Notes: generated by a model from the sequence alone, not told the origin. Shown: positions 1 to 59,080, numbered from the stretch's first letter. The stretch: DNA of 59,080 nucleotides from Candidatus Methylacidithermus pantelleriae (GCF_905250085.1 NZ_CAJNOB010000006.1:1-59080); one strand, 5' to 3'. Program-made: numbers and translations.

Positions 1-351
1 CCCCAAGCCCCCAGCGAAACCTTTTGTGGTGTGTCTTCTATCCCCTCAGATCTCCCGCCCGCACCCTACCGAGTCCTTAACGTCGGCAACGGTCGTCCGG
101 TTGGTGTCTTGCGGTTGCTCGAAATTTTGGAAGAGCTTACCGGGCGGAGCGCCAGGCGTGTTTACCTCCCACCCGCTCCGGGGGACGTGCCGGCGACCTG
201 GGCCGATATCGAACCTCTGGAGAGACTCACGGGCTTTCGACCCCTAACCTCTCTCGAAGAGGGATTGCAGCAATTTGTTGCATGGTACGAAAAGGAAGGG
301 CGCTACTTAGATATACCGGACAGCGATCGTTCTCCCTCTTGCTTTCACTAA
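1..351 (+). CDS. NAD-dependent sugar-nucleotide epimerase, C-terminal end (partial)
   Basis: The frame is open from the first base to a TAA at 349-351, so only the last ~116 residues are present. The visible part resembles the C-terminus of UDP-glucuronate 4-epimerase type extended short-chain dehydrogenases: a segment reading YRVLNVGN, a helix of the substrate-binding lobe, the motif PGDVPATWAD, and a final EGLQQFVAWY helix that closes these proteins. The Rossmann domain and catalytic YxxxK lie outside the window. Known members interconvert nucleotide sugars for capsule, O-antigen or exopolysaccharide. The exact substrate cannot be told from this piece. It is followed by ~250 bases without a gene and then by insertion-sequence remains. 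Confidence 0.8.
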   Translation, partial: PQAPSETFCGVSSIPSDLPPAPYRVLNVGNGRPVGVLRLLEILEELTGRSARRVYLPPAPGDVPATWADIEPLERLTGFRPLTSLEEGLQQFVAWYEKEGRYLDIPDSDRSPSCFH

Positions 352-631
352 AGAGTGAACAGAAGGAAAAAAGACCGGGCTTGCACTCCTATTTCCCTTC
401 CCGTGGCTCGATATGCCAGCAAAATTCCGAAAAAAGCGTCTCCCACAAGCCACGACACGCCGCGCAAGTAAGAAAACGTTTCCACCATCTCAATCGAAAG
501 CTTGCCTTGAGCCGCCCGCCTCTGCTCCGTTTTTCTTTCCTCAAAAACCGTCATAGACCCTCCGCAAAGAACCCCGTGATTTCCACCGCGGGAGCAATTG
601 CGGCTGCGCCGAGGGGACCGTGGGGCGCAGG

Positions 632-1030
632 ATGGGGTGGATCGTCGAGAGGGTCACCAACCGGAATGGGGTCGATCCAACGGCCTATCATCTGGTTTGG
701 TCTCCGAAGGATGGGTGCGACGTGTTGACCGGTGGATGGCTGGGGAAAACGGGAGCGATACTGGATGCGATCTGGGCCGAAGCTGGGTAACCTGTGATCT
801 CCCAGGAGATCCAGCCGATTGCAGTAACCTTTTTGTGGGCATCCCGCCTGGTATCGCTGTGGCCGATGCCGTTAAGCTCTTCAAGGGCATCACGGTCAGG
901 CGGCGGTTCCACCGTTTCGTTGCGCGGAAAAAGCGGCTGTGGGGCGGCGAGCTGTGGTCGCCGTCGTCGTCCGTCGGCACGGCCGACAATGGGAGCCCCA
1001 AGAGTGTCTCCTGTTCTCTCGAGGGTTCTT
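632..1030 (+). pseudogene. tnpA: Degenerate IS200/IS605 Y1 transposase TnpA
   Basis: Reading from an ATG at 632, the peptide includes AYHLVWSPKDGCDVLTG, equivalent to the conserved opening of Y1 transposases (YHLVW.PKYR..VL.G), and reaches a TAA at about 788. Coding similarity then continues in another frame with NLFVGIPPGIAVADAVKLFK and further on LWGGELWSPSSSVGTA, matching the HLFV.vPP, KG and LW..sYfvgT blocks of the family. The HUH histidines (normally HxH in the HLFV block) are lost: the site reads S-N-L. The gene is therefore inactive. It lies directly upstream of the tnpB remnant, as in intact IS605 elements. Confidence 0.75.
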
Positions 1031-1119
1031 AGCATGTTACCCGACGAAGGTGATGATTTAGGATGGGGACGGCGTCGATCCAACAGGATGTTACGGCGGA
1101 AGAAGCAAGATCGCCTACT

Positions 1120-2155
1120 CCACTCTACTCCGCCCGTGCCGACGTCTGCAACCAGGTCAATCCGGTGGTGCGCGAACATTGCGTCTGGAACAGGGTAGCT
1201 CTGCACCAGCGGCCGCTCCTACACCCTGCTGCTCTAGGCAACGCCTTTGGGCGTCCAGGTGTATTGCAATACCATCTTGACGGTGTGCACGTCCTGCAGG
1301 GCAAAGAAGGCATGGGGATGCATCAGGAAGGAGCCACCCGTTCCGGCCATCCGCTTTGCCCGTATCAGTGTGCACTTCGACAAGCGCAGGTACACATAAA
1401 GAGTGAGGTGGTCTTACTCTCCACGATCGATGGACGCGTCAGCTTCGCCCTGCATGTGGGCGAGTACCCAAAGCGCATCTGTGCCTCCAGAGGCTAACGG
1501 AAAGCCGAATGGGTCTTTGGGGAGAGGACGTGGTGTCTCAATCTGGTCGTTGAAACGAAAGATAGCCAAGCTCTGGCATTCGGCCCCCGTGCTGGGCGTA
1601 GATGTCGGGCAAAAGAATTTCGCCACCAAATGCACGGGCAAAATGTTTAGCGGCGGAGAAGTTGCGCGACAAGCGCGACCGCTTCCTTGCCCTGTGTCGT
1701 CGTCTTGCCTCCAACGGCATCCGGAGCGCGAGACCCAAGCTCCGGCAGCTTTCCAGCAGAAAGATGGGGCCGCGTTTGGCACATGACCGCGAAACCGATA
1801 GGGCCATCGTCCAGGCCTCCGTCGAGAAGGGTCGACAGGGTCGGGATGGACCACCGCACGCAGATCCGCGACCGGTGGAAGGCCGTGCCGGGATCTGCCG
1901 TCCTTCGTCCAGTGCGAGGCAAGCGCGGCCGGCATCGCGGTCGAGTATATCGATCCAGCCTCCACCAGTCCGACCTCTTCGTGCTGTGGAAGTCTGGGAA
2001 ACGCTCGGGACATCGTTCCGAGTGTCCTTACTCTCGTCCCCGGCCGCACAGCGACGTCAACGCAAGTCGGAAGATTGCCCAGATGGGCAAGGCCGTGGCT
2101 TCGCCAAGGACGACCGTAAACAGGTCTCATGTTGGGAGCGTGGCGAAGGCGAGCC
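1120..2155 (+). pseudogene. tnpB: Degenerate TnpB (RNA-guided nuclease ancestor of Cas12)
   Basis: Pieces of a TnpB protein can be followed across frames. An N-terminal piece reads NRVALHQRP, then DGRVSFALHVGEY near 1430-1470. The RuvC-I block LGVDVGQKNFA with its Asp lies at about 1592-1625, then RDKRDRFLALCRRLASNG near 1660-1720. The block EYIDPASTSPTSSCCGSLG begins near 1943 and corresponds to the DPAYTSQTCSxCG zinc-ribbon entry. After one more frameshift comes HSDVNASRKIAQMG near 2050-2092, the RuvC-III DVNA block. The second zinc-ribbon CxxC is damaged (CPYS). Several frame changes and lost cysteines make this a pseudogene. In live elements TnpB uses an omega-RNA transcribed from the element's right end. 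Confidence 0.75.
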
Positions 2156-2175
2156 ATCTCTGCGCTCTACCCGAA

Positions 2176-2200
2176 AGCCTGCGACTTTCAGTCGCGGGTT
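2176..2200 (+). other. Hairpin at the right end of the IS605 remnant
   Basis: CCTGCGACT at 2178-2186 pairs with AGTCGCGGG at 2190-2198 across a TTC loop, with one G-T wobble; outer G-T and A-T pairs extend the stem to 11. It lies just past the tnpB remnant, where IS605-type elements carry the TnpA-recognised hairpin and the 3' part of the omega-RNA. Its position and shape are seen directly; its former function is inferred. Confidence 0.55.
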
Positions 2201-2269
2201 GTTTACTTGCCGAAGGAGAGCTACAGGGGAATTTTGCCCGAGAGGCCAAGAGTGTGTAGAACCTCGCGC

Positions 2270-5200
2270 TCAGTCCCATCCCTCGGAAGACGCCGCGAAG
2301 TCCTCGTGCTCGAGTGCTTCCGGGGTTTCTTCGATCGGACTTATACCAGGAGGGCGTCTTTCCCAACGGACGAGAACCCGGTAAACGCAGGGGACCACGA
2401 AAAGCGTAAAAAACGTGGCAACGGAGACCCCTCCAATCACAACAACCGCAAGCGGAACCCGAACTTCGGCCCCTGGACCTAGCCCGAGCGCGGGCGGGAT
2501 CGCTCCGGCCACCGTAGCCAAAGAGGTCATAAGGATGGGTCGCAGGCGTACCCTTGCACCTTGGAGAATCGCCTGCTCTAACGAGAATCCCTGCGCGCGG
2601 GAGGTGTTAAAAAAATCAACCAAGAGGATGGAATTTTTCTTTGCGATCCCCATAAGGAGGATCATCCCGATCCCACTATACAGGTTAAGTGAGTGACCTG
2701 TGAGATACAAGGCAAGGAGCGATCCTGTGAGAGAAAAGGGGAGAGCCACAAAAATGGTAACGGGATGAAGGAAGCTATTAAATTGTGCTGCCAAAACCAT
2801 ATAGGCAACGACAAACCCAAGACCCAAGGTCATGGGAAACGCGGCAAAAGATTCCTGTGTGGTTTGAGAAATCCCGGTGGGTCGCACCTGGTACCCAGCT
2901 GGGAGAACCTCCTGACAGATGTGCAGAGCCCGATCCATCGCTTTCCCTTGAGAAACGCCCGGTTTCACATTGGCGTACAGGGTAATGGCCCTGCGGCGAT
3001 TCTCTCGGGTTACCGTAACCAGACCCCGAGCCAGCTCGATGTGAGCCAATTTCTGCAAAGGAATAGGCTCGCCAGCATAAGCAGACCAGACATTGAGCCG
3101 GACGACATCTTCCGGATGGCTCCACTGGCTAGGAACCAAACGCAAGCGCACATCGTAACGGCGGATGTCTTGCTCGTGGGTGTACTGTCCTTGCCGCATT
3201 CCTCCGATAGCAGAGCCGACGGTTTGAGCAATGGAAAGCATGCTAACGTTGGAAAGATTGGCTTTCTCCCGATCGGGGATCAAATGAACTTCCGAAACGC
3301 CGTACCGGAAATCCGTATCCATATCAACGAAAAGGCCGGTTTGCTCCATTCGCCGCATAATTTCTTGACTTTTGTGCCGGAGAACCTCATAGTCGGAACC
3401 CTGCAGGCTTAATTCAAGATTTGCGCCATGTTTGGTCGATAACGCAGCTTGAGAAAGGTCAATCGCTAAAACTCGTAGCTCCTTGTCTTTTTTTACTTCC
3501 GTTCGGATCCTTTCCATTGCCTCCGTTTGTGTGACCGTACGCTTTTCCCTAGGAACCAGGGTAATAAACATGTTAGCTTCGTTGGTTTCTCCCCCATAAT
3601 ACCCACCCACCGCGGTCAAAACTTTGTCAACGTAAGGCTGGGCGCGCAAAAAGTCTTCCAGCGCTTTGATTTTCTGAGCTGTATATTGTAATGAGGAGCC
3701 TACCGGTGTATGCACTCGGAGAAGAATCATACCCACGTCCTGGGTTGGGGCTAATTCGGTATGAAGTTTGGGAAAGAGGGTGAGGGAAAAAAGAAAGAGA
3801 ATTCCGGAAGAGGTAATGATTAGCCACGGGTGTTTCAAGCAAGGTTGAAGCAAGCGAGCGTAAGCTTGGGCAAATCGATCGAAAAGGCCATGTACCCTTT
3901 TTGCGAACGCTCCGTCGGGTGCGTGGCGTAAAAATTGAGCACAACGCATCGGCGTAAACGTGAGAGCTTCGAGGAGAGAGAGCAATATGGCACTACAAAT
4001 CGTGATTCCAAACTGGAAAAGAAATCGACCAATGACACCACCGACAAAGAGAACCGGGGCAAACACGGCAACAATGGAAAGGGTCGTTGCCATCGCGGCA
4101 AAACGGATCTGTCCTGTTCCGTCCAGTGCTGCCTGGGTGCTATTTTTCCCCATGTGGAAGTGACGAACGATATTTTCCAAAACCATAATGGCATCATCGA
4201 CAACAATCCCCATCGCAAGGGAAAGGGCCAGAAGCGTAAAATAATTGAGCGTAAAACCCATGAAGTAAATGACCAGGAATGTCCCTAAAATGGAGGTTGG
4301 TATGGCAAAAATAACATTGAGGGTCGAGTTAATGGATGCCAGAAAAAGCAGGCAAACGACAGCCGTGATAATCCCGGAAAGAACAACCGTAAATTCGGTC
4401 TCGCGGACGGCGAGTTCTGTGAACCGGGACGCGTCGTAACTAATTTTGATGTCCATTCCCGGAGGGAGCGTTTTGTTTAATTCCTGGACAACCTGGCGGA
4501 CCCGGTGGGCGACCTCGATCTCGTTGTAGCCTCGAAGCTTTTGGATCCCTAGTGAAAGGGCCTGTTTCCCGTCCCTTCGAGAGAGCCGGCGCATATCCAT
4601 AAGGCCATCCTCCACCTGGGCAACGTCCCCGATGTGCAAGGGAGCCGACCAGACGACGCCACCTCCCACGCCGGTAACGGGCAGGGTAGAGATATCCCCA
4701 CGTACGGTGATCGGGATTTGGGCCAGTTCCTGAGGGCTTCTTGCCTCGCCCATGAAACGGACGGAGTATTCGTTTTCGGAGCCTTCCAGGTACCCAGAGG
4801 GTACCTGAACGTGCTGGGAGGCAAGGGTATTTTGAATATCTAAAATGGACAGCTGCCACCGGTTGAGTTTTTCCCGGTCGACCCATACGCGAAGGTTACG
4901 ATCGGCCCATCCGCCTAGCTGGATATCCCCGACTCCGGGGATTAAAAGGAATTTGTCGCGGACGTTGAGATCCACGTATCGAATGAGATCTTTATAGGGG
5001 CGATCCCACGCTAGAGACAGCCAGAGGATTGGGTTTTCGTCCTGATTGATTTTATAAATTCTAGGCCGGTCCGCATCCGTGGGAAGCTTGACCGATTGAA
5101 TTTTTGCATATGCCTCCTGGAGGGCGGCATCCATATCTCGATCCATGTAGAACTCAAGCTTGATTCGTGCGACCCCCTGTCGCAGGGTCGATTCCACATT

Positions 5201-5434
5201 CTTAATCCCATGGACGGAAATAAGAACTTCTTCCAAGGGATCCACCACTTCGTGCTCAAGGACGGTGGGATCGGCTCCTGGCCACGTTACCACTACGGTC
5301 AAAACCGGAAACGTCACATCTGGTAGCTGGCTCACTCCCAGGCGCAGGTACGCAATCCCTCCAAAGAACATGAGGGAAGTCATGAGCATCCACGCAAAGA
5401 CAGGCCTGCGTATGGAGATCTCAGAAAGTCGCAT
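2270..5434 (-). CDS. RND efflux transporter, HAE1 family (second of a tandem pair)
   Basis: A 1054-residue inner-membrane resistance-nodulation-division pump of normal length. It starts MRLSEISIRRPVFAWML, the usual cytoplasmic amphipathic helix and TM1. Then come a large periplasmic porter domain, the TM4 proton-relay pair in GIVVDDAIMVLENI, a second porter domain, and the TM10 lysine in GIAKKNSILLVDF. These residues equal the Asp-Asp and Lys of AcrB, so proton coupling looks intact. It starts 30 bases after the stop of another RND gene on the same strand, suggesting co-transcription and perhaps an MdtB/MdtC-like mixed trimer. No membrane-fusion or outer-membrane partner gene lies beside it. 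The substrate is unknown. Confidence 0.95.
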   Translation of the reverse strand: MRLSEISIRRPVFAWMLMTSLMFFGGIAYLRLGVSQLPDVTFPVLTVVVTWPGADPTVLEHEVVDPLEEVLISVHGIKNVESTLRQGVARIKLEFYMDRDMDAALQEAYAKIQSVKLPTDADRPRIYKINQDENPILWLSLAWDRPYKDLIRYVDLNVRDKFLLIPGVGDIQLGGWADRNLRVWVDREKLNRWQLSILDIQNTLASQHVQVPSGYLEGSENEYSVRFMGEARSPQELAQIPITVRGDISTLPVTGVGGGVVWSAPLHIGDVAQVEDGLMDMRRLSRRDGKQALSLGIQKLRGYNEIEVAHRVRQVVQELNKTLPPGMDIKISYDASRFTELAVRETEFTVVLSGIITAVVCLLFLASINSTLNVIFAIPTSILGTFLVIYFMGFTLNYFTLLALSLAMGIVVDDAIMVLENIVRHFHMGKNSTQAALDGTGQIRFAAMATTLSIVAVFAPVLFVGGVIGRFLFQFGITICSAILLSLLEALTFTPMRCAQFLRHAPDGAFAKRVHGLFDRFAQAYARLLQPCLKHPWLIITSSGILFLFSLTLFPKLHTELAPTQDVGMILLRVHTPVGSSLQYTAQKIKALEDFLRAQPYVDKVLTAVGGYYGGETNEANMFITLVPREKRTVTQTEAMERIRTEVKKDKELRVLAIDLSQAALSTKHGANLELSLQGSDYEVLRHKSQEIMRRMEQTGLFVDMDTDFRYGVSEVHLIPDREKANLSNVSMLSIAQTVGSAIGGMRQGQYTHEQDIRRYDVRLRLVPSQWSHPEDVVRLNVWSAYAGEPIPLQKLAHIELARGLVTVTRENRRRAITLYANVKPGVSQGKAMDRALHICQEVLPAGYQVRPTGISQTTQESFAAFPMTLGLGFVVAYMVLAAQFNSFLHPVTIFVALPFSLTGSLLALYLTGHSLNLYSGIGMILLMGIAKKNSILLVDFFNTSRAQGFSLEQAILQGARVRLRPILMTSLATVAGAIPPALGLGPGAEVRVPLAVVVIGGVSVATFFTLFVVPCVYRVLVRWERRPPGISPIEETPEALEHEDFAASSEGWD

Positions 5435-5464
5435 GATTAGCCGGAAATCCGATTCCTCATGGGT

Positions 5465-8400
5465 CTATTCTTGGGAAGGAGAGCGAGGCAAGGGAGTCGC
5501 CGGAATGCCCAGTTCTTCAGGCTTCCCCGTAAGAGGCTCTTTTTGCGCGCGATACGCCGGACGGCGCGGACCCTCCCGGGAGACAACCAGGTAAGCACAC
5601 GGAACTACTAGAAGCGTAAAAAGGGTGGAAACCAGCACGCCTCCTAGAATGGTTACGGCCATCGGAACGCGGCTCTCGGTCCCTGGCCCCAAGGCCAGAG
5701 CCGGGGGAATGGCTGCAGCCAGGGTAGCAAAAGACGTCATAAGAATCGGCCGCAACCGGATCGGACCTGCTTCCAGAAGGGCTTCTTTCGGTGAAAGCCC
5801 GCCTTCCTCCCGCCGCCGGTTCGCGAAATCCACCAAAAGGATCGAATTCTTTTTGGCAATCCCCATAAGAAGGACCATGCCGATCATGCTATAGAGATTT
5901 AAGGACTGTCGTGTGAGGTAGAGGGCCAGAAGGGCTCCCGTAAGGCTAAAGGGAAGAGCTAGGAGAATGACCAAAGGGTAGATCAGGCTATTAAATTGCG
6001 AAGCCAAAACCATATAGGAAATGACGACTCCTAACCACATGGCAAAGCTCAAACTGGAAAAAGCTTCCCGAAACGATTGGGCTCCGCCGGTTAAATAGAG
6101 CTGGAAACCGGAAGGGAGTTCCTTTCGTGCTACCCGTTCGGCAACCTGAAGGGCTTCCGCTTGTGAAACGTTGGGAGCCACATTGGCAAAGAGAGTAATC
6201 GCTCGCTGTCGCTGTCTTCGAACTAGTGTCTGGTGGGTAGGAACCGTTTCCAATTTCACAACGGAACGAATCGGAATGACCTCGTTGGTTATCGTTCGCA
6301 CATCAAGCTTAAGGATATCCTCCGGTCGTACACGCTCCCCTGCGTCGAGACGAATCCGAATGTCGTACCGCCTTTCACCGTTGGTAAACTGGCTTTGGGT
6401 TACCCCACCGATGGCTGCGGCTACCGTATTGGCAATGGTGGTAATCGGAACCCCGTAGGCGGCCGCCGCGACACGGTCGGGGAAAACGCGGACTTCCGGC
6501 ATGCCGGTCCGGAAGTCGGTATCGAGATCTTCAAAAAGGTGGGTTGCCGCAAGCTTCTCCATAACTCGATGTGCGATCTTTTGTAACTGCTCATAATTGG
6601 AGCCCCGGATACTCAGTTCCACAGGGAAGCCCCGGCCCGTAGTAAAGGCTCGGCTCGAAAGATCTTGGACTGTGATGCGAAGGGAAGGGATTTTTTGAAG
6701 CTCCTCTCGGAGCTCTCGCATGAGCTGGGCTTGGCTTTTGCGCCGTCTTTCCCTGGGGACAAGACTTACGTAAATCGTGCCCACGTTGACCTCGCTATCC
6801 ACCAGATTCCCCGCTGGAGCACCCGTCCGGAACGTAGGACCACCGACCTGACCGAAGAAGCTAGCCACTTCTGGATGCTTGCGTAAAAGCTCCTCGCATT
6901 GGATGAGCTTACGGGTGGTAAACTCAAGCGAGCTTCCGATCGGAGCTTGGACTCGCAAGAGAAAGTATCCGGTGTCCTGCGGGGGAAGAAACTCCCGCGG
7001 AAGGGTGCGGAGAAATGCCAGCGACACAGCAAAGGCCAGAGCCGAACCCGCGAGAACCCATCCTGGGTGCCGCAGGCAACTTTCCAAGGTTTTTCGATAG
7101 ATCCGGGCAAGGTAGCCAAATACTGCCGCTGTCATTTTCGGTAACCCTCTTGCCCGGTTCGGTGGCTCCAACAACTGGGAACATCGCATGGGGGTAAGGG
7201 TAACGGCCTCCAGGAGGGAAAACGCTACCGCGGCCGAAATGGTAACCCCAAATTGGAAGAAGTATTGCCCGATAATGCCCTGCATAAAAGCAACGGGCAA
7301 AAAAATGGCCATGATGGCCACGGAGGCCGCAATCGCAGCAAAGGTGATTTCGTTGGCCCCCAGGCGGGCGGCGGCGACCCTGCCAAGTCCTTGCTCACGA
7401 TGCCGCACGATATTCTCAAGCACCATAATGGCATCATCTACGACGATCCCGATGGCCAGGGACAGACCCAAAAGCGTAAAAAAGTTCCGGGTAAATCCCA
7501 TAAAATACATGACGATAAAACTGCCCATAACAGAGGTGGGGATCGCAAAAAGAACGTTAAGGGTAGAGCTCCAGCTTCCCAAAAAAAGAAAGCAAGCTAG
7601 CCCAGTAACGATCGCAGATAAAAATAAGGTAAAAAGAGTCTCGTTAACCGAGTCTTCGATATATCTGGTGGTATCATAGACGACTTTAAGCTCAATATCG
7701 GAAGGCAAAGTGGGCCGGATTTCCTCTAGCTTTTTTTTCACAGCTCGCGCGACGGCCACCGTGTTGGCCCCAGGCTGTTTCTTGATTCCCAAGGCAAGAC
7801 CTACTCCTCCCTGGAGAACTGCAAGGCGCCGGACGTCATTAAGGCCATCTTCAACCCGGGCCACATCGCGAATGCGAATGCGGGATTGATAGATCGGTTC
7901 TGTACCGCGCCGTTTGATTTGAATCGCTCCGACTTGTTCGGGTGTAAGACCCTCTGCCATCGCCCGGACGTTAAGCTCTTTCTTTTGATTTTCCACGTAC
8001 CCGGCTGCGACCTCGACTTGTTCTTGTTGCAGCGCAGTTTGGACATCAAGGATCGTTAGCTGTAAGGGTTTTAGCTTTTCGTTTTGTACCCAGACTCGTA
8101 AATTCCGCTCGGTAAAACCAAAAAGAGTGATCTCCGCAACGCCGGGGACAATCTGAAAGGTGTCGTGGAGGTAGAGGTCAACGTAGACAACTAGGTCGCG
8201 AAGGGAACGCCGCGAGGAAGCAAGACCCAGAAGGAGAATGGGCTGATCCTCTGGATTATCCTTGACCAGAATAGGTAGGTTGGCGTCGGCTGGCAATTTT
8301 ACGGCACTTAGCTTGGACTGAACTTCCGTGAGCGCGGCGTCAATGTTTCGTGAAACGTCAAACTCAAGGATGACCGACGCTTGGCCTTGTTGAATGTAAG

Positions 8401-8644
8401 AGGTAATCTGGCGGAGCCCGTCTGCGGAAATGATTGCCTGCTCGACCGGATCCACGATTTCCGTTTCCATCGTTTCTGGGGTTGCACCGGGCCACATCAG
8501 GTTAATCGTAAGCACAGGAAAATCGATCTCTGGGAGCTGGCTAATCCCCATGCGCGATAGCGAAATCGTCCCAAAGAGGATGAGTGCCGCCATGAGCATC
8601 CAGGCAAAGACCGGCCGGCGAATGGAAAGTTCTGGAAGAGTCAT
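5465..8644 (-). CDS. RND efflux transporter, HAE1 family (first of a tandem pair)
   Basis: A 1059-residue RND pump, the first gene of a tandem pair on the minus strand. It begins MTLPELSIRRPVFAWML and has the same two-lobed layout: TM1, porter domain, TM2-7 with the proton-relay motif GIVVDDAIMVLENI, second porter domain, and TM8-12 with GIAKKNSILLVDF. It is clearly a paralogue of the downstream pump (similar opening and TM motifs, diverged porter domains), so the pair arose by duplication. HAE1 pumps need a periplasmic adaptor and an outer-membrane channel; neither is encoded up- or downstream here. Export of hydrophobic compounds is the family role. The real substrate cannot be read from the sequence. 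Confidence 0.95.
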   Translation of the reverse strand: MTLPELSIRRPVFAWMLMAALILFGTISLSRMGISQLPEIDFPVLTINLMWPGATPETMETEIVDPVEQAIISADGLRQITSYIQQGQASVILEFDVSRNIDAALTEVQSKLSAVKLPADANLPILVKDNPEDQPILLLGLASSRRSLRDLVVYVDLYLHDTFQIVPGVAEITLFGFTERNLRVWVQNEKLKPLQLTILDVQTALQQEQVEVAAGYVENQKKELNVRAMAEGLTPEQVGAIQIKRRGTEPIYQSRIRIRDVARVEDGLNDVRRLAVLQGGVGLALGIKKQPGANTVAVARAVKKKLEEIRPTLPSDIELKVVYDTTRYIEDSVNETLFTLFLSAIVTGLACFLFLGSWSSTLNVLFAIPTSVMGSFIVMYFMGFTRNFFTLLGLSLAIGIVVDDAIMVLENIVRHREQGLGRVAAARLGANEITFAAIAASVAIMAIFLPVAFMQGIIGQYFFQFGVTISAAVAFSLLEAVTLTPMRCSQLLEPPNRARGLPKMTAAVFGYLARIYRKTLESCLRHPGWVLAGSALAFAVSLAFLRTLPREFLPPQDTGYFLLRVQAPIGSSLEFTTRKLIQCEELLRKHPEVASFFGQVGGPTFRTGAPAGNLVDSEVNVGTIYVSLVPRERRRKSQAQLMRELREELQKIPSLRITVQDLSSRAFTTGRGFPVELSIRGSNYEQLQKIAHRVMEKLAATHLFEDLDTDFRTGMPEVRVFPDRVAAAAYGVPITTIANTVAAAIGGVTQSQFTNGERRYDIRIRLDAGERVRPEDILKLDVRTITNEVIPIRSVVKLETVPTHQTLVRRQRQRAITLFANVAPNVSQAEALQVAERVARKELPSGFQLYLTGGAQSFREAFSSLSFAMWLGVVISYMVLASQFNSLIYPLVILLALPFSLTGALLALYLTRQSLNLYSMIGMVLLMGIAKKNSILLVDFANRRREEGGLSPKEALLEAGPIRLRPILMTSFATLAAAIPPALALGPGTESRVPMAVTILGGVLVSTLFTLLVVPCAYLVVSREGPRRPAYRAQKEPLTGKPEELGIPATPLPRSPSQE

Positions 8645-9340
8645 GGAGAGGACCGGGTGGCCTAGGGTTTCGGCGACGCCGCTTTTCTTCTACCTCCTCG
8701 AGAAAAAAGCTCCCCTAAGTAATCACTTAATCTACGCCTGGCTGGTATTTTCATCAATACAGCAGATGGCGCTCCCCCAACTCGGGTAAAGGAATCCGGG
8801 TCGGACTCCATCGCCCGCTCCCCCCGATTTCCCTTGCTTGAGGGTTCCCAGATGGGTCGGAGCCAAGGTCCCAAAAACAGAGACGTTCCAGGAAAAAAAG
8901 GGTTTCCCAAGCTTTTTGCGATAGCCAGAGGTAAGATGAATAAAGGGAAGGTCAATCTTTTGAAGATCATTTCTTTCTCATTGGATCTTGTCCGGCCTTT
9001 TTTCCTGTTTTCTCGGGTGGATGCAGAGAGCTTCTTCCCTTCCCAGGGAAAAGATTCCGTTCTTGGCTTTCCTCCAAGGGACCAGCACTGGCAGGGTAGC
9101 TGGAGAAAAAGATTCTTTTTGGAACCGCGGACAAGTCCCGGGACAGCCCGTTTTCTCTCCTGCGCTCTTTTTTGCGAACGGGGCAAAGCCCGGACCTTAA
9201 CCCAATGTGGGTCTTGGGGTTCAGGAAGGACTGGATCAGTCTCTTGCGGCATGATGGCCTCCCGCCATCCCCTCGATCCGGAAGCGGGCGGATTTTGAGG
9301 CTAGCGGAAACCTGAATCGGGGAGTTATCCTTCCCCGGAC
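8645..9340 (+). other. Gene-poor stretch upstream of the RND pair
   Basis: About 700 bases between the divergent RND pair and the exonuclease gene. It must hold promoters for both directions, but no clear sigma-70 pair was picked out. A minus-strand frame at 8662-9252 is open but resembles nothing known and gives no adaptor-protein motif, so it is not called as a gene. Confidence 0.5.
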
Positions 9341-10360
9341 ATGACCGTGCACGAGCTTACTACCCGGCTGGCTCAGGGAGGGGAGCTCATCCAGGTATCC
9401 TTGCCTTGTCAAGTGGTTCAATTACGCACCTTACGCGCGCGTAACGGTAATCCCTACATCGAATTGGAATTTACCGACGGCACGGCAAGCCAGAGGGTAC
9501 GTGTGTGGCATGATCATCCCGCCTATCCTGAGTGCCGGGAGCTAGAGGAGGGAGGGTTTATTTTTTTGCAGGGAGTACTGCGCCGTACCCCTTGGGGATT
9601 AAGCGGGGAAGAGCTAAAAGTGCGGCCTCTGACGCCCGATGAGGTTGAGGAGTTACTTGCAGGCCCCCCTGATCGACACGTTTTCCAGGAAAAAGCATAC
9701 CAGAAGGTAGTTGAGTTCATTGGGAAGGTGACTGACCCGCGGTTACGAAAGCTTGGTCTTAGCTTTTTAGAGGAACACGGTGCTCAATTTCGAAGGGCGC
9801 CGGCAGCAAGGGAATACCATCATGCTTACCGAGGAGGCCTATTGGAACATGTCGCGCAGATGCTGGAAGCTGCGTCGGCCCTGGAGCCTGTATACCCCAA
9901 TGTGAACTGGGATCTTGTCCGGGTGGGAATTCTTTTTCACGATAGCGGGAAATTGTGGGAACACAGTTGTGGTGCTCGAACTCTCGCCTCTCATTCCACC
10001 CGAGTTGGGGAGCTCCTGGGTCACATCCCCATTGGGATTGAGCTTGTGAATCGCCTCTGGCGGGATCTTTCTCACAGTCCTGAGTTTTCTCTACCTGGAG
10101 AGCCGCCTGCAGAAGACGTGCGGCAACATTTACTCCATTTGATCGCTTCGCATCATGGTCAGAGGGAATTTGGGTCTCCTGTCACGCCCAAAACACCGGA
10201 AGCCTGGGTCCTTCATTATCTGGACAACCTGGATGCGAAGCTTGCCATGCTTAAGGCTGCCTATGAGGAAACGGTCGCCGATCTTCGTGGGATCTACGAA
10301 CGACGTCCTCCGTTGGAGGGCCGGCCGGTGGAACCGTTACCTCGGTATCGCTCGACTTAA
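9341..10360 (+). CDS. 3'-5' exoribonuclease, YhaM-like (OB fold + HD domain)
   Basis: A 339-residue protein with two recognisable parts. Residues ~10-100 form an OB-fold nucleic-acid binding module. Residues ~155-310 form an HD-type metal-dependent phosphohydrolase with H161, the GGLLEH block ending at H170, the H200-D201 pair in LFHDSGK, a later HH in IASHHGQ, and D237-type residues near YLDNLDAK. This is the architecture of YhaM (CMP-binding factor) enzymes, which remove nucleotides from 3' ends of RNA and single-stranded DNA. ATG at 9341 follows a purine-rich GGGGAG. It stands alone, divergent from the RND pair and convergent with the small lipoprotein gene. Confidence 0.85.
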   Translation: MTVHELTTRLAQGGELIQVSLPCQVVQLRTLRARNGNPYIELEFTDGTASQRVRVWHDHPAYPECRELEEGGFIFLQGVLRRTPWGLSGEELKVRPLTPDEVEELLAGPPDRHVFQEKAYQKVVEFIGKVTDPRLRKLGLSFLEEHGAQFRRAPAAREYHHAYRGGLLEHVAQMLEAASALEPVYPNVNWDLVRVGILFHDSGKLWEHSCGARTLASHSTRVGELLGHIPIGIELVNRLWRDLSHSPEFSLPGEPPAEDVRQHLLHLIASHHGQREFGSPVTPKTPEAWVLHYLDNLDAKLAMLKAAYEETVADLRGIYERRPPLEGRPVEPLPRYRST

Positions 10361-10454
10361 GGCATGGAAAGGATGCCTCTTGGATCCGGTTGCGTGGAAT
10401 GGCACCTCCCGGATTGCCTCATCCCAGGCTACGGGTTGTCCCCGCACGGGAGCG

Positions 10455-10712
10455 CTACCGTCCCGGGCCTCCATATCCCCCTAAATAAGATCCTATCGGA
10501 CCCGCTGCTTCCCAGGGTTCCGGCCGGTTCCAGGGTAGGGTAGAAACATTTCCGGAGGAGGTAGAGGCGGGAGATGGGTTGGAACTGGAAGACGCGGTGC
10601 GGGATTGCGAAGCACAACCTGCAAAAAGCAAGCACAAGACCCCCAGCCACCCTGCCTTCACTACCCGGCGTGTCATCTCTTCCATCCGGCCATGCACGAT
10701 GGATCGGCTCAT
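10455..10712 (-). CDS. Small putative lipoprotein
   Basis: An 85-residue reading frame whose ATG overlaps the TGA of the upstream coiled-coil gene (ATGA, 10709-10712), implying translational coupling. After a short basic start there is a hydrophobic stretch (VLCLLFAGC) ending in a lipobox-like FAGC, followed by a Ser/Pro-rich low-complexity tail with no predicted fold. The likely mature product is a lipid-anchored peptide of about 50 residues in the cell envelope. No family is recognised. The real start may be the first, tenth or thirteenth codon (all Met); the first is favoured by the overlap. Confidence 0.6.
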   Translation of the reverse strand: MSRSIVHGRMEEMTRRVVKAGWLGVLCLLFAGCASQSRTASSSSNPSPASTSSGNVSTLPWNRPEPWEAAGPIGSYLGGYGGPGR

Positions 10713-11419
10713 TCGCGTGTTCCCCCACTGACTTCGTCCCCTGGCTCAATCTTTCCTTTCACTGTGTCGGTCAAAATATCGGCTACCGCGCTGCGAGCCT
10801 CGGTAGATACAACTTTGATCCGTCCCACGTATTGCTTGTTATGATAAACAAAAAGTTCGGCATTTTCCACAAGACCCTGCTTTTCCCCGATATCCAAAAT
10901 GACAAAATTCCACGTCCGGTTGACTGAAAGCACTTTTCCTTTGACCGGGTGCGGGAGGGCCGTTCTCCCAGAGCCCTCAACCATCCCACGCAAGCGAGCG
11001 ATTTCGTTGCGGGCGGCCTCCAAGCTCTGCTGGAGGTTTTCTTTTTCCTTTTCAAGTTCTTGCACCTTGTCTTGGGTCGTCGGGTCGGTCTCATCATGCG
11101 CTCGCGCGAGTTTTTCTTCAGCCTCTCGGAGCTTCTTTTCTAACTGGGCTGCCTGATCTTTGGTTAGCAGGAGATCGCCCTCCAAAGAAGTATTCTTTGC
11201 TCGCAACTCGTTCAGCTGCGCAGCGGTTTGAACAAGATTGGCCTTTGTGGTCGTAAGCTCCGTTTCGTTTTTTAACAGTTCCAGATCCTTTTGTTTCACG
11301 CGATTGATGGCCCCGACAAGCTCCTGTCGCGATTGATTCCGCTGGCGCACCACCAAGTACGAAATCCCTCCGCAGGCTACCACTCCCAAAAGCGTAAGCA
11401 GAAGGAAGAATCGGACCAT
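10709..11419 (-). CDS. Membrane-anchored coiled-coil protein
   Basis: A 236-residue protein. Residues ~3-25 are one hydrophobic segment (signal anchor). Residues ~30-145 are a long charged coiled coil rich in Glu, Lys, Leu and Gln heptads. Residues ~155-230 are a compact beta-rich tail (KGKVLSVNRTWNFVILDIG..., a possible small barrel of the kind seen in cell-wall-associated coiled-coil proteins). It probably sits in the inner membrane with the coil in the periplasm. It forms a two-gene unit with the small lipoprotein that overlaps its stop codon. No specific function is recognised; an envelope structural or scaffolding role is an inference from shape and partner. Confidence 0.75.
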   Translation of the reverse strand: MVRFFLLLTLLGVVACGGISYLVVRQRNQSRQELVGAINRVKQKDLELLKNETELTTTKANLVQTAAQLNELRAKNTSLEGDLLLTKDQAAQLEKKLREAEEKLARAHDETDPTTQDKVQELEKEKENLQQSLEAARNEIARLRGMVEGSGRTALPHPVKGKVLSVNRTWNFVILDIGEKQGLVENAELFVYHNKQYVGRIKVVSTEARSAVADILTDTVKGKIEPGDEVSGGTRE

Positions 11420-12103
11420 GGCTTGTTGTGGCTAAAGCAAAGCGAATGTGAGCCGTTTGGCCCTTTTTTTACCTTCTTTTTTCTCAAACGCAAACCAAAA
11501 CCTGTAATCATGCAAACGGTCGGCCTTTCCCAATACTGTTTCCCAGGGATTACACGTTCAGAATGGACGGAAAGCCTCCTCGGACGGGTTTTGAAAGAAA
11601 GAACGATCACTCGAACAAAACGGGCACGTTTGCAAGGTCCTAACTCTCAAGGCGGATGGCCCGCCATTTCGAGTAGCTACTTTCCCTTTTTTGGTAAAGC
11701 CTTGCGTGAGCTTTCGAGCCAAACCCCAATGCTTGCACCTCTGGGAAAGTCTATCCGGTAAAGACTCTTTAACCAAATGTGTGTGCCCTCTGCGGGGTCC
11801 TCGCTCTTTTTTTGGAAAGCTTGGTGTCGTTCCCTTGTCTTGAAACGCTATCTGGAGGGTAGCCTCTCTCCCATGGCAGGGATGTACGTCTTCAATGCTT
11901 GGGGCACCGAGGAAAATCCATTGCCCCGTCAGCTAGCAAACGGATGCGTCAGGGTCATGGGCGCAACAAACCAGAGTGCGGGAGCCTTGGGTAAGGCCGG
12001 TGGGTCCGCGGCCTAGCTTCCTTTTCGTACGGCTATCTATTCGGGGTGCAAGACTGTGACAAGCTCGCGACTGGGGCAGCGGGTTTGTGCGGGATATAGA
12101 GAC
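11420..12103. other. Intergenic stretch without a supported gene
   Basis: About 680 bases. Short frames exist on both strands, but none shows a family motif, a signal peptide with a credible ribosome site, or coupling to a neighbour. Nothing further was recognised. Confidence 0.4.
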
Positions 12104-12919
12104 CTAGGGAGGATTTCCCCAAACGTCAGATTCCAGTGAAGGAGGGAGGGGTAAAAAAAGGGTTAACCGCTTTTGGGGTTCCGAAGGGGACTCTCGGAGA
12201 ATCTCCAAAGGTAGGCGTGATCCTCCCCTTTTGGCTATTTCTTCTTTGCTTTCTTTAAGCAGATCCAATAGATCCTGAAGCTTTTGCACCGGCTTGCCGT
12301 TGCACGCTTGGATTCGATCGGAAGGACAAAGACCGGCGCGTCCTGCAGGGGCCTCTCTATCCACAGCTAGAACCAGAATGCCAGGTCCGGAGTCCTCCAC
12401 GAGCAACATACCCTCGGGAGGATCAAACGGTTCATCCCAGAGCCGGCCTGTCTTTGGGTCCAAGAGACACACCCGAATGGATTCCCCCTCCAGCGTATAG
12501 AAAGCTTGTCGGAAAAGGACAACCCGAGTCCATGGGCTCTGCCTAGCTGCCCGAATAGGCCCGGCGGAAGGGGCCCGTTCTACTTGCCCCACAGAATCAA
12601 AGGCTCCGTTACGACTAAAGGCCTGGTTTGCCTGGCCATGGGAAAGGATGGGAGGGGAGCCGGGTGTTTCCTCAACAGGTGTCCGGTACACAAGTCGCCA
12701 CGTGTAACTTGTTGGGACGGCCCATCCCGAATGGATGGCTGTCGGATAGCGCGCGTGAACTCCCTGTGGGGTTTCTTCCAGGGGAAGGGCCTCCCACAGC
12801 GGGGGCCGATAGGAAGTTGACCAAAGGTAGGGCATTCCCCAAGCGGCCACCACGAAAAGGAGGCTTCTCCCAAGCAAATGCAGGGTCCTGGGCCTTAAGG
12901 GAAAGATCCGGGCGCACAT
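12104..12919 (-). CDS. Membrane protein with C-terminal PDZ domain
   Basis: About 271 residues from the ATG at 12919, which is preferred over the upstream in-frame start because that one runs inside the DUF167 gene and AAGG precedes 12919. A hydrophobic N-terminal segment (LHLLGRSLLFVVAAW) anchors it. Near the C-terminus, LAVDREAPAGRAGLCPSDRI followed by CNGKPVQ is a PDZ domain of the type found in type II secretion GspC and HtrA-like proteins. The middle is a Pro-rich region of unknown fold. It lies 4 bases after the DUF167 gene, so the two are probably one operon. Its role is unknown; binding of another envelope protein's C-terminus is a reasonable guess. Confidence 0.65.
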   Translation of the reverse strand: MCARIFPLRPRTLHLLGRSLLFVVAAWGMPYLWSTSYRPPLWEALPLEETPQGVHARYPTAIHSGWAVPTSYTWRLVYRTPVEETPGSPPILSHGQANQAFSRNGAFDSVGQVERAPSAGPIRAARQSPWTRVVLFRQAFYTLEGESIRVCLLDPKTGRLWDEPFDPPEGMLLVEDSGPGILVLAVDREAPAGRAGLCPSDRIQACNGKPVQKLQDLLDLLKESKEEIAKRGGSRLPLEILRESPSEPQKRLTLFLPLPPSLESDVWGNPP

Positions 12920-12923
12920 AACC

Positions 12924-13235
12924 TTACGGGCTAGAGCCTGCCGAGCCCTCGTGTGCGATATCGGCCAGGAACCGGTCCACATCCAGGGGGGATGGGCTTT
13001 GGATCATGAGAATCTTCTGGCGGGATTTTTTGCCGGCTATAATCGAGACCCGACAGGGTTTGGGTCGGAAGAGCTGGGAGAAAAAACGCACAAGCTCCTC
13101 GTTGGCCCTGCCTTCCTGGGGAGGGGATTGGACTTCGATCTTCCAGCCGTCCCCGTGACGCCCCAGCAGACGTGTGTGAGATCCCCGAGGTTTGACCCAA
13201 ACCTGGAGCCGGTACTGGAAAGCGGGACGCGACAT
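12924..13235 (-). CDS. DUF167 / YggU family protein
   Basis: A 103-residue protein matching the small alpha/beta DUF167 fold: VWVKPRGSHTRLLG (beta-hairpin region), PPQEGRANEELVRFF (the conserved P..GkAN..l...la signature), and AGKKSRQKIL (the typical SR.K motif). Family members such as YggU occur from bacteria to humans, and their biochemical role is not established. It begins at ATG 13235 and is followed after 4 bases by the PDZ protein gene. Confidence 0.85.
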   Translation of the reverse strand: MSRPAFQYRLQVWVKPRGSHTRLLGRHGDGWKIEVQSPPQEGRANEELVRFFSQLFRPKPCRVSIIAGKKSRQKILMIQSPSPLDVDRFLADIAHEGSAGSSP

Positions 13236-13422
13236 TCCAAACTTCCTGTGCCAGAGTCGACCGAAAGGGGTTCCGGCTCTGCAAAAAAGGCAAACACGAC
13301 CTTAACTTGCCCTTTATCCTATCACAAGTCGGGAGGTTCTCCGAATAGGGCAAAAAAACTTTCCCGTTTGATGCGTTTTCGTGTTCCTTTCCGGTCGCCA
13401 AGTGTGCTAGGTTAGCTGAGTC

Positions 13423-13584
13423 ATGGTAGCCAATCCGAAATGGCCTCCAGGGGATTGGGACGACAAAAGAAAGATCTTTCTTGAGCTTTTTCGTATCCTG
13501 GTCGTCCTAGCGGGGATCACTCTTGCGGCCCGAGCAATGGGTGGAATTCTTCGGTTTTTCCTCTTTCACATGGCTGATCTCTAG
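13423..13584 (+). CDS. Possible small membrane protein (53 residues)
   Basis: A short frame from ATG 13423 to TAG 13582-13584. The product starts with a polar stretch containing WPPGDWDDKR, followed by a hydrophobic/amphipathic helix (LFRILVVLAGITLAARAMGG) and a second short hydrophobic piece, as in single-pass small membrane proteins. No clear Shine-Dalgarno sequence precedes it and no family is recognised. It could be an unannotated small gene or chance; the clean hydrophobic helix is the only support. Confidence 0.35.
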   Translation: MVANPKWPPGDWDDKRKIFLELFRILVVLAGITLAARAMGGILRFFLFHMADL

Positions 13585-13778
13585 GGGAAGGAGCTTTTCC
13601 CAAGGGTGGCCGTCGACTGTAAGAGGTCCCCGGAGGTGCCTCCCGCGGCTAGAACAAAACATGTTGGCTTTCCCGTTACCGAAAGGGAAACGAGCCGGTT
13701 CTTTGTCACGCGATTTTCCCAGTGCAAGGCTCTTTTGCTTGCGGGCGAGAAGGCTTGCCGGGCTGTCACAGGTCCAAG

Positions 13779-13850
13779 CGACCCCAACGGGATTCGAACC
13801 CGTGCTACCACCTTGAAAGGGTGGTGTGCTAACCACTACACAATGGGGTC
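13779..13850 (-). tRNA. tRNA-Glu (UUC anticodon)
   Basis: On the minus strand a full cloverleaf can be folded. The acceptor GACCCCA pairs with TGGGGTC, with discriminator G at 13779. The D-arm contains GTAGTGGTTAG, the anticodon stem is CCACC/GGTGG with loop CTTTCAA (anticodon TTC), and the T-arm is CGGGTTCGAATCCCG. It is 72 bases long without an encoded CCA. The anticodon and sequence fit bacterial tRNA-Glu. Confidence 0.95.
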
Positions 13851-13886
13851 AGGAGAGGAGACAAGTTCCCTCAATCACGTAGTAAA

Positions 13887-14702
13887 TCAGAGTTTTGGGT
13901 CTTGAGCAACCGCCGGGTGACTGGGCCCCCATTGGACCCGGACCGGGCAGGAACTGGGAAGAATGACTTCCACTTTGACCTGGGCGGCCAGCTCTCCCAG
14001 CCGTTCCATCACCCGGCGTTTGGCCAGGGCGGGGTCGTTGCAATCTTCGCTCAGATGTCCCAGGTAGACCTCCCGCAGTTCCGCTCTTGCCAATGCCGCC
14101 ACTAGTTCGGCTGCGGCTTCGTTGGAGAGGTGGCCGTGCCGGGAGATGATGCGCTGTTTGATGGACCAGGGACGCTTGGGATCCTTTTGGAGGAGTTCCA
14201 TTTCGTAATTGGCTTCTAACAGGATTCCGCGTGCCTCTCGCAGCCGTTCGATGACCAGCCCCGTAACGTACCCGAGGTCGGTCACAATGCCAAAACAACC
14301 CTGCGCGTGCCGCAAAAGAAGCCCAACCGGATCGTAAGCATCGTGCGGAACCGGAAAGGTCTCCATTTGGAGATCCGCAAGTTCGATAGCCCGTCCGGCC
14401 TCCACAGGAATCCACCGGGGAGGCTGGGTCAGCTGAGGAGAGATGACCCGGTAGGTAGTTGGGCTACAAAAAAGAGGGACCGGGTACTTTTTCAATAGTA
14501 CCGGTAGCCCGCTGGCGTGATCCGAATGTTCGTGGGTGAGGAGGATTCCGTCGAGATCCGCGGGAGACAGGCCAATCTTGCGGAGAGTGTCTTCTAGCCT
14601 TCGGCAGCTCAGTCCGGCATCTACGAGAAGTCGGGTGCAGTTGGTTGCAACGAGAGTCGCATTGCCTTTGCTGGAACTAGCGAGAATGGTCACCGAAAAC
14701 AT
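13887..14702 (-). CDS. MBL-fold metallo-hydrolase, YycJ/WalJ-like
   Basis: About 271 residues from ATG 14702, chosen over the longer frame because TATGGAG precedes it and because family members begin with a beta strand followed by SSSKGN. The metal-binding signature HEHSDH is at residues 57-62, with a DAG turn before it and further histidines (VPHDAYDP, YLGHLSEDC) in the expected later positions. The family includes WalJ/YycJ, a single-domain exonuclease-like metallo-beta-lactamase linked to mismatch repair or cell-wall signalling in Firmicutes. Which role applies here is unknown. It is divergent from rpoN. Confidence 0.85.
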   Translation of the reverse strand: MFSVTILASSSKGNATLVATNCTRLLVDAGLSCRRLEDTLRKIGLSPADLDGILLTHEHSDHASGLPVLLKKYPVPLFCSPTTYRVISPQLTQPPRWIPVEAGRAIELADLQMETFPVPHDAYDPVGLLLRHAQGCFGIVTDLGYVTGLVIERLREARGILLEANYEMELLQKDPKRPWSIKQRIISRHGHLSNEAAAELVAALARAELREVYLGHLSEDCNDPALAKRRVMERLGELAAQVKVEVILPSSCPVRVQWGPSHPAVAQDPKL

Positions 14703-14859
14703 GGCTATCACTCCATAGGAAAAAGGAGCCGGATGGGCCAGCCTGAGTTTTGGGAAGGAACCCAAGTCTTAGGTATCCGAGCCGGCCGGAGCCCCCTTGA
14801 CCAGATGGGCTTTTGGGAGTTGGCATTTTTTTTGCTAGGAGGCTACACTTTCGGTAGCC

Positions 14860-16239
14860 ATGGGGGATGTAGGCCTCTATCAAACCGTCCGGCTTGCCCC
14901 GACTCTTTCCCCGCAGATGCGTCAATCCCTTACGCTTCTGCAGGCCCCCGCGCTTGAGCTTCGAGCTTTGGTAGCCCAGGAGCTCGCAATGAACCCGGTT
15001 TTGGAAGAGTGGGAAGAACAAGTGCGCCGGGAAGAGGAAGACCTTGAGACGGTCATTCAAGAGGAACTTGAATGGGACGACTACTTTTCCCAACTGCAAG
15101 GCGCCAATGGGTACGATGAGGAAGCCGCCGAGAAGAGGCGCCACTTTTTTGAATCCCAATCAGTCGGGCCTACGCTGGCGGAGCATCTGGAAGCCCAGCT
15201 TGGTTGGGTAACCAAGGACGCCACGATGCGGAGGGCCGCCCAAGAAATCATTGGCAATCTCGACGAGGACGGCTATTTGCGGGTTCCCCTGGAGGAAGTG
15301 AGCCTGGGGTGCGGGTTAGCCCTGGATACGGTCAAAGAGGCGCTCCAGCTGGTCCAGTCTCTGGATCCGGTTGGGGTAGGTGCACGGGATCTGAAGGAAT
15401 GCTTGCTCCTTCAGCTGGATAGGCTTGGAAGGCGGGAGGATGTAGAGGGAAAAATCGTTGCGCAATATCTCGAAGAGCTGGGCAAAAAGAAGTGGCAAGT
15501 CATTGCGCGAGCTCTTCGGGTTTCCTTGGACCGGGTACGCGAGGCAGCGGATTTGATCTCCAGCCTTGATCCCAGACCTGGAGCTCGCTTCAGCCGGGAC
15601 GAAAAATTCCGGGTGATTCAAGCCGACCTCATTGCCGAAAAAGTTGGTGAGCGGTGGATTGCGATTCCGAATGAGGCGGTGGTTCCCCGGCTGCGGATTA
15701 GTGATACCTACAAGGAGCTTTTGGCCTCATCCCATTCCGATCCTTCTGTCCGGCAGTATCTCCGAGAAAAAATCCGTGCGGGTCGCTTTCTCATTAAATG
15801 TCTTCTTTTGCGGGAACAGACGCTATTGAACGTCGCCAATGCTATTGTCCAACATCAACAAGAGTTTTTTGAAAAAGGAGCGATTGCGCTTCGGCCTCTT
15901 ACCATGAATCAAATTGCAAGCGAGGTGGGGATCCATGAAACAACCGTGAGCCGCGCGATTGCCCATAAGTACATGGAAACCCCCTGGGGCATGTACGAGC
16001 TTAAATACTTTTTCTCTTCGGGATACCAAATTTCCAACGGTGCCGTTGTGTCCACCCGCTGCATTAAGGAAGCAATTGCGGAAATGATAGCTCGGGAGGA
16101 CCCAAGACGTCCCTTGTCTGACCAGGAGCTTGTAGCGCGACTCGCCGAGAGAGGGATCCGGCTGGCAAGGCGTACTGTTGCCAAGTACCGGGCGAGCTTG
16201 CGCATTTTGCCTTCCCATCTTCGAAAGTCGGCCCCCTAG
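14860..16239 (+). CDS. rpoN: RNA polymerase sigma-54 factor
   Basis: 459 residues with the three regions of sigma-54. Region I is a Gln/Leu-rich activator-interacting helix (LAPTLSPQMRQSLTLLQAP). An acidic region II and the core-binding domain follow, then the DNA-binding domain with a helix-turn-helix (ASEVGIHETTVSRAIAHKYM) and the RpoN box ARRTVAKYRA at residues 436-445, which contacts the -24 element. Length and motifs are normal. Sigma-54 needs AAA+ activators, none of which are in the window. The 3' flank switches abruptly into an A+T-rich block of mobile-element origin. Confidence 0.97.
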   Translation: MGDVGLYQTVRLAPTLSPQMRQSLTLLQAPALELRALVAQELAMNPVLEEWEEQVRREEEDLETVIQEELEWDDYFSQLQGANGYDEEAAEKRRHFFESQSVGPTLAEHLEAQLGWVTKDATMRRAAQEIIGNLDEDGYLRVPLEEVSLGCGLALDTVKEALQLVQSLDPVGVGARDLKECLLLQLDRLGRREDVEGKIVAQYLEELGKKKWQVIARALRVSLDRVREAADLISSLDPRPGARFSRDEKFRVIQADLIAEKVGERWIAIPNEAVVPRLRISDTYKELLASSHSDPSVRQYLREKIRAGRFLIKCLLLREQTLLNVANAIVQHQQEFFEKGAIALRPLTMNQIASEVGIHETTVSRAIAHKYMETPWGMYELKYFFSSGYQISNGAVVSTRCIKEAIAEMIAREDPRRPLSDQELVARLAERGIRLARRTVAKYRASLRILPSHLRKSAP

Positions 16240-16278
16240 GATCCTGCAAAAGTCAACGATAATTAAGTCGACGAATAA

Positions 16279-16929
16279 GACTCAATAAAAGACCCGAGCA
16301 TAGCGCTTTTCGGGAGGCTGTGCGTCATCCCGTTCTATGCAAGGTTCGTTGATGGTCTTGAGGAAGATAGACCTCCGACCTTCAAGAGGGAGATCAATAT
16401 CGAAGGGAAGTTCGAACAAGAAAGGTCAGGGATACTAAACTGGATGCTGGACGGGTTAAGTTGGTGGTTAAATGGTAGCCGGATAAAGAAGGAAATGGAG
16501 AAGGTGGAGTCGGTAAGGCGGATGACAATGGAGTTCTTCACCGAGGGGAATGTTTTTTATGGGTGGTTGCTCGAGTGCACGGTAAGGGATGGTAGTTCGG
16601 TTACTCCTTTTGAGAAGCTATATGAGAGTTTCAGACCATATTGCGAAAATTACGGAGAGAAGGAGGTAATCAAACCGTGCTACTTCTCCAGGTATCTGAA
16701 ACAAGCTGTGTTCCCTGCTGTTGCGAAAAACCGTCCACCGGACAGGCAAGGGATTCGGTTGAAGAGGGAGGACAATGTGCGTGGTGACCAAGAACCTCAA
16801 GTGATCCGTTTCCCACAGTCTCCGTTACAGAGGGTTTTGCAGGAGGAAGGGTATCGGGTGGCCCAGTCGGAAGAAGGACCGAATGGAGAGGTTTTGGAGG
16901 AGGAAGGAGAGGATCAAGAACCGTTTTAA
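16279..16929 (+). pseudogene. C-terminal remnant of a D5/P4-type phage or plasmid primase-helicase
   Basis: The frame is open from just after a TAA at 16276 to the stop at 16929, with no start codon before 16444, so the 5' part is missing. Near 16312-16340 it reads GRLCVIPFYARF, the RL..IPF motif that follows the superfamily 3 helicase core in D5/P4-like proteins. Next come a helix ending SGILNWMLDGLSWWL (the typical 'gIlaWlv.G...w' block) and a winged-helix piece (PFEKLYESFRPYCENYGE...). The Walker A and B region is gone. The remnant is A+T-rich and directly precedes a cassette of small genes, so it marks the trace of an integrated plasmid or phage-like element. Confidence 0.7.
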
Positions 16930-16948
16930 ACCAAAAAAGGAGGTAGAA

Positions 16949-17368
16949 ATGCTGAATGTGACAGGAAATGCTGAATATGGTAGGGATAGCGCTAGAACCA
17001 TTTGTGAGAAGCTTAGTAAGATAGAAAACCTAGCTAGGAAAGCTAAGGAGGAGATAGAACAATCGAAAGATCATTGGTATGGGCTTAAGTCACATATTTG
17101 AAAAGCTAGGAAATTGGTTGATGAGTGTGGTAAATTGGATGGTGGTGAGGAATACGCGGTTGTTGATGCCGGAACGGGAGATGGGCTTGAAATGATATGT
17201 GGAATAAGAAGAGAAATAGAAGATCTAACATCTCTTCTTAGAGACATAGAGGAATCTATGAGTGAGAAATTGGGGGAGGGTGGTTATAAATGCTTTATTG
17301 TCCTTGAGCTATGCGAATTACTTGGGTCAGAGTTGGAACATGTGTTTGGACTAAGTAGGACCCAATGA
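16949..17368 (+). pseudogene. Small helical protein interrupted by an in-frame TGA
   Basis: ATG 16949 is preceded by an excellent ribosome site (AAAAAAGGAGGT). Coding runs 50 residues to a TGA at 17099-17101, then continues in the same frame as KARKLVDECGKLDGG and on for about 88 more residues to 17368. Charged helical character persists on both sides of the stop, and the next gene overlaps the final TGA by ATGA. The simplest reading is one ~138-residue helical protein cut by a nonsense mutation. Two separate small proteins, or readthrough, are alternatives; the second half has no good start of its own (an ATG at 17114 has no ribosome site). No family is recognised. Confidence 0.5.
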
Positions 17369-17673
17369 AACGGTCGATCCTGGTCCTATGCATCGGCATG
17401 CTGCTGTCCGCCAGCACCGTAACGGGAAGGTGCTACGGGTACTTTGGTAATCGGTTGGAGGAGGTAGAAGAGAAGCTGGATGATGTGAAGGATTCTATGG
17501 ATACCTTGGAGGAATCCTTGGATGAAATAAAGAATTCATTGGATGAGAAGTCTGTGGGTGACTTGGAGGAATCCTTGAATGAAGTTAAAAGTTCCTTGGA
17601 TGATGTAAAGAGTTCCTTGGATGATATCGAGGATACCTTGAGAGATATCGAGAGGTGGGAGATGCTGAGGTGA
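17365..17673 (+). CDS. Secreted or periplasmic coiled-coil repeat protein
   Basis: A 102-residue protein whose ATG overlaps the preceding stop (ATGA at 17365-17368). Residues 1-21 form a clear signal peptide (MKRSILVLCIGMLLSAS...). The rest is almost entirely a coiled coil of seven-residue units of the form SLDEIKN or SLDDVKS. Codon use is A+T-rich compared with the flanking housekeeping genes. The family is not recognised. Short heptad-repeat envelope proteins of this kind can be phage superinfection-exclusion or lipoprotein-like structural factors, but that is speculation. It is part of the small-gene cassette behind the primase remnant. Confidence 0.6.
   Translation: MKRSILVLCIGMLLSASTVTGRCYGYFGNRLEEVEEKLDDVKDSMDTLEESLDEIKNSLDEKSVGDLEESLNEVKSSLDDVKSSLDDIEDTLRDIERWEMLR
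17590..17631 (+). repeat. Tandem 21-bp (7-codon) coiled-coil repeat
   Basis: Two adjacent 21-base units (17590-17610 and 17611-17631) begin with the identical 15 bases AGTTCCTTGGATGAT and differ in only a few bases after that. More diverged units extend upstream to about 17470. They encode the SLDDVKS-type heptads, so the repeat probably grew by slippage. Confidence 0.7.
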
Positions 17674-17900
17674 TAGCCTTGGAAGAATGGGAGGATTCCT
17701 GGGGGCTCTTCGCCTGCCGGAAGCTAAGTATGGTCTCCGAGGAGTTCGAATTCGTTTCGGACCGGCAGGATGGGAGTGTTTGGATGAAGGTGGACTACAT
17801 CGAGGCAAAGCCTACCGGAGGGGAAGTGTGGGAGCAAAGATCTGTCAAGAAAAGCCGATTTCTGAGACCGGAAAGGGACTGCGGTACTCGCCAACGGTGA
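17670..17900 (+). CDS. Small acidic protein, last gene of the A+T-rich cassette
   Basis: A GTG at 17670 overlaps the TGA of the secreted coiled-coil gene (GTGA), giving a 76-residue product; a second GTG at 17655 would add 5 residues. A purine-rich GAGGTGGGAG lies just upstream. The sequence is acidic and Trp-rich with alternating strands (EFEFVSDRQDGSVWMKVDYIEA), which looks like a small folded beta protein rather than random translation. No family is recognised. Coupling to two upstream small ORFs is the main support that it is real. Confidence 0.4.
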   Translation: MIALEEWEDSWGLFACRKLSMVSEEFEFVSDRQDGSVWMKVDYIEAKPTGGEVWEQRSVKKSRFLRPERDCGTRQR

Positions 17901-18343
17901 CGTTTCGCTGTGTCCGATCCTTCCAACTTCCTTTCCGGTCCGCACGTGAGAGGTGAGGAGTCCTTTGGGGTGTTCCTTTTGGCTAAGAGCGGGATGCCGG
18001 AAGTAACCGAAACCTCCCGAGCTGGCTTCCCGGGAGTCGTCCGTGGGAAAAAGCGGCCTTTTTAGCCACATGGAATCGCAAGACCTTGTTCAGGTTCCTT
18101 TTGCATGGTCTGTGGGACGTGTGCGCTTTTGAGAAGGGAAGAAGTCTTTTTTTTTTCCAGAAAGCTTCTAGGAGGGGGTAGGGGGAGAAAAAAAGACTCT
18201 AGGAACGGAAGGGAGCTTTGCTAGGTAGCCCGGGACATCGGCTAGGGGCAAAAGAGGGCAGGAAAAAACTTAGAATTGGCCCAAGGCGTTACCCAACGGG
18301 TTTCTTTTCTCTTTTTCTTTCGCTGGCTTTTTGGAGAAGGTTC
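17901..18343. other. Gap between the A+T-rich cassette and DUF2905
   Basis: About 440 bases. G+C returns to the window norm here. Some T- and A-runs are present (for example near 18147), but no hairpin followed by a T-run, tRNA or coding segment could be supported. This would be where the right edge of the integrated material lies, and no repeat marking it was found. Confidence 0.35.
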
Positions 18344-18604
18344 TTACCGGCGCAAGAAAAGCCGGTAGATCCAAAGAGCTACGGTCAAAAGAAAACTCAG
18401 TAAAAGGCAGGTCGCTAAGGGAAAATAGAAAGAAAAATTACCCTTCTCGATACGGATGTCTCCGGGCAAGCGTCCCAGCCAGCCCCGGCCGAAACCACTA
18501 GAGAGTACCAGCCCGGCAACAACAAGAGCGATCCCCGTTAGGATGAGAAACCGTCCCAATTCTCGCACATTAACATATTGATCCCAGAAAGGCTTGTCTT
18601 GCAA
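18344..18604 (-). CDS. DUF2905 family membrane protein
   Basis: An 86-residue protein with two transmembrane helices around a conserved loop: LGRFLILTGIALVVAGLVL, then LGRLPGDIRIEKGNFSFYFP, then a second helix LATCLLLSFLLTVALWI. The GRLPGDI and G..SFYFP motifs are the family signature. The function is unknown. It starts with TTG at 18604, 26 bases after alaS on the same strand, so it is probably the last gene of an alaS operon. Confidence 0.85.
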   Translation of the reverse strand: MQDKPFWDQYVNVRELGRFLILTGIALVVAGLVLSSGFGRGWLGRLPGDIRIEKGNFSFYFPLATCLLLSFLLTVALWIYRLFLRR

Positions 18605-18630
18605 GAAGAGCCCCCGAGCCGAAACGGGTT

Positions 18631-21429
18631 TTAGCTCTTCACCGGTTGCAGCTGGAAAACGGGGATTTCGGCCTCCAGCTGTACCGCGCGGAAACTGCCT
18701 TGGGACTGGAGCTCCTCAAGGGTGAGCTTGACTACGGATGCGAGTTTTTGAGGGTCACCACCCCCGGCCTGGCCCAGCTCTTGGTTTCCTCCTCCCTTGC
18801 CCTCGATGGCTGCGGCTAGTTTTTGAACCAGCTTCCCCGCATGGAAGGTATGCCGAAAATGTTTGCCCACCAGTACGACCAGGGAGGCTTTTCCTTTCCA
18901 GTGCCCAGTGAGAACCGCCATGCCTCCCCATCCCAGCGATTTCAACGCTTGGGCTAGGGCCAGAAGATCTCCAGGTTCCCGCTCCCCGAGATGTACGACC
19001 ACAACCGGTTCGTCTTTTTTCCCTTCGACCTTGGCCAGAAGCTTTTGGGCTAGTTCCTTTGCGGATCGTTTCCGGTTCTGTTCCTTCTGGTGATCTCGCT
19101 CGTTTAGCCACGTTCGGATAGCTTCCCACTGTTGGATCCATCGTTCCCACGCTTGCCAGCTTTCCCGAATCGAATCGGGGATCTCTAGGGGATCCAGGGC
19201 CGGAAGCTCTGGAAAGCGCTTCTTCCAGAGTCTGTACTGTTCCTCCCTTTTGGGGAGCTCTTCCCGGATGACATCCAAAAGCGCCGGTCCGGCAACCGCT
19301 TCGATCCTTCGGACGCCGGCACCGACGGCCCGCTCAGCTGTGATGGTAAACCATTCCAGTTCCCCCGTATGTCGCACATGGGTTCCCCCACAAAGCTCTT
19401 TGGAATAGTCCCCGATTTCTACGACCCGAACGATGTCCCCGTATTTTTCCCCGAAGAATTGCAGGATCGTTGGGTCATTCCGCACATCCCGAGAGGGCCG
19501 AAGGACCCATCGAACTGGGTCATCCCGTTGGATGCATTCCTGCACGAGCTCTTGGACGCGCTTGAGCTCCTCGCGATTCGGGGCCCGTGGGCAAGAAAAA
19601 TCGAATCGAAGCTGGTCCGGACCTACATAAGAGCCTCGCTGCCGGGTTGCCGGGCCAAAAACCTCCCGCAAAGCCCAGTGCAGAAGGTGCGTAGCCGTAT
19701 GGTGGATCTCAATCCGCAAGCGTCGAGCCTGGGCCACTGCAAGGATAATTTCCTCCCCTTCTTGGGCGGGGCACCCAGGTTCGACCCAATGTTCCAGAGC
19801 CTGCCCTCTCCTTTGAACGTCATGAACGGAATAGCTCCGTCCCTGGTGCGTAAGCGTCCCCACATCACTCACCTGGCCCCCCATCTCGGCGTAAAAGGGG
19901 CTTTTGTCCGTAATGATTCTTCCATTTTTCCTCCGCACAATCCGCGCGCGGGCTTCCAGGGTATGGTAGCCGACAAATTCGGTTACCGGGGAGGAGGGTT
20001 CGGTATCCACCACCTCGATTGTCACCCGCCGTTGCGCTTCTTGGGAACGTCGGCGTTGCTCGTCTAAAAGTTTCTGAAATCCAGCTAGGTCGACTTCCAT
20101 CCCTTCCTCTTGGGCCAAAAGCTGCGTGAGATCGATGGGAAACCCGTAGGTATCGTACAATTGGAACGCTTTTTCTGCAGGGAAAAGCGCCGAGGTTTTC
20201 CTGGACACCTCCTGGCGGAAAAGTTCCATTCCTTTTGCCAAGGTTCGCAGAAAATTGTTTTCTTCCCGGCAAATCCACTCCTCCACTTCCGGTTGTGCCC
20301 TCCGGATTTCGGGAAATGCGTCCCCCAAAGTGGCGCAAACCATTCCCACAAGCCGGTGAAGAAAAGGTTCTCGAAAGCCCAGTACTTCACCGTAGCGGAC
20401 CGCCCGGCGCAGCACTCTCCGAACTACATATCCCCGGCCTTCGTTACTGGGATAGATCCCGTCAGCGATGGCAAAGGTGAGCATGCGGATGTGGTCGGCA
20501 ATCACCCGGAAAGCGATGTCGCGTTTCTGTTCGGGTGTTCTTCCCCGGGTCCCAGGATCCGGCAAAGTGCCTTCGTAGCAATGGCCGCTAAGGTTTTGGA
20601 GCTCTTCCAGGATCGGACGAAAGAGATCGGTCTGGTAGTCGTCGGGGACCTGTCCAAAACGCCGGAACTTCTCTGTACCTTGGATGATGGCGCATACCCG
20701 CTCCAAACCCATACCCGTGTCCACATGGCGAGCAGGTAGGGGAACGAAAGACCCATCCTCTCGAGCGTCAAGCTCGATAAAAACGAGGTTCCAGATCTCA
20801 AGGCAATGGGGATCCCCCTGGTTGACTCGCTGAGGCCCCCCCTTGCCCTCTGGTGCGAGATCCACGTGGATTTCGGAACACGGCCCACACGGGCCGGTCT
20901 CTCCCATCATCCAGAAATTATCTTTTTTACTCCCAAAGACGATATGACGACTGGGATCCAGCCCTTCCGCTTGGAACAGTTGCGCCCAGTGCCGATAGGA
21001 TTCCTCGTCGAATTGCCCCGGTTCCCCGGGGCTGGGCCGGTAGACGGTCGCGTAGAGTCGCTCTTTAGGGAAGCCCCATTGGTGAACCAAAAGTTCCCAT
21101 GCCCAGGCAATCGCTTCCTTCTTAAAGTAATCCCCGAAGGACCAGTTTCCGAGCATTTCAAAGAAGGTGTGATGGTAAGTATCTAGCCCGACGTCTTCCA
21201 GATCATTATGTTTACCCCCTGCCCGTATGCACTTCTGGCTATTGGCTGCCCGCGGGGGATGGAAGGGGGGAGATATTTGCCCCAAAAAAATGGGCACAAA
21301 CTGGTTCATCCCGGCGTTGGTAAAAAGGAGATTGGGGGAGTCCGGCAAAAGGGACGCGGAGGGGACAAGGGTATGCCCACGGTTGTGAAAAAAACGAAGA
21401 AAACTCTCTCGAATTTCCCTGGAGGTCAT
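18631..21429 (-). CDS. alaS: Alanine-tRNA ligase
   Basis: 932 residues from ATG 21429; the frame is open further, but GGAG lies just upstream of this ATG and family proteins begin TSREIRESFLRFF. Present are the class II catalytic core (FTNAGMNQFVPIFLG, then FFEMLGNWSFGDYFK), the tRNA-recognition middle, the editing domain with HHTATHLLH and CGGTHV zinc-binding motifs, and the C-terminal DHH-type/C-Ala region (GMAVLTGHWKGKASLVVLVG). It charges tRNA-Ala and clears mis-acylated Ser/Gly. Length is normal. It is followed by the DUF2905 gene and preceded by the YebC gene. Confidence 0.97.
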   Translation of the reverse strand: MTSREIRESFLRFFHNRGHTLVPSASLLPDSPNLLFTNAGMNQFVPIFLGQISPPFHPPRAANSQKCIRAGGKHNDLEDVGLDTYHHTFFEMLGNWSFGDYFKKEAIAWAWELLVHQWGFPKERLYATVYRPSPGEPGQFDEESYRHWAQLFQAEGLDPSRHIVFGSKKDNFWMMGETGPCGPCSEIHVDLAPEGKGGPQRVNQGDPHCLEIWNLVFIELDAREDGSFVPLPARHVDTGMGLERVCAIIQGTEKFRRFGQVPDDYQTDLFRPILEELQNLSGHCYEGTLPDPGTRGRTPEQKRDIAFRVIADHIRMLTFAIADGIYPSNEGRGYVVRRVLRRAVRYGEVLGFREPFLHRLVGMVCATLGDAFPEIRRAQPEVEEWICREENNFLRTLAKGMELFRQEVSRKTSALFPAEKAFQLYDTYGFPIDLTQLLAQEEGMEVDLAGFQKLLDEQRRRSQEAQRRVTIEVVDTEPSSPVTEFVGYHTLEARARIVRRKNGRIITDKSPFYAEMGGQVSDVGTLTHQGRSYSVHDVQRRGQALEHWVEPGCPAQEGEEIILAVAQARRLRIEIHHTATHLLHWALREVFGPATRQRGSYVGPDQLRFDFSCPRAPNREELKRVQELVQECIQRDDPVRWVLRPSRDVRNDPTILQFFGEKYGDIVRVVEIGDYSKELCGGTHVRHTGELEWFTITAERAVGAGVRRIEAVAGPALLDVIREELPKREEQYRLWKKRFPELPALDPLEIPDSIRESWQAWERWIQQWEAIRTWLNERDHQKEQNRKRSAKELAQKLLAKVEGKKDEPVVVVHLGEREPGDLLALAQALKSLGWGGMAVLTGHWKGKASLVVLVGKHFRHTFHAGKLVQKLAAAIEGKGGGNQELGQAGGGDPQKLASVVKLTLEELQSQGSFRAVQLEAEIPVFQLQPVKS

Positions 21430-21535
21430 GGGGCACTCCATTTTGGTACCGATCCCAATCAATCGTGGCACATGCACGGAGGCCGCAAAGGATTCCCATG
21501 CGTCTCCATCATGATCGATCATCCTGGAGAGGCGT

Positions 21536-22291
21536 CTACCTTCGGGCCTCTTCCGCTAAGATATCGCTTGCGATATCAAAGTTCGAATACACGTGCTGCA
21601 CGTCGTCGTGGGCTTCCAAGGCATCACACAACCGCAGCACGCTCCGGGCCGTGTCGGGATCCTCAATGGGGACGAGGGTCTGAGGAAGGAAAGCAAGGCT
21701 AGCGGACTGGATCGGCACATGGGCACTTTCGAGCGCGCGTTGGACCGACTCCAGTTTTTCCACCGGCGTAATGACTTCCCAACCCTCGTCGGAGGCTCGG
21801 ATATCTTCGGCACCTGCCTCTAAGGCGGCCTCCCAGATCGTTTCTTCAGGGACTTCGCCCCCCTCGATGAGGACAACGCCTCGTTTCTGAAAAAGCCATG
21901 CTACGCTGCCCACACCAGCGAGATTCCCGCCATGACGCGCAAAGATGCTTCGGATTTCAGCGGCCGTTCGATTCCGGTTATCCGTAAGTGCTTGTACAAG
22001 AATGGCTACTCCGCCCGGGCCGTAGCCTTCGTAGCAAACATCTTCCCATGCCTCGCCTGCCAGTTGCCCGGTGCCTTTCAGGATTGCCCTCTCGATATTT
22101 TCCATGGGCATACTTTCGGCTCGCGCAGCCTGGATCGCCCGGCGAAGGCGAGGGTTAAAGTCAGGATCCCCTCCACCAAGTCGCGCCGCCACGGTAATCT
22201 CGCGGCTAAGCTTACTAAAAAGCTTACCTTTCCGTGCGTCGGAGATGACTTTGTAATGACGAACCTTTGCCCAGTGACTGTGTCCTGCCAT
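21536..22291 (-). CDS. YebC/PmpR family protein
   Basis: 251 residues opening MAGHSHWAKVRHYK, then KGKLFSKLSREITVAARLGG, the hallmark N-terminus of YebC. The three-domain layout continues with SMPMENIERAILKGTG, YGPGGVAILVQALTDNRNRT and GVGSVAWLFQKRG. Members are described as DNA-binding regulators or, in recent work on TACO1/YebC, as factors that help ribosomes through proline-rich stretches. The usual K(Q)K in HWA.IKhkK is K-V-R-H-Y-K here. It precedes alaS with ~106 bases between. Confidence 0.95.
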   Translation of the reverse strand: MAGHSHWAKVRHYKVISDARKGKLFSKLSREITVAARLGGGDPDFNPRLRRAIQAARAESMPMENIERAILKGTGQLAGEAWEDVCYEGYGPGGVAILVQALTDNRNRTAAEIRSIFARHGGNLAGVGSVAWLFQKRGVVLIEGGEVPEETIWEAALEAGAEDIRASDEGWEVITPVEKLESVQRALESAHVPIQSASLAFLPQTLVPIEDPDTARSVLRLCDALEAHDDVQHVYSNFDIASDILAEEARR

Positions 22292-22545
22292 GCCGAAAGC
22301 TAATCATGCGTCATTTAGCAAAGATAGCAACTGCAGGGAAGAGCTCCTGCGCGACAAAAGCCCACAAGAGAGAAGAAGTCTTTTTGCAACTTTACGGCTT
22401 TGGTGGGTCGGGAGAGCTCGCTGACGCAGTGTGACGGTAAGCGACTCGCACGCAATGGGAATCGCGCTTTCTGTGGGGAACCTTTCCTGCCCAGGTACCC
22501 TCTTTGGGAGACTGGCGCCAAGCAAGAGCGAAAAAAAGGGATTTT

Positions 22546-23670
22546 TTAGGCATAAGGGATCCCCATAAGGTCTGCCTGCCAACGACACCAGTGGCCTTGG
22601 GCGATCAACTCCGTTGCGTTAGGAGCCTCGCTCTGGGCCAGCTTCTGGAGAACCGCCCGGGGAGCAATGAGAGCGGGTTCAAGCCCCAGCTTGGCCGCAA
22701 TCTCGTTGCGCTTGTGCGTAAGGTCGTGAAAACGCTTTTCCCAATGGGGATCCTCTCTGCGATGGTTCAAATCGGACCGGTTAGGGGGTGTCAAAGGTTC
22801 TTGGCTCCCTGCGGTAATGGCCGCAACGAGAGCCTCTCGATACCGGTTCCACCGGTGTCTTGGGAAAAGGGTTTCGGGAGGATCTTCCCTGCCTCGTTGC
22901 TGGGCCCATTGCGCCAGGGAAAAAAGCTCTTCGTCCCGCGCAATTCGAAAGCGCGGCAGGTCGCGTTTTTGCGCTTCGGTTTCCCGCCATACCCACAGTT
23001 TGTGAAGAATGCCAAGTCCCTCTGGCCGGAGGCCTTTGGCTTGAAAAAGTCGTGCTTTCGGGTCCTTGGGAGGAGCCGGGCGACGGACGGTTTGCAAGAT
23101 CCGTCCGCTGAGTTCCTCGAGCCAGCCCAGCCGTCCGAGTTCTTCCAGGCGTTGCCGAAGTTTTCGGGCGAGGGGTTCCAGGTAGGCGACATCCTGGCAG
23201 GCATAGTCCAGCAAGTGAGGGGGGAGAGGTCGCCGGGACCAGTCGGCTTTTTGGGGACCTTTGGAGAGCTTGTGAGAAAAAAATCTCTCGACGAGACTCG
23301 CGTAGCCAGCGGGGGTAAGACCGCAGAGTCGTGCAGCGAGCATCGTGTCAAAAATGGATTGCGGGGGTTGGGCACCGGCTCCTAGAAGCATCCGCAAGTC
23401 GTAGTCCATCCCATGAACAACCCATCGGAACTTGGCGAGGAACGGCCAGAATTCTCCCAGTTGCTGAGCCGAGAGCGGATCCACTAGCCATGTTTGCTCC
23501 CCTTGCCGGAGGGTGATAAGACAAAGCTTCCCTTCGTAGTGGTGAAGACTGTCGGCTTCGGTGTCGATCGCCAGGAGAGCCTGAGGATCCAGTTTTTGAG
23601 AAAGAAGTGCCAGGCCACGCTCGTCCTCGATCAGTTTCCAGGGGAACGACGCAGTTTTTGATTTCATCAT
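22546..23670 (-). CDS. rnd: Ribonuclease D
   Basis: About 374 residues from the ATG pair at 23665-23670, just after AGAGGA; a GTG at 23694 is a longer alternative. The DEDDy 3'-5' exonuclease residues are visible: D36 and E38 in IDTEAD, D91 in DYDLRML, and Y156...D160 in YACQD. A C-terminal HRDC-type helical region follows (WRETEAQKRDLPRFRI). RNase D trims 3' ends of tRNA and other stable RNA precursors. It is divergent from the moeB gene, whose start is only 33 bases away, so the two share a very short promoter region. Confidence 0.92.
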   Translation of the reverse strand: MMKSKTASFPWKLIEDERGLALLSQKLDPQALLAIDTEADSLHHYEGKLCLITLRQGEQTWLVDPLSAQQLGEFWPFLAKFRWVVHGMDYDLRMLLGAGAQPPQSIFDTMLAARLCGLTPAGYASLVERFFSHKLSKGPQKADWSRRPLPPHLLDYACQDVAYLEPLARKLRQRLEELGRLGWLEELSGRILQTVRRPAPPKDPKARLFQAKGLRPEGLGILHKLWVWRETEAQKRDLPRFRIARDEELFSLAQWAQQRGREDPPETLFPRHRWNRYREALVAAITAGSQEPLTPPNRSDLNHRREDPHWEKRFHDLTHKRNEIAAKLGLEPALIAPRAVLQKLAQSEAPNATELIAQGHWCRWQADLMGIPYA

Positions 23671-23702
23671 TCCTCTTTTTTCTCTACAGTACACTCTATC
23701 CC

Positions 23703-24884
23703 ATGAGTTACCTATCCCGGATCGAAAAGGTCTACGCCGGTTCCCCCTTATCCCACGATGAAATCCGGCGATATGGCCGGCATCTTATTATGCCGGAAGT
23801 GACCGCAAGCGGTCAAAAGAAGCTCAAATCGGCGAGAGTACTGGTGGTGGGGGCTGGAGGCCTTGGGTCGCCCCTTCTTCTCTATCTTGCAGCTGCCGGG
23901 GTGGGAACGATCGGGATCGTCGACTTCGATGTCGTAGAAGAATCCAATCTTCATCGCCAGGTTCTCCACAAAACGTCCAACGTAGGAAAGAGGAAGGTCG
24001 AATCGGCCAAGGAGGCGATTGCGGAGGTTAACCCTCACGTTGCAGTGGTGACCTACGATATGGCTTTGCGGTCCGGCAACGCTCTGGAGCTATTGCGGGA
24101 TTACGACGTGGTAGTTGACGGGACGGATAACTTCCCGACCCGGTATCTGGTCAACGACGCGTGCGCACTTTTAGGAAAACCCAATGTTTACGGGAGCATT
24201 TTCCGGTTTGAAGGTCAGGCGAGCGTCTTTTGGAGGGGACACGGGCCCTGCTACCGCTGCCTTTTCCCACAGCCGCCGGAACCCGGCACGGTGCCGAGCT
24301 GCGCCGAAGGAGGTGTGCTGGGAGTTTTACCTGGGGTCATCGGTGTCATACAGGCGATCGAGACCGTGAAGTTAATCGTTGGGATTGGGGAGCCCCTGAT
24401 AGGTCGATTACTCGTTTTCGATGCTTTGCGCATGCGATTTGCGGAGTTACGCCTGAGACCCGATCCCAAGTGTCCCCTCTGCGGGGAGGCTCCGACTCTT
24501 CGGGAGCTGGTGGATTATGAGGAATTTTGTGGCCTTCGGACCTCCGCTACGGGCCCAAGTGATGGGGGAGAGGAGATGTCGGTTGTGGAACTGAAGGAGG
24601 CGATGGAGCGGGGGGAGGACTTTCTTTTGATTGATGTGCGAGAACCTCACGAATATGAGCTCGCTCGCATCCCTGGGTCCCAGCTGATTCCTTTGGGAGA
24701 GCTTCCGGCCCGTCTTCACGAGCTGGATGCCGCCAAGCTCGTCGTCGTCCACTGCAAGACCGGTGGACGCAGCGCCCGGGCCTGTCGCTTGTTGCGAGAA
24801 GCAGGGTTTCGACGGGTGAAAAATCTCGCCGGTGGCATTGAAGCGTGGAGCCAAACCATTGACCCTTCCGTTCCCAGGTACTAG
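23703..24884 (+). CDS. moeB: MoeB/ThiF-type adenylyltransferase fused to rhodanese
   Basis: 393 residues from ATG 23703. Residues ~1-250 are an E1-like adenylating domain: HLIMPEV, the nucleotide loop GAGGLGSP, DFDVVEESNLHRQ, GTDNFPTRY, and two zinc-binding CxxC pairs (CYRC and CPLC). Residues ~285-390 are a rhodanese domain with the active-site loop HCKTGGRS, whose cysteine can carry persulfide sulfur. The fusion matches MoeZ/MOCS3-type proteins, which adenylate and sulfurate the C-terminal Gly-Gly of MoaD or ThiS-like carriers. The MoaD gene at 50.8 kb ends in GG and is the natural partner. Confidence 0.93.
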   Translation: MSYLSRIEKVYAGSPLSHDEIRRYGRHLIMPEVTASGQKKLKSARVLVVGAGGLGSPLLLYLAAAGVGTIGIVDFDVVEESNLHRQVLHKTSNVGKRKVESAKEAIAEVNPHVAVVTYDMALRSGNALELLRDYDVVVDGTDNFPTRYLVNDACALLGKPNVYGSIFRFEGQASVFWRGHGPCYRCLFPQPPEPGTVPSCAEGGVLGVLPGVIGVIQAIETVKLIVGIGEPLIGRLLVFDALRMRFAELRLRPDPKCPLCGEAPTLRELVDYEEFCGLRTSATGPSDGGEEMSVVELKEAMERGEDFLLIDVREPHEYELARIPGSQLIPLGELPARLHELDAAKLVVVHCKTGGRSARACRLLREAGFRRVKNLAGGIEAWSQTIDPSVPRY

Positions 24885-25514
24885 CCGGCTGGAAAAGGCG
24901 CAACGAATGCGTGAACTCGGATGGGCGGGTCCACAGGGCCGATGGTGGGACATCCCTTTCCTTTACCTGAAACGGCGGCCAGGCTGAGGTTCAGGAGATT
25001 GGACGGTTTGGCCCGCTTTGTCGTTACTCTTGCTTGGGAGGGGGAAACTTGCTCGAGGGCCTGGGCTTGGGGTTTGTCTCTTTTGTCCCTCACCCTTTTT
25101 TGGTTGTGCGTTCTCGCTTACATCCATGACCTGCTACAAAGGGCGTCGTTAGGCAAGAGAAAAGCCTTTCGTCGGGAATGGCTTGCACTGGTCGGCGTTG
25201 TCGAAGAAAGGGCCTTGGGAGGAAGCACTTGCGGCGGTAAAGCCTTGGGCAAGCTTACGAGGTGAGGAGAGAAAAGCAAAAAGCTTTATCCATAAGGGCC
25301 AATGGTCCCGGGATCCGGAAAAAGAGAGTTGTGGTGCGACAAGGAGGGAATTTTCCCAGCCAGGAAACGAAGGGAGCACGTCAGGGAAGATGGAAAAAAA
25401 ACAAGGACCGGCTTGCGGTTGATCGCTTCATGGCTTGTTAGTATCGTTTAGAGCGGGTAATCGAATGGCACACGGTTCAATGGCTGGATGTTTGGGTGAA
25501 GGAGGGAGACGACC
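24885..25514. other. Intergenic stretch upstream of clpS
   Basis: About 630 bases. Open frames exist (for example 24921-25265 plus), but the products lack family motifs and have no credible ribosome sites. No RNA gene was recognised. Confidence 0.4.
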
Positions 25515-25817
25515 ATGGCAGCTGAGCTCATTCTTCCAGAAACGATTGAACAGGAGGACGTAGAATCTAAGGTTCGTGATGCCTTTGAGCGGTTGTGGGG
25601 CGTCGTGGTATGGAACGATCCGGTCAATCTCATGAGCTATGTGGTGTACGTCTTTCAGCGGGTACTCAATATGAGTAAACAACTAGCCACGCATCATATG
25701 CTGGAGGTGCACCACAAAGGCAAAAGCGTTGTAGCCCGGGAGACGCGTGAAAAAGCAGAGCTCATCGTTCACCAGTTGCAATCCTATGGACTGCAAGCCA
25801 CTATGGAGCGGGTGTGA
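25515..25817 (+). CDS. clpS: ATP-dependent Clp protease adaptor ClpS
   Basis: 100 residues with a strong GGAGG ribosome site. The ClpS fold is clear: VVVWNDPVNLMSYVVYVFQRV carries the N-degron pocket (ND..., with Met of the hydrophobic gate), and THHMLEVHHKGKSVV matches the conserved 'a..imlevH..G.avv' block. ClpS hands proteins with N-terminal bulky residues to ClpAP. The clp protease genes are not in the window. It overlaps the DUF2017 gene by GTGA, as often seen in Actinobacteria and some other phyla. Confidence 0.93.
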   Translation: MAAELILPETIEQEDVESKVRDAFERLWGVVVWNDPVNLMSYVVYVFQRVLNMSKQLATHHMLEVHHKGKSVVARETREKAELIVHQLQSYGLQATMERV

Positions 25818-26326
25818 GAGTCCGACAGATCGAAGGTAAGCTAGCCTTGGAACTGGAGGGTCCAGAAAAGGAGGCCCTGTGGGTTTCTCTTCTGGCCCTT
25901 CGAGACCATTACCGAACGGAGCTGGCCGAGCTTCCTGAGCCCCTGCAACGGTACTGGGTGGGATCGGTGAGCCGTGAGTCTCTCCAGGGGGCAGAGGGGG
26001 AAGAAGCCGGCGAACTCCTTAAAGAAACCCGGCTAAGCTGGAGATCGGAGCGGGCAGAGCTGGTGGAACAATGGTTGCAGCGACTCCGGCCGATCCCGGG
26101 GACGGGAAGGTCAGGTCTTCTTTTGGAAAAGGAAGAACTCGATATTTTTCTTTCCATCATCAACGATCGGAGATTGACCCTTGCCGTGGAACACGGAATC
26201 GGCGAGGAGGAGATGAATCGAAATCCCCTTTGGGTGAGTTCCCGTGCGCTCCAAAGAGCGCTTTGGGAAATCCACTTTCTAGCGTATCTCCAGGAGACAC
26301 TACTCTCGTTTCTTTCAGGTTCGTAG
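25814..26326 (+). CDS. DUF2017 family protein
   Basis: 170 residues beginning with GTG overlapped by the clpS stop (25814-25817). Mostly helical, with the DUF2017 pattern: a short beta start (RQIEGKLALELEGPEKEAL), a central acidic region, and a C-terminal LLLEKEELDIFLSIINDRRLTLA helix pair. The function is unknown, but the gene is a common partner of clpS, so a part in N-degron proteolysis is plausible. Its 3' end overlaps the convergent glgP gene by 12 bases. Confidence 0.75.
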   Translation: MRVRQIEGKLALELEGPEKEALWVSLLALRDHYRTELAELPEPLQRYWVGSVSRESLQGAEGEEAGELLKETRLSWRSERAELVEQWLQRLRPIPGTGRSGLLLEKEELDIFLSIINDRRLTLAVEHGIGEEEMNRNPLWVSSRALQRALWEIHFLAYLQETLLSFLSGS

Positions 26327-28795
26327 GGCAGAGAGGGAGACAGGACGGAGTCTCCAGATGTGTTGCACGTATTCTTGGACCGTCCGGTCGCTGGAAAACT
26401 TGCCGATCCGAGCTACATGCAGGAGGGATTTGGTTATCCAGCTTTTCCGGTCCACATAGACACGGAAAGCCTCTTCTCGTGTCTGGGCGTAGGCGTCAAA
26501 GTCAGCCATCACAAAAAAGGGGTCTCCTTTTTCCAAAAGGGTCTCTCGCAACGGGACCAACCTGTCGGCGGGCTCTCCCGGCAGGAAATCAGGGCTTAGA
26601 GTGAGCCAGTCCAGCGCTTCCCGCAACGGCGGGTTTTTCCCATAAACATCCCATGGCGAATATCCTTCCTGTATGAGTTCGGCAATCCTTTCCGCTCGTA
26701 ATCCAAAAAGGAAGAGATTTTCTTGGCCCACCTCTTCGGCAATTTCAATGTTAGCACCGTCCCAGGTTCCTAAGGTCACCGCGCCGTTTAAGGCCAGTTT
26801 CATATTACCGGTGCCGGATGCCTCTCGACCGGCCGTGGAGATCTGTTCGGAAATTTCTGCTGCTGGGATAATCTTTTGCGCTAGCGACACCCCATAATCT
26901 GGCAAAAAGACCACCCGCAGTTTTTCGCGGACACGAGGATCTCGTTCGATTTTGTGAGCAACCGCGTGAATTGCTTTGATGATACACTTGGCGATTTCAT
27001 AGCCTGGGGCTGCTTTTCCCGCAAAAAGGATAAGAACAGGATGCGGGAGGTAATCGGGATTTTCCAGGAGCTTGCGATAGAGAGCGACGATGTGCAGAAG
27101 ATTCAGATGTTGCCGTTTGTATTCATGGATTCGCTTAATTTGTACGTCCACAGTAGCGTGCTCGTCCACGCGAACCCCGCAGAGTCTTCCAATCAGCTTG
27201 GCAAGCTCTTTTTTATTTTGTTCTTTGGCCTTCCAGAAAGCCTCTTGAAATCCTGGGTCCTCAAGAAGGCCTTCCAGCTGCCGTAGCTCTTCCAGATCAT
27301 GAACCCACCGGTCCCCGATGGCAGCTGTAATGACCTTGGCCAAAGGGGGGTTGGCTAGAAGAAGCCAGGAACGGGGGCTAATCCCATTGGTTTTATTGTG
27401 AAACCGCTCGGGGAACATGAGGTGGAAATCTCGAAAGAGCCGATCGCACAAAAGTCTTGAGTGGAGAGCCGAAACGCCATTGACGGCAAAGCTTCCCAGC
27501 ACGGCCAAGTGCGCCATCCGAACCATTTTGGGAGAACCCTCTTCGATGAGCGAAAGGTTCCTTTTACGCTCCACAACCCCCGGCCATCGTTTTTCTACCT
27601 CTTGGAGAAAATGGTGGTTGATCTCATAAATGATTTCGAGGTGACGCGGCAGGACCTTTTCGAAAAGGGGGACGCTCCATTTTTCTAAGGCTTCCGGCAA
27701 AAGCGTGTGATTGGTGTAGGCAAAGGTTCGGGTGGTGATCTGCCAGGCTTTCTCCCACGAAACCCCTTCTCGATCCACAAGAAGCCGCATAAGCTCGGCT
27801 ACAGCTAGAGCGGGATGCGTATCGTTGAGTTGAATGGTTGCCACATCCGGGAGAACTTCCCATTCCTCGTGAAGCCGCCGGAAGCGCCGCAAGATATCCT
27901 GTAGGGAGCAAGACACAAAAAAGTACTGCTGGACAAGCCGGAGTTCCTTGCCGCTTTCCGTTTTGTCATTGGGATAGAGGATCTTGGAGATCGTTTCGCA
28001 GAAAGTCTTTTCTCGGACGGCTTCAAAATATCCCCCTTGGTTAAACGCTTCTAGATCGAGCTCTTCGGGGGGATGGGAGCTCCAAAGCCGGACGAAATTG
28101 ACGGTTGGATTTCTGTGGCCTGGTACAGGAAGGTCGTGACCAATCCCAATGATCTCCTTGGTGTGCACCCATCGGGAGTTTCTGGTTTGTTGCCCTTGTT
28201 CTAACCTTCCATAGAGGGGCACCTTGTGACTTCGGGACGGACGCAGAATCGTCCAGGGGTCTCCACGCTCTCGCCACTCGTCTGGTTCCTCTATCTGGTG
28301 GCCATTCTCAAAGCGCTGCCGGAAAGCGCCAAACTCGTAATAAATCCCGTAGCCGATTGCCGGGTAACCGAGGGTAGCTAGCGACTCCATAAGACACCAT
28401 GCCAGCCGTCCTAGTCCCCCGTTGCCCAGTCCCATGTCGCGTTCCTCCTCGGAAAGTCTATCTAAATCCAAACCCAGCGTTTCGAGCGCTTCCGCAGCCG
28501 TTTCCAGAAGACCTTCGCTGGCCAGGTAGCTTTTGAGGAGTTTCCCTGGGAAATATTCCATGGAAAGGTAGTAGAGGCTTCGGACCCGCCGGCGCTTGTA
28601 GGCATCCTGTGTGCGGAGCAGCCGTTCCACAATCCGGTCCCGGACCGCCAGGGCTGTCGCCATCCACCAGTCGCGTAAGCTTGCCCCTTTGGGGGTTCGG
28701 GCTAAATGGGCCCGGAGATAAAAGAGAATGGCATCTCGGAAACCTGAAGCCGTTTTTGCTTGAGCAAACACGCTCGGGGAAAGCTGGCCCGTCAT
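26315..28795 (-). CDS. glgP: Glycogen/starch/alpha-glucan phosphorylase
   Basis: 826 residues, the normal GT35 length. Visible are SLYYLSMEYFPG (substrate entry), LGNGGLGRLA, GYGIYYEFGAF, TIQLNDTHPALAV, FHNKTNGISPRSWL, and the pyridoxal-phosphate site near residue 660 in REASGTGNMKLALNGA, with the Schiff-base lysine in GNMK. The final KSWITKSLLHVARIGKFSSDRT block is intact. It releases glucose-1-phosphate from storage glucan. It stands alone on the minus strand, convergent with clpS-DUF2017. Confidence 0.97.
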   Translation of the reverse strand: MTGQLSPSVFAQAKTASGFRDAILFYLRAHLARTPKGASLRDWWMATALAVRDRIVERLLRTQDAYKRRRVRSLYYLSMEYFPGKLLKSYLASEGLLETAAEALETLGLDLDRLSEEERDMGLGNGGLGRLAWCLMESLATLGYPAIGYGIYYEFGAFRQRFENGHQIEEPDEWRERGDPWTILRPSRSHKVPLYGRLEQGQQTRNSRWVHTKEIIGIGHDLPVPGHRNPTVNFVRLWSSHPPEELDLEAFNQGGYFEAVREKTFCETISKILYPNDKTESGKELRLVQQYFFVSCSLQDILRRFRRLHEEWEVLPDVATIQLNDTHPALAVAELMRLLVDREGVSWEKAWQITTRTFAYTNHTLLPEALEKWSVPLFEKVLPRHLEIIYEINHHFLQEVEKRWPGVVERKRNLSLIEEGSPKMVRMAHLAVLGSFAVNGVSALHSRLLCDRLFRDFHLMFPERFHNKTNGISPRSWLLLANPPLAKVITAAIGDRWVHDLEELRQLEGLLEDPGFQEAFWKAKEQNKKELAKLIGRLCGVRVDEHATVDVQIKRIHEYKRQHLNLLHIVALYRKLLENPDYLPHPVLILFAGKAAPGYEIAKCIIKAIHAVAHKIERDPRVREKLRVVFLPDYGVSLAQKIIPAAEISEQISTAGREASGTGNMKLALNGAVTLGTWDGANIEIAEEVGQENLFLFGLRAERIAELIQEGYSPWDVYGKNPPLREALDWLTLSPDFLPGEPADRLVPLRETLLEKGDPFFVMADFDAYAQTREEAFRVYVDRKSWITKSLLHVARIGKFSSDRTVQEYVQHIWRLRPVSLSALRT

Positions 28796-28978
28796 GGTTT
28801 TATTCTCGTTCTCGAATAAGAAGCACGGATTATACCGCTTTTGTGTGCCTCTCTGGGGTTAAGCTGTCCCCCATTACGTCCTTGGGAGGGTCATGGTGTT
28901 TACAGGTTGGGAGTAGCTGGCGCAAGAAAAAAGAACGCCTTCAGCCGTTAGGCCTTGGCCTGCCGACCGGCGAGGTCC

Positions 28979-29007
28979 TTGCAGCCGGAAGCTCTTGCTG
29001 GCATAAT
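28979..29007 (+). promoter_or_regulatory. Sigma-70-type promoter of tRNA-Leu
   Basis: TTGCAG at 28979-28984 and CATAAT at 29002-29007 are separated by 17 bases, matching -35 and -10 elements at ideal spacing. The tRNA begins 23 bases after the -10 box. Confidence 0.5.
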
Positions 29008-29030
29008 CACACTGGGTAAGCCAATTCCAG

Positions 29031-29111
29031 GCGCTCGTGGCGGAATGGCAGACGCGCTAGATTCAGGTTCTAGTGGGGAAACCCGTGCAGGTTCAAGTCC
29101 TGCCGAGCGCA
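29031..29111 (+). tRNA. tRNA-Leu (CAG anticodon)
   Basis: Acceptor GCGCTCG pairs with CGAGCGC, with discriminator A at 29111. The D-arm contains GGCGGAATGGCAGACGCGC. The anticodon stem CTAGA/TCTAG encloses loop TTCAGGT (anticodon CAG). A long class II variable arm (TGGGGAAACCCG) and T-arm GCAGGTTCAAGTCCTGC follow. The extended variable arm is typical of Leu. No CCA is encoded. Confidence 0.95.
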
Positions 29112-29638
29112 AGAAAACTGAGCTCCCGGTCGGCGAGAAGTCAGTCCCGCGGGGCCGACACTGGATTAGCTCACGGGAGGCATGGGGGTTCAATCGCTCC
29201 CCCTTTGGGTTGTTGGGTCGCTCTTCCCTGCTCCTTGAAGAAACAAGTTTTGGGATGCAAGAGCCCCTTGCATAAGGGGATGTGTGGGGTAACGAGGAAA
29301 CCCGATCCCTTGGGAGCTGGGAGACAAAGCCATAGAGTTCTTCATGGCCGGTGGGCTCCCGGGGAAGAAGGGAATTTTTTTCGAAACATTGAGGGCCCCG
29401 GAGGGTCTCTTGTCTCAAAGGGTTGTTGGACCAACATTTTTACGGTCAGGAGAGACTTGCCGGGCTCTGTTTGTGTTACCATGTAGAAGAAGCCAGGCTA
29501 TGGGTTAGCTTGAGTGCGCGGGTGGGTTAGAAGCCACGGCTTGCTCGCTACCGAGCGCACCCCAAGAGGGGTTTGGGCTCCCTTCCCTCTACCCGCCGGG
29601 GTCCATCTAGGTCGGATGCAATCAACCGAAAAGAAGGA
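29112..29638. other. Gap after tRNA-Leu
   Basis: About 530 bases with no supported gene. Repeated short words are visible but no defined repeat unit. Downstream processing sites or a terminator for the tRNA were looked for; no hairpin plus T-run stands out. Confidence 0.35.
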
Positions 29639-29914
29639 ATGGGCGAAACGATTCGTGGGATTCGCGGACTAGCTCGATACTTAAAAATCGAACAACGGTG
29701 GGCTTGGCGCCTATATGCTCTGGGATATTTTCGGGCTTTTGATCCGGGAACCGGCGAGCTTTACTTTCGAGTGGAAGATGTGGACGAGGGACTGCGGCGG
29801 TTACGGGAGGAATTGCACACTCCTCAGGAACGAGCCCTCCGTACCCTTTTTCCCCCTGTAGCTCCGGAAAGGACCAAAGGTCCTGGGAAGCGCCGGGCTC
29901 GCCCGGCCGGATAA
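29639..29914 (+). CDS. Small helix-turn-helix DNA-binding protein
   Basis: About 91 residues from ATG 29639. Residues ~6-60 resemble a winged helix of the MerR/excisionase type: IRGLARYLKI, then a recognition helix (RWAWRLYALGYFRAF) and a wing-like hairpin (DPGTGELYFRVEDVDEGLR). The C-terminal 30 residues are basic and Pro-rich. AAGAAGGA abuts the ATG, which is unusually close, so the exact start is uncertain. No integrase or phage genes lie next to it. It could be a stand-alone regulator or an orphan excisionase-like protein. Confidence 0.6.
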   Translation: MGETIRGIRGLARYLKIEQRWAWRLYALGYFRAFDPGTGELYFRVEDVDEGLRRLREELHTPQERALRTLFPPVAPERTKGPGKRRARPAG

Positions 29915-30369
29915 AGGTTTTGCAGGAAGTGTTTTTTCCCTCATGAGGATTTTTTTCTCTGCCTGGTGTACCCGGAACTGTATTGCCGCGGGAACGCTTT
30001 GCACCAGCAAGGTTTTTGGCAAAAGTGGCCCAGATTTCCATGGTTTTCGTCCTTGAGCGAGGCGACCCGAACTGGCTGGGAGAAAAGAGAAGGTGGTGGC
30101 CACCGATGTAATAGGGAGGGTTCACGGGGCGGATGAGGAAGCGAAAGTCCGCTCAGGGGCAATGGACCTGCTTTTGGATTAAATTAATATAGCCGTTATA
30201 CAGGTTCCAAAATCCCCACAAGGCAGCCGCCGGGTGTCTCGGCCAAATGTGAGAAGGGAGGCAGGGAGAATATCCATTTGCCTCTCGAAAAAGAGACTTT
30301 TGGGGCAAGGTCTCGGTAGGATCTTCTAGGAAAAAAAACGTCCTTGCTAGTGCGCCAAGGGAACTTTCT
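29915..30369. other. Gap upstream of the serine protease
   Basis: About 455 bases with no supported gene. The A+T-rich segment near 30175-30200 (TTAAATTAATATAG) is the best place for a promoter of the downstream protease gene, but no spaced -35/-10 pair is convincing. Confidence 0.35.
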
Positions 30370-31326
30370 GTGGCAGAATTAGGACCCAACGAGGAGCCCC
30401 TCCAGGAAAGGACTGGTGGTTCGATCCGGATACGAGGCCTTGCGTGGCTCCTCACTGTTTCCGTGGTCCTCTTTTTATTCCGCTTCGGCATTTTTGTTTT
30501 TTCTTCGCGCCAGTTGGAACTCGAAACCCTTCCTCAATGGAATGACAAGGGCATCGGGATCATTGTCACCAATCGGGCGTGGAGGGTCGGACGATTCCTT
30601 TTTACCGTGGATCCCTCTTGGAGTGTGAGCACGTGTTTCTTGGTGACCAAGACAGGCGGAGTGCTTACAGCACGCCATGCTGTAGACCGAGCCCTTCGCG
30701 ATCGGTTTTGTAAGATCTGGGTTCGCTTTAAGTCTACGCCGTGGCTTGCGGCTCGGATCCTCTGGCTGGATCCCGATCAAGATCTGGCTGCCTTGCGAGT
30801 AAACCTTCCCTCCCGTTACTTGGAGACGGTCTTTCCTTTAGCTCTTGCTGACTCTGACCTAGCCCTAGCACCGGGAACGGAGGTCAAGCTCGTAGGTTTT
30901 CCCCACGCAAAATCCTATGTCCAAGGGTTTCGGTTGATCCGACAGATGGCGGAGCATTCCTTGAGTTACCTTGGAAGATGGGTTCCCGGTCGAAAAGGGG
31001 GGAGTGTTTCTGGAGGGCCGGACGTGGAGTTGTTTCGGGGAGCCGGAGGTGCTGGCTTTAGTGGAAGTCCAGTTTTGACCCATTCTGGAAGAGTTGTGGG
31101 ACTCTACTTTGGCCACCGCGTTGCTGGTGGGCAAGAAGAAGCTGTCGTCGTCCCCCGGGACGCCCTTTGGCGGGCGTTTCGCTTGATACAATCCCAAGGA
31201 GAACCGCTGGACAACGCGCCGAGGGGTGTCCCGTTGGGGAAAAGGACAAAAATGCTCGGTGGAGGTTACCGACAGCTAAACCATATAGGGCCATATAAGG
31301 CTTGGGATGGGAGCATATCCGAATGA
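30370..31326 (+). CDS. Membrane-anchored trypsin-like serine protease
   Basis: 318 residues starting at GTG 30370. A basic N-terminus and one hydrophobic helix at ~23-45 anchor it in the inner membrane, with the rest likely periplasmic. The catalytic triad of a chymotrypsin-fold protease is visible: H103 in LTARHAV, D138 in PDQDLAALRV, and S231 in GAGFSGSPV. A glycine-rich loop precedes the nucleophile. There is no PDZ domain, unlike DegP/DegS. The N-terminal start could be a little further in. The tail overlaps the beginning of the decayed IS607 element, so the natural C-terminus may have been changed. Confidence 0.7.
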   Translation: MAELGPNEEPLQERTGGSIRIRGLAWLLTVSVVLFLFRFGIFVFSSRQLELETLPQWNDKGIGIIVTNRAWRVGRFLFTVDPSWSVSTCFLVTKTGGVLTARHAVDRALRDRFCKIWVRFKSTPWLAARILWLDPDQDLAALRVNLPSRYLETVFPLALADSDLALAPGTEVKLVGFPHAKSYVQGFRLIRQMAEHSLSYLGRWVPGRKGGSVSGGPDVELFRGAGGAGFSGSPVLTHSGRVVGLYFGHRVAGGQEEAVVVPRDALWRAFRLIQSQGEPLDNAPRGVPLGKRTKMLGGGYRQLNHIGPYKAWDGSISE

Positions 31327-31943
31327 AGGTACATGCGTGGGCCAAGCGGCAGGGTGTTGGCTAGTAAGACGGGTGAGGGGATCGGGAAGGAGGGGCGTTT
31401 GCTTGTGCTTGCAGAAGAGTTACCGAGGGGGCGGGGTAATCGTGCATGCGGAGGCGGTGCCATTCGATCGGGTGGTCCTCTACGCGTGGGTGGCGGTAGC
31501 GTCGATCAAAAAGCGGATGGAGAGAGGGAATTGGCTTGGGTTCTCTCAATGGGTTCTCAGGGAAACGGTTGCCGATCATCAAGGCCGGCGAGGGGGTCGG
31601 CTCGGAGAGACACGGGCATCGGAGAGGGTTCGGGTTAGGCAGATCTCTCATCGGAAGTAGGCGCCATCCGGGTCCGAGGAGCGCGACGGGCTAAGGGGTT
31701 TGGGTTTCGCGTATCTGGAGGGAACGTTGGGCGGCATTGGCCAGGCAGGGTCGATCCATCCTGTTGGGGGATGCCAATGAGATGACCGACGATCTTGTGT
31801 GCGATCTCCGTGGGGTCATGGTTTCCTTGTGTGCCAGGCTTTACGAGAAGAAAGCCATGCACGAACCGTGCGAAGAACCTGCTCGAAGCGATCACATGGG
31901 CAAGCTTGCTCGTTTCCCTTACCAGACGCGGTTTTGCAGGTGA
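31323..31943 (+). pseudogene. tnpA: Degenerate IS607 serine recombinase TnpA
   Basis: ATG 31323 begins MKVHAWAKRQGVG, then a stop and frame change to SKTGEGIGKEGRL: together the MerR-like helix-turn-helix of IS607 TnpA (typically '.ayAK..Gv.YkTa.rw...G.l'). Next comes VIVHAEAVPFDRVVLYA, where the catalytic region should read VVLYARVSS; the Arg-Val-Ser catalytic serine block is damaged (AWVAVAS). Near 31690-31860, LRGLGFAYLEGTLGG and DANEMTDDLVCDLRGVMVSL, then CARLYEKKAM, match the C-terminal resolvase part. Multiple frame changes and loss of the active site make it non-functional. Confidence 0.7.
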
Positions 31944-32170
31944 CGGTCGGACAGGGGGCGTTGCTTGAATACCCATGCGACGCTCTCCGGGGGGGAGGGA
32001 GCCAAGTGTTTTTTGCAGACATGCGGGTTTGTGTGTCCGTTTAACGAGGGCCATTGATCCTTGCTACGGCGGTTTGGCCTGACCGGACGGATAGCTTCAT
32101 GTTCTCCGGGTCTAAGCTCGAAGGAAAGGTCCATTTCGATCGGGAAGGAGAGCGGATGTGGCCTGCGCTT
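31944..32170 (+). pseudogene. N-terminal traces of IS607-type TnpB
   Basis: After the recombinase remnant, two frames give FFADMRVCVSV near 32010-32040, LLRRFGLTGR near 32065 and SKLEGKVHFDREGERM near 32110-32157. They resemble the conserved N-terminal stretch of IS607 TnpB (ADi..G....ELKR..L.RFG.tarqf...r..lEGKv.s.re). No RuvC motif is found after it, so the nuclease domain is lost or too decayed to see. This assignment is weaker than the TnpA remnant. Confidence 0.4.
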
Positions 32171-32793
32171 CTTTGATGGGCATGGTCGACCATGCGCGCC
32201 GTCATGGCACAAGTTTTTCCGATAGCGCGGGCCCGGGTCCCCCCTCGCCTTGAGAGGATTGGGTCTCTCGGAACGCGTTATCCGTGCGAGAGGCAGGCGT
32301 GCCTCCCACGCAACAGTGGTTAGGTCACCTTCGCCCTACGCGCAAGGAATCCGACAAAACATGTGTAGTCGTTTCTATGGCGGGGAGTTGCAAAAAACTC
32401 CAAGCGACGCAAGGAGCGCATCGCCGGTGGGGAGAGGGTCGACTCCCCCTCCTGCGCCTCTGTCCCCGAAAACGCGGGACGGGGACGCCATCTGGACTTT
32501 GGCAGTCAAACCCAGGCACGCGAATTGTCCGCAGGACTGTTGGGCTGGCCTCCCGGAGGATCCTCCCTGCTAGGCGAATGGTTCTCTATGGGTGTAGGAA
32601 CAGTTGTGATCCCTTTCCTCCAACTAGTGGATAACCGGATCGGTTTGCAGGATCTGCAAAGAAAAGGAAGCGCACCGGCCGTTTACTTATCGCTCATGTG
32701 CGACAGAAATCTTAAAGCCCGCACCGCCTTAAGCGAAACCACCGTTTCAAGGTATTCGGTGCTTGCCCGACTTCGTTTTGCTTTGGAAAAACG
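32171..32793. other. Non-coding stretch between the IS607 remnant and the cupin gene
   Basis: About 620 bases, probably further decayed insertion-sequence DNA. No conserved TnpB zinc-ribbon or RuvC motifs were found in any frame, and no other gene is supported. Confidence 0.35.
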
Positions 32794-33183
32794 CTAAGCG
32801 TTTTGTGCATCGACCGGTTCATCCAGTAGGACCGTGTCTTCATGTTCGTAGGGAGGAGCACAGATGCAAAGGAAGATCAAAAGATTTGTCCCCGTGTTGG
32901 TGATCTGGTGAGGCACTCCTGGGGGGATAAGAACCGCTGTTCCGGGTTCCACGGAATCCACCTGGCCCCCAATGCGCATTTTTCCCATGCCCGACAGGAT
33001 GTAGTAGATCTCCTCACTTGTCCTATGGAGATGGAGTCGTGTGCTCTGTCCTGGGCGGAGTCTTGCTTCGGCCAAGCTTTGGTTTTTCGCGGTCGAATTT
33101 CGGTAGGCAACAAGCTCGCGAACTTCTGAACCATCTAACGTCACAAAAGCCCTTAGATCCTGTGTTCGAAATCGTTCCATCAT
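32794..33183 (-). CDS. Single-domain cupin protein
   Basis: 129 residues forming one cupin barrel. Motif 1 holds metal ligands H51, H53 and E57/E58 (LHLHRTSEEIYYIL); motif 2 holds H92 (IPPGVPHQI). The metal site thus looks complete. Such small cupins act as mannose-6-phosphate isomerase-like enzymes, dioxygenases or ligand sensors; nothing here singles out a substrate. GGGGGAAATG gives a fair ribosome site at the paired ATGs. It stands alone beside the decayed IS607 element. Confidence 0.85.
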   Translation of the reverse strand: MMERFRTQDLRAFVTLDGSEVRELVAYRNSTAKNQSLAEARLRPGQSTRLHLHRTSEEIYYILSGMGKMRIGGQVDSVEPGTAVLIPPGVPHQITNTGTNLLIFLCICAPPYEHEDTVLLDEPVDAQNA

Positions 33184-34009
33184 TTCCCCCTAAGACGAAC
33201 TTTTCCTCCGTGAAAACACCTTTTTGGCTGTAGAAAAGCCACTTCCGGTTCTTCCCAACGCTTGGGCCTTGCCCCAGAGAAAAGTACCCCTGGGCTCGTT
33301 CCTGAGCAAAGATTGACTCCTTTTTTGCACCCAAGAGAAAAGTTCTCTGGGAATCGCGTGGCAAAATACCTCGTGGAGTGGAAAAGCTTTCTTCCTCGTC
33401 CATTTTTTTCGAGTCCTTGGGACAACCGGGAATTTGGCCTCTTGGTTTTGAAAAGCCTCGACTCAGAAGGAACCCTAGACGGCGCAGGCTATCCCAATTT
33501 CCCAAGGGGTTTTCTTTTGTCAGGGGACCCTTGTTAAAGGCCGTTGGTTTACCCCTACCTCAAACTAGTAGCAAACCCTTTGATTTGGCGATCAAAGAAA
33601 GCCCGCCGAGCTTTTGCTTTTGGGAAACGTGCCTGGCGATTCCAACTTTTGGGATTCTCCACGTCAGGCTTTTCCGGCAGAACCCTGGTTCTTGGAGCGA
33701 CACTTATAAGTGGGCTTTTTCGTCCCGGTGGTGGTCCTTTTAGCGGCTATCGCGCCAGAACGTAAGTGAAAAAGAAAAGGTCTTAGTTCTTTTCTTTGTT
33801 CTGGTGCCCGAGGGTTTCGTTCCTCCGGTTTTTTTCAGTAAAAATTTTGGTGTCGTCGTTTTTCGAGATTGTTCTTCCATCTAGGCCATCCCACGCAGTC
33901 AGTGTTGCGGGGGTCTTTTTATTGTGAGCTCGTCCTACGGAGGTGTGGATCTTTTCATGGGAGCCAAGAGGCCCTTGCCGTGGAATTTCCCTTCTCGGGA
34001 AGGAGACTT
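33184..34009. other. Long gap between cupin and PspC genes
   Basis: About 825 bases. A stem with AGAGAA/TTCTCT lies near 33332-33346 but has no T-run on either side. A plus-strand frame at 33544-33765 is basic and has a weak hydrophobic patch, but lacks a ribosome site. No gene is called. Confidence 0.35.
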
Positions 34010-34213
34010 TTAAGGGTCTTCGGCCTCCGGCATCACCAGGGCAAAGATGAAGTAGAGAAGCAGGGCTGGAAAAAGACCAGTAAAGAGCGCTCCTGTGACC
34101 CATAACAGGCGCACAAGCGTTGGATCAATGTCAAAGTATTCTGCCAGCCCCGCGCATACCCCTAGGAGTTTGCGGTTCCGGCTGCGGCATAGTTTTCGGA
34201 GAGGTGGTGACAC
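34010..34213 (-). CDS. PspC domain protein
   Basis: 67 residues, essentially one PspC domain: a charged start (LCRSRNRKLLGVCAGLAEYF), the D.DPTLVRLLWV signature, and one hydrophobic helix (ALFTGLFPALLLYFIFALVM). PspC-type proteins are inner-membrane sensors of the phage-shock or envelope-stress response. There is no pspA or pspB nearby. The region just upstream on the same strand (34214-34480) also encodes hydrophobic peptide in another frame, so a neighbouring membrane gene may have decayed. Confidence 0.85.
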   Translation of the reverse strand: MSPPLRKLCRSRNRKLLGVCAGLAEYFDIDPTLVRLLWVTGALFTGLFPALLLYFIFALVMPEAEDP

Positions 34214-35351
34214 CGTGCAACGGGTTTTTGGTAAAAAAGCCTAACCAGAAAGCCCAAGCAAGCCCGAGGAAAGATCCGTCTAGGATCGGAAACTTGAGGA
34301 TTCCCAATGCTGTATTCCCGAAGAGGAGAACAGGCCAAGAATACGGGTGGTCATTTGGTTGCACGGAAGATTGCAGGAGATGGTTAGCTTGGAAAATCTC
34401 GCTAGCACGCGCCGAGTAAAGGGCTAAGAATGGGAAAGGCCACTTTTCCCTGGTACAAGGGCGCGAAGAGCTCCTAAGGACAATGAGCAAAAGGGAATGG
34501 ACTTTGATGGGAGAGCGGAGGCAAGGAACTTTTGCGTGCGTGGCCTGCTTTTCGCGGCGGGCGTGGGTCAAGGCGTAAAACGCCGTCCTGCCCACGCCGT
34601 TTCGCACCCTGCACTGAGGAGTTGTGTGCAGCTGTGTCCTGAGGACTTGTGAGAGCAGCAGCCACAGGCGTCGAATGCGCCCATGCCCTGCAAAATCTGG
34701 GTACCGTCCTTGTCGCGCCGGCCCGGTGAGAGAGGGATTGGCGGTGGCCCAGGATTTTGGTAAAGATCCGCAGTCAGCTCTGGGATGAGAGAACCTTTTA
34801 TTTGGGTGATACTCTCAATCGACTCTAGACTACTACTAAGAGACATTCTGTTGAGTCCGGCGCCTCTAGAGTTTAGAGGAAACACTCGAAAGCTTTTCAA
34901 TCGACCGTCCACTTTCTCCCTTGCTTCTTCCTCGAGTTTCCCTCAGCCTTTGCGGTCAAAGGCAAGAAATTGTGAGTCACTCTTGCGGCGGCTGTGATGC
35001 TTGGGACAACGGGGCTCAGCAACTTCTGGAGCCGCTCTTGTAGGTTGGGAACCGGCAGGGTAGCCGTCAAAATGAGAATGGGCCCTCCGGATGGGGTTGC
35101 GAGCTGCGTCCGGGGTGCCGGTGGTTAGTGGCGCCCGGAGCGTCCGGCGCTATCATCTTCGAGCAAGTCGATGGCCAGTCCCACCGGAACCCTTCCATCG
35201 CTTCGGGCCTCCGCAAAGGGTTCTCTTGAGAAGAAACGGGGGGGTTGCCTGCTTAAGCCGAGAGGGTTACAGTGGCCCTTGACATCGCGGCCTCTAGCGA
35301 GCTCAAACGCACGCTATTAAGGCGCAGTTTAAGTTGAGGAGAGATGGAAAA
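34214..35351. other. Gap left of the ATPase/TPR island
   Basis: About 1.1 kb. On the minus strand 34230-34480 encodes two hydrophobic stretches (for example GSFLGLAWAFWLGFF) but without a convincing start, and it would overlap pspC. A Cys-rich frame lies near 34590-34690. The left inverted repeat of the island is at 34811-34835. A TTGAGGAGAG before 35352 is the ribosome site of the ATPase gene. No firm gene otherwise. Confidence 0.35.
34811..34835 (+). repeat. Left imperfect inverted repeat of the ATPase/TPR island
   Basis: CTCTCAATC at 34812-34820 and AGACTACTA at 34827-34835, with 6 bases between, match in inverse orientation the sequence at 38247-38270 (9 + 9 bases, variable centre). Nearby, AGTCCGGCG (34854-34862) also recurs at 38298-38306, in direct orientation. 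Confidence 0.5.
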
Positions 35352-36632
35352 ATGTCCACCTTGCCTCCTGCATCCACTCTAAAGGAAGCCTATGCCAATC
35401 TAGATCCTCTCCGCCCCTTGTCGGGGGATTGGCTAAAGGCTTTTTACGTGGACCGTCCACCGGAGAGTCGCGTGGAGACCCTGCTGGACGAACTGCGACT
35501 GGATCCTAGGGAGGACGACAAGAGCCTCTTTTCCGGCCAGCAGGGGTGCGGGGAGACCACGGAGCTTCATCGCCTCATTGAGGCACTTAAGAGCGACCAT
35601 GTTCCCGTGTATGTTAGTGTCGAGGAAGAACTCAATCTTGCAGATGTACACTATACCGATCTACTCGTTATTCTCGGGTTGAAAGTTTTCAAAGAAGCCG
35701 AAAAAAAAGACATTCCTGTCGATTCCCAAAAACTCCAAAACCTCCACTTCTGGTACGAGAAGAAGATTCTGGAGCGGGTCGAGAAGCAGCAGTGCCAAAC
35801 AGACACCAGCGTCAATGTGAACCTGGCTCTGTTCACAATTGGCTCCCGGCTGGCCAAGGAAAGCCCTTTCCGGCAGCATGTGCGGGCGCAAACCGAGGCC
35901 AACCTCTCGGACCTGCTAGAGCGCCTCAATGATTTGTTGACCGACTTCCGCAAGCAGTTCGGCCGCCGCATCCTCATCGTGGTGGATGGGCTGGACAAAA
36001 TCTACGACCTAGATCAGGCGGCCGGGCTATTCCTCAACGGTGCCAATGCGCTGATTTCACCGGCCTGCCGGGTTATCTACACGCTACCTTACCCACTTTT
36101 CTACCGAGATGACTTCCAGCAAGTGCGCCAGCAGTTCCACCGCAACTTCCTGCTGCCTAACGTCAAGACGCGACAGTCCGATGGCACCCCGTATGAAGCG
36201 GGTCGGAAGATGCTGAAAGAGCTCATCCTCAAGCGGATGGAAGAGAAACTAATCACTCCCGAGGCCTTGGATATCCTGGTCGATGCTTCAGGTGGTCTGT
36301 TGCGGGAACTCCTGCGCCTGGCGCGGGGTGCAGTGACTTCGGCGTGTCACCGGAACAATGCACGGATCACCTGTGAGGACGTACAGTGCGCCTTCCAGGA
36401 GATTCAGAACAGCTTCCGTCGCATCTTGAAGGTAGAAGACTACCAGCATTTATGGCGGGTGTATGAGACAAAGCGTTTGGATGAAGTGCCTTCCTTGGCG
36501 GGGAACCGGTTGTTACGGAACATGAGCGTGTTAGAGTACAATGGGGAGACCTGGTGGGACCTTCATCCAGCAGTTCGGGCGCTCTTGGAAAAAACGCCCG
36601 CCGGAAGCGGAGGGGGAATAACCCGTGGCTAA
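35352..36632 (+). CDS. P-loop NTPase (AAA/STAND-like) with altered Walker A
   Basis: 426 residues from ATG 35352, 8 bases after GAGGAG; an in-frame TTG at 35334 is less likely. Residues 62-70 hold the Walker A loop, read as GQQGCGETT: glutamate 68 (GAG at 35553-35555) stands where the nucleotide-binding lysine belongs. Walker B is RILIVVDGLDKI at 206-217. A helical C-terminal region (about 290-400) resembles the lid and winged-helix part of AAA/STAND ATPases. No transmembrane segment is seen. Its stop overlaps the start of the TPR gene by 8 bases, so the two are translated together. Function is unknown; ATPase-plus-TPR pairs are typical of signalling or defence islands. Confidence 0.8.
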   Translation: MSTLPPASTLKEAYANLDPLRPLSGDWLKAFYVDRPPESRVETLLDELRLDPREDDKSLFSGQQGCGETTELHRLIEALKSDHVPVYVSVEEELNLADVHYTDLLVILGLKVFKEAEKKDIPVDSQKLQNLHFWYEKKILERVEKQQCQTDTSVNVNLALFTIGSRLAKESPFRQHVRAQTEANLSDLLERLNDLLTDFRKQFGRRILIVVDGLDKIYDLDQAAGLFLNGANALISPACRVIYTLPYPLFYRDDFQQVRQQFHRNFLLPNVKTRQSDGTPYEAGRKMLKELILKRMEEKLITPEALDILVDASGGLLRELLRLARGAVTSACHRNNARITCEDVQCAFQEIQNSFRRILKVEDYQHLWRVYETKRLDEVPSLAGNRLLRNMSVLEYNGETWWDLHPAVRALLEKTPAGSGGGITRG

Positions 36633-38214
36633 ACCTGCGAGTGTCGAGGCCGACGAGAGCTCGGCACCCCTTGCGTGGTTCCGGGAGGCTTTAACTCTCT
36701 TGGAAGGAGCCGCGTTCTTTTTCGTCGTAGATCCGGCCGGCGGGCCACCAGTGAAGGGGAAGGAGGCGCTGGGCCGCATCCTTGGCGGTCGGCCTCTGGT
36801 GGAGGTTAGAGTCTCTCCGGAGGCGCCTCTGGATCTGAACGCGTTGAAGGAGCAGCTGGAACAGAATCGCGGGTCGGTCGTTCTACTGGATGCGGTCGAT
36901 TTGGAATGGGCTGACCTGGAGGTGAGCCTTGGGGGAACGCTGGCCGAACGGGTCGAAAGGGCCCAACGGGTGCTTCAGGACCTGAACATGAAGCGCGACG
37001 CCCTGGCCCGATTGGGGGCACCTGTGGTGTTCTGGGTCACTCCGGCCGGGTTGCGGGCCTTTAGCCTTTGGGCGGCGGATCTCTTTTCTGCCAACAGCGG
37101 AGTTTTCGAGATCGCTCCTGCGCCCTCACCGTCAGAGGGAGACCTCTTGTGGGAACCATGGATCCCAGCCAGCCGTCATCGGAACCTGCCTGAGGCCGAA
37201 GTGCGCGGCCGAATCCGTTTCTATGAACGCCAGTTGGAGGGAGAGGCTCGCAAACGGACCCCACATCGTCCCCTGCTAGCTGGCCTGCACACGGAATTGG
37301 CCTTCCTTTATGGGCAACTTGGGGATCACCTTCGCGCACTGGAACACCAGCAAAAGGCGGTAAACCTGCACCGCGAATTAGCCGAGGAGAACCCTCAGGC
37401 TTTTCTTCCCAGCCTGGCGACGAGCCTCAATAACCTTGGGACCTACCTTTCCGCTTTGGGCCAACGGGAGGAGGCACTTGCAGCCACACAGGAGGCCGTA
37501 GACCTCTACCGGAAACTGGCCGCCCAGAACCCTCAGGCTTTCCTCTGCCACTTGGCCAGCAGCCTCACCAACTTGGGCGGAATGTTCGCTAACCTAGGTC
37601 GGTGGCAAGAGGGGCTCGCAGCCACACAGGAGGCTGTGCAACTCTACCGAAAACTGGTCATGGACAACTCCCAGGCCTTTCTCCCTGACCTGGCCATGAG
37701 CCTCACCAACCTTGGCACTATGCTGGCCAACTTGGGCCGGCGGGAGGAGGCACTGGCGGTCGTCCAGGAGGCGCTGGGTATCCGCCACAAACTGGCCGCC
37801 CAGAACCCTCAGGTTTTTCTTCCTGCCCTGGCCGCGAGCCTCGCCACCCTGGGCAATACCCTGGCTAAGCTGGGCCGGTGGTGGGAGGCGCTTGAACCCA
37901 CTCAGCAGGCCGTAGATTTCTACCGGAAACTCGCTTCACAGAACCCTCAGATTTTTCTTCCTGCCCTGGCCGCGAGCCTCAAGAACTTAGGCACCACGCT
38001 CGTTAACCTAGGACGTGGCCAGGAGGCACTTGCAGCTACACAGGAGGCCGTAGACCTCTTGCGGAAACTCGCTTCACAGAACCCTCAGGTTTTTCTTCCC
38101 GCCCTGGTCGCGAGCCTCACCACCCTAGGCACCGCGCTGGCCAAGCTGGGCCGGAAGGAGGAGGCAGCGGCGGTGGCCCAGGAAGTTGAGAAGGTCCGCA
38201 GCCAGCTGGCATAA
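36625..38214 (+). CDS. Large TPR protein with N-terminal inactive-NTPase-like domain
   Basis: 529 residues from GTG 36625, behind GGAGGGGG and overlapping the ATPase gene. Residues ~1-190 form an alpha/beta domain with strands such as GSVVLLDAVDLEWADLE and APVVFWVTPAGLRAFSLWAADLF but no P-loop. This pattern resembles the inactive STAND (iSTAND) NTPase-like domains found ahead of TPRs in conflict systems, an inference from memory of the family. Residues ~215-529 are TPR-type helical repeats of 46 residues, each opening NPQ.FLP.LA.SL..LG. TPRs bind proteins or peptides, so this is likely the sensor or scaffold partner of the ATPase. Confidence 0.8.
   Translation: MAKPASVEADESSAPLAWFREALTLLEGAAFFFVVDPAGGPPVKGKEALGRILGGRPLVEVRVSPEAPLDLNALKEQLEQNRGSVVLLDAVDLEWADLEVSLGGTLAERVERAQRVLQDLNMKRDALARLGAPVVFWVTPAGLRAFSLWAADLFSANSGVFEIAPAPSPSEGDLLWEPWIPASRHRNLPEAEVRGRIRFYERQLEGEARKRTPHRPLLAGLHTELAFLYGQLGDHLRALEHQQKAVNLHRELAEENPQAFLPSLATSLNNLGTYLSALGQREEALAATQEAVDLYRKLAAQNPQAFLCHLASSLTNLGGMFANLGRWQEGLAATQEAVQLYRKLVMDNSQAFLPDLAMSLTNLGTMLANLGRREEALAVVQEALGIRHKLAAQNPQVFLPALAASLATLGNTLAKLGRWWEALEPTQQAVDFYRKLASQNPQIFLPALAASLKNLGTTLVNLGRGQEALAATQEAVDLLRKLASQNPQVFLPALVASLTTLGTALAKLGRKEEAAAVAQEVEKVRSQLA
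37390..38214 (+). repeat. 138-bp direct repeats encoding 46-residue TPR units
   Basis: Units begin at 37390, 37528, 37666, 37804, 37942 and 38080, each opening with an AAC codon followed in most units by CCTCAG. Neighbouring units share long identical words (for example TTTTTCTTCCTGCCCTGGCC in the fourth and fifth). The last unit is shorter. High identity between units implies recent duplication or gene conversion. Confidence 0.85.
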
Positions 38215-39750
38215 GAGATCCCTGAGAAGCTCTTTCCGTGCTGGGCTAGTAGTCTCAATAGATTGAGAGATTCTTCGTGTTGATAGAACTTCTATTTAGT
38301 CCGGCGTGTTCTCGCTTAATTTCGACACTGTTTGAAGGTAAGTGACTGTAGCCGAGCGAATGAATGGTTTTGTCCTGCCCACGTGCTCGATCCCTTTCGG
38401 CCCCCGAGAAACAAGGGGAAGCAGGGCCATTTTTTTCGAATCGTTCGTTTCCTTCTTTACGTATTTCGCAAAGCATTCGGCGCTCAAATGTGCCTTTAGA
38501 GAAAAGTCGCGCTTACCCGGGTAACTTAAAAGCGACGAAGGGTTTAGGAAATTTCCTCCGTCGAAGCCTTTCGAGATCGATTGGCTTCGGAGGCGGGGGG
38601 TAAGCCTGTAGGCCAAAAAAGATCTGGATGGAAGTGCGGATTCGGGTCGTCGCCCCGGCCAGGGATTCACGGAACGGACTTCTAGGAAGCTTTTGAGCTG
38701 GCAAAAGGCCCGATTCAAACCTCGGCGAGTCGCTTCGGAATGAGTGAGGATCTCTCCGGGGGAAGCTTCCGGCGGGGAGAGACGGGGCTGCACCAGATAT
38801 TATCTCTCGATCGCTTCCCTTTCTGGGGTCCGCTACTCTTTTTACGTTTCCACCCGAAGCGGGCCTCAGGGTCGACCCCGTACAACGAAGTATGGATCGG
38901 CTCGGAGGCAAAAGAGCGCTCCAATGGACCGGGCTCCCCAGTGTGAGCGGATCGGCTTTTTTCGCGATCGTTTTGGGAATTTCGGCCAATCCCTCCTTAG
39001 GAGAAGCCACCCAGCTTTTCCGTCGGGCTCCATTGCTCAATGCGTGGCCATTTTCCTCCGGCAATGACCTATCTAATGCCATTGCCGTTCGCCTCGATCA
39101 CTTGACTCCGGCGGGTAAGCCAAGGCCACCGATCTTTTGGGAAGATCGCGAGAATACCTCTTGGAGCTTGGCCTCGCTTGGCTCAAGCAAAGATACGCAA
39201 GCCTCCCCTCTCCTTCGAGCGCCTACAAGTTCCACCGGCTTTTTGCTTCCTCTCTCAAGAACAAAGGTTTTTCTTTTCTTGGATCTCCAACGGTCCTTGG
39301 AACGTCACGAGTAAGCCCAGAAGAGTCTTCAAATCCGCCCGGGCTTCAGCAGGAAATCTTTGCAAGAAAACCGGAACTCCTTCAGCATGCGAAGCAAGGA
39401 AGAAGAAGCAGAGGCCTCTACTGCGTCTGGGGGTTACTGGCCAGCGAAAGACCACGAGCTTTAAAGGTTGGCGTGATGCTCCCGGATCCGGAAAGGTAAG
39501 AGTCCCAAGGGGAAGGCCAAGAGCCACTACTCCACGTACTGTTTTTCACGGCACCCTCCTTTTAGCGCGTTCATTGGGACGATCGCTTGGGACACAAATG
39601 TACCTTTCGCTCCAGGGTCTCCTTCAGGGGACCTTCTTCCGATGCCTTGACTCGGAGAGAAGTCTTCGCTACGAGAGGGCGAAGGGGACACCTTCTTACA
39701 TGTCGAGGTCAGCCTGGCGTCCCCAGATCCCGAAAAGCAATCCCTCCGGG
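38215..39750. other. Long gene-free stretch right of the island
   Basis: About 1.5 kb, the longest empty region in the window. Many overlapping open frames are present on both strands, none with a recognisable motif, ribosome site or consistent codon use. Apart from the right inverted repeat at its start, nothing could be identified. It is probably eroded accessory DNA. Confidence 0.4.
38247..38270 (-). repeat. Right imperfect inverted repeat, partly palindromic
   Basis: TAGTAGTCT and GATTGAGAG flank a short centre and match the left repeat at 34811-34835 in reverse. The right copy is itself a palindrome (TCTCAAT-AG-ATTGAGA, 38253-38268), 39 bases past the TPR stop. It could double as a weak transcription-end hairpin, though no T-run follows. 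Confidence 0.5.
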
Positions 39751-40587
39751 CTACCGGGATTGGGTGTTCGCAGGGGTCCACACGGCGAGAATGGGTCCCA
39801 TTGGACCCCTTTCTTTCCAGATGCCTAGGGGAAGAGAGTAGATACTCGAAATGGAACCGTCCAGGTAGAGTGCTTCCCGGCAGGAAAAATTCTTGCGAAA
39901 GATGAGAGCAAACTCATAGAGCGTCACCGGGGTTTCGGTAATAACGAAAACGACCCGGTGGCGATCGAGCAGGCCCACTCCATTTCGTATGTAGCGCGAG
40001 CGGCTGTGCATGGGGATTGCAGGGGTTATTTCTCCGTGGTGCACTAAAAGAGGACCGGATTGAGTAGCCCAAAGGAAATCCGCTTGCTTGGCCTCCATTT
40101 CTTCGGAAGGGCCAATCCAAGCTTGCCAGCGATTCCAGGCCAACACGCCGTTGGGTTTGAGATAAAAATTCCCAAATCCTTTCCTTTGATTGAGCTTCAC
40201 AAGCTCTTTGCCCCCCTCTACGTACCAACCGACCGGAGAAAGATCCGGTTCGTACATGCCTCCATTTGTGGCAAAAAGAACCTTTTTGCCTTGAGCCTCT
40301 AGGTAATGGAAGAGGCTGTGGAAAGAGCCAAAGGGTTGCCCGGCCGGATTTTTCCAGAAAAGTTCCAGGCGGTCCTGGGAAAGTTCTACCACGCAGTGGA
40401 TTGCCGTTCCAAAAGGGAGAGGTTGGCTTGAACAGGAGAGCGCCCTGGCGGGCAAGGGCAAAGCAGCCAAAAAACTAGCGCCCATAAGTGCCACCTTTTG
40501 GCCCGTGCTTGCCGAATAAAAGAGGGAGACTCTTCTCTTGGGGTTCTTTTTTCGATTTGGGCGCCCATGGGGTGTAGAGATAGCCAT
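39751..40587 (-). CDS. Phosphodiester glycosidase family protein (DUF2233/NAGPA-like)
   Basis: About 278 residues from ATG 40587, behind AGGGA. After a basic start, VALMGASFLAALPLPARALS looks like the hydrophobic core and cleavage region of a signal peptide, so export is likely. The family signature is visible in LFATNGGMYEPDLSPVGWYV, FGNFYLKPNGVLAW, ATQSGPLLVHHGEI and ALYLDGSISS. Relatives include the enzyme that uncovers mannose-6-phosphate and bacterial exopolysaccharide-linked proteins. The actual substrate is unknown. It is the last gene of the minus-strand envelope group after murJ. Confidence 0.82.
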   Translation of the reverse strand: MAISTPHGRPNRKKNPKRRVSLFYSASTGQKVALMGASFLAALPLPARALSCSSQPLPFGTAIHCVVELSQDRLELFWKNPAGQPFGSFHSLFHYLEAQGKKVLFATNGGMYEPDLSPVGWYVEGGKELVKLNQRKGFGNFYLKPNGVLAWNRWQAWIGPSEEMEAKQADFLWATQSGPLLVHHGEITPAIPMHSRSRYIRNGVGLLDRHRVVFVITETPVTLYEFALIFRKNFSCREALYLDGSISSIYSLPLGIWKERGPMGPILAVWTPANTQSR

Positions 40588-40639
40588 CGATATCCCTGTG
40601 GAAAAACTCAGTCCCGAGCTTCTCGGATCGCTGTCCTTT

Positions 40640-42265
40640 TTACACTCCAACCAGGCCTCGGTAAATCCTGGCCCACCGGGCGCGTGCTGCCTGTAAAAGG
40701 AGGGTTGCTTCGGGTAAAGTGAGCCACCGGCCGGCGACAAAGTATACACCGGCCGCCGTGACAACGGTGGTGAAAAGACTCAGTGCAAGGGAGTAACCGT
40801 GTCGCGTTTGAAGAACCCAACCATGTTCGAGCGCATAAGCGACGATGGTGCATGCTGCGGCTGCCAGGGAAAGCTTAAGGGAGAAAGTGCTCCAGCCCTT
40901 TTGGTTTTCGGTAGCGACTTCCCGGGGGAGAGCTCTCCAGAGTTGCCAGCAGTTGAGGGTCGCCACGGCTGAGGTCGAAAGAGCCAGTCCCAGATGCCCG
41001 AGATGGAGCAGGTGCATAAAGATCCAATTAAGAAGAAAATTGATGGTGATACCGATGAGCGAAACTCGCAGCGGAATTTGGGGGAGATCCAAGGCGTAAA
41101 AGCAGGGACTTAAGACCTTGATCGCTGCGTAGCTTGAAAGTCCTAAAGCGTACACTTGAAGTGCCCCTGCTGTTTGGAGGGTATCGTCAGCTGTAAACCT
41201 GCCGTGCTGGTAGATGAGTCGAACAAGTGGTTCTGCCAGGACGGCAAGGCCGAGGGAGGAGGGAACCGTCAGAAAAAAAGCCAATCGAAGGGATTCTCTT
41301 ACCCGGCGCCCGAAGGAGGGGAAATCGGCCCGAGATTGGTCCCTGGCTACAGCGGGAAGGGTTACGGTGGCAATCGCGACTCCGAAGACCCCAATGGGGA
41401 ATTGCATCAAGCGGAAGGCACAGGATAGCCAGGACCGAGCTCCGTTGATCTGGCTGGCAAACGCTCCGTTGACAAGGACATTGATCTGCACGGCTGCGCC
41501 GGCCAACAGTGTAGGCAGCATGAGCTTCCAGATTTCTTGGAGATGCGGATCGTTCCAGGTGGTATCCCATCGGTAGCGATACCCAAGCCGGGAAAGGGGG
41601 GGGACTTGGATCGCCAGTTGAGCCAGGCCCCCCAGAAGCACTCCGAAACAGACTCCATAGAGGGCCCGTGGGCCAAAGCGCGGATGAAAGGGTTCGTTTT
41701 GGGGATCGAAAAGGTAAGCCAAAAGAACCCCTAGCAGGACCGAAACGATGTTAAAGGCGGTTGATGCACTGGCTGGCGGACCGAAGACCGAGCGAGCATT
41801 AAGGATACCCATTGCCGAAGCTGCCAGCGAAACCAAGAGAATGAAGGGAAAAAGGATACGGGTAAGGACAATGGTGAGCTCCAATTTTCCGGGTACAGAC
41901 GAAAATCCGAAGTTGGTGATCCAGACGAGTGCTGGGGCGCTTAGGATACCAAGCAACGAGACGAGTGCCATGAAGGTGAACAGGGCCGAAAAGAGCCGAT
42001 TGGCGAGCTTCCAGGATGCTTCGGATCCTTCCTTTTCCCACGTCTTGGCAAAAACGGTGGTAAAAGCTGTCGACAGCGCCCCTTCGGCAAAAAGGTCGCG
42101 CAAAAGATTGGGGATTTGAAAGGCGGCTAGATAAGCGTCGAGGAGCTTGCCAGCTCCAAACATGGCGGCAAAGACAAGCTCGCGGAGGAGTCCAAAAACG
42201 CGAGACAGGGCTACGGCGGCACTGACTAGTGCAGCGGCTCGATGGGTGGAGAGCTCTTCCTTCAT
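40640..42265 (-). CDS. murJ: Lipid II flippase MurJ
   Basis: 541 residues from ATG 42265, chosen because AGGG lies 6 bases upstream; the longer frame begins inside the heptosyltransferase gene. A polytopic MOP-superfamily transporter with about 14 helices. The start SAAVALSRVFGLLRELVFAAMFG and the loop IPNLLRDLFAEGALSTAFTTVF carry the conserved arginines of MurJ. It flips the peptidoglycan precursor lipid II across the inner membrane. It follows the heptosyltransferase gene by 8 bases. Confidence 0.94.
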   Translation of the reverse strand: MKEELSTHRAAALVSAAVALSRVFGLLRELVFAAMFGAGKLLDAYLAAFQIPNLLRDLFAEGALSTAFTTVFAKTWEKEGSEASWKLANRLFSALFTFMALVSLLGILSAPALVWITNFGFSSVPGKLELTIVLTRILFPFILLVSLAASAMGILNARSVFGPPASASTAFNIVSVLLGVLLAYLFDPQNEPFHPRFGPRALYGVCFGVLLGGLAQLAIQVPPLSRLGYRYRWDTTWNDPHLQEIWKLMLPTLLAGAAVQINVLVNGAFASQINGARSWLSCAFRLMQFPIGVFGVAIATVTLPAVARDQSRADFPSFGRRVRESLRLAFFLTVPSSLGLAVLAEPLVRLIYQHGRFTADDTLQTAGALQVYALGLSSYAAIKVLSPCFYALDLPQIPLRVSLIGITINFLLNWIFMHLLHLGHLGLALSTSAVATLNCWQLWRALPREVATENQKGWSTFSLKLSLAAAACTIVAYALEHGWVLQTRHGYSLALSLFTTVVTAAGVYFVAGRWLTLPEATLLLQAARARWARIYRGLVGV

Positions 42266-42273
42266 GGACATCC

Positions 42274-43254
42274 CTAGGCAAGCAGAGGCAACGCAAGCTC
42301 GATGACCCTCTGGGGTGGGATCGCTTCCATGCAGCGCAACCCGATCGGGCACTCACGACGGAAACAAGGGCTGCAGGGTATTTTTTCCTGAAGAATCCAG
42401 GTTTGGGAACCCAGAGGGCCGCTTTTTTGTGGATCGGTAGATCCAAAGATCGCAATCGTCGGGACCTGGAGCGCGCTAGCGGCATGCATGGCTCCGCTAT
42501 CGTTCGAGATGACTAGATCGCAAGAGGCAAGATAGTTCAAAAATTCGCCCAAGCTGGTTTGGCCTCCGAGATTATGGGCCCCGGGGCACAACCGAGCAAC
42601 CTCATCGCACACGGGCGCATCCCTTGGACTGCCCAGTATCCATAGGGTACAGGGGAGGGATTGGAGTAGGGCGTTTCCTACGGCTGCAAAGGAGCGGGCC
42701 GGCCAGCGTTTGGCGGGTCCGTACTCGGCGCCGGGACACAGAGCAATGCGGCGCTTTGACCGGTCTCGAGGAAAAAGGGGGGGGAGACGGAGACGCGGCA
42801 AGGAAAGGTCTTGGGGAATGCCAAAAGGGCGCAGGAGTTCGATGTATTCCCAGGCCAGATGCCTGCGCTTGGGCTGGGGAGGGAGAGGGAAGGAGGTAGA
42901 GTAAAACCAGCGATTCCATCGCCGGGCGCGCCCGTAGATCCAAGGAATTCCGGCTAATCGTGCTTGGAGAAGGCAGCGCTCGGATTGGGTGAAAAGAATG
43001 GTCGCAGCAAACCGGTAGGATCGTAGCTGACGCGCCGTTGCCCACACATCCTTGGGACGCTGGAGCCGGACTACGCCGTTGACAAACTCGCACGCGTCCC
43101 AGAGGGCTGCCAGCGGTTCTGGGGAGGCTATCCAGAGGGGTTGGTCACCAAGAAAAGCTTTTAGGTTCCAAAGCGCCGGGAGGGATAGGATAGCATCTCC
43201 GAGCCAGTTGGGCGTTCGGATCACAAGGGGCAAGGGAAAAGAACAAGGTTTCAT
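42274..43254 (-). CDS. waaF: Lipopolysaccharide heptosyltransferase (GT9)
   Basis: About 326 residues from ATG 43254; the open frame is longer, but this is where GT9 proteins begin (LVIRTPNWLGDAILSLPAL, the nucleotide-sugar N-lobe). The C-lobe carries CPGAEYGPAKRWPA and VISNDSGAMHAASAL followed by PTIAIFGSTDP, the sugar-nucleotide site typical of heptosyltransferase II. It adds heptose to lipid A-Kdo in the LPS inner core. A cysteine-rich tail (CSPCFRREC) is seen as in many relatives. The symbol waaF is by best likeness; heptosyltransferases I and II are hard to separate by eye. Confidence 0.85.
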   Translation of the reverse strand: MKPCSFPLPLVIRTPNWLGDAILSLPALWNLKAFLGDQPLWIASPEPLAALWDACEFVNGVVRLQRPKDVWATARQLRSYRFAATILFTQSERCLLQARLAGIPWIYGRARRWNRWFYSTSFPLPPQPKRRHLAWEYIELLRPFGIPQDLSLPRLRLPPLFPRDRSKRRIALCPGAEYGPAKRWPARSFAAVGNALLQSLPCTLWILGSPRDAPVCDEVARLCPGAHNLGGQTSLGEFLNYLASCDLVISNDSGAMHAASALQVPTIAIFGSTDPQKSGPLGSQTWILQEKIPCSPCFRRECPIGLRCMEAIPPQRVIELALPLLA

Positions 43255-43360
43255 GGGAAAAAAGGGCTGGGAAGGACGCTCGTAACTGGTATTCCGCAGG
43301 GAAAGGGGTTTTCCTGGTGGTATTCCCGAGAGTTTCGGGAAAAGAGAAAGCCAGACGGAG

Positions 43361-44593
43361 TCACGACAAGGAAACAACCGCGGTTGCGTTGGGGTTCTTT
43401 GCCTCTTCGGTCCTTTGTATCTGAGATCGCCCAGGACCTTGGATGGCTCGTTGCAGCCGTCTTTCTAGCTCCTCAGCTCCTCGCAAAAATTCGATCTCGA
43501 CCCGCAAAAAATACAGGGGCAGTGGAGGACGAACAGGAAGGGCAGGGATCCGGACGGCGTCTTTTTCCGTGGTAATGACGGCTTTGGCTAGCCTGGCACG
43601 GCTTCTTTCGAGCACCCGCTGGATCTCGGCGGGGGTAAAGCGATGATGATCTTCAAACCGGCGGGAATAGACAAGGGTAGCTCCGAGGCGTCGCAAACCA
43701 TTTTCAAAGCTTTCCGGACGGGCGATACCGGATACGGCCCCCACTTTGAGACCTTGGAGGAATTCTAGGGGTCGGCGAATCCCCGTAAAAACTTCTTCCA
43801 GGTATCGTGGACGATGCACGCATTCGACAAAAGGGGCATGGGGATTGAGCCGGCGAAGCTGGGCTTTGAGCGCGGATAGGTCGTTCCCCTCACACTTGGT
43901 CAGAAAAAGGACATCGGCTCGTTGCAGCGCTTTGGGAGGTTCTCGTAGCATCCCCCTGGGCAAAAGTTTGCCATTCCCAAAGGGGCTTTCCGTATCGATC
44001 AGCACAAGGTCCAACCGTTCCTTGAGAGGCAAGTACTGAAACCCGTCGTCCAAGACAAGCGTATCTACGTCAAAGTGCCGGATGGCGTACTTTCCGCTTA
44101 AGACTCGATCCGGGCTAACCAGGACCACAACGTTGGGAAGGTTCCTGGCGAGCATGTAGGGCTCGTCCCCGGCCAGTTCTGAGTCCAACAGGACATGCCG
44201 CCCGTCGCTAACGACCCTGGGGGGGTCAGACGGCCTTCCTTGGAGTTTTTCTTTGAGCCGCTGGAAAAAGGGGGGTCGTCGACTTTTGTAGCCACGGCTC
44301 AAGATGGCAACGCGACGTCCTGCACCCGTCAAATCCCTGGCTAGCTTCTCGACGATCGGGGTTTTGCCGGTCCCGCCCACCGTGAGGTTGCCTACGCTAA
44401 TGACGAGGCATCCCAAGGGGTGGCTTTTGCAGAGACCTTTCTGGTACAACCAGAGTCGAAAGGAGACGCCCCATGAGTACAGGATCGAAAGAAACCCTAG
44501 GAACCATCGCAAAAGGGTAGCCCGGTGACCCCAGCGGCGTTCTGAAATCACCTCAATCGCGAAACGTTCCAGCGCTTCAATAACCTTTTTCAT
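43361..44593 (-). CDS. lpxK: Tetraacyldisaccharide 4'-kinase
   Basis: 410 residues; LpxK phosphorylates the lipid A precursor at the 4' position at the inner membrane. Seen are an N-terminal hydrophobic helix ([16 protein letters not shown]), the Walker A GGTGKT at 73-78 within [31 protein letters not shown], and the Walker B-like LVLDDGFQY. About 60 residues longer than E. coli LpxK, with the extra length at the C-terminus. It sits upstream of the heptosyltransferase gene, forming a lipid A/LPS/peptidoglycan operon with murJ. Confidence 0.95.
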
Positions 44594-44722
44594 GGGCTGC
44601 TTTCAATAGCTAGCCCCCTATTGTGTCCTTCTCTTGCCCGAAGGTCAAAGACGCCGTGGAGGGAAGAGCGAAGCTTTTCCGTGAGACCTGTGTCGTCGGC
44701 CGCTTGACTCCGCTTGTAGTGT

Positions 44723-45622
44723 TTACCCCATTAAATCTGGGCGTGCAAATACGCATCGATCTAGGATCGTTGGAGGCGGGTAAAGGTGAGGATCCTGGGC
44801 CAGTGTTAGGGGAACGTACTTGCGGGCCTCTTCGCTGACGACAGCGAGGCGGTTTTCCGAGGCTAATCGAGCGGCTCGCTTGGGCTCACTGGCTGCCTGC
44901 ACAAAAGAGGCAGCCGTTTCGGGGGCCGGAGAGTTTGAGGCAACTGCCCAGTGGTAGAGACTGATCCAGCTTCCTTCTTTTGGCACCAGAAGCTTCCAGG
45001 CGGCTTGAGGGGAAAGGCCGAGTTCTAGAAGCGATATCTCATCCACAGCAATGGGTAAATCGACTTCGGCCGCCTTCTTTTGCCATTGTCGTACGGTTGT
45101 TTCCAAGGTTTCCTTGGGCCGGCCGTAGAGGGCAAGGTAAAGGGCTTGGGCCAGTATCGCATCTTGAGGTGGGCGAAACTGGAGCCCGAAACGTCGCAGA
45201 TCCTTCCAGTGTTCCAGGGGAGGAGAAACTTTGTCGGGGCGATAGGCAATTCCCAACGGGCACCACCCAAAAGGCCAAGCGAACCGGTTGTACGGATCAA
45301 AGTAGTGCTGGACAAAAAGCGAGTTGACCGGTGGCGGGTGGGCTCGGAACGAACGGGGTAGGGGTCGCAAAAGAGCGAGTTTTCGCCAGCGCCACACTTC
45401 TCGATCCGTCAGGGTGTATAGGTCCCAAGGTTCCTTGCGAGCCTGCTCGAGAAGCGCTTCCCCGGTCGGCACGGATCGTAGCGCAAGGGAAACTCCCAGG
45501 ACGGCTTCCAGTTCCGAAAGAAGCTCGGTAGGGAAGCGAATCCGGCAGAGGATGCGGAGCGAGGATCGGGGAGCCGGTGTGGGCGAGGGGAACTGGGGTT
45601 CTGGTAAAGGCTCAGCCTGCAT
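44723..45622 (-). CDS. PotD/Fbp-like solute-binding protein without permease genes
   Basis: About 299 residues from ATG 45622, behind AAGGGAGTG. The fold looks like a periplasmic spermidine/putrescine or iron-type binding protein: LRILCRIRFPTELLSELEAVLG as the first strand-helix, then PWDLYTLTDREVWRWRKLALL, FAWPFGWCPLGIAYRPD (the hinge block), and WKDLRRFGLQ. No clear signal peptide precedes it, and no ABC permease or ATPase gene is nearby. It may be an orphan receptor, a cytosolic protein, or its start may be misplaced. It lies 129 bases upstream of lpxK on the same strand. Confidence 0.65.
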   Translation of the reverse strand: MQAEPLPEPQFPSPTPAPRSSLRILCRIRFPTELLSELEAVLGVSLALRSVPTGEALLEQARKEPWDLYTLTDREVWRWRKLALLRPLPRSFRAHPPPVNSLFVQHYFDPYNRFAWPFGWCPLGIAYRPDKVSPPLEHWKDLRRFGLQFRPPQDAILAQALYLALYGRPKETLETTVRQWQKKAAEVDLPIAVDEISLLELGLSPQAAWKLLVPKEGSWISLYHWAVASNSPAPETAASFVQAASEPKRAARLASENRLAVVSEEARKYVPLTLAQDPHLYPPPTILDRCVFARPDLMG

Positions 45623-45843
45623 GCAAAAAACACTCCCTTCCCTTTTGAGGGCAGGCCAGGCGATGCTCAAGCCCAAAACGATTGGCCTGGGAAGGCCGGT
45701 GTCGCACAAGCCGTGGGAAACGTTCCGCGCGACGCCCAGCACTTTCGGGCGAGGAAAAAGCGAGGCGAATGCAAGAGAAAAAAAGCCCCTGCTTTTCGTG
45801 GGGGGAACGAACTATCCAACAGGGGAAAGGAGAATCATCGACC

Positions 45844-46041
45844 ATGTCTCACCCGACCGATCGCTTCCCTCACCGGTTCCCGCTTTTCGATCCTTGGCTC
45901 ACCCGCCGAGAACAAAGGCTCATCCTCTTTCTTCTTGCACTTACGCTGGCGGGTGGCATGATGGGTCTTGTGCGGGATCGCTTGTTCCCACCGCAGTGTA
46001 CCTTGCCGGATCAAGTGAAAGATCAACCCCTAACCCCATAA
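45844..46041 (+). CDS. Small single-pass membrane protein
   Basis: 65 residues from ATG 45844, with AAAGGAG about 11 bases upstream. A polar start is followed by RREQRLILFLLALTLAGGMMG, a single transmembrane helix, and a short tail. It ends 4 bases before the Minf_1886 gene, so the two are probably co-transcribed. No family is recognised. Confidence 0.6.
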   Translation: MSHPTDRFPHRFPLFDPWLTRREQRLILFLLALTLAGGMMGLVRDRLFPPQCTLPDQVKDQPLTP

Positions 46042-46045
46042 GACC

Positions 46046-46537
46046 ATGTTCAAACGGGACTTTTTGCAAATTGTGGAACGCATTCACGAAGAGGATCCCC
46101 GGTATTCGAAGGATGTGTACCTTTTTGTGCGGGAAGGTTTGGATTACACGCTCAAATCCTTGCGACGCAAGGGAGCCCCTGGCCGGACTCGTGTCACTGG
46201 TCAGGAGCTTCTAGGGGGCCTTCGCGACTATGCTCTGCGGGAGTTCGGTCCCATGAGTAAAACCGTGCTCAACGAGTGGGGCGTGGAGAATTGTGAGGAC
46301 TTGGGCAGGGTTGTCTTTCACCTTGTCCGCTATGGGGTTCTCGGAAAAACGGAAGCTGACTCGCTGGAGGATTTTCGGCAGGGATTTAGCTTTGAGGAAG
46401 CCTTTGTCAAACCCTTCCAGCCCCGTCGGGATTCCCGAACAGTAAAAAAGGGAAAGAAAAGCCCAGGGGCCCGCTCAAAGAAAGGAAAAATGGGGGCTCA
46501 GAAGAACTCCCAGGCCTCGTCGGAACCTGCCCCGTAA
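46046..46537 (+). CDS. Minf_1886 family protein
   Basis: 163 residues. Residues 1-125 match the conserved family named after Methylacidiphilum infernorum Minf_1886, found mainly in Planctomycetes and Verrucomicrobia: RDPRYS-type start (HEEDPRYSKDVYLFVREGLDYT), VTGQELLGGLRDYALREFG, and NEWGVENCEDLGRVVFHLV. The C-terminal ~35 residues are a basic low-complexity tail. The function is unknown. This gene is one of the better taxonomic pointers in the window. Confidence 0.88.
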   Translation: MFKRDFLQIVERIHEEDPRYSKDVYLFVREGLDYTLKSLRRKGAPGRTRVTGQELLGGLRDYALREFGPMSKTVLNEWGVENCEDLGRVVFHLVRYGVLGKTEADSLEDFRQGFSFEEAFVKPFQPRRDSRTVKKGKKSPGARSKKGKMGAQKNSQASSEPAP

Positions 46538-46629
46538 GGCCCAGGGTCTTTTCCCAACGGTTAGGGAGTGGGCGGGTCTTGGGGGGAGTCGTCCCAGGGA
46601 ACAAAGGGGACAGGGGTAGGAGGATAGGA

Positions 46630-49161
46630 GTGGGGACTTCTTTTGGCGAAACACTGGTTCGAGAGCTTGCCAATGGTTCCTTTGTCCTTGTCCATCCCGA
46701 TTCAGAGGTCCGTGTAGTTTCGATTCAATTGTGGTGCCACACGGGAAGCTTTCATGAAGGGAGATGGGCGGGTTCCGGAATCTCGCATTTCCTTGAGCAC
46801 CTGATTTTTAAGGGTAGCTTGGCCCGCTCGGGCCAAGAGTTTGTCCTAGGCTTACAGGAACTGGGGGGTCACGTAAATGCGTACACTTCTTTTGACCGGA
46901 CGGTCTATCATGTTGACTTGCCGGCCGAACATTGGAAAGAGGCGCTAGAACTTCTCTGCGACGCGGTACTGCACCCTGCGATTCCGGAACCGGAATTTGA
47001 ACCGGAAAAAGACGTAATTCGCAGAGAACTGGCCATGGTGGCCGATGATCCGGACGAAGAGCTGTTTCAATTAGGACTTCGGACGGCCTTTTCCCATCAT
47101 CCTTTCCGTTACCCGGTCATTGGGATCCCGGATCTTTTTGAGGCGTTGACTCGAAAGGATGTGCTTGCGTACCACCAGGAGCGGTATTGCCCCCAGAATC
47201 TCACACTTGTGGTCTCGGGCGCCGTCGAGCCGGCTGAGGTTTTCTCAGAAGCAGCCCAAAGTCTGGGGAAGGAAAAAGCAAGGCCTATGGCTCAGAGCTA
47301 CATTCCCGGGGAACCGGACCAGATGGTGCCCCGCAGAAGCCAGAAGGAATTTGTGACAGAGGTAAGCCGGGTTCTTTTCCTTTACCAGATTCCAGGATAT
47401 GAAGACCCATCCGGGTTGCCGTTGCTTTTGCTCTCACTCGTAGCCGGGGGGGGAAGAAGCTCCCGGTTCCACCGGATCCTCGTGGAGGAGGAGGGGCTTG
47501 CGGAAGAGGTGGAAGTTTTTACGCATATGGCTTTGGGAGCGGGTGTTTTTGGGGTGGGGGCTCGGTGCCAGAACGAAAAGCGAGGTCGGCTCATCGCACG
47601 CATTCGAGAACTGGTTGACCAGCTTGGCAAAAATCCTGTGGCCCGCAACGAGCTGGAACGTGCTCGACGGCAGGCTCTTTTACAGCGGTGGCACAGCTTA
47701 AAAACGGCCTCCGGGAGGGCCGGTGCCATTGGTTGGGGGTGGCTTGTGGCTCGGGATCCGGGTTTTTACGATCGGGTGGTCGAACGCATCCAGGGGATCG
47801 AGGAGGAAGAGATCGTGGAGTGCGCACGGCGCTTTCTGGATCCGCGGCGGGAGAATCTTGCCGAGCTTGTTCCCAAGGGTGAGCGTGAGCCCTTCCTGGA
47901 AAAAGGGCACGCGCATGGTCATGGAGAGCTTCCCTTGCCGCACCGCTATCGACTGGGCAAAGGGACCCGGGTGGTGGCCCGCCAGGATCAAAGGGTCCCC
48001 TTGGTTGGATTTCATGTCCTCTTCCCGGGGGGAGTTTTTTATGAAAAACCGGAGACGGCGGGGCTGGCTCGCCTGGCTGCCCAGCTCCTTCCCAAGGGGA
48101 CCCGGAGGCGAAAAGCCATGGAAATCGCCGGCCGGGTGGAGGAACTGGGTGGGTACTTGGAAGCGGATGGGGGGAATAATTCGGCGCGGTTGTCGATCGA
48201 GCTTCTCAAGCAAAGCTGGCGGGATGGGCTAGAGATTTTTTTGGAAATTCTTATGGAATTTTGTTGCCGGGAAGAAGAGCTCGAAACGGAACGCAGAAAA
48301 CAACTCTCGCTTCTTGCAGTGGAGCGGGAAGATCCGGTTTCTGTGGCTCGGGATCTTCTACGGCGCACCCTCTTTGCCGGGCATCCCTATGAGCGCAACC
48401 CGTTAGGAACGCCGGAAACCCTTGCCCGGGTCGGGCCGCAGGATGTGGAAGAGTTTGTTCGGGAGGTCTTCTTTCAAGCGAGCGCCGTCTTCGGGGTGGC
48501 TGGAGATTTTTGTTGGGAAGAGGTCCAAGGAATGATGGAACCGGTTCTTTCGGCGTGGGGCCAAAGCGTTCCCGGAGAGCCTACGGGTTTTCCACCTGTT
48601 CCGCTCCGTGAAAAGCCGGTGCGTGTGGAACAACAGCTCCCGAAGGAGCAAGCAGTTATTTTCATTGGGTTTCCCACGCCGGGTCTCCAGCATCCTTGGC
48701 AGATTCCCTTGGCGATTGCAGCGGAAGCTCTGAGTGACCTGGGGGGCCGGCTTTTCGTTAAAATTCGACAAGAGCACGGGCTTGCCTACTTTACGGGAGC
48801 GACGCGGTTTTTGGGGCTTGCGGGTGGATGGTTTGCTTTCTATGTGGGAACCGACCCCACGCGCAAGGAATGGGTCGAAAAGCTTCTTTGGGAAGAGATT
48901 GAACGACTGGCCGTTTCAGGGCTGGACAAGGGGGAAGTCGAGCGGGCGAAAGCGAAGCTTTTAAGTGAGGATCGAATGAGCGATCAGGATACTGCTGGGG
49001 TGGTGGCGGCATCTGCTCTGCATGAACTGGTAGGGCTTGGCTACGATTACGCGTGGAGGCGAAGGAAAAAAATTGAGGCATTAACTGAGGAAGAGGTCCG
49101 GGAGTGTCTCGTTGGTTGCCTGGGCCAAAAGGGGCCCGTTACGGTGGTAGTAAGCCCGTAG
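46630..49161 (+). CDS. M16 family zinc peptidase (two-domain)
   Basis: About 843 residues from GTG 46630; AGGAGG at 46618-46623 lies 6 bases before it, so this start is preferred to the upstream TTG. The inverted zinc motif HFLEH is at residues 53-57, with the third ligand in the EKDVIRRELAM helix. The second half (from about residue 440) repeats the fold without zinc ligands, the usual inactive partner domain of PqqL/processing-peptidase-like enzymes. No signal peptide is obvious. Its substrate is unknown; neighbours give no hint. Confidence 0.92.
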   Translation: MGTSFGETLVRELANGSFVLVHPDSEVRVVSIQLWCHTGSFHEGRWAGSGISHFLEHLIFKGSLARSGQEFVLGLQELGGHVNAYTSFDRTVYHVDLPAEHWKEALELLCDAVLHPAIPEPEFEPEKDVIRRELAMVADDPDEELFQLGLRTAFSHHPFRYPVIGIPDLFEALTRKDVLAYHQERYCPQNLTLVVSGAVEPAEVFSEAAQSLGKEKARPMAQSYIPGEPDQMVPRRSQKEFVTEVSRVLFLYQIPGYEDPSGLPLLLLSLVAGGGRSSRFHRILVEEEGLAEEVEVFTHMALGAGVFGVGARCQNEKRGRLIARIRELVDQLGKNPVARNELERARRQALLQRWHSLKTASGRAGAIGWGWLVARDPGFYDRVVERIQGIEEEEIVECARRFLDPRRENLAELVPKGEREPFLEKGHAHGHGELPLPHRYRLGKGTRVVARQDQRVPLVGFHVLFPGGVFYEKPETAGLARLAAQLLPKGTRRRKAMEIAGRVEELGGYLEADGGNNSARLSIELLKQSWRDGLEIFLEILMEFCCREEELETERRKQLSLLAVEREDPVSVARDLLRRTLFAGHPYERNPLGTPETLARVGPQDVEEFVREVFFQASAVFGVAGDFCWEEVQGMMEPVLSAWGQSVPGEPTGFPPVPLREKPVRVEQQLPKEQAVIFIGFPTPGLQHPWQIPLAIAAEALSDLGGRLFVKIRQEHGLAYFTGATRFLGLAGGWFAFYVGTDPTRKEWVEKLLWEEIERLAVSGLDKGEVERAKAKLLSEDRMSDQDTAGVVAASALHELVGLGYDYAWRRRKKIEALTEEEVRECLVGCLGQKGPVTVVVSP

Positions 49162-49187
49162 GGGAAACGGGCCGGAGGGAGAACCGG

Positions 49188-49601
49188 ATGAGCGAGGGTT
49201 ATCTTTCGCAACAGGAACTTTCCCAGAGATTCATGGGGCTGGTCGTGCGGCTCGCACAGGAGGCGCTTTACCTTCTGCGGGGTGGGTCCGGGGAGGGTCC
49301 TGTGTCATTGCGATTGGAGGAAGCCCGGGCGATCATTGACGGACTTGAGGCTTTGCAAGTGCGGGTTGCAGGGAATGTGACAGAGGAGGAACGGAGTCTT
49401 TTGGAGGGGGTGTTGACCCAGCTGCGGCTTGTCTTTGTGGAGGCGGTGACGCGAGGGTCTGAAGCAAAACCCGCGGGGAAGGCCCAAGAATCCGCTGTGG
49501 CCCAGGAGGTTCCTTCTGGGGAGAGCGGCAAAGAGCAAGCTCCGGCAGGGGAGGAGCTTGGACGTAAGCGGTTTGTTAAAAAGTATGGACCAGGCGAGTA
49601 A
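49188..49601 (+). CDS. DUF1844 family protein
   Basis: 137 residues from ATG 49188, behind GGAGGGAG. The conserved core is SQRFMGLVVRLAQEALYLL, then LEEARAIIDGLEALQVR and LTEEERSLLEGVLTQLR-like helices, matching DUF1844. The C-terminal third is a low-complexity Ala/Glu/Gly stretch. The function of the family is unknown. It follows the M16 gene by 26 bases, probably the same operon. Confidence 0.8.
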   Translation: MSEGYLSQQELSQRFMGLVVRLAQEALYLLRGGSGEGPVSLRLEEARAIIDGLEALQVRVAGNVTEEERSLLEGVLTQLRLVFVEAVTRGSEAKPAGKAQESAVAQEVPSGESGKEQAPAGEELGRKRFVKKYGPGE

Positions 49602-49759
49602 CGCTGCTTGCTTAAGACGGGGTTTTTTCCTGTGTCCCGGTCTTACGGGCGTGTGAGGGAGTTGAGAGGGAGACTTTTTCCCTTCTAGCCAAACGGCTTG
49701 GAAGGGGCGGGTGGTTTCCTTGCTCTTGGTGGGTAAGCAGGGTAACCTATTCTCGAACA

Positions 49760-50782
49760 GTGAGTTTTTCCCAACCCATTCGCCTTGTTCCCCATGGTTT
49801 GAGGAATGGTTCGGCGGTAGACCGTCGGAAGGTCAACTACCTTCGGATTTCGATCACCGACCGCTGCAACGAACGCTGTCTCTACTGCATGCCGGAAAAG
49901 TACGCCGGCTGGGTGCCTCGCGACGAGCTATTGAGTTACGAGGAGATCCTCGCAATCGTGAAGGTGGGTGTATCGCTGGGGTTCCGCCATTTTCGCGTGA
50001 CCGGGGGCGAACCTCTGGTCCGGCCGGGCGTGGTAGGGTTTGTGGAGCGACTGATCGGACTTCCGGGAGTCGAGACGGTGTCTTTATCGACCAATGGGAC
50101 CCGGTTGCCTGAACTGGCTGAGGGGTTGTGGAAAGCCGGGTTGCGAAGGGTTAACGTGAGCTTGGATGCACTTGACCCCCAGCGCTACCGGGAGATCACC
50201 CGCGGAGACATCGATCCTGTGTTGGAGGGGATTGAGCTATGTCGCAAGCTTGGCTTTTCCTCGCTTAAGATCAATACCGTGCTTTTGCGAAACCGGAACG
50301 AGGAAGAAATCTGGCCCCTGGCAAAGTTTGCAGCCAGCCGGGGTCTTGTGATCCGGTTTATTGAGCTTATGCCCGTGACCCGAAGTGACATGCTTGCGGA
50401 GGAGAATTTTTTTTCGGTTGAGGAAGCCAAGAGGTCTTTGGAAAAGTACGATCGGCTCGAGCCGGTGAATCTCAAGCTGGGTTTGGGCCCGGCAAAATAC
50501 TTCCGGTTGGCTCGTCTTGGGGGAATTGTAGGATTTATCGGGGCAATTTCGGATTCTCGTTTCTGCGATGGATGTAATAAGATGCGTCTGACGGCCGATG
50601 GGAAACTCCGCCCTTGTTTGGGGGACCACGCGGAGTGGGATCTTAAGCCTTGCGTTCGGCCGGCTCTCGACAGGGTGAGGTTGAAGGAATGCTGGGAGGC
50701 CGCGTTGGCAGCCAAACCTCTGGCCCACTCGTTTCGAGAGGGATACCAGCCGGGAAGGGTGATGACCGCCATTGGAGGGTAG
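49760..50782 (+). CDS. moaA: GTP 3',8-cyclase MoaA
   Basis: 340 residues from GTG 49760. A radical SAM enzyme with the first 4Fe-4S cluster site C36, C40, C43 (CNERCLYC), the GGEPL motif at 82-86, and the second cluster site C269, C272 and C286 (CDGC, then CLG). It ends in Gly-Gly, needed for activity in E. coli MoaA. It makes the 3',8-cyclic intermediate that MoaC turns into cyclic pyranopterin phosphate. First gene of the Moco operon; moaD starts directly after its stop. No Moco riboswitch was recognised in the 158 bases upstream. Confidence 0.96.
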   Translation: MSFSQPIRLVPHGLRNGSAVDRRKVNYLRISITDRCNERCLYCMPEKYAGWVPRDELLSYEEILAIVKVGVSLGFRHFRVTGGEPLVRPGVVGFVERLIGLPGVETVSLSTNGTRLPELAEGLWKAGLRRVNVSLDALDPQRYREITRGDIDPVLEGIELCRKLGFSSLKINTVLLRNRNEEEIWPLAKFAASRGLVIRFIELMPVTRSDMLAEENFFSVEEAKRSLEKYDRLEPVNLKLGLGPAKYFRLARLGGIVGFIGAISDSRFCDGCNKMRLTADGKLRPCLGDHAEWDLKPCVRPALDRVRLKECWEAALAAKPLAHSFREGYQPGRVMTAIGG

Positions 50783-51022
50783 ATGGCCAAGGTTCGTATT
50801 CTTGCTTTTGCCGAGGCTCGGGAGCTTCTGGGAGAAGGGGAGATTTGGGTAGAAGCAAGCTTGTCCGAATCTCCGCGCTTGATTCTGCAACGACTGTACC
50901 CGGATAAGATCCAAAAACTTTCGTCCTGGCGAGTGGCCGTGGACCGGCAGTACTGGGAGTGGGATCGGCCGGTGGGTACTGCGGAAGAAATTGCGGTCAT
51001 TCCTCCGGTAAGTGGGGGATAG
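50783..51022 (+). CDS. moaD: Molybdopterin synthase sulfur carrier MoaD
   Basis: 79 residues with the beta-grasp fold (KVRILAFAEARELLG..., AVIPPVSGG) and the C-terminal Gly-Gly that is adenylated and thiocarboxylated. The MoeB-rhodanese protein at 23.7 kb is the likely activating enzyme. It starts at the base after the moaA stop. Confidence 0.93.
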   Translation: MAKVRILAFAEARELLGEGEIWVEASLSESPRLILQRLYPDKIQKLSSWRVAVDRQYWEWDRPVGTAEEIAVIPPVSGG

Positions 51023-51082
51023 GGAGCTGGTGTAAGTCTTTGCCGGAATCGAGGAGCCTGACGCCGGGAGTTGACTCAAGTT

Positions 51083-51511
51083 ATGGGCAGGATCTTGACA
51101 CAACGGGATGGTCCCATGGAAATCTCGGTCCGGCTGACCTCCCATCCGTTGGAGTCGTGGGAACTTTCCTTTCCTCTGGACGGGTCTTCGGGGGTGGTTC
51201 TGGTCTTCTACGGTGTCGTACGCCGGGAGGAGCAAAACCACTGGATTGAGGCTCTCCACTACGAAGCGTATGAGACGATGGCCAAGGAGGAGCTTTTCCG
51301 GATTTGCCAGGAGCTAGGCAAACGATATCCCTGCCAGCGAGTGGAGGTGGTGCACCGGGTGGGGAAGGTGCCTGTTGGGGAAGCTTCTCTTGGGATCCGA
51401 GTTTTTGCCCGCCACCGCAGCGAGGCCTTGGGGTTATTGACCGAGCTTGTGGACCGGTTGAAAGAGCGCGTGCCCATCTGGAAAGCGCCCTGCACCATCA
51501 ACAACTCATAG
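51083..51511 (+). CDS. moaE: Molybdopterin synthase catalytic subunit MoaE
   Basis: 142 residues from ATG 51083; TTG 51071 and ATG 51116 are alternatives. Seen are LVFYGVVRREEQNHWIEALHYEAY, HRVGKVPVGEASLGIRVFARHR, and the lysine-bearing LKERVPIWKAP near the C-terminus where the catalytic lysines lie. With MoaD it inserts the two dithiolene sulfurs. The Gly-R-N block usual before the dithiolene site reads R-R-E-E-Q-N, a common variant. Third gene of the operon. Confidence 0.9.
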   Translation: MGRILTQRDGPMEISVRLTSHPLESWELSFPLDGSSGVVLVFYGVVRREEQNHWIEALHYEAYETMAKEELFRICQELGKRYPCQRVEVVHRVGKVPVGEASLGIRVFARHRSEALGLLTELVDRLKERVPIWKAPCTINNS

Positions 51512-51514
51512 GCT

Positions 51515-52411
51515 ATGGATCCCCTAGTGCTGAGAGAGCCTGGCTATCCGCGGCCGGGCAGCAAAACGCGGGTGCGGGTTTGGAGGTTTGAAAAGGAAGG
51601 AGTGTGGAACCGGCCGGATGAGGTGGCCACCGAGGAGCCGATGGAGATCCGAATCTCGGCAGGCCAGCAAACCCGCACGGTTGCCATTACGATGCGAACT
51701 CCCGGGGCGGATTTTGAACTGGCTGCCGGTTTTCTTTTCGGCGAGGGAGTGGTCCAACGGCCCGAGGAAATTGCCGAGATTTCCTATTGCGTGGATCCAG
51801 CCATCGAGGGAGAGCAACGCTATAACGTAGTCAGTGTCTTTCTCAACCGGGATTGTCTTCCCAGTCTAAAAGGTTTGGAGCGGCACTTTTACGTTTCAAG
51901 CGCGTGTGGTCTTTGTGGGAAAACGACCTTGGAGAGCCTCCGTATCCGGGGAGCGTCTGGGAGAGAAAAAGCACCGCAACTGCGGGTTTCCCCGGAGGTA
52001 CTCCTTTCCCTGCCCCGTTGCCTGCAGGAAGGACAAAAAATCTTTCAATCGACGGGCGGGCTTCATGCTGCTGCCCTTTTTCACATTGATGGCACGCTGG
52101 TAGCCGTGCGGGAAGATGTTGGACGCCACAACGCGATGGACAAGCTCGTGGGCTGGGCGTTTCTTTCGGGCAGGTTGCCTCTGGGCTCCCACGTGGTACT
52201 GGTGAGCGGTCGCGCCAGCTTTGAGCTTGTTCAAAAGAGTGTTTTTGCCGGAGTGCCCATCTTCTGTGCGGTATCGGCTCCGTCGAGTCTTGCCGTGGCG
52301 GTGGCGGAAGAGTTTGGGATTACACTGGTCGGATTTCTGCGGGGGGACCGGTTTAACGTGTACACTTGGCCCGAGCGCTTGCTTTCGCAGGTCAAGAAGG
52401 AGGGGCCATAA
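51515..52411 (+). CDS. fdhD: Formate dehydrogenase sulfurtransferase FdhD
   Basis: 298 residues. Family blocks: MRTPGADFELAAGFLFGEG, the active-site C131-G-L-C134 (SACGLCG), and EDVGRHNAMDKLVGW near 200-215. FdhD passes sulfur from a cysteine desulfurase to the Mo- or W-bis-MGD cofactor of formate dehydrogenase. Its presence implies such an enzyme elsewhere in the genome, as expected for a methylotroph. It begins 3 bases after moaE. Confidence 0.94.
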   Translation: MDPLVLREPGYPRPGSKTRVRVWRFEKEGVWNRPDEVATEEPMEIRISAGQQTRTVAITMRTPGADFELAAGFLFGEGVVQRPEEIAEISYCVDPAIEGEQRYNVVSVFLNRDCLPSLKGLERHFYVSSACGLCGKTTLESLRIRGASGREKAPQLRVSPEVLLSLPRCLQEGQKIFQSTGGLHAAALFHIDGTLVAVREDVGRHNAMDKLVGWAFLSGRLPLGSHVVLVSGRASFELVQKSVFAGVPIFCAVSAPSSLAVAVAEEFGITLVGFLRGDRFNVYTWPERLLSQVKKEGP

Positions 52412-52436
52412 GGAAGAAAATACCACGGTCTAATCC

Positions 52437-53078
52437 ATGGGAGCAGGGCTCGAGGTAGGAATCACCGGAGTGATCCTGGCGGGGGGCAAGGGGTCCCGGA
52501 TGGGCGGGGTCGATAAGGGGCTTGTAGCCCTTTCGGGCAGACCGCTGATCAGGTGGGTCCTGGACCGACTGGGTCCCCAGGTTGATCATCTTTTGATTAG
52601 TGCCAATCGCAACCAGGACTGTTACGCAAGTTTGGGAGTGCCTGTCGTCTCGGACCGGGAGCCCTGGACTGGTGTGGGGCCGCTTGGTGGGATCGCACGG
52701 GCCATGGAAGAGGCGACCGATCCTTTTGTTATGGTGGTTCCGTGTGACGCTCCCTTTGTTTTCCCCGATCTTGTGGGGCGGCTGTTTGCCTGTTGTCAAA
52801 GGACGGGCAAGGAGATGGCGATTGCCCATGATGGAAGAAGACCCCAGAACCTCTTTGCGCTCTTGCGGCGGGACCTTGTAGGACGGCTGCACGAATATTT
52901 GTCGAAGGGAAACCGGAAGGTGGAGGGGTTTTTTACTCCCGATCGGACGGCATGGGAGTTTTTTAGGGACTCGGAGATTGGGTTTTTCAATATCAATTCT
53001 TCCCAGGATTTGGCTTGGGCAGAGAATTTGCTCTCGGGCAAGATGGCCAAAGGTGCGGAAGGCCATTGCGAAACGTAA
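52437..53078 (+). CDS. mobA: Molybdenum cofactor guanylyltransferase MobA
   Basis: 213 residues with the nucleotidyltransferase signature LAGGKGSRMGGVDKG at residues 14-28, then VSDREPWTGVGPLGGI and VPCDAPFVFPDL (the metal-binding Asp). A closing NINSSQDL matches the family end. It attaches GMP to molybdopterin to give the MGD form used by formate dehydrogenase, consistent with its place after fdhD. Confidence 0.92.
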   Translation: MGAGLEVGITGVILAGGKGSRMGGVDKGLVALSGRPLIRWVLDRLGPQVDHLLISANRNQDCYASLGVPVVSDREPWTGVGPLGGIARAMEEATDPFVMVVPCDAPFVFPDLVGRLFACCQRTGKEMAIAHDGRRPQNLFALLRRDLVGRLHEYLSKGNRKVEGFFTPDRTAWEFFRDSEIGFFNINSSQDLAWAENLLSGKMAKGAEGHCET

Positions 53079-53109
53079 GAGGACCCAGGGGGCCGGTGGT
53101 TTCCTTGTT

Positions 53110-53652
53110 ATGGCTCTACCCTTGGAATCGTATCCGGTGATCGGGTTTGTGGGATGGAGTGGTTCAGGCAAAACCACCCTTCTTAAGGAGATCGTTCGCC
53201 GGTTGCGCGAGCAAGGAAGAAAAGTTGCGGTCATCAAGCACGCTCACCATTCCTTTGATGTAGATCATCCCGGCAAGGATAGTTACGAGCTCCGACACGC
53301 GGGAGCGCGGAAGGTTCTTGTAGCTTCCCGGCTTCGGTGGGCTCTGATGGTCGAAACGCCGGAAGGAGAGGAACCAGACTTGGGAAAACTTCTGACGATC
53401 GTAGGGCAAGACCCCCCTGATCTCATCCTGGTGGAAGGGTTTAAGAGATTCCCTTACCCCAAGGTGGAGGTTTATCGTCCCTCTTTGGGCTTGCCTCCAC
53501 TCTATTCCAAGGATCCCCACGTGGTCGCCGTGGCTTCCCCTTCTCCGGAAAGGGAGCTTCCCGCGGGCGTAACCTGGCTTAATCTCAACGAACCGCAAGA
53601 AGTTCTGGCGTTTATCGAGAGAAGGCTCAAAGACCGCGTCGTCCCATCCTAA
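53110..53652 (+). CDS. mobB: Molybdopterin-guanine dinucleotide adaptor MobB
   Basis: 180 residues from ATG 53110; the earlier open frame overlaps mobA and is rejected. Walker A GWSGSGKTT at 15-23, then VAVIKHAHH and the switch DHPGKDSYELRHAG, and LILVEGFKRFPYPKVEVYR, all typical of MobB GTP-binding proteins. It assists MobA. Last gene of the operon; it meets ftsH head-on across 134 bases. Confidence 0.93.
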   Translation: MALPLESYPVIGFVGWSGSGKTTLLKEIVRRLREQGRKVAVIKHAHHSFDVDHPGKDSYELRHAGARKVLVASRLRWALMVETPEGEEPDLGKLLTIVGQDPPDLILVEGFKRFPYPKVEVYRPSLGLPPLYSKDPHVVAVASPSPERELPAGVTWLNLNEPQEVLAFIERRLKDRVVPS

Positions 53653-53786
53653 CCCCGAAGGTCCTTTGGGTGACTTGCAAGGAAACCCGGCAAAAACCTC
53701 GTAGCTTTTACGCTTCCTCGTAACAAGGAGCGCAACTTTTACTGAAAATTCCAACTAGGTTTGAGCGGATTGTGCGGGCAACCTGA

Positions 53787-55853
53787 CTAGGCAGGAACTC
53801 CCTCCAGTCCGGGCAAAAGACCCCCTTTTTCCTCATCGGTGCCCTTTTTCTTGGGAAGCGGGGCTGGTTCCGGAGGGGGTGTGGTCAGGACCGGAGGAGG
53901 AACATTCTTGGGAGGTGGGTTGAGTAACCGTCCGTGGCGGACAATCTCGACCACGTGAGATCCATCCAGGGTTTCGTACTCCAGGAGCGCATTGGCCAGA
54001 GCTTCCACCTTGTCGCGATGGGCAAGCAAAAGCTCCGTGGCTCGCTGATAGGCCTGGTCGATAAAGTTTTTCACCTCCTTATCGATTTCCTGGGCGGTGG
54101 CCTCACTATAGCCTCGTGCCGTTCCTAAATCCCTTCCCAGAAACACAAGCGTAGGATCGTCAGAATAGTGGACTGTGCCCAGCTTCTCGCTCATTCCCCA
54201 TTCGCAGACCATCCTCCGGGCAAAGGCGGTTGCTTGCCGGATATCGTTCGAAGCACCGCTGGTAATGTCACCCAGAAAAATTTCTTCCGCCACCCGACCC
54301 CCCATGCAGACACAGAGATTGTCCAAGAGCTCCTTTTTCTTTGCGTTATATTTGTCCGTCTCGGGAAGCATCATAGTCACCCCCAGAGCAGGACCTCGGG
54401 GAATAATGGTCACCTTGTGCAAGGGATCCGTGTGCTCTAAAAGGACGTTTAAAACCGCATGGCCGGCTTCGTGGTAAGCGGTTCGCCGTTTGTCCTCTTC
54501 GGTCATGGCCATGCTGCGCCGTTCTTTACCCCAACGCACCTTGTCCCGGGCTTCCTCCAGCTCGGCCTGGGTAATAGCCTCCTTGTTCTTTTTGGCCGCA
54601 AGAAGGGCAGCCTCATTGATGAGGTTAGCCAGCTCTGCGCCCGAAAACCCGGCCGTCCCGCGGGCTAAAGCTCGAAGATCCACGTTGGAATCAAGTTTGG
54701 TCTTTTGCGAGTGCACCCGAAGGATCTGCTCCCGGCCCTGGATATCAGGAAGGAAAACATGGACTTCGCGATCAAACCGTCCGGGACGCAAAAGGGCCGG
54801 ATCAAGAACATCCTTCCGGTTGGTCGCTGCCATAACAATAACCCCTTCACTGGACTCAATCCCGTCCATTTCGACCAGAAGCGCGTTGAGGGTCTGCTCT
54901 CGCTCGTCATGGCCGCCTCCAAGGCCCGTTCCGCGGCTTCGGCCCACAGCATCAATCTCGTCAATAAAAACGATGCACGGAGCGTTGCGCCGGGCTTGTT
55001 CGAACATATCGCGGACGCGCGCGGCTCCCACCCCGACAAACATTTCCACAAAATCCGACCCGCTGATGCTAAAGAAGGGCACATCTGCTTCACCGGCAAT
55101 CGCCTTGGCCAAGAGAGTCTTTCCCGTTCCCGGAGGTCCGACCAGAAGCACCCCCTTGGGGATCCGCCCGCCGAGTCGCTGGAACTTCTTGGGATTTTTG
55201 AGAAATTCGACGATTTCCTGAACTTCTTCTTTGGCTTCTTCAATCCCGGCGACGTCTTTGAACGTCACTTTGGTTTTACCCCCGCTTAGGAGCCGGGCGC
55301 GGCTCTTCCCAAACGTAAAGGCAGAACGACCCGCCATCCGGATCTGCTGCCGGAAAAGGAAGTACAGGGCTAGAATAAACAGGACAAAGGGGAGTACGCT
55401 CATAAGAGCCTGACCCCAAAAGTTATGAACGATCTTGACTTCAACGTCTGGGAACCCCTTGGAGGCCAGAAGGTTTTGCAGGTCCCGGTTAAATTCTAAA
55501 TCCACCACCGTTCGGAAAGGAACCAGGGTAAGCTCGGGATCCGTGGGGCTATGGGGTCGCAGGTACGTCCCTTCAAGATAGGTCTGGCCGCCCGATGTAT
55601 CCCGGACAAAGGTGAGACTTTTGACACGTCCCTCATCCAAAAGCTGCCGGAGCTGGGGAAGAGTCTTTTGTTCGATGCCAATTCCCTGGTTTAAGCTCAG
55701 GTAATAGGCCGCCGCCACAAAAGCAATGGAGAGGATAAAAAAGAGCATTCCCCTCCAGTTACTATCCGGTCGGTTACCGTCTCGCGAGGGATCCTCGGGC
55801 CCGCCCGCCGGGCGGCGATTCTTTTTCAGTATCCGCTGAAAGACTTTCGGCAT
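53787..55853 (-). CDS. ftsH: ATP-dependent zinc metalloprotease FtsH
   Basis: 688 residues. Two membrane helices (about 34-52 and 150-168) flank a periplasmic domain. The AAA module has Walker A GPPGTGKT at 239-246, Walker B FIDEID at 296-301 and an SRH near 345-360. The protease part has HEAGH at 461-465 and the third zinc ligand D537. A Pro-rich tail of about 50 residues closes it. It degrades misfolded membrane and regulatory proteins such as LpxC. The gene is last of a minus-strand group after the menaquinone genes, 153 bases downstream of mqnE. Confidence 0.97.
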
Positions 55854-56006
55854 AATGTTTAGGCTCCGCTTGTAAGCTTAGCGTGTCCTTATGGCAACGT
55901 CAACCAAGGGAAGGCCGAAGGATTTCCCTGGTTGCAAGCCAAACGCGCCAGCTTTGTTTCCTCATTTTTTCTTTGTTCCCTGTTTTACGCTTTCACGTTT
56001 TCACAA

Positions 56007-57209
56007 TTAGGAAGCTTTTGGATTGGAAAGCCTTCCCATCTTTTTTTCTTTTCTGCCGTTTGAATCTTGCTGGGAACTCCTTTCCAACTCCTTCCTTTCC
56101 CCCGCCGGCACGACCCGATAGAAAGTGTCCCGCTGCACTGGGATTCTGCCCGCTTCCCGGATGAGTCGCTCGAGCTTTCGGGCCGTTGTCCCTTGGGGAG
56201 TGGTAGCCCCAGCCATGTGATAGATCCGCTCTTCTTGCAGTGTCCCATGGAGATCGTCGGCTCCAAACGCTAGGGCCACCTGGGCTCCTGCCAGTCCCAT
56301 GCTCAGCCAATAGGCGGTAATATGGTCAAAGTTGTCGAGGTAGAGCCGGCTAACGGCGATCGTTCGAAGCTGGTCCAGTAGGCTGGTTTTCCGGACGACC
56401 GGAAGGCGCCCGCTTCCATCCGGCTGGTAAGGAAGGGGGACAAAGGCGGTAAACCCACCGGTTTCGTCCTGAAGCTCTCGAAGCCGGCGCAGGTGGTCGA
56501 CACGATGGGAAACCTGTTCAATGTGACCGTAGAGCATAGTGGCGGTGCTTCGTTGTCCTAGCTTGTGCCAGATCCGGTGAACTTCGAGCCACTCCTCGGC
56601 GGTTTCTTTACCGCGGCAGATCTGGTTGCGGATTTCCGGATGAAAAATTTCCGCACCCCCTCCGGTGAGCGCATCAAGCCCCGCATCCTTCAACTGTTGG
56701 AGAGTTTGTTCAATGGGAAGCCGAGCAATACGACAGGCCAGATGACGGATTTCAATGGCGGTAAAGGCTTTCAGCTGGATTCCTGGGCACGCTTTTTTGA
56801 TCTCCCTGACCAGCGCCAGGTAGTAATCGAAGGGGAGCTTGGGGTGAAGACCTCCGACGCAATGAATTTCCCTAATGCCTTGCCGGTAACTGTGCTCTGC
56901 CTCTTCTACCAGCTTCTCGATCGAGAAGGTAAAGGCCCCCTCTTCACCCTCCCTTCGATAGAAGGCGCAGAACCGACAGGAGAGGATGCATATATTAGAA
57001 TAGTTCAGGTAACGATTGACGATGTAGGTAGCCACAGCCCCCTGTTTCCGGTGGCATGCGTAATCCGCTAGCCGGCCCACCGCGTGGAGGTCGGGGCAAT
57101 CAAAAAGCCGAAGGGCATCCTCCTCGGAGATCCGTTTTCCCTCACAAACCTTCTCCCCGATATCCTCCAGTCCCGCACCTTTTAGGCTCTGGTACAGAGA
57201 GTCTTCCAT
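56007..57209 (-). CDS. mqnE: Aminofutalosine synthase MqnE
   Basis: 400 residues. Radical SAM enzyme with cluster cysteines C74, C78 and C81 (CILSCRFC) and the family blocks GIREIHCVGGLHPKLPFDYY, LTGGGAEIF, TATMLYGHIE and FGADDLHGT. It joins a carboxyvinyl-benzoate and adenosine to make 6-amino-6-deoxyfutalosine, so the host uses the futalosine route to menaquinone. The last ~25 residues are a basic extra tail. It starts 10 bases after the stop of the prenyltransferase gene. Confidence 0.94.
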   Translation of the reverse strand: MEDSLYQSLKGAGLEDIGEKVCEGKRISEEDALRLFDCPDLHAVGRLADYACHRKQGAVATYIVNRYLNYSNICILSCRFCAFYRREGEEGAFTFSIEKLVEEAEHSYRQGIREIHCVGGLHPKLPFDYYLALVREIKKACPGIQLKAFTAIEIRHLACRIARLPIEQTLQQLKDAGLDALTGGGAEIFHPEIRNQICRGKETAEEWLEVHRIWHKLGQRSTATMLYGHIEQVSHRVDHLRRLRELQDETGGFTAFVPLPYQPDGSGRLPVVRKTSLLDQLRTIAVSRLYLDNFDHITAYWLSMGLAGAQVALAFGADDLHGTLQEERIYHMAGATTPQGTTARKLERLIREAGRIPVQRDTFYRVVPAGERKELERSSQQDSNGRKEKKMGRLSNPKAS

Positions 57210-57219
57210 GGGAACGTGT

Positions 57220-58083
57220 TTACCACGGCCAGTTTTCGATAGCTAGGCTTAAAGCGACGCCGGCAAACAAAAGGAGCGATACCGCGCTATTGACGTGGAA
57301 AAACGCATGTTGCACCCGTACAGGATCGCCGGAACTACAGAGCAAATGCTCGTACGCAAGGGCGAAGCTTACGGCCAAAAGGGCTGTAAAATACGGCCAG
57401 CTCAGATGAGCGGCCATCCCAAAAGCGCTCCATGCGATCCAGGCAAGCCCGTGAAGTACGATGGCTACCACAAGGCTGGGGCGGACTCCAAAGCAAGCCG
57501 GGAAAGAGTAAAGTCCCAGTTTTTGATCGACCGACACGTCCAGTGTCGCATAAACGAGGTCAAAGCCAAAAGTCCAGAAAAAGACAGCCAGCGCCAGAAG
57601 ATAAGGGATGGGCGAAGCGAGCTCTTGCCGGACGGCCGCCCAAGCCCCAAGGGGAGCCAAGGCAAGCGCAAGGCCAAGAAACGCGTGGGAAAAGGGTGTG
57701 AAACGTTTGGTCAACGAGTAGCCCAAAAAGATACAGGCGGCCAGGGGAGCCAAAAGGAGGCACACACGATTTAAGGCTGCGGAAGCGGCAAAAAATATCG
57801 CTAGACCCGCTCCGCAAAGGATGAGCGTTTCCGTTCGGGTCGCAAGTTCTGCACGCTCTTTTGTCCGGGGATTCACGCGGTCGTAGTCCCAGTCGGCGTA
57901 CCGGTTAAAGGCCATGGCGGCCGTTCGAGCACCTACCATCGCCAAAAGAATGAGGAGGGTGGTTCGGAGGGGCGGCAAGCCACGGGAGGCGACCAGCATT
58001 GAAGAGAGGGCAAACGGGAGGGCGAAAAGGGTGTGGCTAAATTTAATGAGTCGAAGGAGTTTCTGGATCTTTTCTACGATCAT
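57220..58083 (-). CDS. mqnP: UbiA-type prenyltransferase (MqnP-like)
   Basis: 287 residues from ATG 58083, which overlaps the TGA of the UbiX gene (ATGA). Eight or nine membrane helices; the first Asp-rich motif is NRYADWDYDRVNPRTKERA, the second DLVYATLDVSVDQKLGLYS. Next to mqnE this is the prenyltransferase of the futalosine pathway that attaches the isoprenoid tail to the naphthoate ring. Sequence alone would also allow 4-hydroxybenzoate prenyltransferase (UbiA); the neighbour decides the symbol. Confidence 0.88.
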   Translation of the reverse strand: MIVEKIQKLLRLIKFSHTLFALPFALSSMLVASRGLPPLRTTLLILLAMVGARTAAMAFNRYADWDYDRVNPRTKERAELATRTETLILCGAGLAIFFAASAALNRVCLLLAPLAACIFLGYSLTKRFTPFSHAFLGLALALAPLGAWAAVRQELASPIPYLLALAVFFWTFGFDLVYATLDVSVDQKLGLYSFPACFGVRPSLVVAIVLHGLAWIAWSAFGMAAHLSWPYFTALLAVSFALAYEHLLCSSGDPVRVQHAFFHVNSAVSLLLFAGVALSLAIENWPW

Positions 58084-58637
58084 CCTTCCTCTGTATCCAT
58101 CCACCGCGGCGATAGCTCGTTGGGAATTCCAAGCTGGTCCAAAACTCGGGCCACGACGGTATCGGCTAGCTCCTCGAGGGTAGTGGGCCGGCTATAGAAG
58201 GAGGGACAGGCGGGGATCACGATCGCCCCTGCTTCCAAAAGTGTCACCGCGTTGCGAGCGTGAATGGCGTTCCACGGCATTTCCCGTGGTACCAGGATGA
58301 GCCTTCGACGTTCCTTTAGGCAAACATCTGCAGCTCGGGTAATGCTATTGTCGGAGATCCCATGAGCAATCCGGGCGAAGGTGGCCATGGAGCACGGGAC
58401 AATGACCATCCCGTCAAACCGGGCTGAGCCGCTGGCAAAAGGTATACGAAGAGAACGTTCGGAATGGACCGGAAAACGCTTGGGAATGGGCAGTTCTTCC
58501 CCTTCCAGGGCCAGGACTTCCTTGGCTCTCTGGCTCACAATGATGTGGACCACGTGCGATGTTTGGGAAAGGAAGGAAAGAAGACGCCTGGCGTAGATCA
58601 TGCCGCTTGCCCCGGTAATGGCGACCAGTAGCTTCAT
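58080..58637 (-). CDS. ubiX: UbiX-type flavin prenyltransferase
   Basis: 185 residues from ATG 58637; the longer frame has no ribosome site for its extra 30 residues. It starts with the flavodoxin-like LLVAITGASGMIYARRLL; PCSMATFARIAHGISDNSITRAADV and PREMPWNAIHARN match UbiX. It makes prenylated FMN for a UbiD-like decarboxylase. In the futalosine pathway the UbiX/UbiD pair (MqnM/MqnL type) removes the ring carboxyl; no UbiD gene is in the window. It is translationally coupled to the prenyltransferase gene. Confidence 0.92.
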   Translation of the reverse strand: MKLLVAITGASGMIYARRLLSFLSQTSHVVHIIVSQRAKEVLALEGEELPIPKRFPVHSERSLRIPFASGSARFDGMVIVPCSMATFARIAHGISDNSITRAADVCLKERRRLILVPREMPWNAIHARNAVTLLEAGAIVIPACPSFYSRPTTLEELADTVVARVLDQLGIPNELSPRWMDTEEG

Positions 58638-58870
58638 CGTGATGGCCGGGCTTGGGATCCCACCAAAGGAGGGTGACGCTGGGAAATTACTCCGCCTGGG
58701 CAGTTTCTGCGAGGGGTTTGTTGGCAAAAAAGATTTCCTCCCTTTGCGAACCTTCGAGAGGTTCGAGGGGTGGGTAAGCTTTTTCTTCGGAAAAAGCCGC
58801 GTTCACCTGGGCTATTGACCGTGACAGGAAAAGAAGTAAGGTAGGAAAAACCATTCGGGAGGGGGCTTCC

Positions 58871-59080
58871 GTGGGCAAAAATGGAGAAGACGGAGGCAAG
58901 CGATTGTCCCGCCGGAAGAGTGGAAGCGCTGATAGCTTACTCGGTCCCCAGGAGGAAGAGGGGTCTCTCGCTCCTCCCCCGTTGCCCCCCGAATTTTCCA
59001 CGCTTTCCAGTGCTCCCGAAAGCGCTCCGCAAACTTCCGCGGCACAACCAGGGCTAGCTGAAAGGGTAGTCCCCCCACCT
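58871..59080 (+). CDS. Unknown protein, N-terminal end (runs off the window)
   Basis: A frame open from GTG 58871 to the last base, preceded by GGAGGGGG at about 58856-58863. The 70 visible residues are polar and Pro/Ser/Glu-rich (for example PPPLPPEFSTLSSAPESAP), a typical disordered N-terminal tail. No domain is reached. It diverges from the ubiX operon. The regular ribosome site and the lack of stops support a real gene. Confidence 0.45.
   Translation, partial: MGKNGEDGGKRLSRRKSGSADSLLGPQEEEGSLAPPPLPPEFSTLSSAPESAPQTSAAQPGLAERVVPPP

Follow-up and report, generated by a model that had tools for sequence, protein, structure and literature searches.

Two overlapping genes in a gene-poor part of the genome of Candidatus Methylacidithermus pantelleriae, a thermophilic methane-oxidising bacterium, raise the question of what kind of system they encode, how it could work and where it came from. 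Read from the DNA alone, the original prediction described an ATPase gene coupled to a gene for a tetratricopeptide repeat (TPR) protein, enclosed by inverted repeats and forming a candidate undescribed signalling or defence module. The stretch analysed, hereafter the window, comprises 59,080 nucleotides with a GC content of about 55 % and belongs to a genome of 2.46 Mb in 71 contigs that is 99.9 % complete. 'Candidatus Methylacidithermus pantelleriae' PQ17 has been described as a metagenome-assembled genome of 2.47 Mb in 71 contigs with 55.2 % GC (PMC8170126).

Locus and gene content

Both open reading frames (ORFs) of the pair, here called gene 1 and gene 2, were real and their 8-base overlap was found again (Table 1). 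The gene-poor character of the surroundings was likewise confirmed, with no ORF recognised by Pfam, no tRNA and no Rfam RNA in 34214-35333 or 38215-39750, and a promoter and terminator scan was uninformative. The neighbouring genes code for PspC, a cupin, NAGPA and MurJ. The NAGPA phosphodiester glycosidase gene (39751-40764, minus strand) shares bases with the end of murJ, and 12 of 12 family relatives lack it. Elsewhere in the window, the region 16000-18600 has a strongly positive GC skew (0.22-0.37) and a low GC content (about 47-50 %), with no long ORF after 16929 and no Rfam or tRNA matches.

Table 1 Features of the gene pair; positions are counted from the first nucleotide of the window
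Feature	Position	Strand	Basis
Gene 1, predicted ORC/Cdc6/STAND-type AAA+ protein with C-terminal winged helix, 426 aa	35352..36632	+	ORF, AF2 fold, VIA
Gene 1, degenerate Walker A GQQGCGETTE, residues 62-71; residue 68 is Glu	35535..35564	+	Translation, family alignment
Gene 1, Walker B strand and DGLDK motif, kept (D212, D215)	35967..36002	+	AF2, alignment
Gene 1, Arg295, candidate arginine finger or sensor, invariant in 106/106 homologues	36234..36236	+	Alignment
Overlap of gene 1 and gene 2, 8 bases; GTG start of gene 2 within the 3' end of gene 1	36625..36632	+	
Gene 2, predicted pseudo-AAA+ N-domain and TPR protein, 529 aa, GTG start	36625..38214	+	
Gene 2, predicted AAA+ domain without P-loop, about residues 14-162, conserved LNxxRE...VFW motif	36664..37110	+	AF2, Foldseek/VIA, motif reading
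Gene 2, helical linker (LPEAEVRGRIRFYE) and TPR array	37192..38211	+	Pfam, AF2
138-bp tandem DNA repeat units in gene 2	37319-38170	+	

Predicted structures of the two proteins

The AlphaFold2 model of gene 1 (pLDDT 92, from a 56-row alignment), together with Foldseek and VIA comparisons, predicts an AAA+ core followed by a C-terminal winged helix, a fold of the ORC/Cdc6/STAND type. The VIA Z scores were 16.4 with Drosophila Cdc6, 16.0 with Sulfolobus Cdc6/Orc1, 15.8 with archaeal PABY2304 and with TnsC, 14.1 with CED-4 and 13.8 with the plant NLR RPP1. The Pfam matches to AAA_22 and NACHT were all below threshold, an NCBIfam search with the window gene 1 protein gave no match, and a PDB sequence search returned weak Sar1 matches alone. 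STAND proteins with superstructure-forming repeats carry these on the same chain; here the TPRs sit on the partner, gene 2.

The first approximately 180 residues of gene 2 are also predicted to form an AAA+ fold (pLDDT 84), one without a P-loop; residues 14-162 were modelled mostly with pLDDT >90, and had VIA Z scores of 10-12 with Pex6 and p97. The original reading of this domain as an NTPase-like fold lacking a P-loop was therefore upheld by the predicted structure and the VIA matches, which suggest a pseudo-AAA+ or STAND-like domain. No P-loop was present in the window gene 2 or in approximately 80 homologous gene-2 domains inspected, the LNxxRE...VFW motif is a marker common to the homologues, and no Pfam or NCBIfam model covers the domain. 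The predicted TPR content was confirmed as seven TPR_10 stretches in Pfam. In L103 / L146 the N-domain has, after its first strand, the sequence FFIVTPPGEGKKREMERL, which is oddly Walker A-like, possibly by chance; it occurs in a clade whose true ATPase has lost its Walker A.

Loss of the Walker A lysine in gene 1

Gene 1 had been described as a P-loop gene; the ORF and the AAA+ fold stood, but the P-loop has no catalytic lysine. Where STAND/ORC-type AAA+ proteins have an intact Walker A, GxxxxGK[ST], the window protein has GQQGCGETTEL. Residue 68 is Lys in 101 of 106 family members and Glu in exactly five (the window and its four nearest relatives, L102, L103, L012 and L104), counts which could under-sample Glu forms because a Lys-containing pattern was one of two patterns used in the main scan for relatives. 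The corresponding region reads GQQGAGETTEL in L102, GQQGAGESTEL in L103 and SQVGVGETTEL in L012 and L104, and GHRGSGKTTEL in L105, the next relative outside the Glu clade. Sequencing error and a pseudogene were rejected as explanations of the change, since it is common to five independent assemblies. The five Glu forms make up one clade (UFBoot 100 / SH-aLRT 99) in a tree computed with the Walker A columns removed, so that a single change from Lys to Glu suffices.

The rest of the site is retained. The Walker B acidic residues and the conserved arginine of such ATPases are present in gene 1 (D212, D215, R295), and the Glu clade keeps these together with Gly65, Gly67, Thr70 and Glu71. Between the two closest members of the clade (96 % identical) dN/dS was 0.09; the window and L102 differ by a dN of 0.29 and a dS of 2.3, a ratio of about 0.13 that is near saturation, as are the deeper comparisons in the clade.

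All Chloroflexota genomes found with the Glu form (the Anaerolineae G441, G454, G537 and G557) also hold a Lys form, which is a pair with its own gene 2 in G441, G537 and G557 and a Lys-form ATPase in G454. The whole-protein search of Anaerolineae was free of Lys-pattern bias, and Walker A was read at part of its loci. Neither a protein nor a profile search found a second gene-1 copy in the 99.9 % complete window genome.

A widespread family with conserved gene order

Gene 1 had at least 475 relatives in a profile-guided scan, and the 80 that were fetched represent about 15 phyla, including archaea. A homologous gene 2 comes next on the same strand in 78 of the 86 relatives with readable downstream sequence, and its frame opens upstream of the ATPase stop in 69. 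The nearest gene-2 start codon overlaps the ATPase stop in 51 relatives and lies ≤60 nt away in 24. The pair thus co-occurs, in the order ATPase then pseudo-AAA+ gene, across phyla.

TPRs were found in 60 of 65 gene-2 tails, and GT4 and HEPN were outside the 25 commonest families. Other tails recognised by Pfam were NACHT, nSTAND1-WD40 and cNMP-binding plus cyclase. By eye rather than by profile, a CHAT-like domain was seen beside L014, an end resembling a class III cyclase in L003 and, in L011, a paralogue of gene 1 with a TIR-like end. No name for the pair was found in the searched libraries; the wider family, although spread over about 15 phyla, both domains and 21 % of sampled Anaerolineae, is nameless.

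Some relatives depart from the usual arrangement. On plasmid p057_J of Nostoc sp. C057 (L007, 3348-6272), a gene-1-type ATPase is joined to the C-terminal end of an SAV_2336-N protein, and this fusion immediately follows a MoxR gene, which links the ATPase family to the MoxR ternary conflict systems. In two Chlorobiaceae, a calcineurin-type phosphoesterase-like gene replaces the pseudo-AAA+ gene after the ATPase (L039, 8321 onward) and the usual gene 2 is absent (L053, 8187 onward).

Lateral acquisition

Gene 1 is present in 4 of 388 Verrucomicrobiota, including the window genome, compared with 85 of 396 Anaerolineae, and its five nearest relatives (63, 58, 54, 54 and 48 % identity) are all from Anaerolineae. 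Judged from this distribution and from these relatives, the pair is a lateral acquisition, from Chloroflexota. In the gene tree the window copy nests among Anaerolineae copies, and neither gene was found in 12 other sampled genomes of the family or in 47 genomes of the order. The proposal that the two genes form an accessory module and arrived together agrees with the absence from 12 of 12 family genomes, the nesting and the gene order conserved across phyla. Mis-binning or a chimeric contig is unlikely, since the same contig bears a MurJ-GT9-LpxK block syntenic with the family genomes. No clean empty insertion site was found by comparison with these genomes; synteny stops at MurJ, and they lack the NAGPA gene next to it as well.

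The inverted repeats which had been proposed to enclose both genes were not borne out, and were rejected as element ends because the matches scored at chance level against dinucleotide shuffles. Among inverted matches the strongest was 34812-34835 / 38246-38269, with 24 columns and one gap (p about 0.03), and among direct matches 34846-34862 / 38290-38306, of 17 nt (p about 0.06), the p values for each lying at about 0.03-0.08. A loose gapped direct alignment gave p of about 0.003, the sole such value among four tests. Shuffled sequences contained the TTTAGTCCGGCG core at least as often as the window did, and no second copy of the left flank was found elsewhere in the window genome.

Proposed function and alternative explanations

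The reading preferred here, with a probability of roughly 0.5, is that the pair is a horizontally acquired two-gene signalling or conflict switch, belonging to a clade in which neither partner has the Walker A lysine. It is best read as an 'active plus inactive STAND pair' kind of switch for conflict or stress signalling, here cut down to a double pseudo-ATPase. In the wider family, gene 1 with its ORC/Cdc6/STAND-like AAA+ core and winged helix would be the nucleotide-binding partner. The AAA+ domain of gene 2, having no P-loop, would never bind nucleotide and most likely hetero-oligomerises with gene 1, and the variable tail (TPR, NACHT, WD40 or cyclase) would sense or fire. ATP turnover has probably been lost in the window clade, as suggested by one residue in gene 1, since both partners are without the Walker A lysine. 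A scaffold or ligand-driven switch would then be most likely, its assembly driven by TPR binding and not by ATP hydrolysis, with Walker B, Arg295 and the fold of gene 1 retained for subunit contacts. As the pair has no enzymatic effector, it would act through a client protein that it recruits. A more specific version, somewhat less secure, is that of a selected double pseudo-AAA+ pair, in which Lys changed to Glu once, was conserved in that state and passed between phyla, and which would switch on another ligand or with no need of ATP hydrolysis.

Nucleotide binding in the absence of a Walker A lysine occurs in some P-loop proteins, and it is possible, if rather unlikely, that the window protein binds nucleotide but does not hydrolyse it, or binds an altered ligand such as a metal-bridged nucleotide, with the switch still governed by nucleotide state. 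Gly65, Gly67, Thr70, Glu71, D212/D215 and Arg295 are all kept, whereas faster erosion would be expected of a dead site, and the low dN/dS in the Glu clade points the same way; however, replacing the phosphate-binding lysine by Glu is, from general knowledge of P-loops, electrostatically unfavourable for a triphosphate, and the loss of the first glycine as well in two clade members (S at 62) suggests that the site is eroding in part. The presence of a Lys-form copy in 4 of 4 Chloroflexota genomes with the Glu form, compared with any copy in 85 of 396 members of the class, suggests that the Glu form may have a Lys-form pair as its normal working partner. It could also be taken to mean that the Glu form is a decoy or inhibitor, entering oligomers of the Lys form to block or tune them, and is an orphan in the window genome. 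This is improbable, as the window genome has no second copy, every Glu form is accompanied by a gene 2 of its own, and the four genomes are a small sample that lacks independence, two of the copies being 96 % identical. That the pair is a decaying, non-functional acquisition, as the lost lysine, the gene-poor flanks and the absence from relatives might indicate, is very improbable: both frames are open over 955 codons with the 8-base coupling kept, the change to Glu is older than the transfer and common to five genomes, and the difference between the window and L102 is strongly synonymous-biased.

A role in phage defence or stress signalling had also been proposed, and of this the conflict or signalling part is suggested by the partner domains of relatives, namely NACHT, nSTAND1-WD40 and cNMP-binding/cyclase (Pfam), the CHAT- and TIR-like domains seen by eye and the fusion beside MoxR. 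Domains of these kinds belong to conflict and signalling systems (PMC7159879, PMC8195603), and NACHT, nSTAND1-WD40 and cyclase tails are common in the former. Such tails, the patchy distribution of the pair and a weak, collinear resemblance between relatives and DS41_1_antiphage would fit abortive infection against phages by an AAA+/STAND-type system, but this is doubtful. PADLOC (2023) gave a generic TPR model alone for gene 2 and at most E 0.0026 for gene 1, DS41_1_antiphage (NF053860) had no match in the window genome and scored in relatives far under its cut-off (at most 21.5/370 bits), and the window pair has no recognisable effector. The idea of a defence island was rejected: around 14 Anaerolineae loci about 9 of 132 proteins were PADLOC hits, compared with about 10 of 150 in 14 displaced stretches of the same genomes, a small sample with counts taken from family tallies, so neighbours were not enriched. 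Carriage by phages or viruses was also rejected, with no relatives in a phage collection and none confirmed in viral contigs, where the scan used a Lys-form pattern that the Glu form could escape.

The usual description of STAND/ORC-type AAA+ proteins, among them NLRs and the proteins of apoptosomes, is that of switches driven by ATP. Having fixed a charge reversal at the catalytic lysine and yet stayed under purifying selection, the Glu clade provides a natural test of whether such machines can work without ATP turnover, and the Lys-form sister (48 % identical) offers a clean comparison with the Glu-form members.

Comparison with known systems

In predicted fold, gene 1 is most like ORC/Cdc6, TnsC and archaeal AAA+ ATPases (2qby, 2qen, 2fna, 7mbw; VIA Z 14-16), from which it differs in having Glu for the Walker A Lys and a coupled pseudo-AAA+/TPR gene. 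Some relatives are weakly like NCBIfam ATPase_Sll1717 (NF047389) over the P-loop core (at most 37/75 bits), and some like DS41_1_antiphage over the P-loop core and the C-terminal part; the scores are far under the cut-offs and the window protein has no match to either. A conserved inactive STAND-like AAA+ component combined with variable signalling domains is also a feature of the MoxR-vWA-iSTAND ternary systems (PMC7159879), but the window has no MoxR or vWA gene and among the relatives only L007 adjoins MoxR.

Within the libraries and papers searched, the description of the system as new held, but the nSTAND2 two-gene system (Kaur et al. 2021, PMC8195603, Fig. 6C) has a closely similar design. 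Its arrangement, a two-gene operon in which one STAND-like NTPase is paired with a second one with eroded motifs fused to variable modules, was found in 78 of 86 relatives. GT4 and HEPN predominate among the nSTAND2 effectors, and the family was placed nearest CR-ATPase/DAP3/RNA12 (PMC8195603); by comparison with this published description, the tails here are TPR, NACHT, WD40 or cyclase, that of the window being TPR only, and the nearest folds are ORC/Cdc6. One partner with intact NTP-binding motifs, as in nSTAND2, is present in the rest of the family, whereas in the window clade gene 1 has also lost its Walker A lysine.
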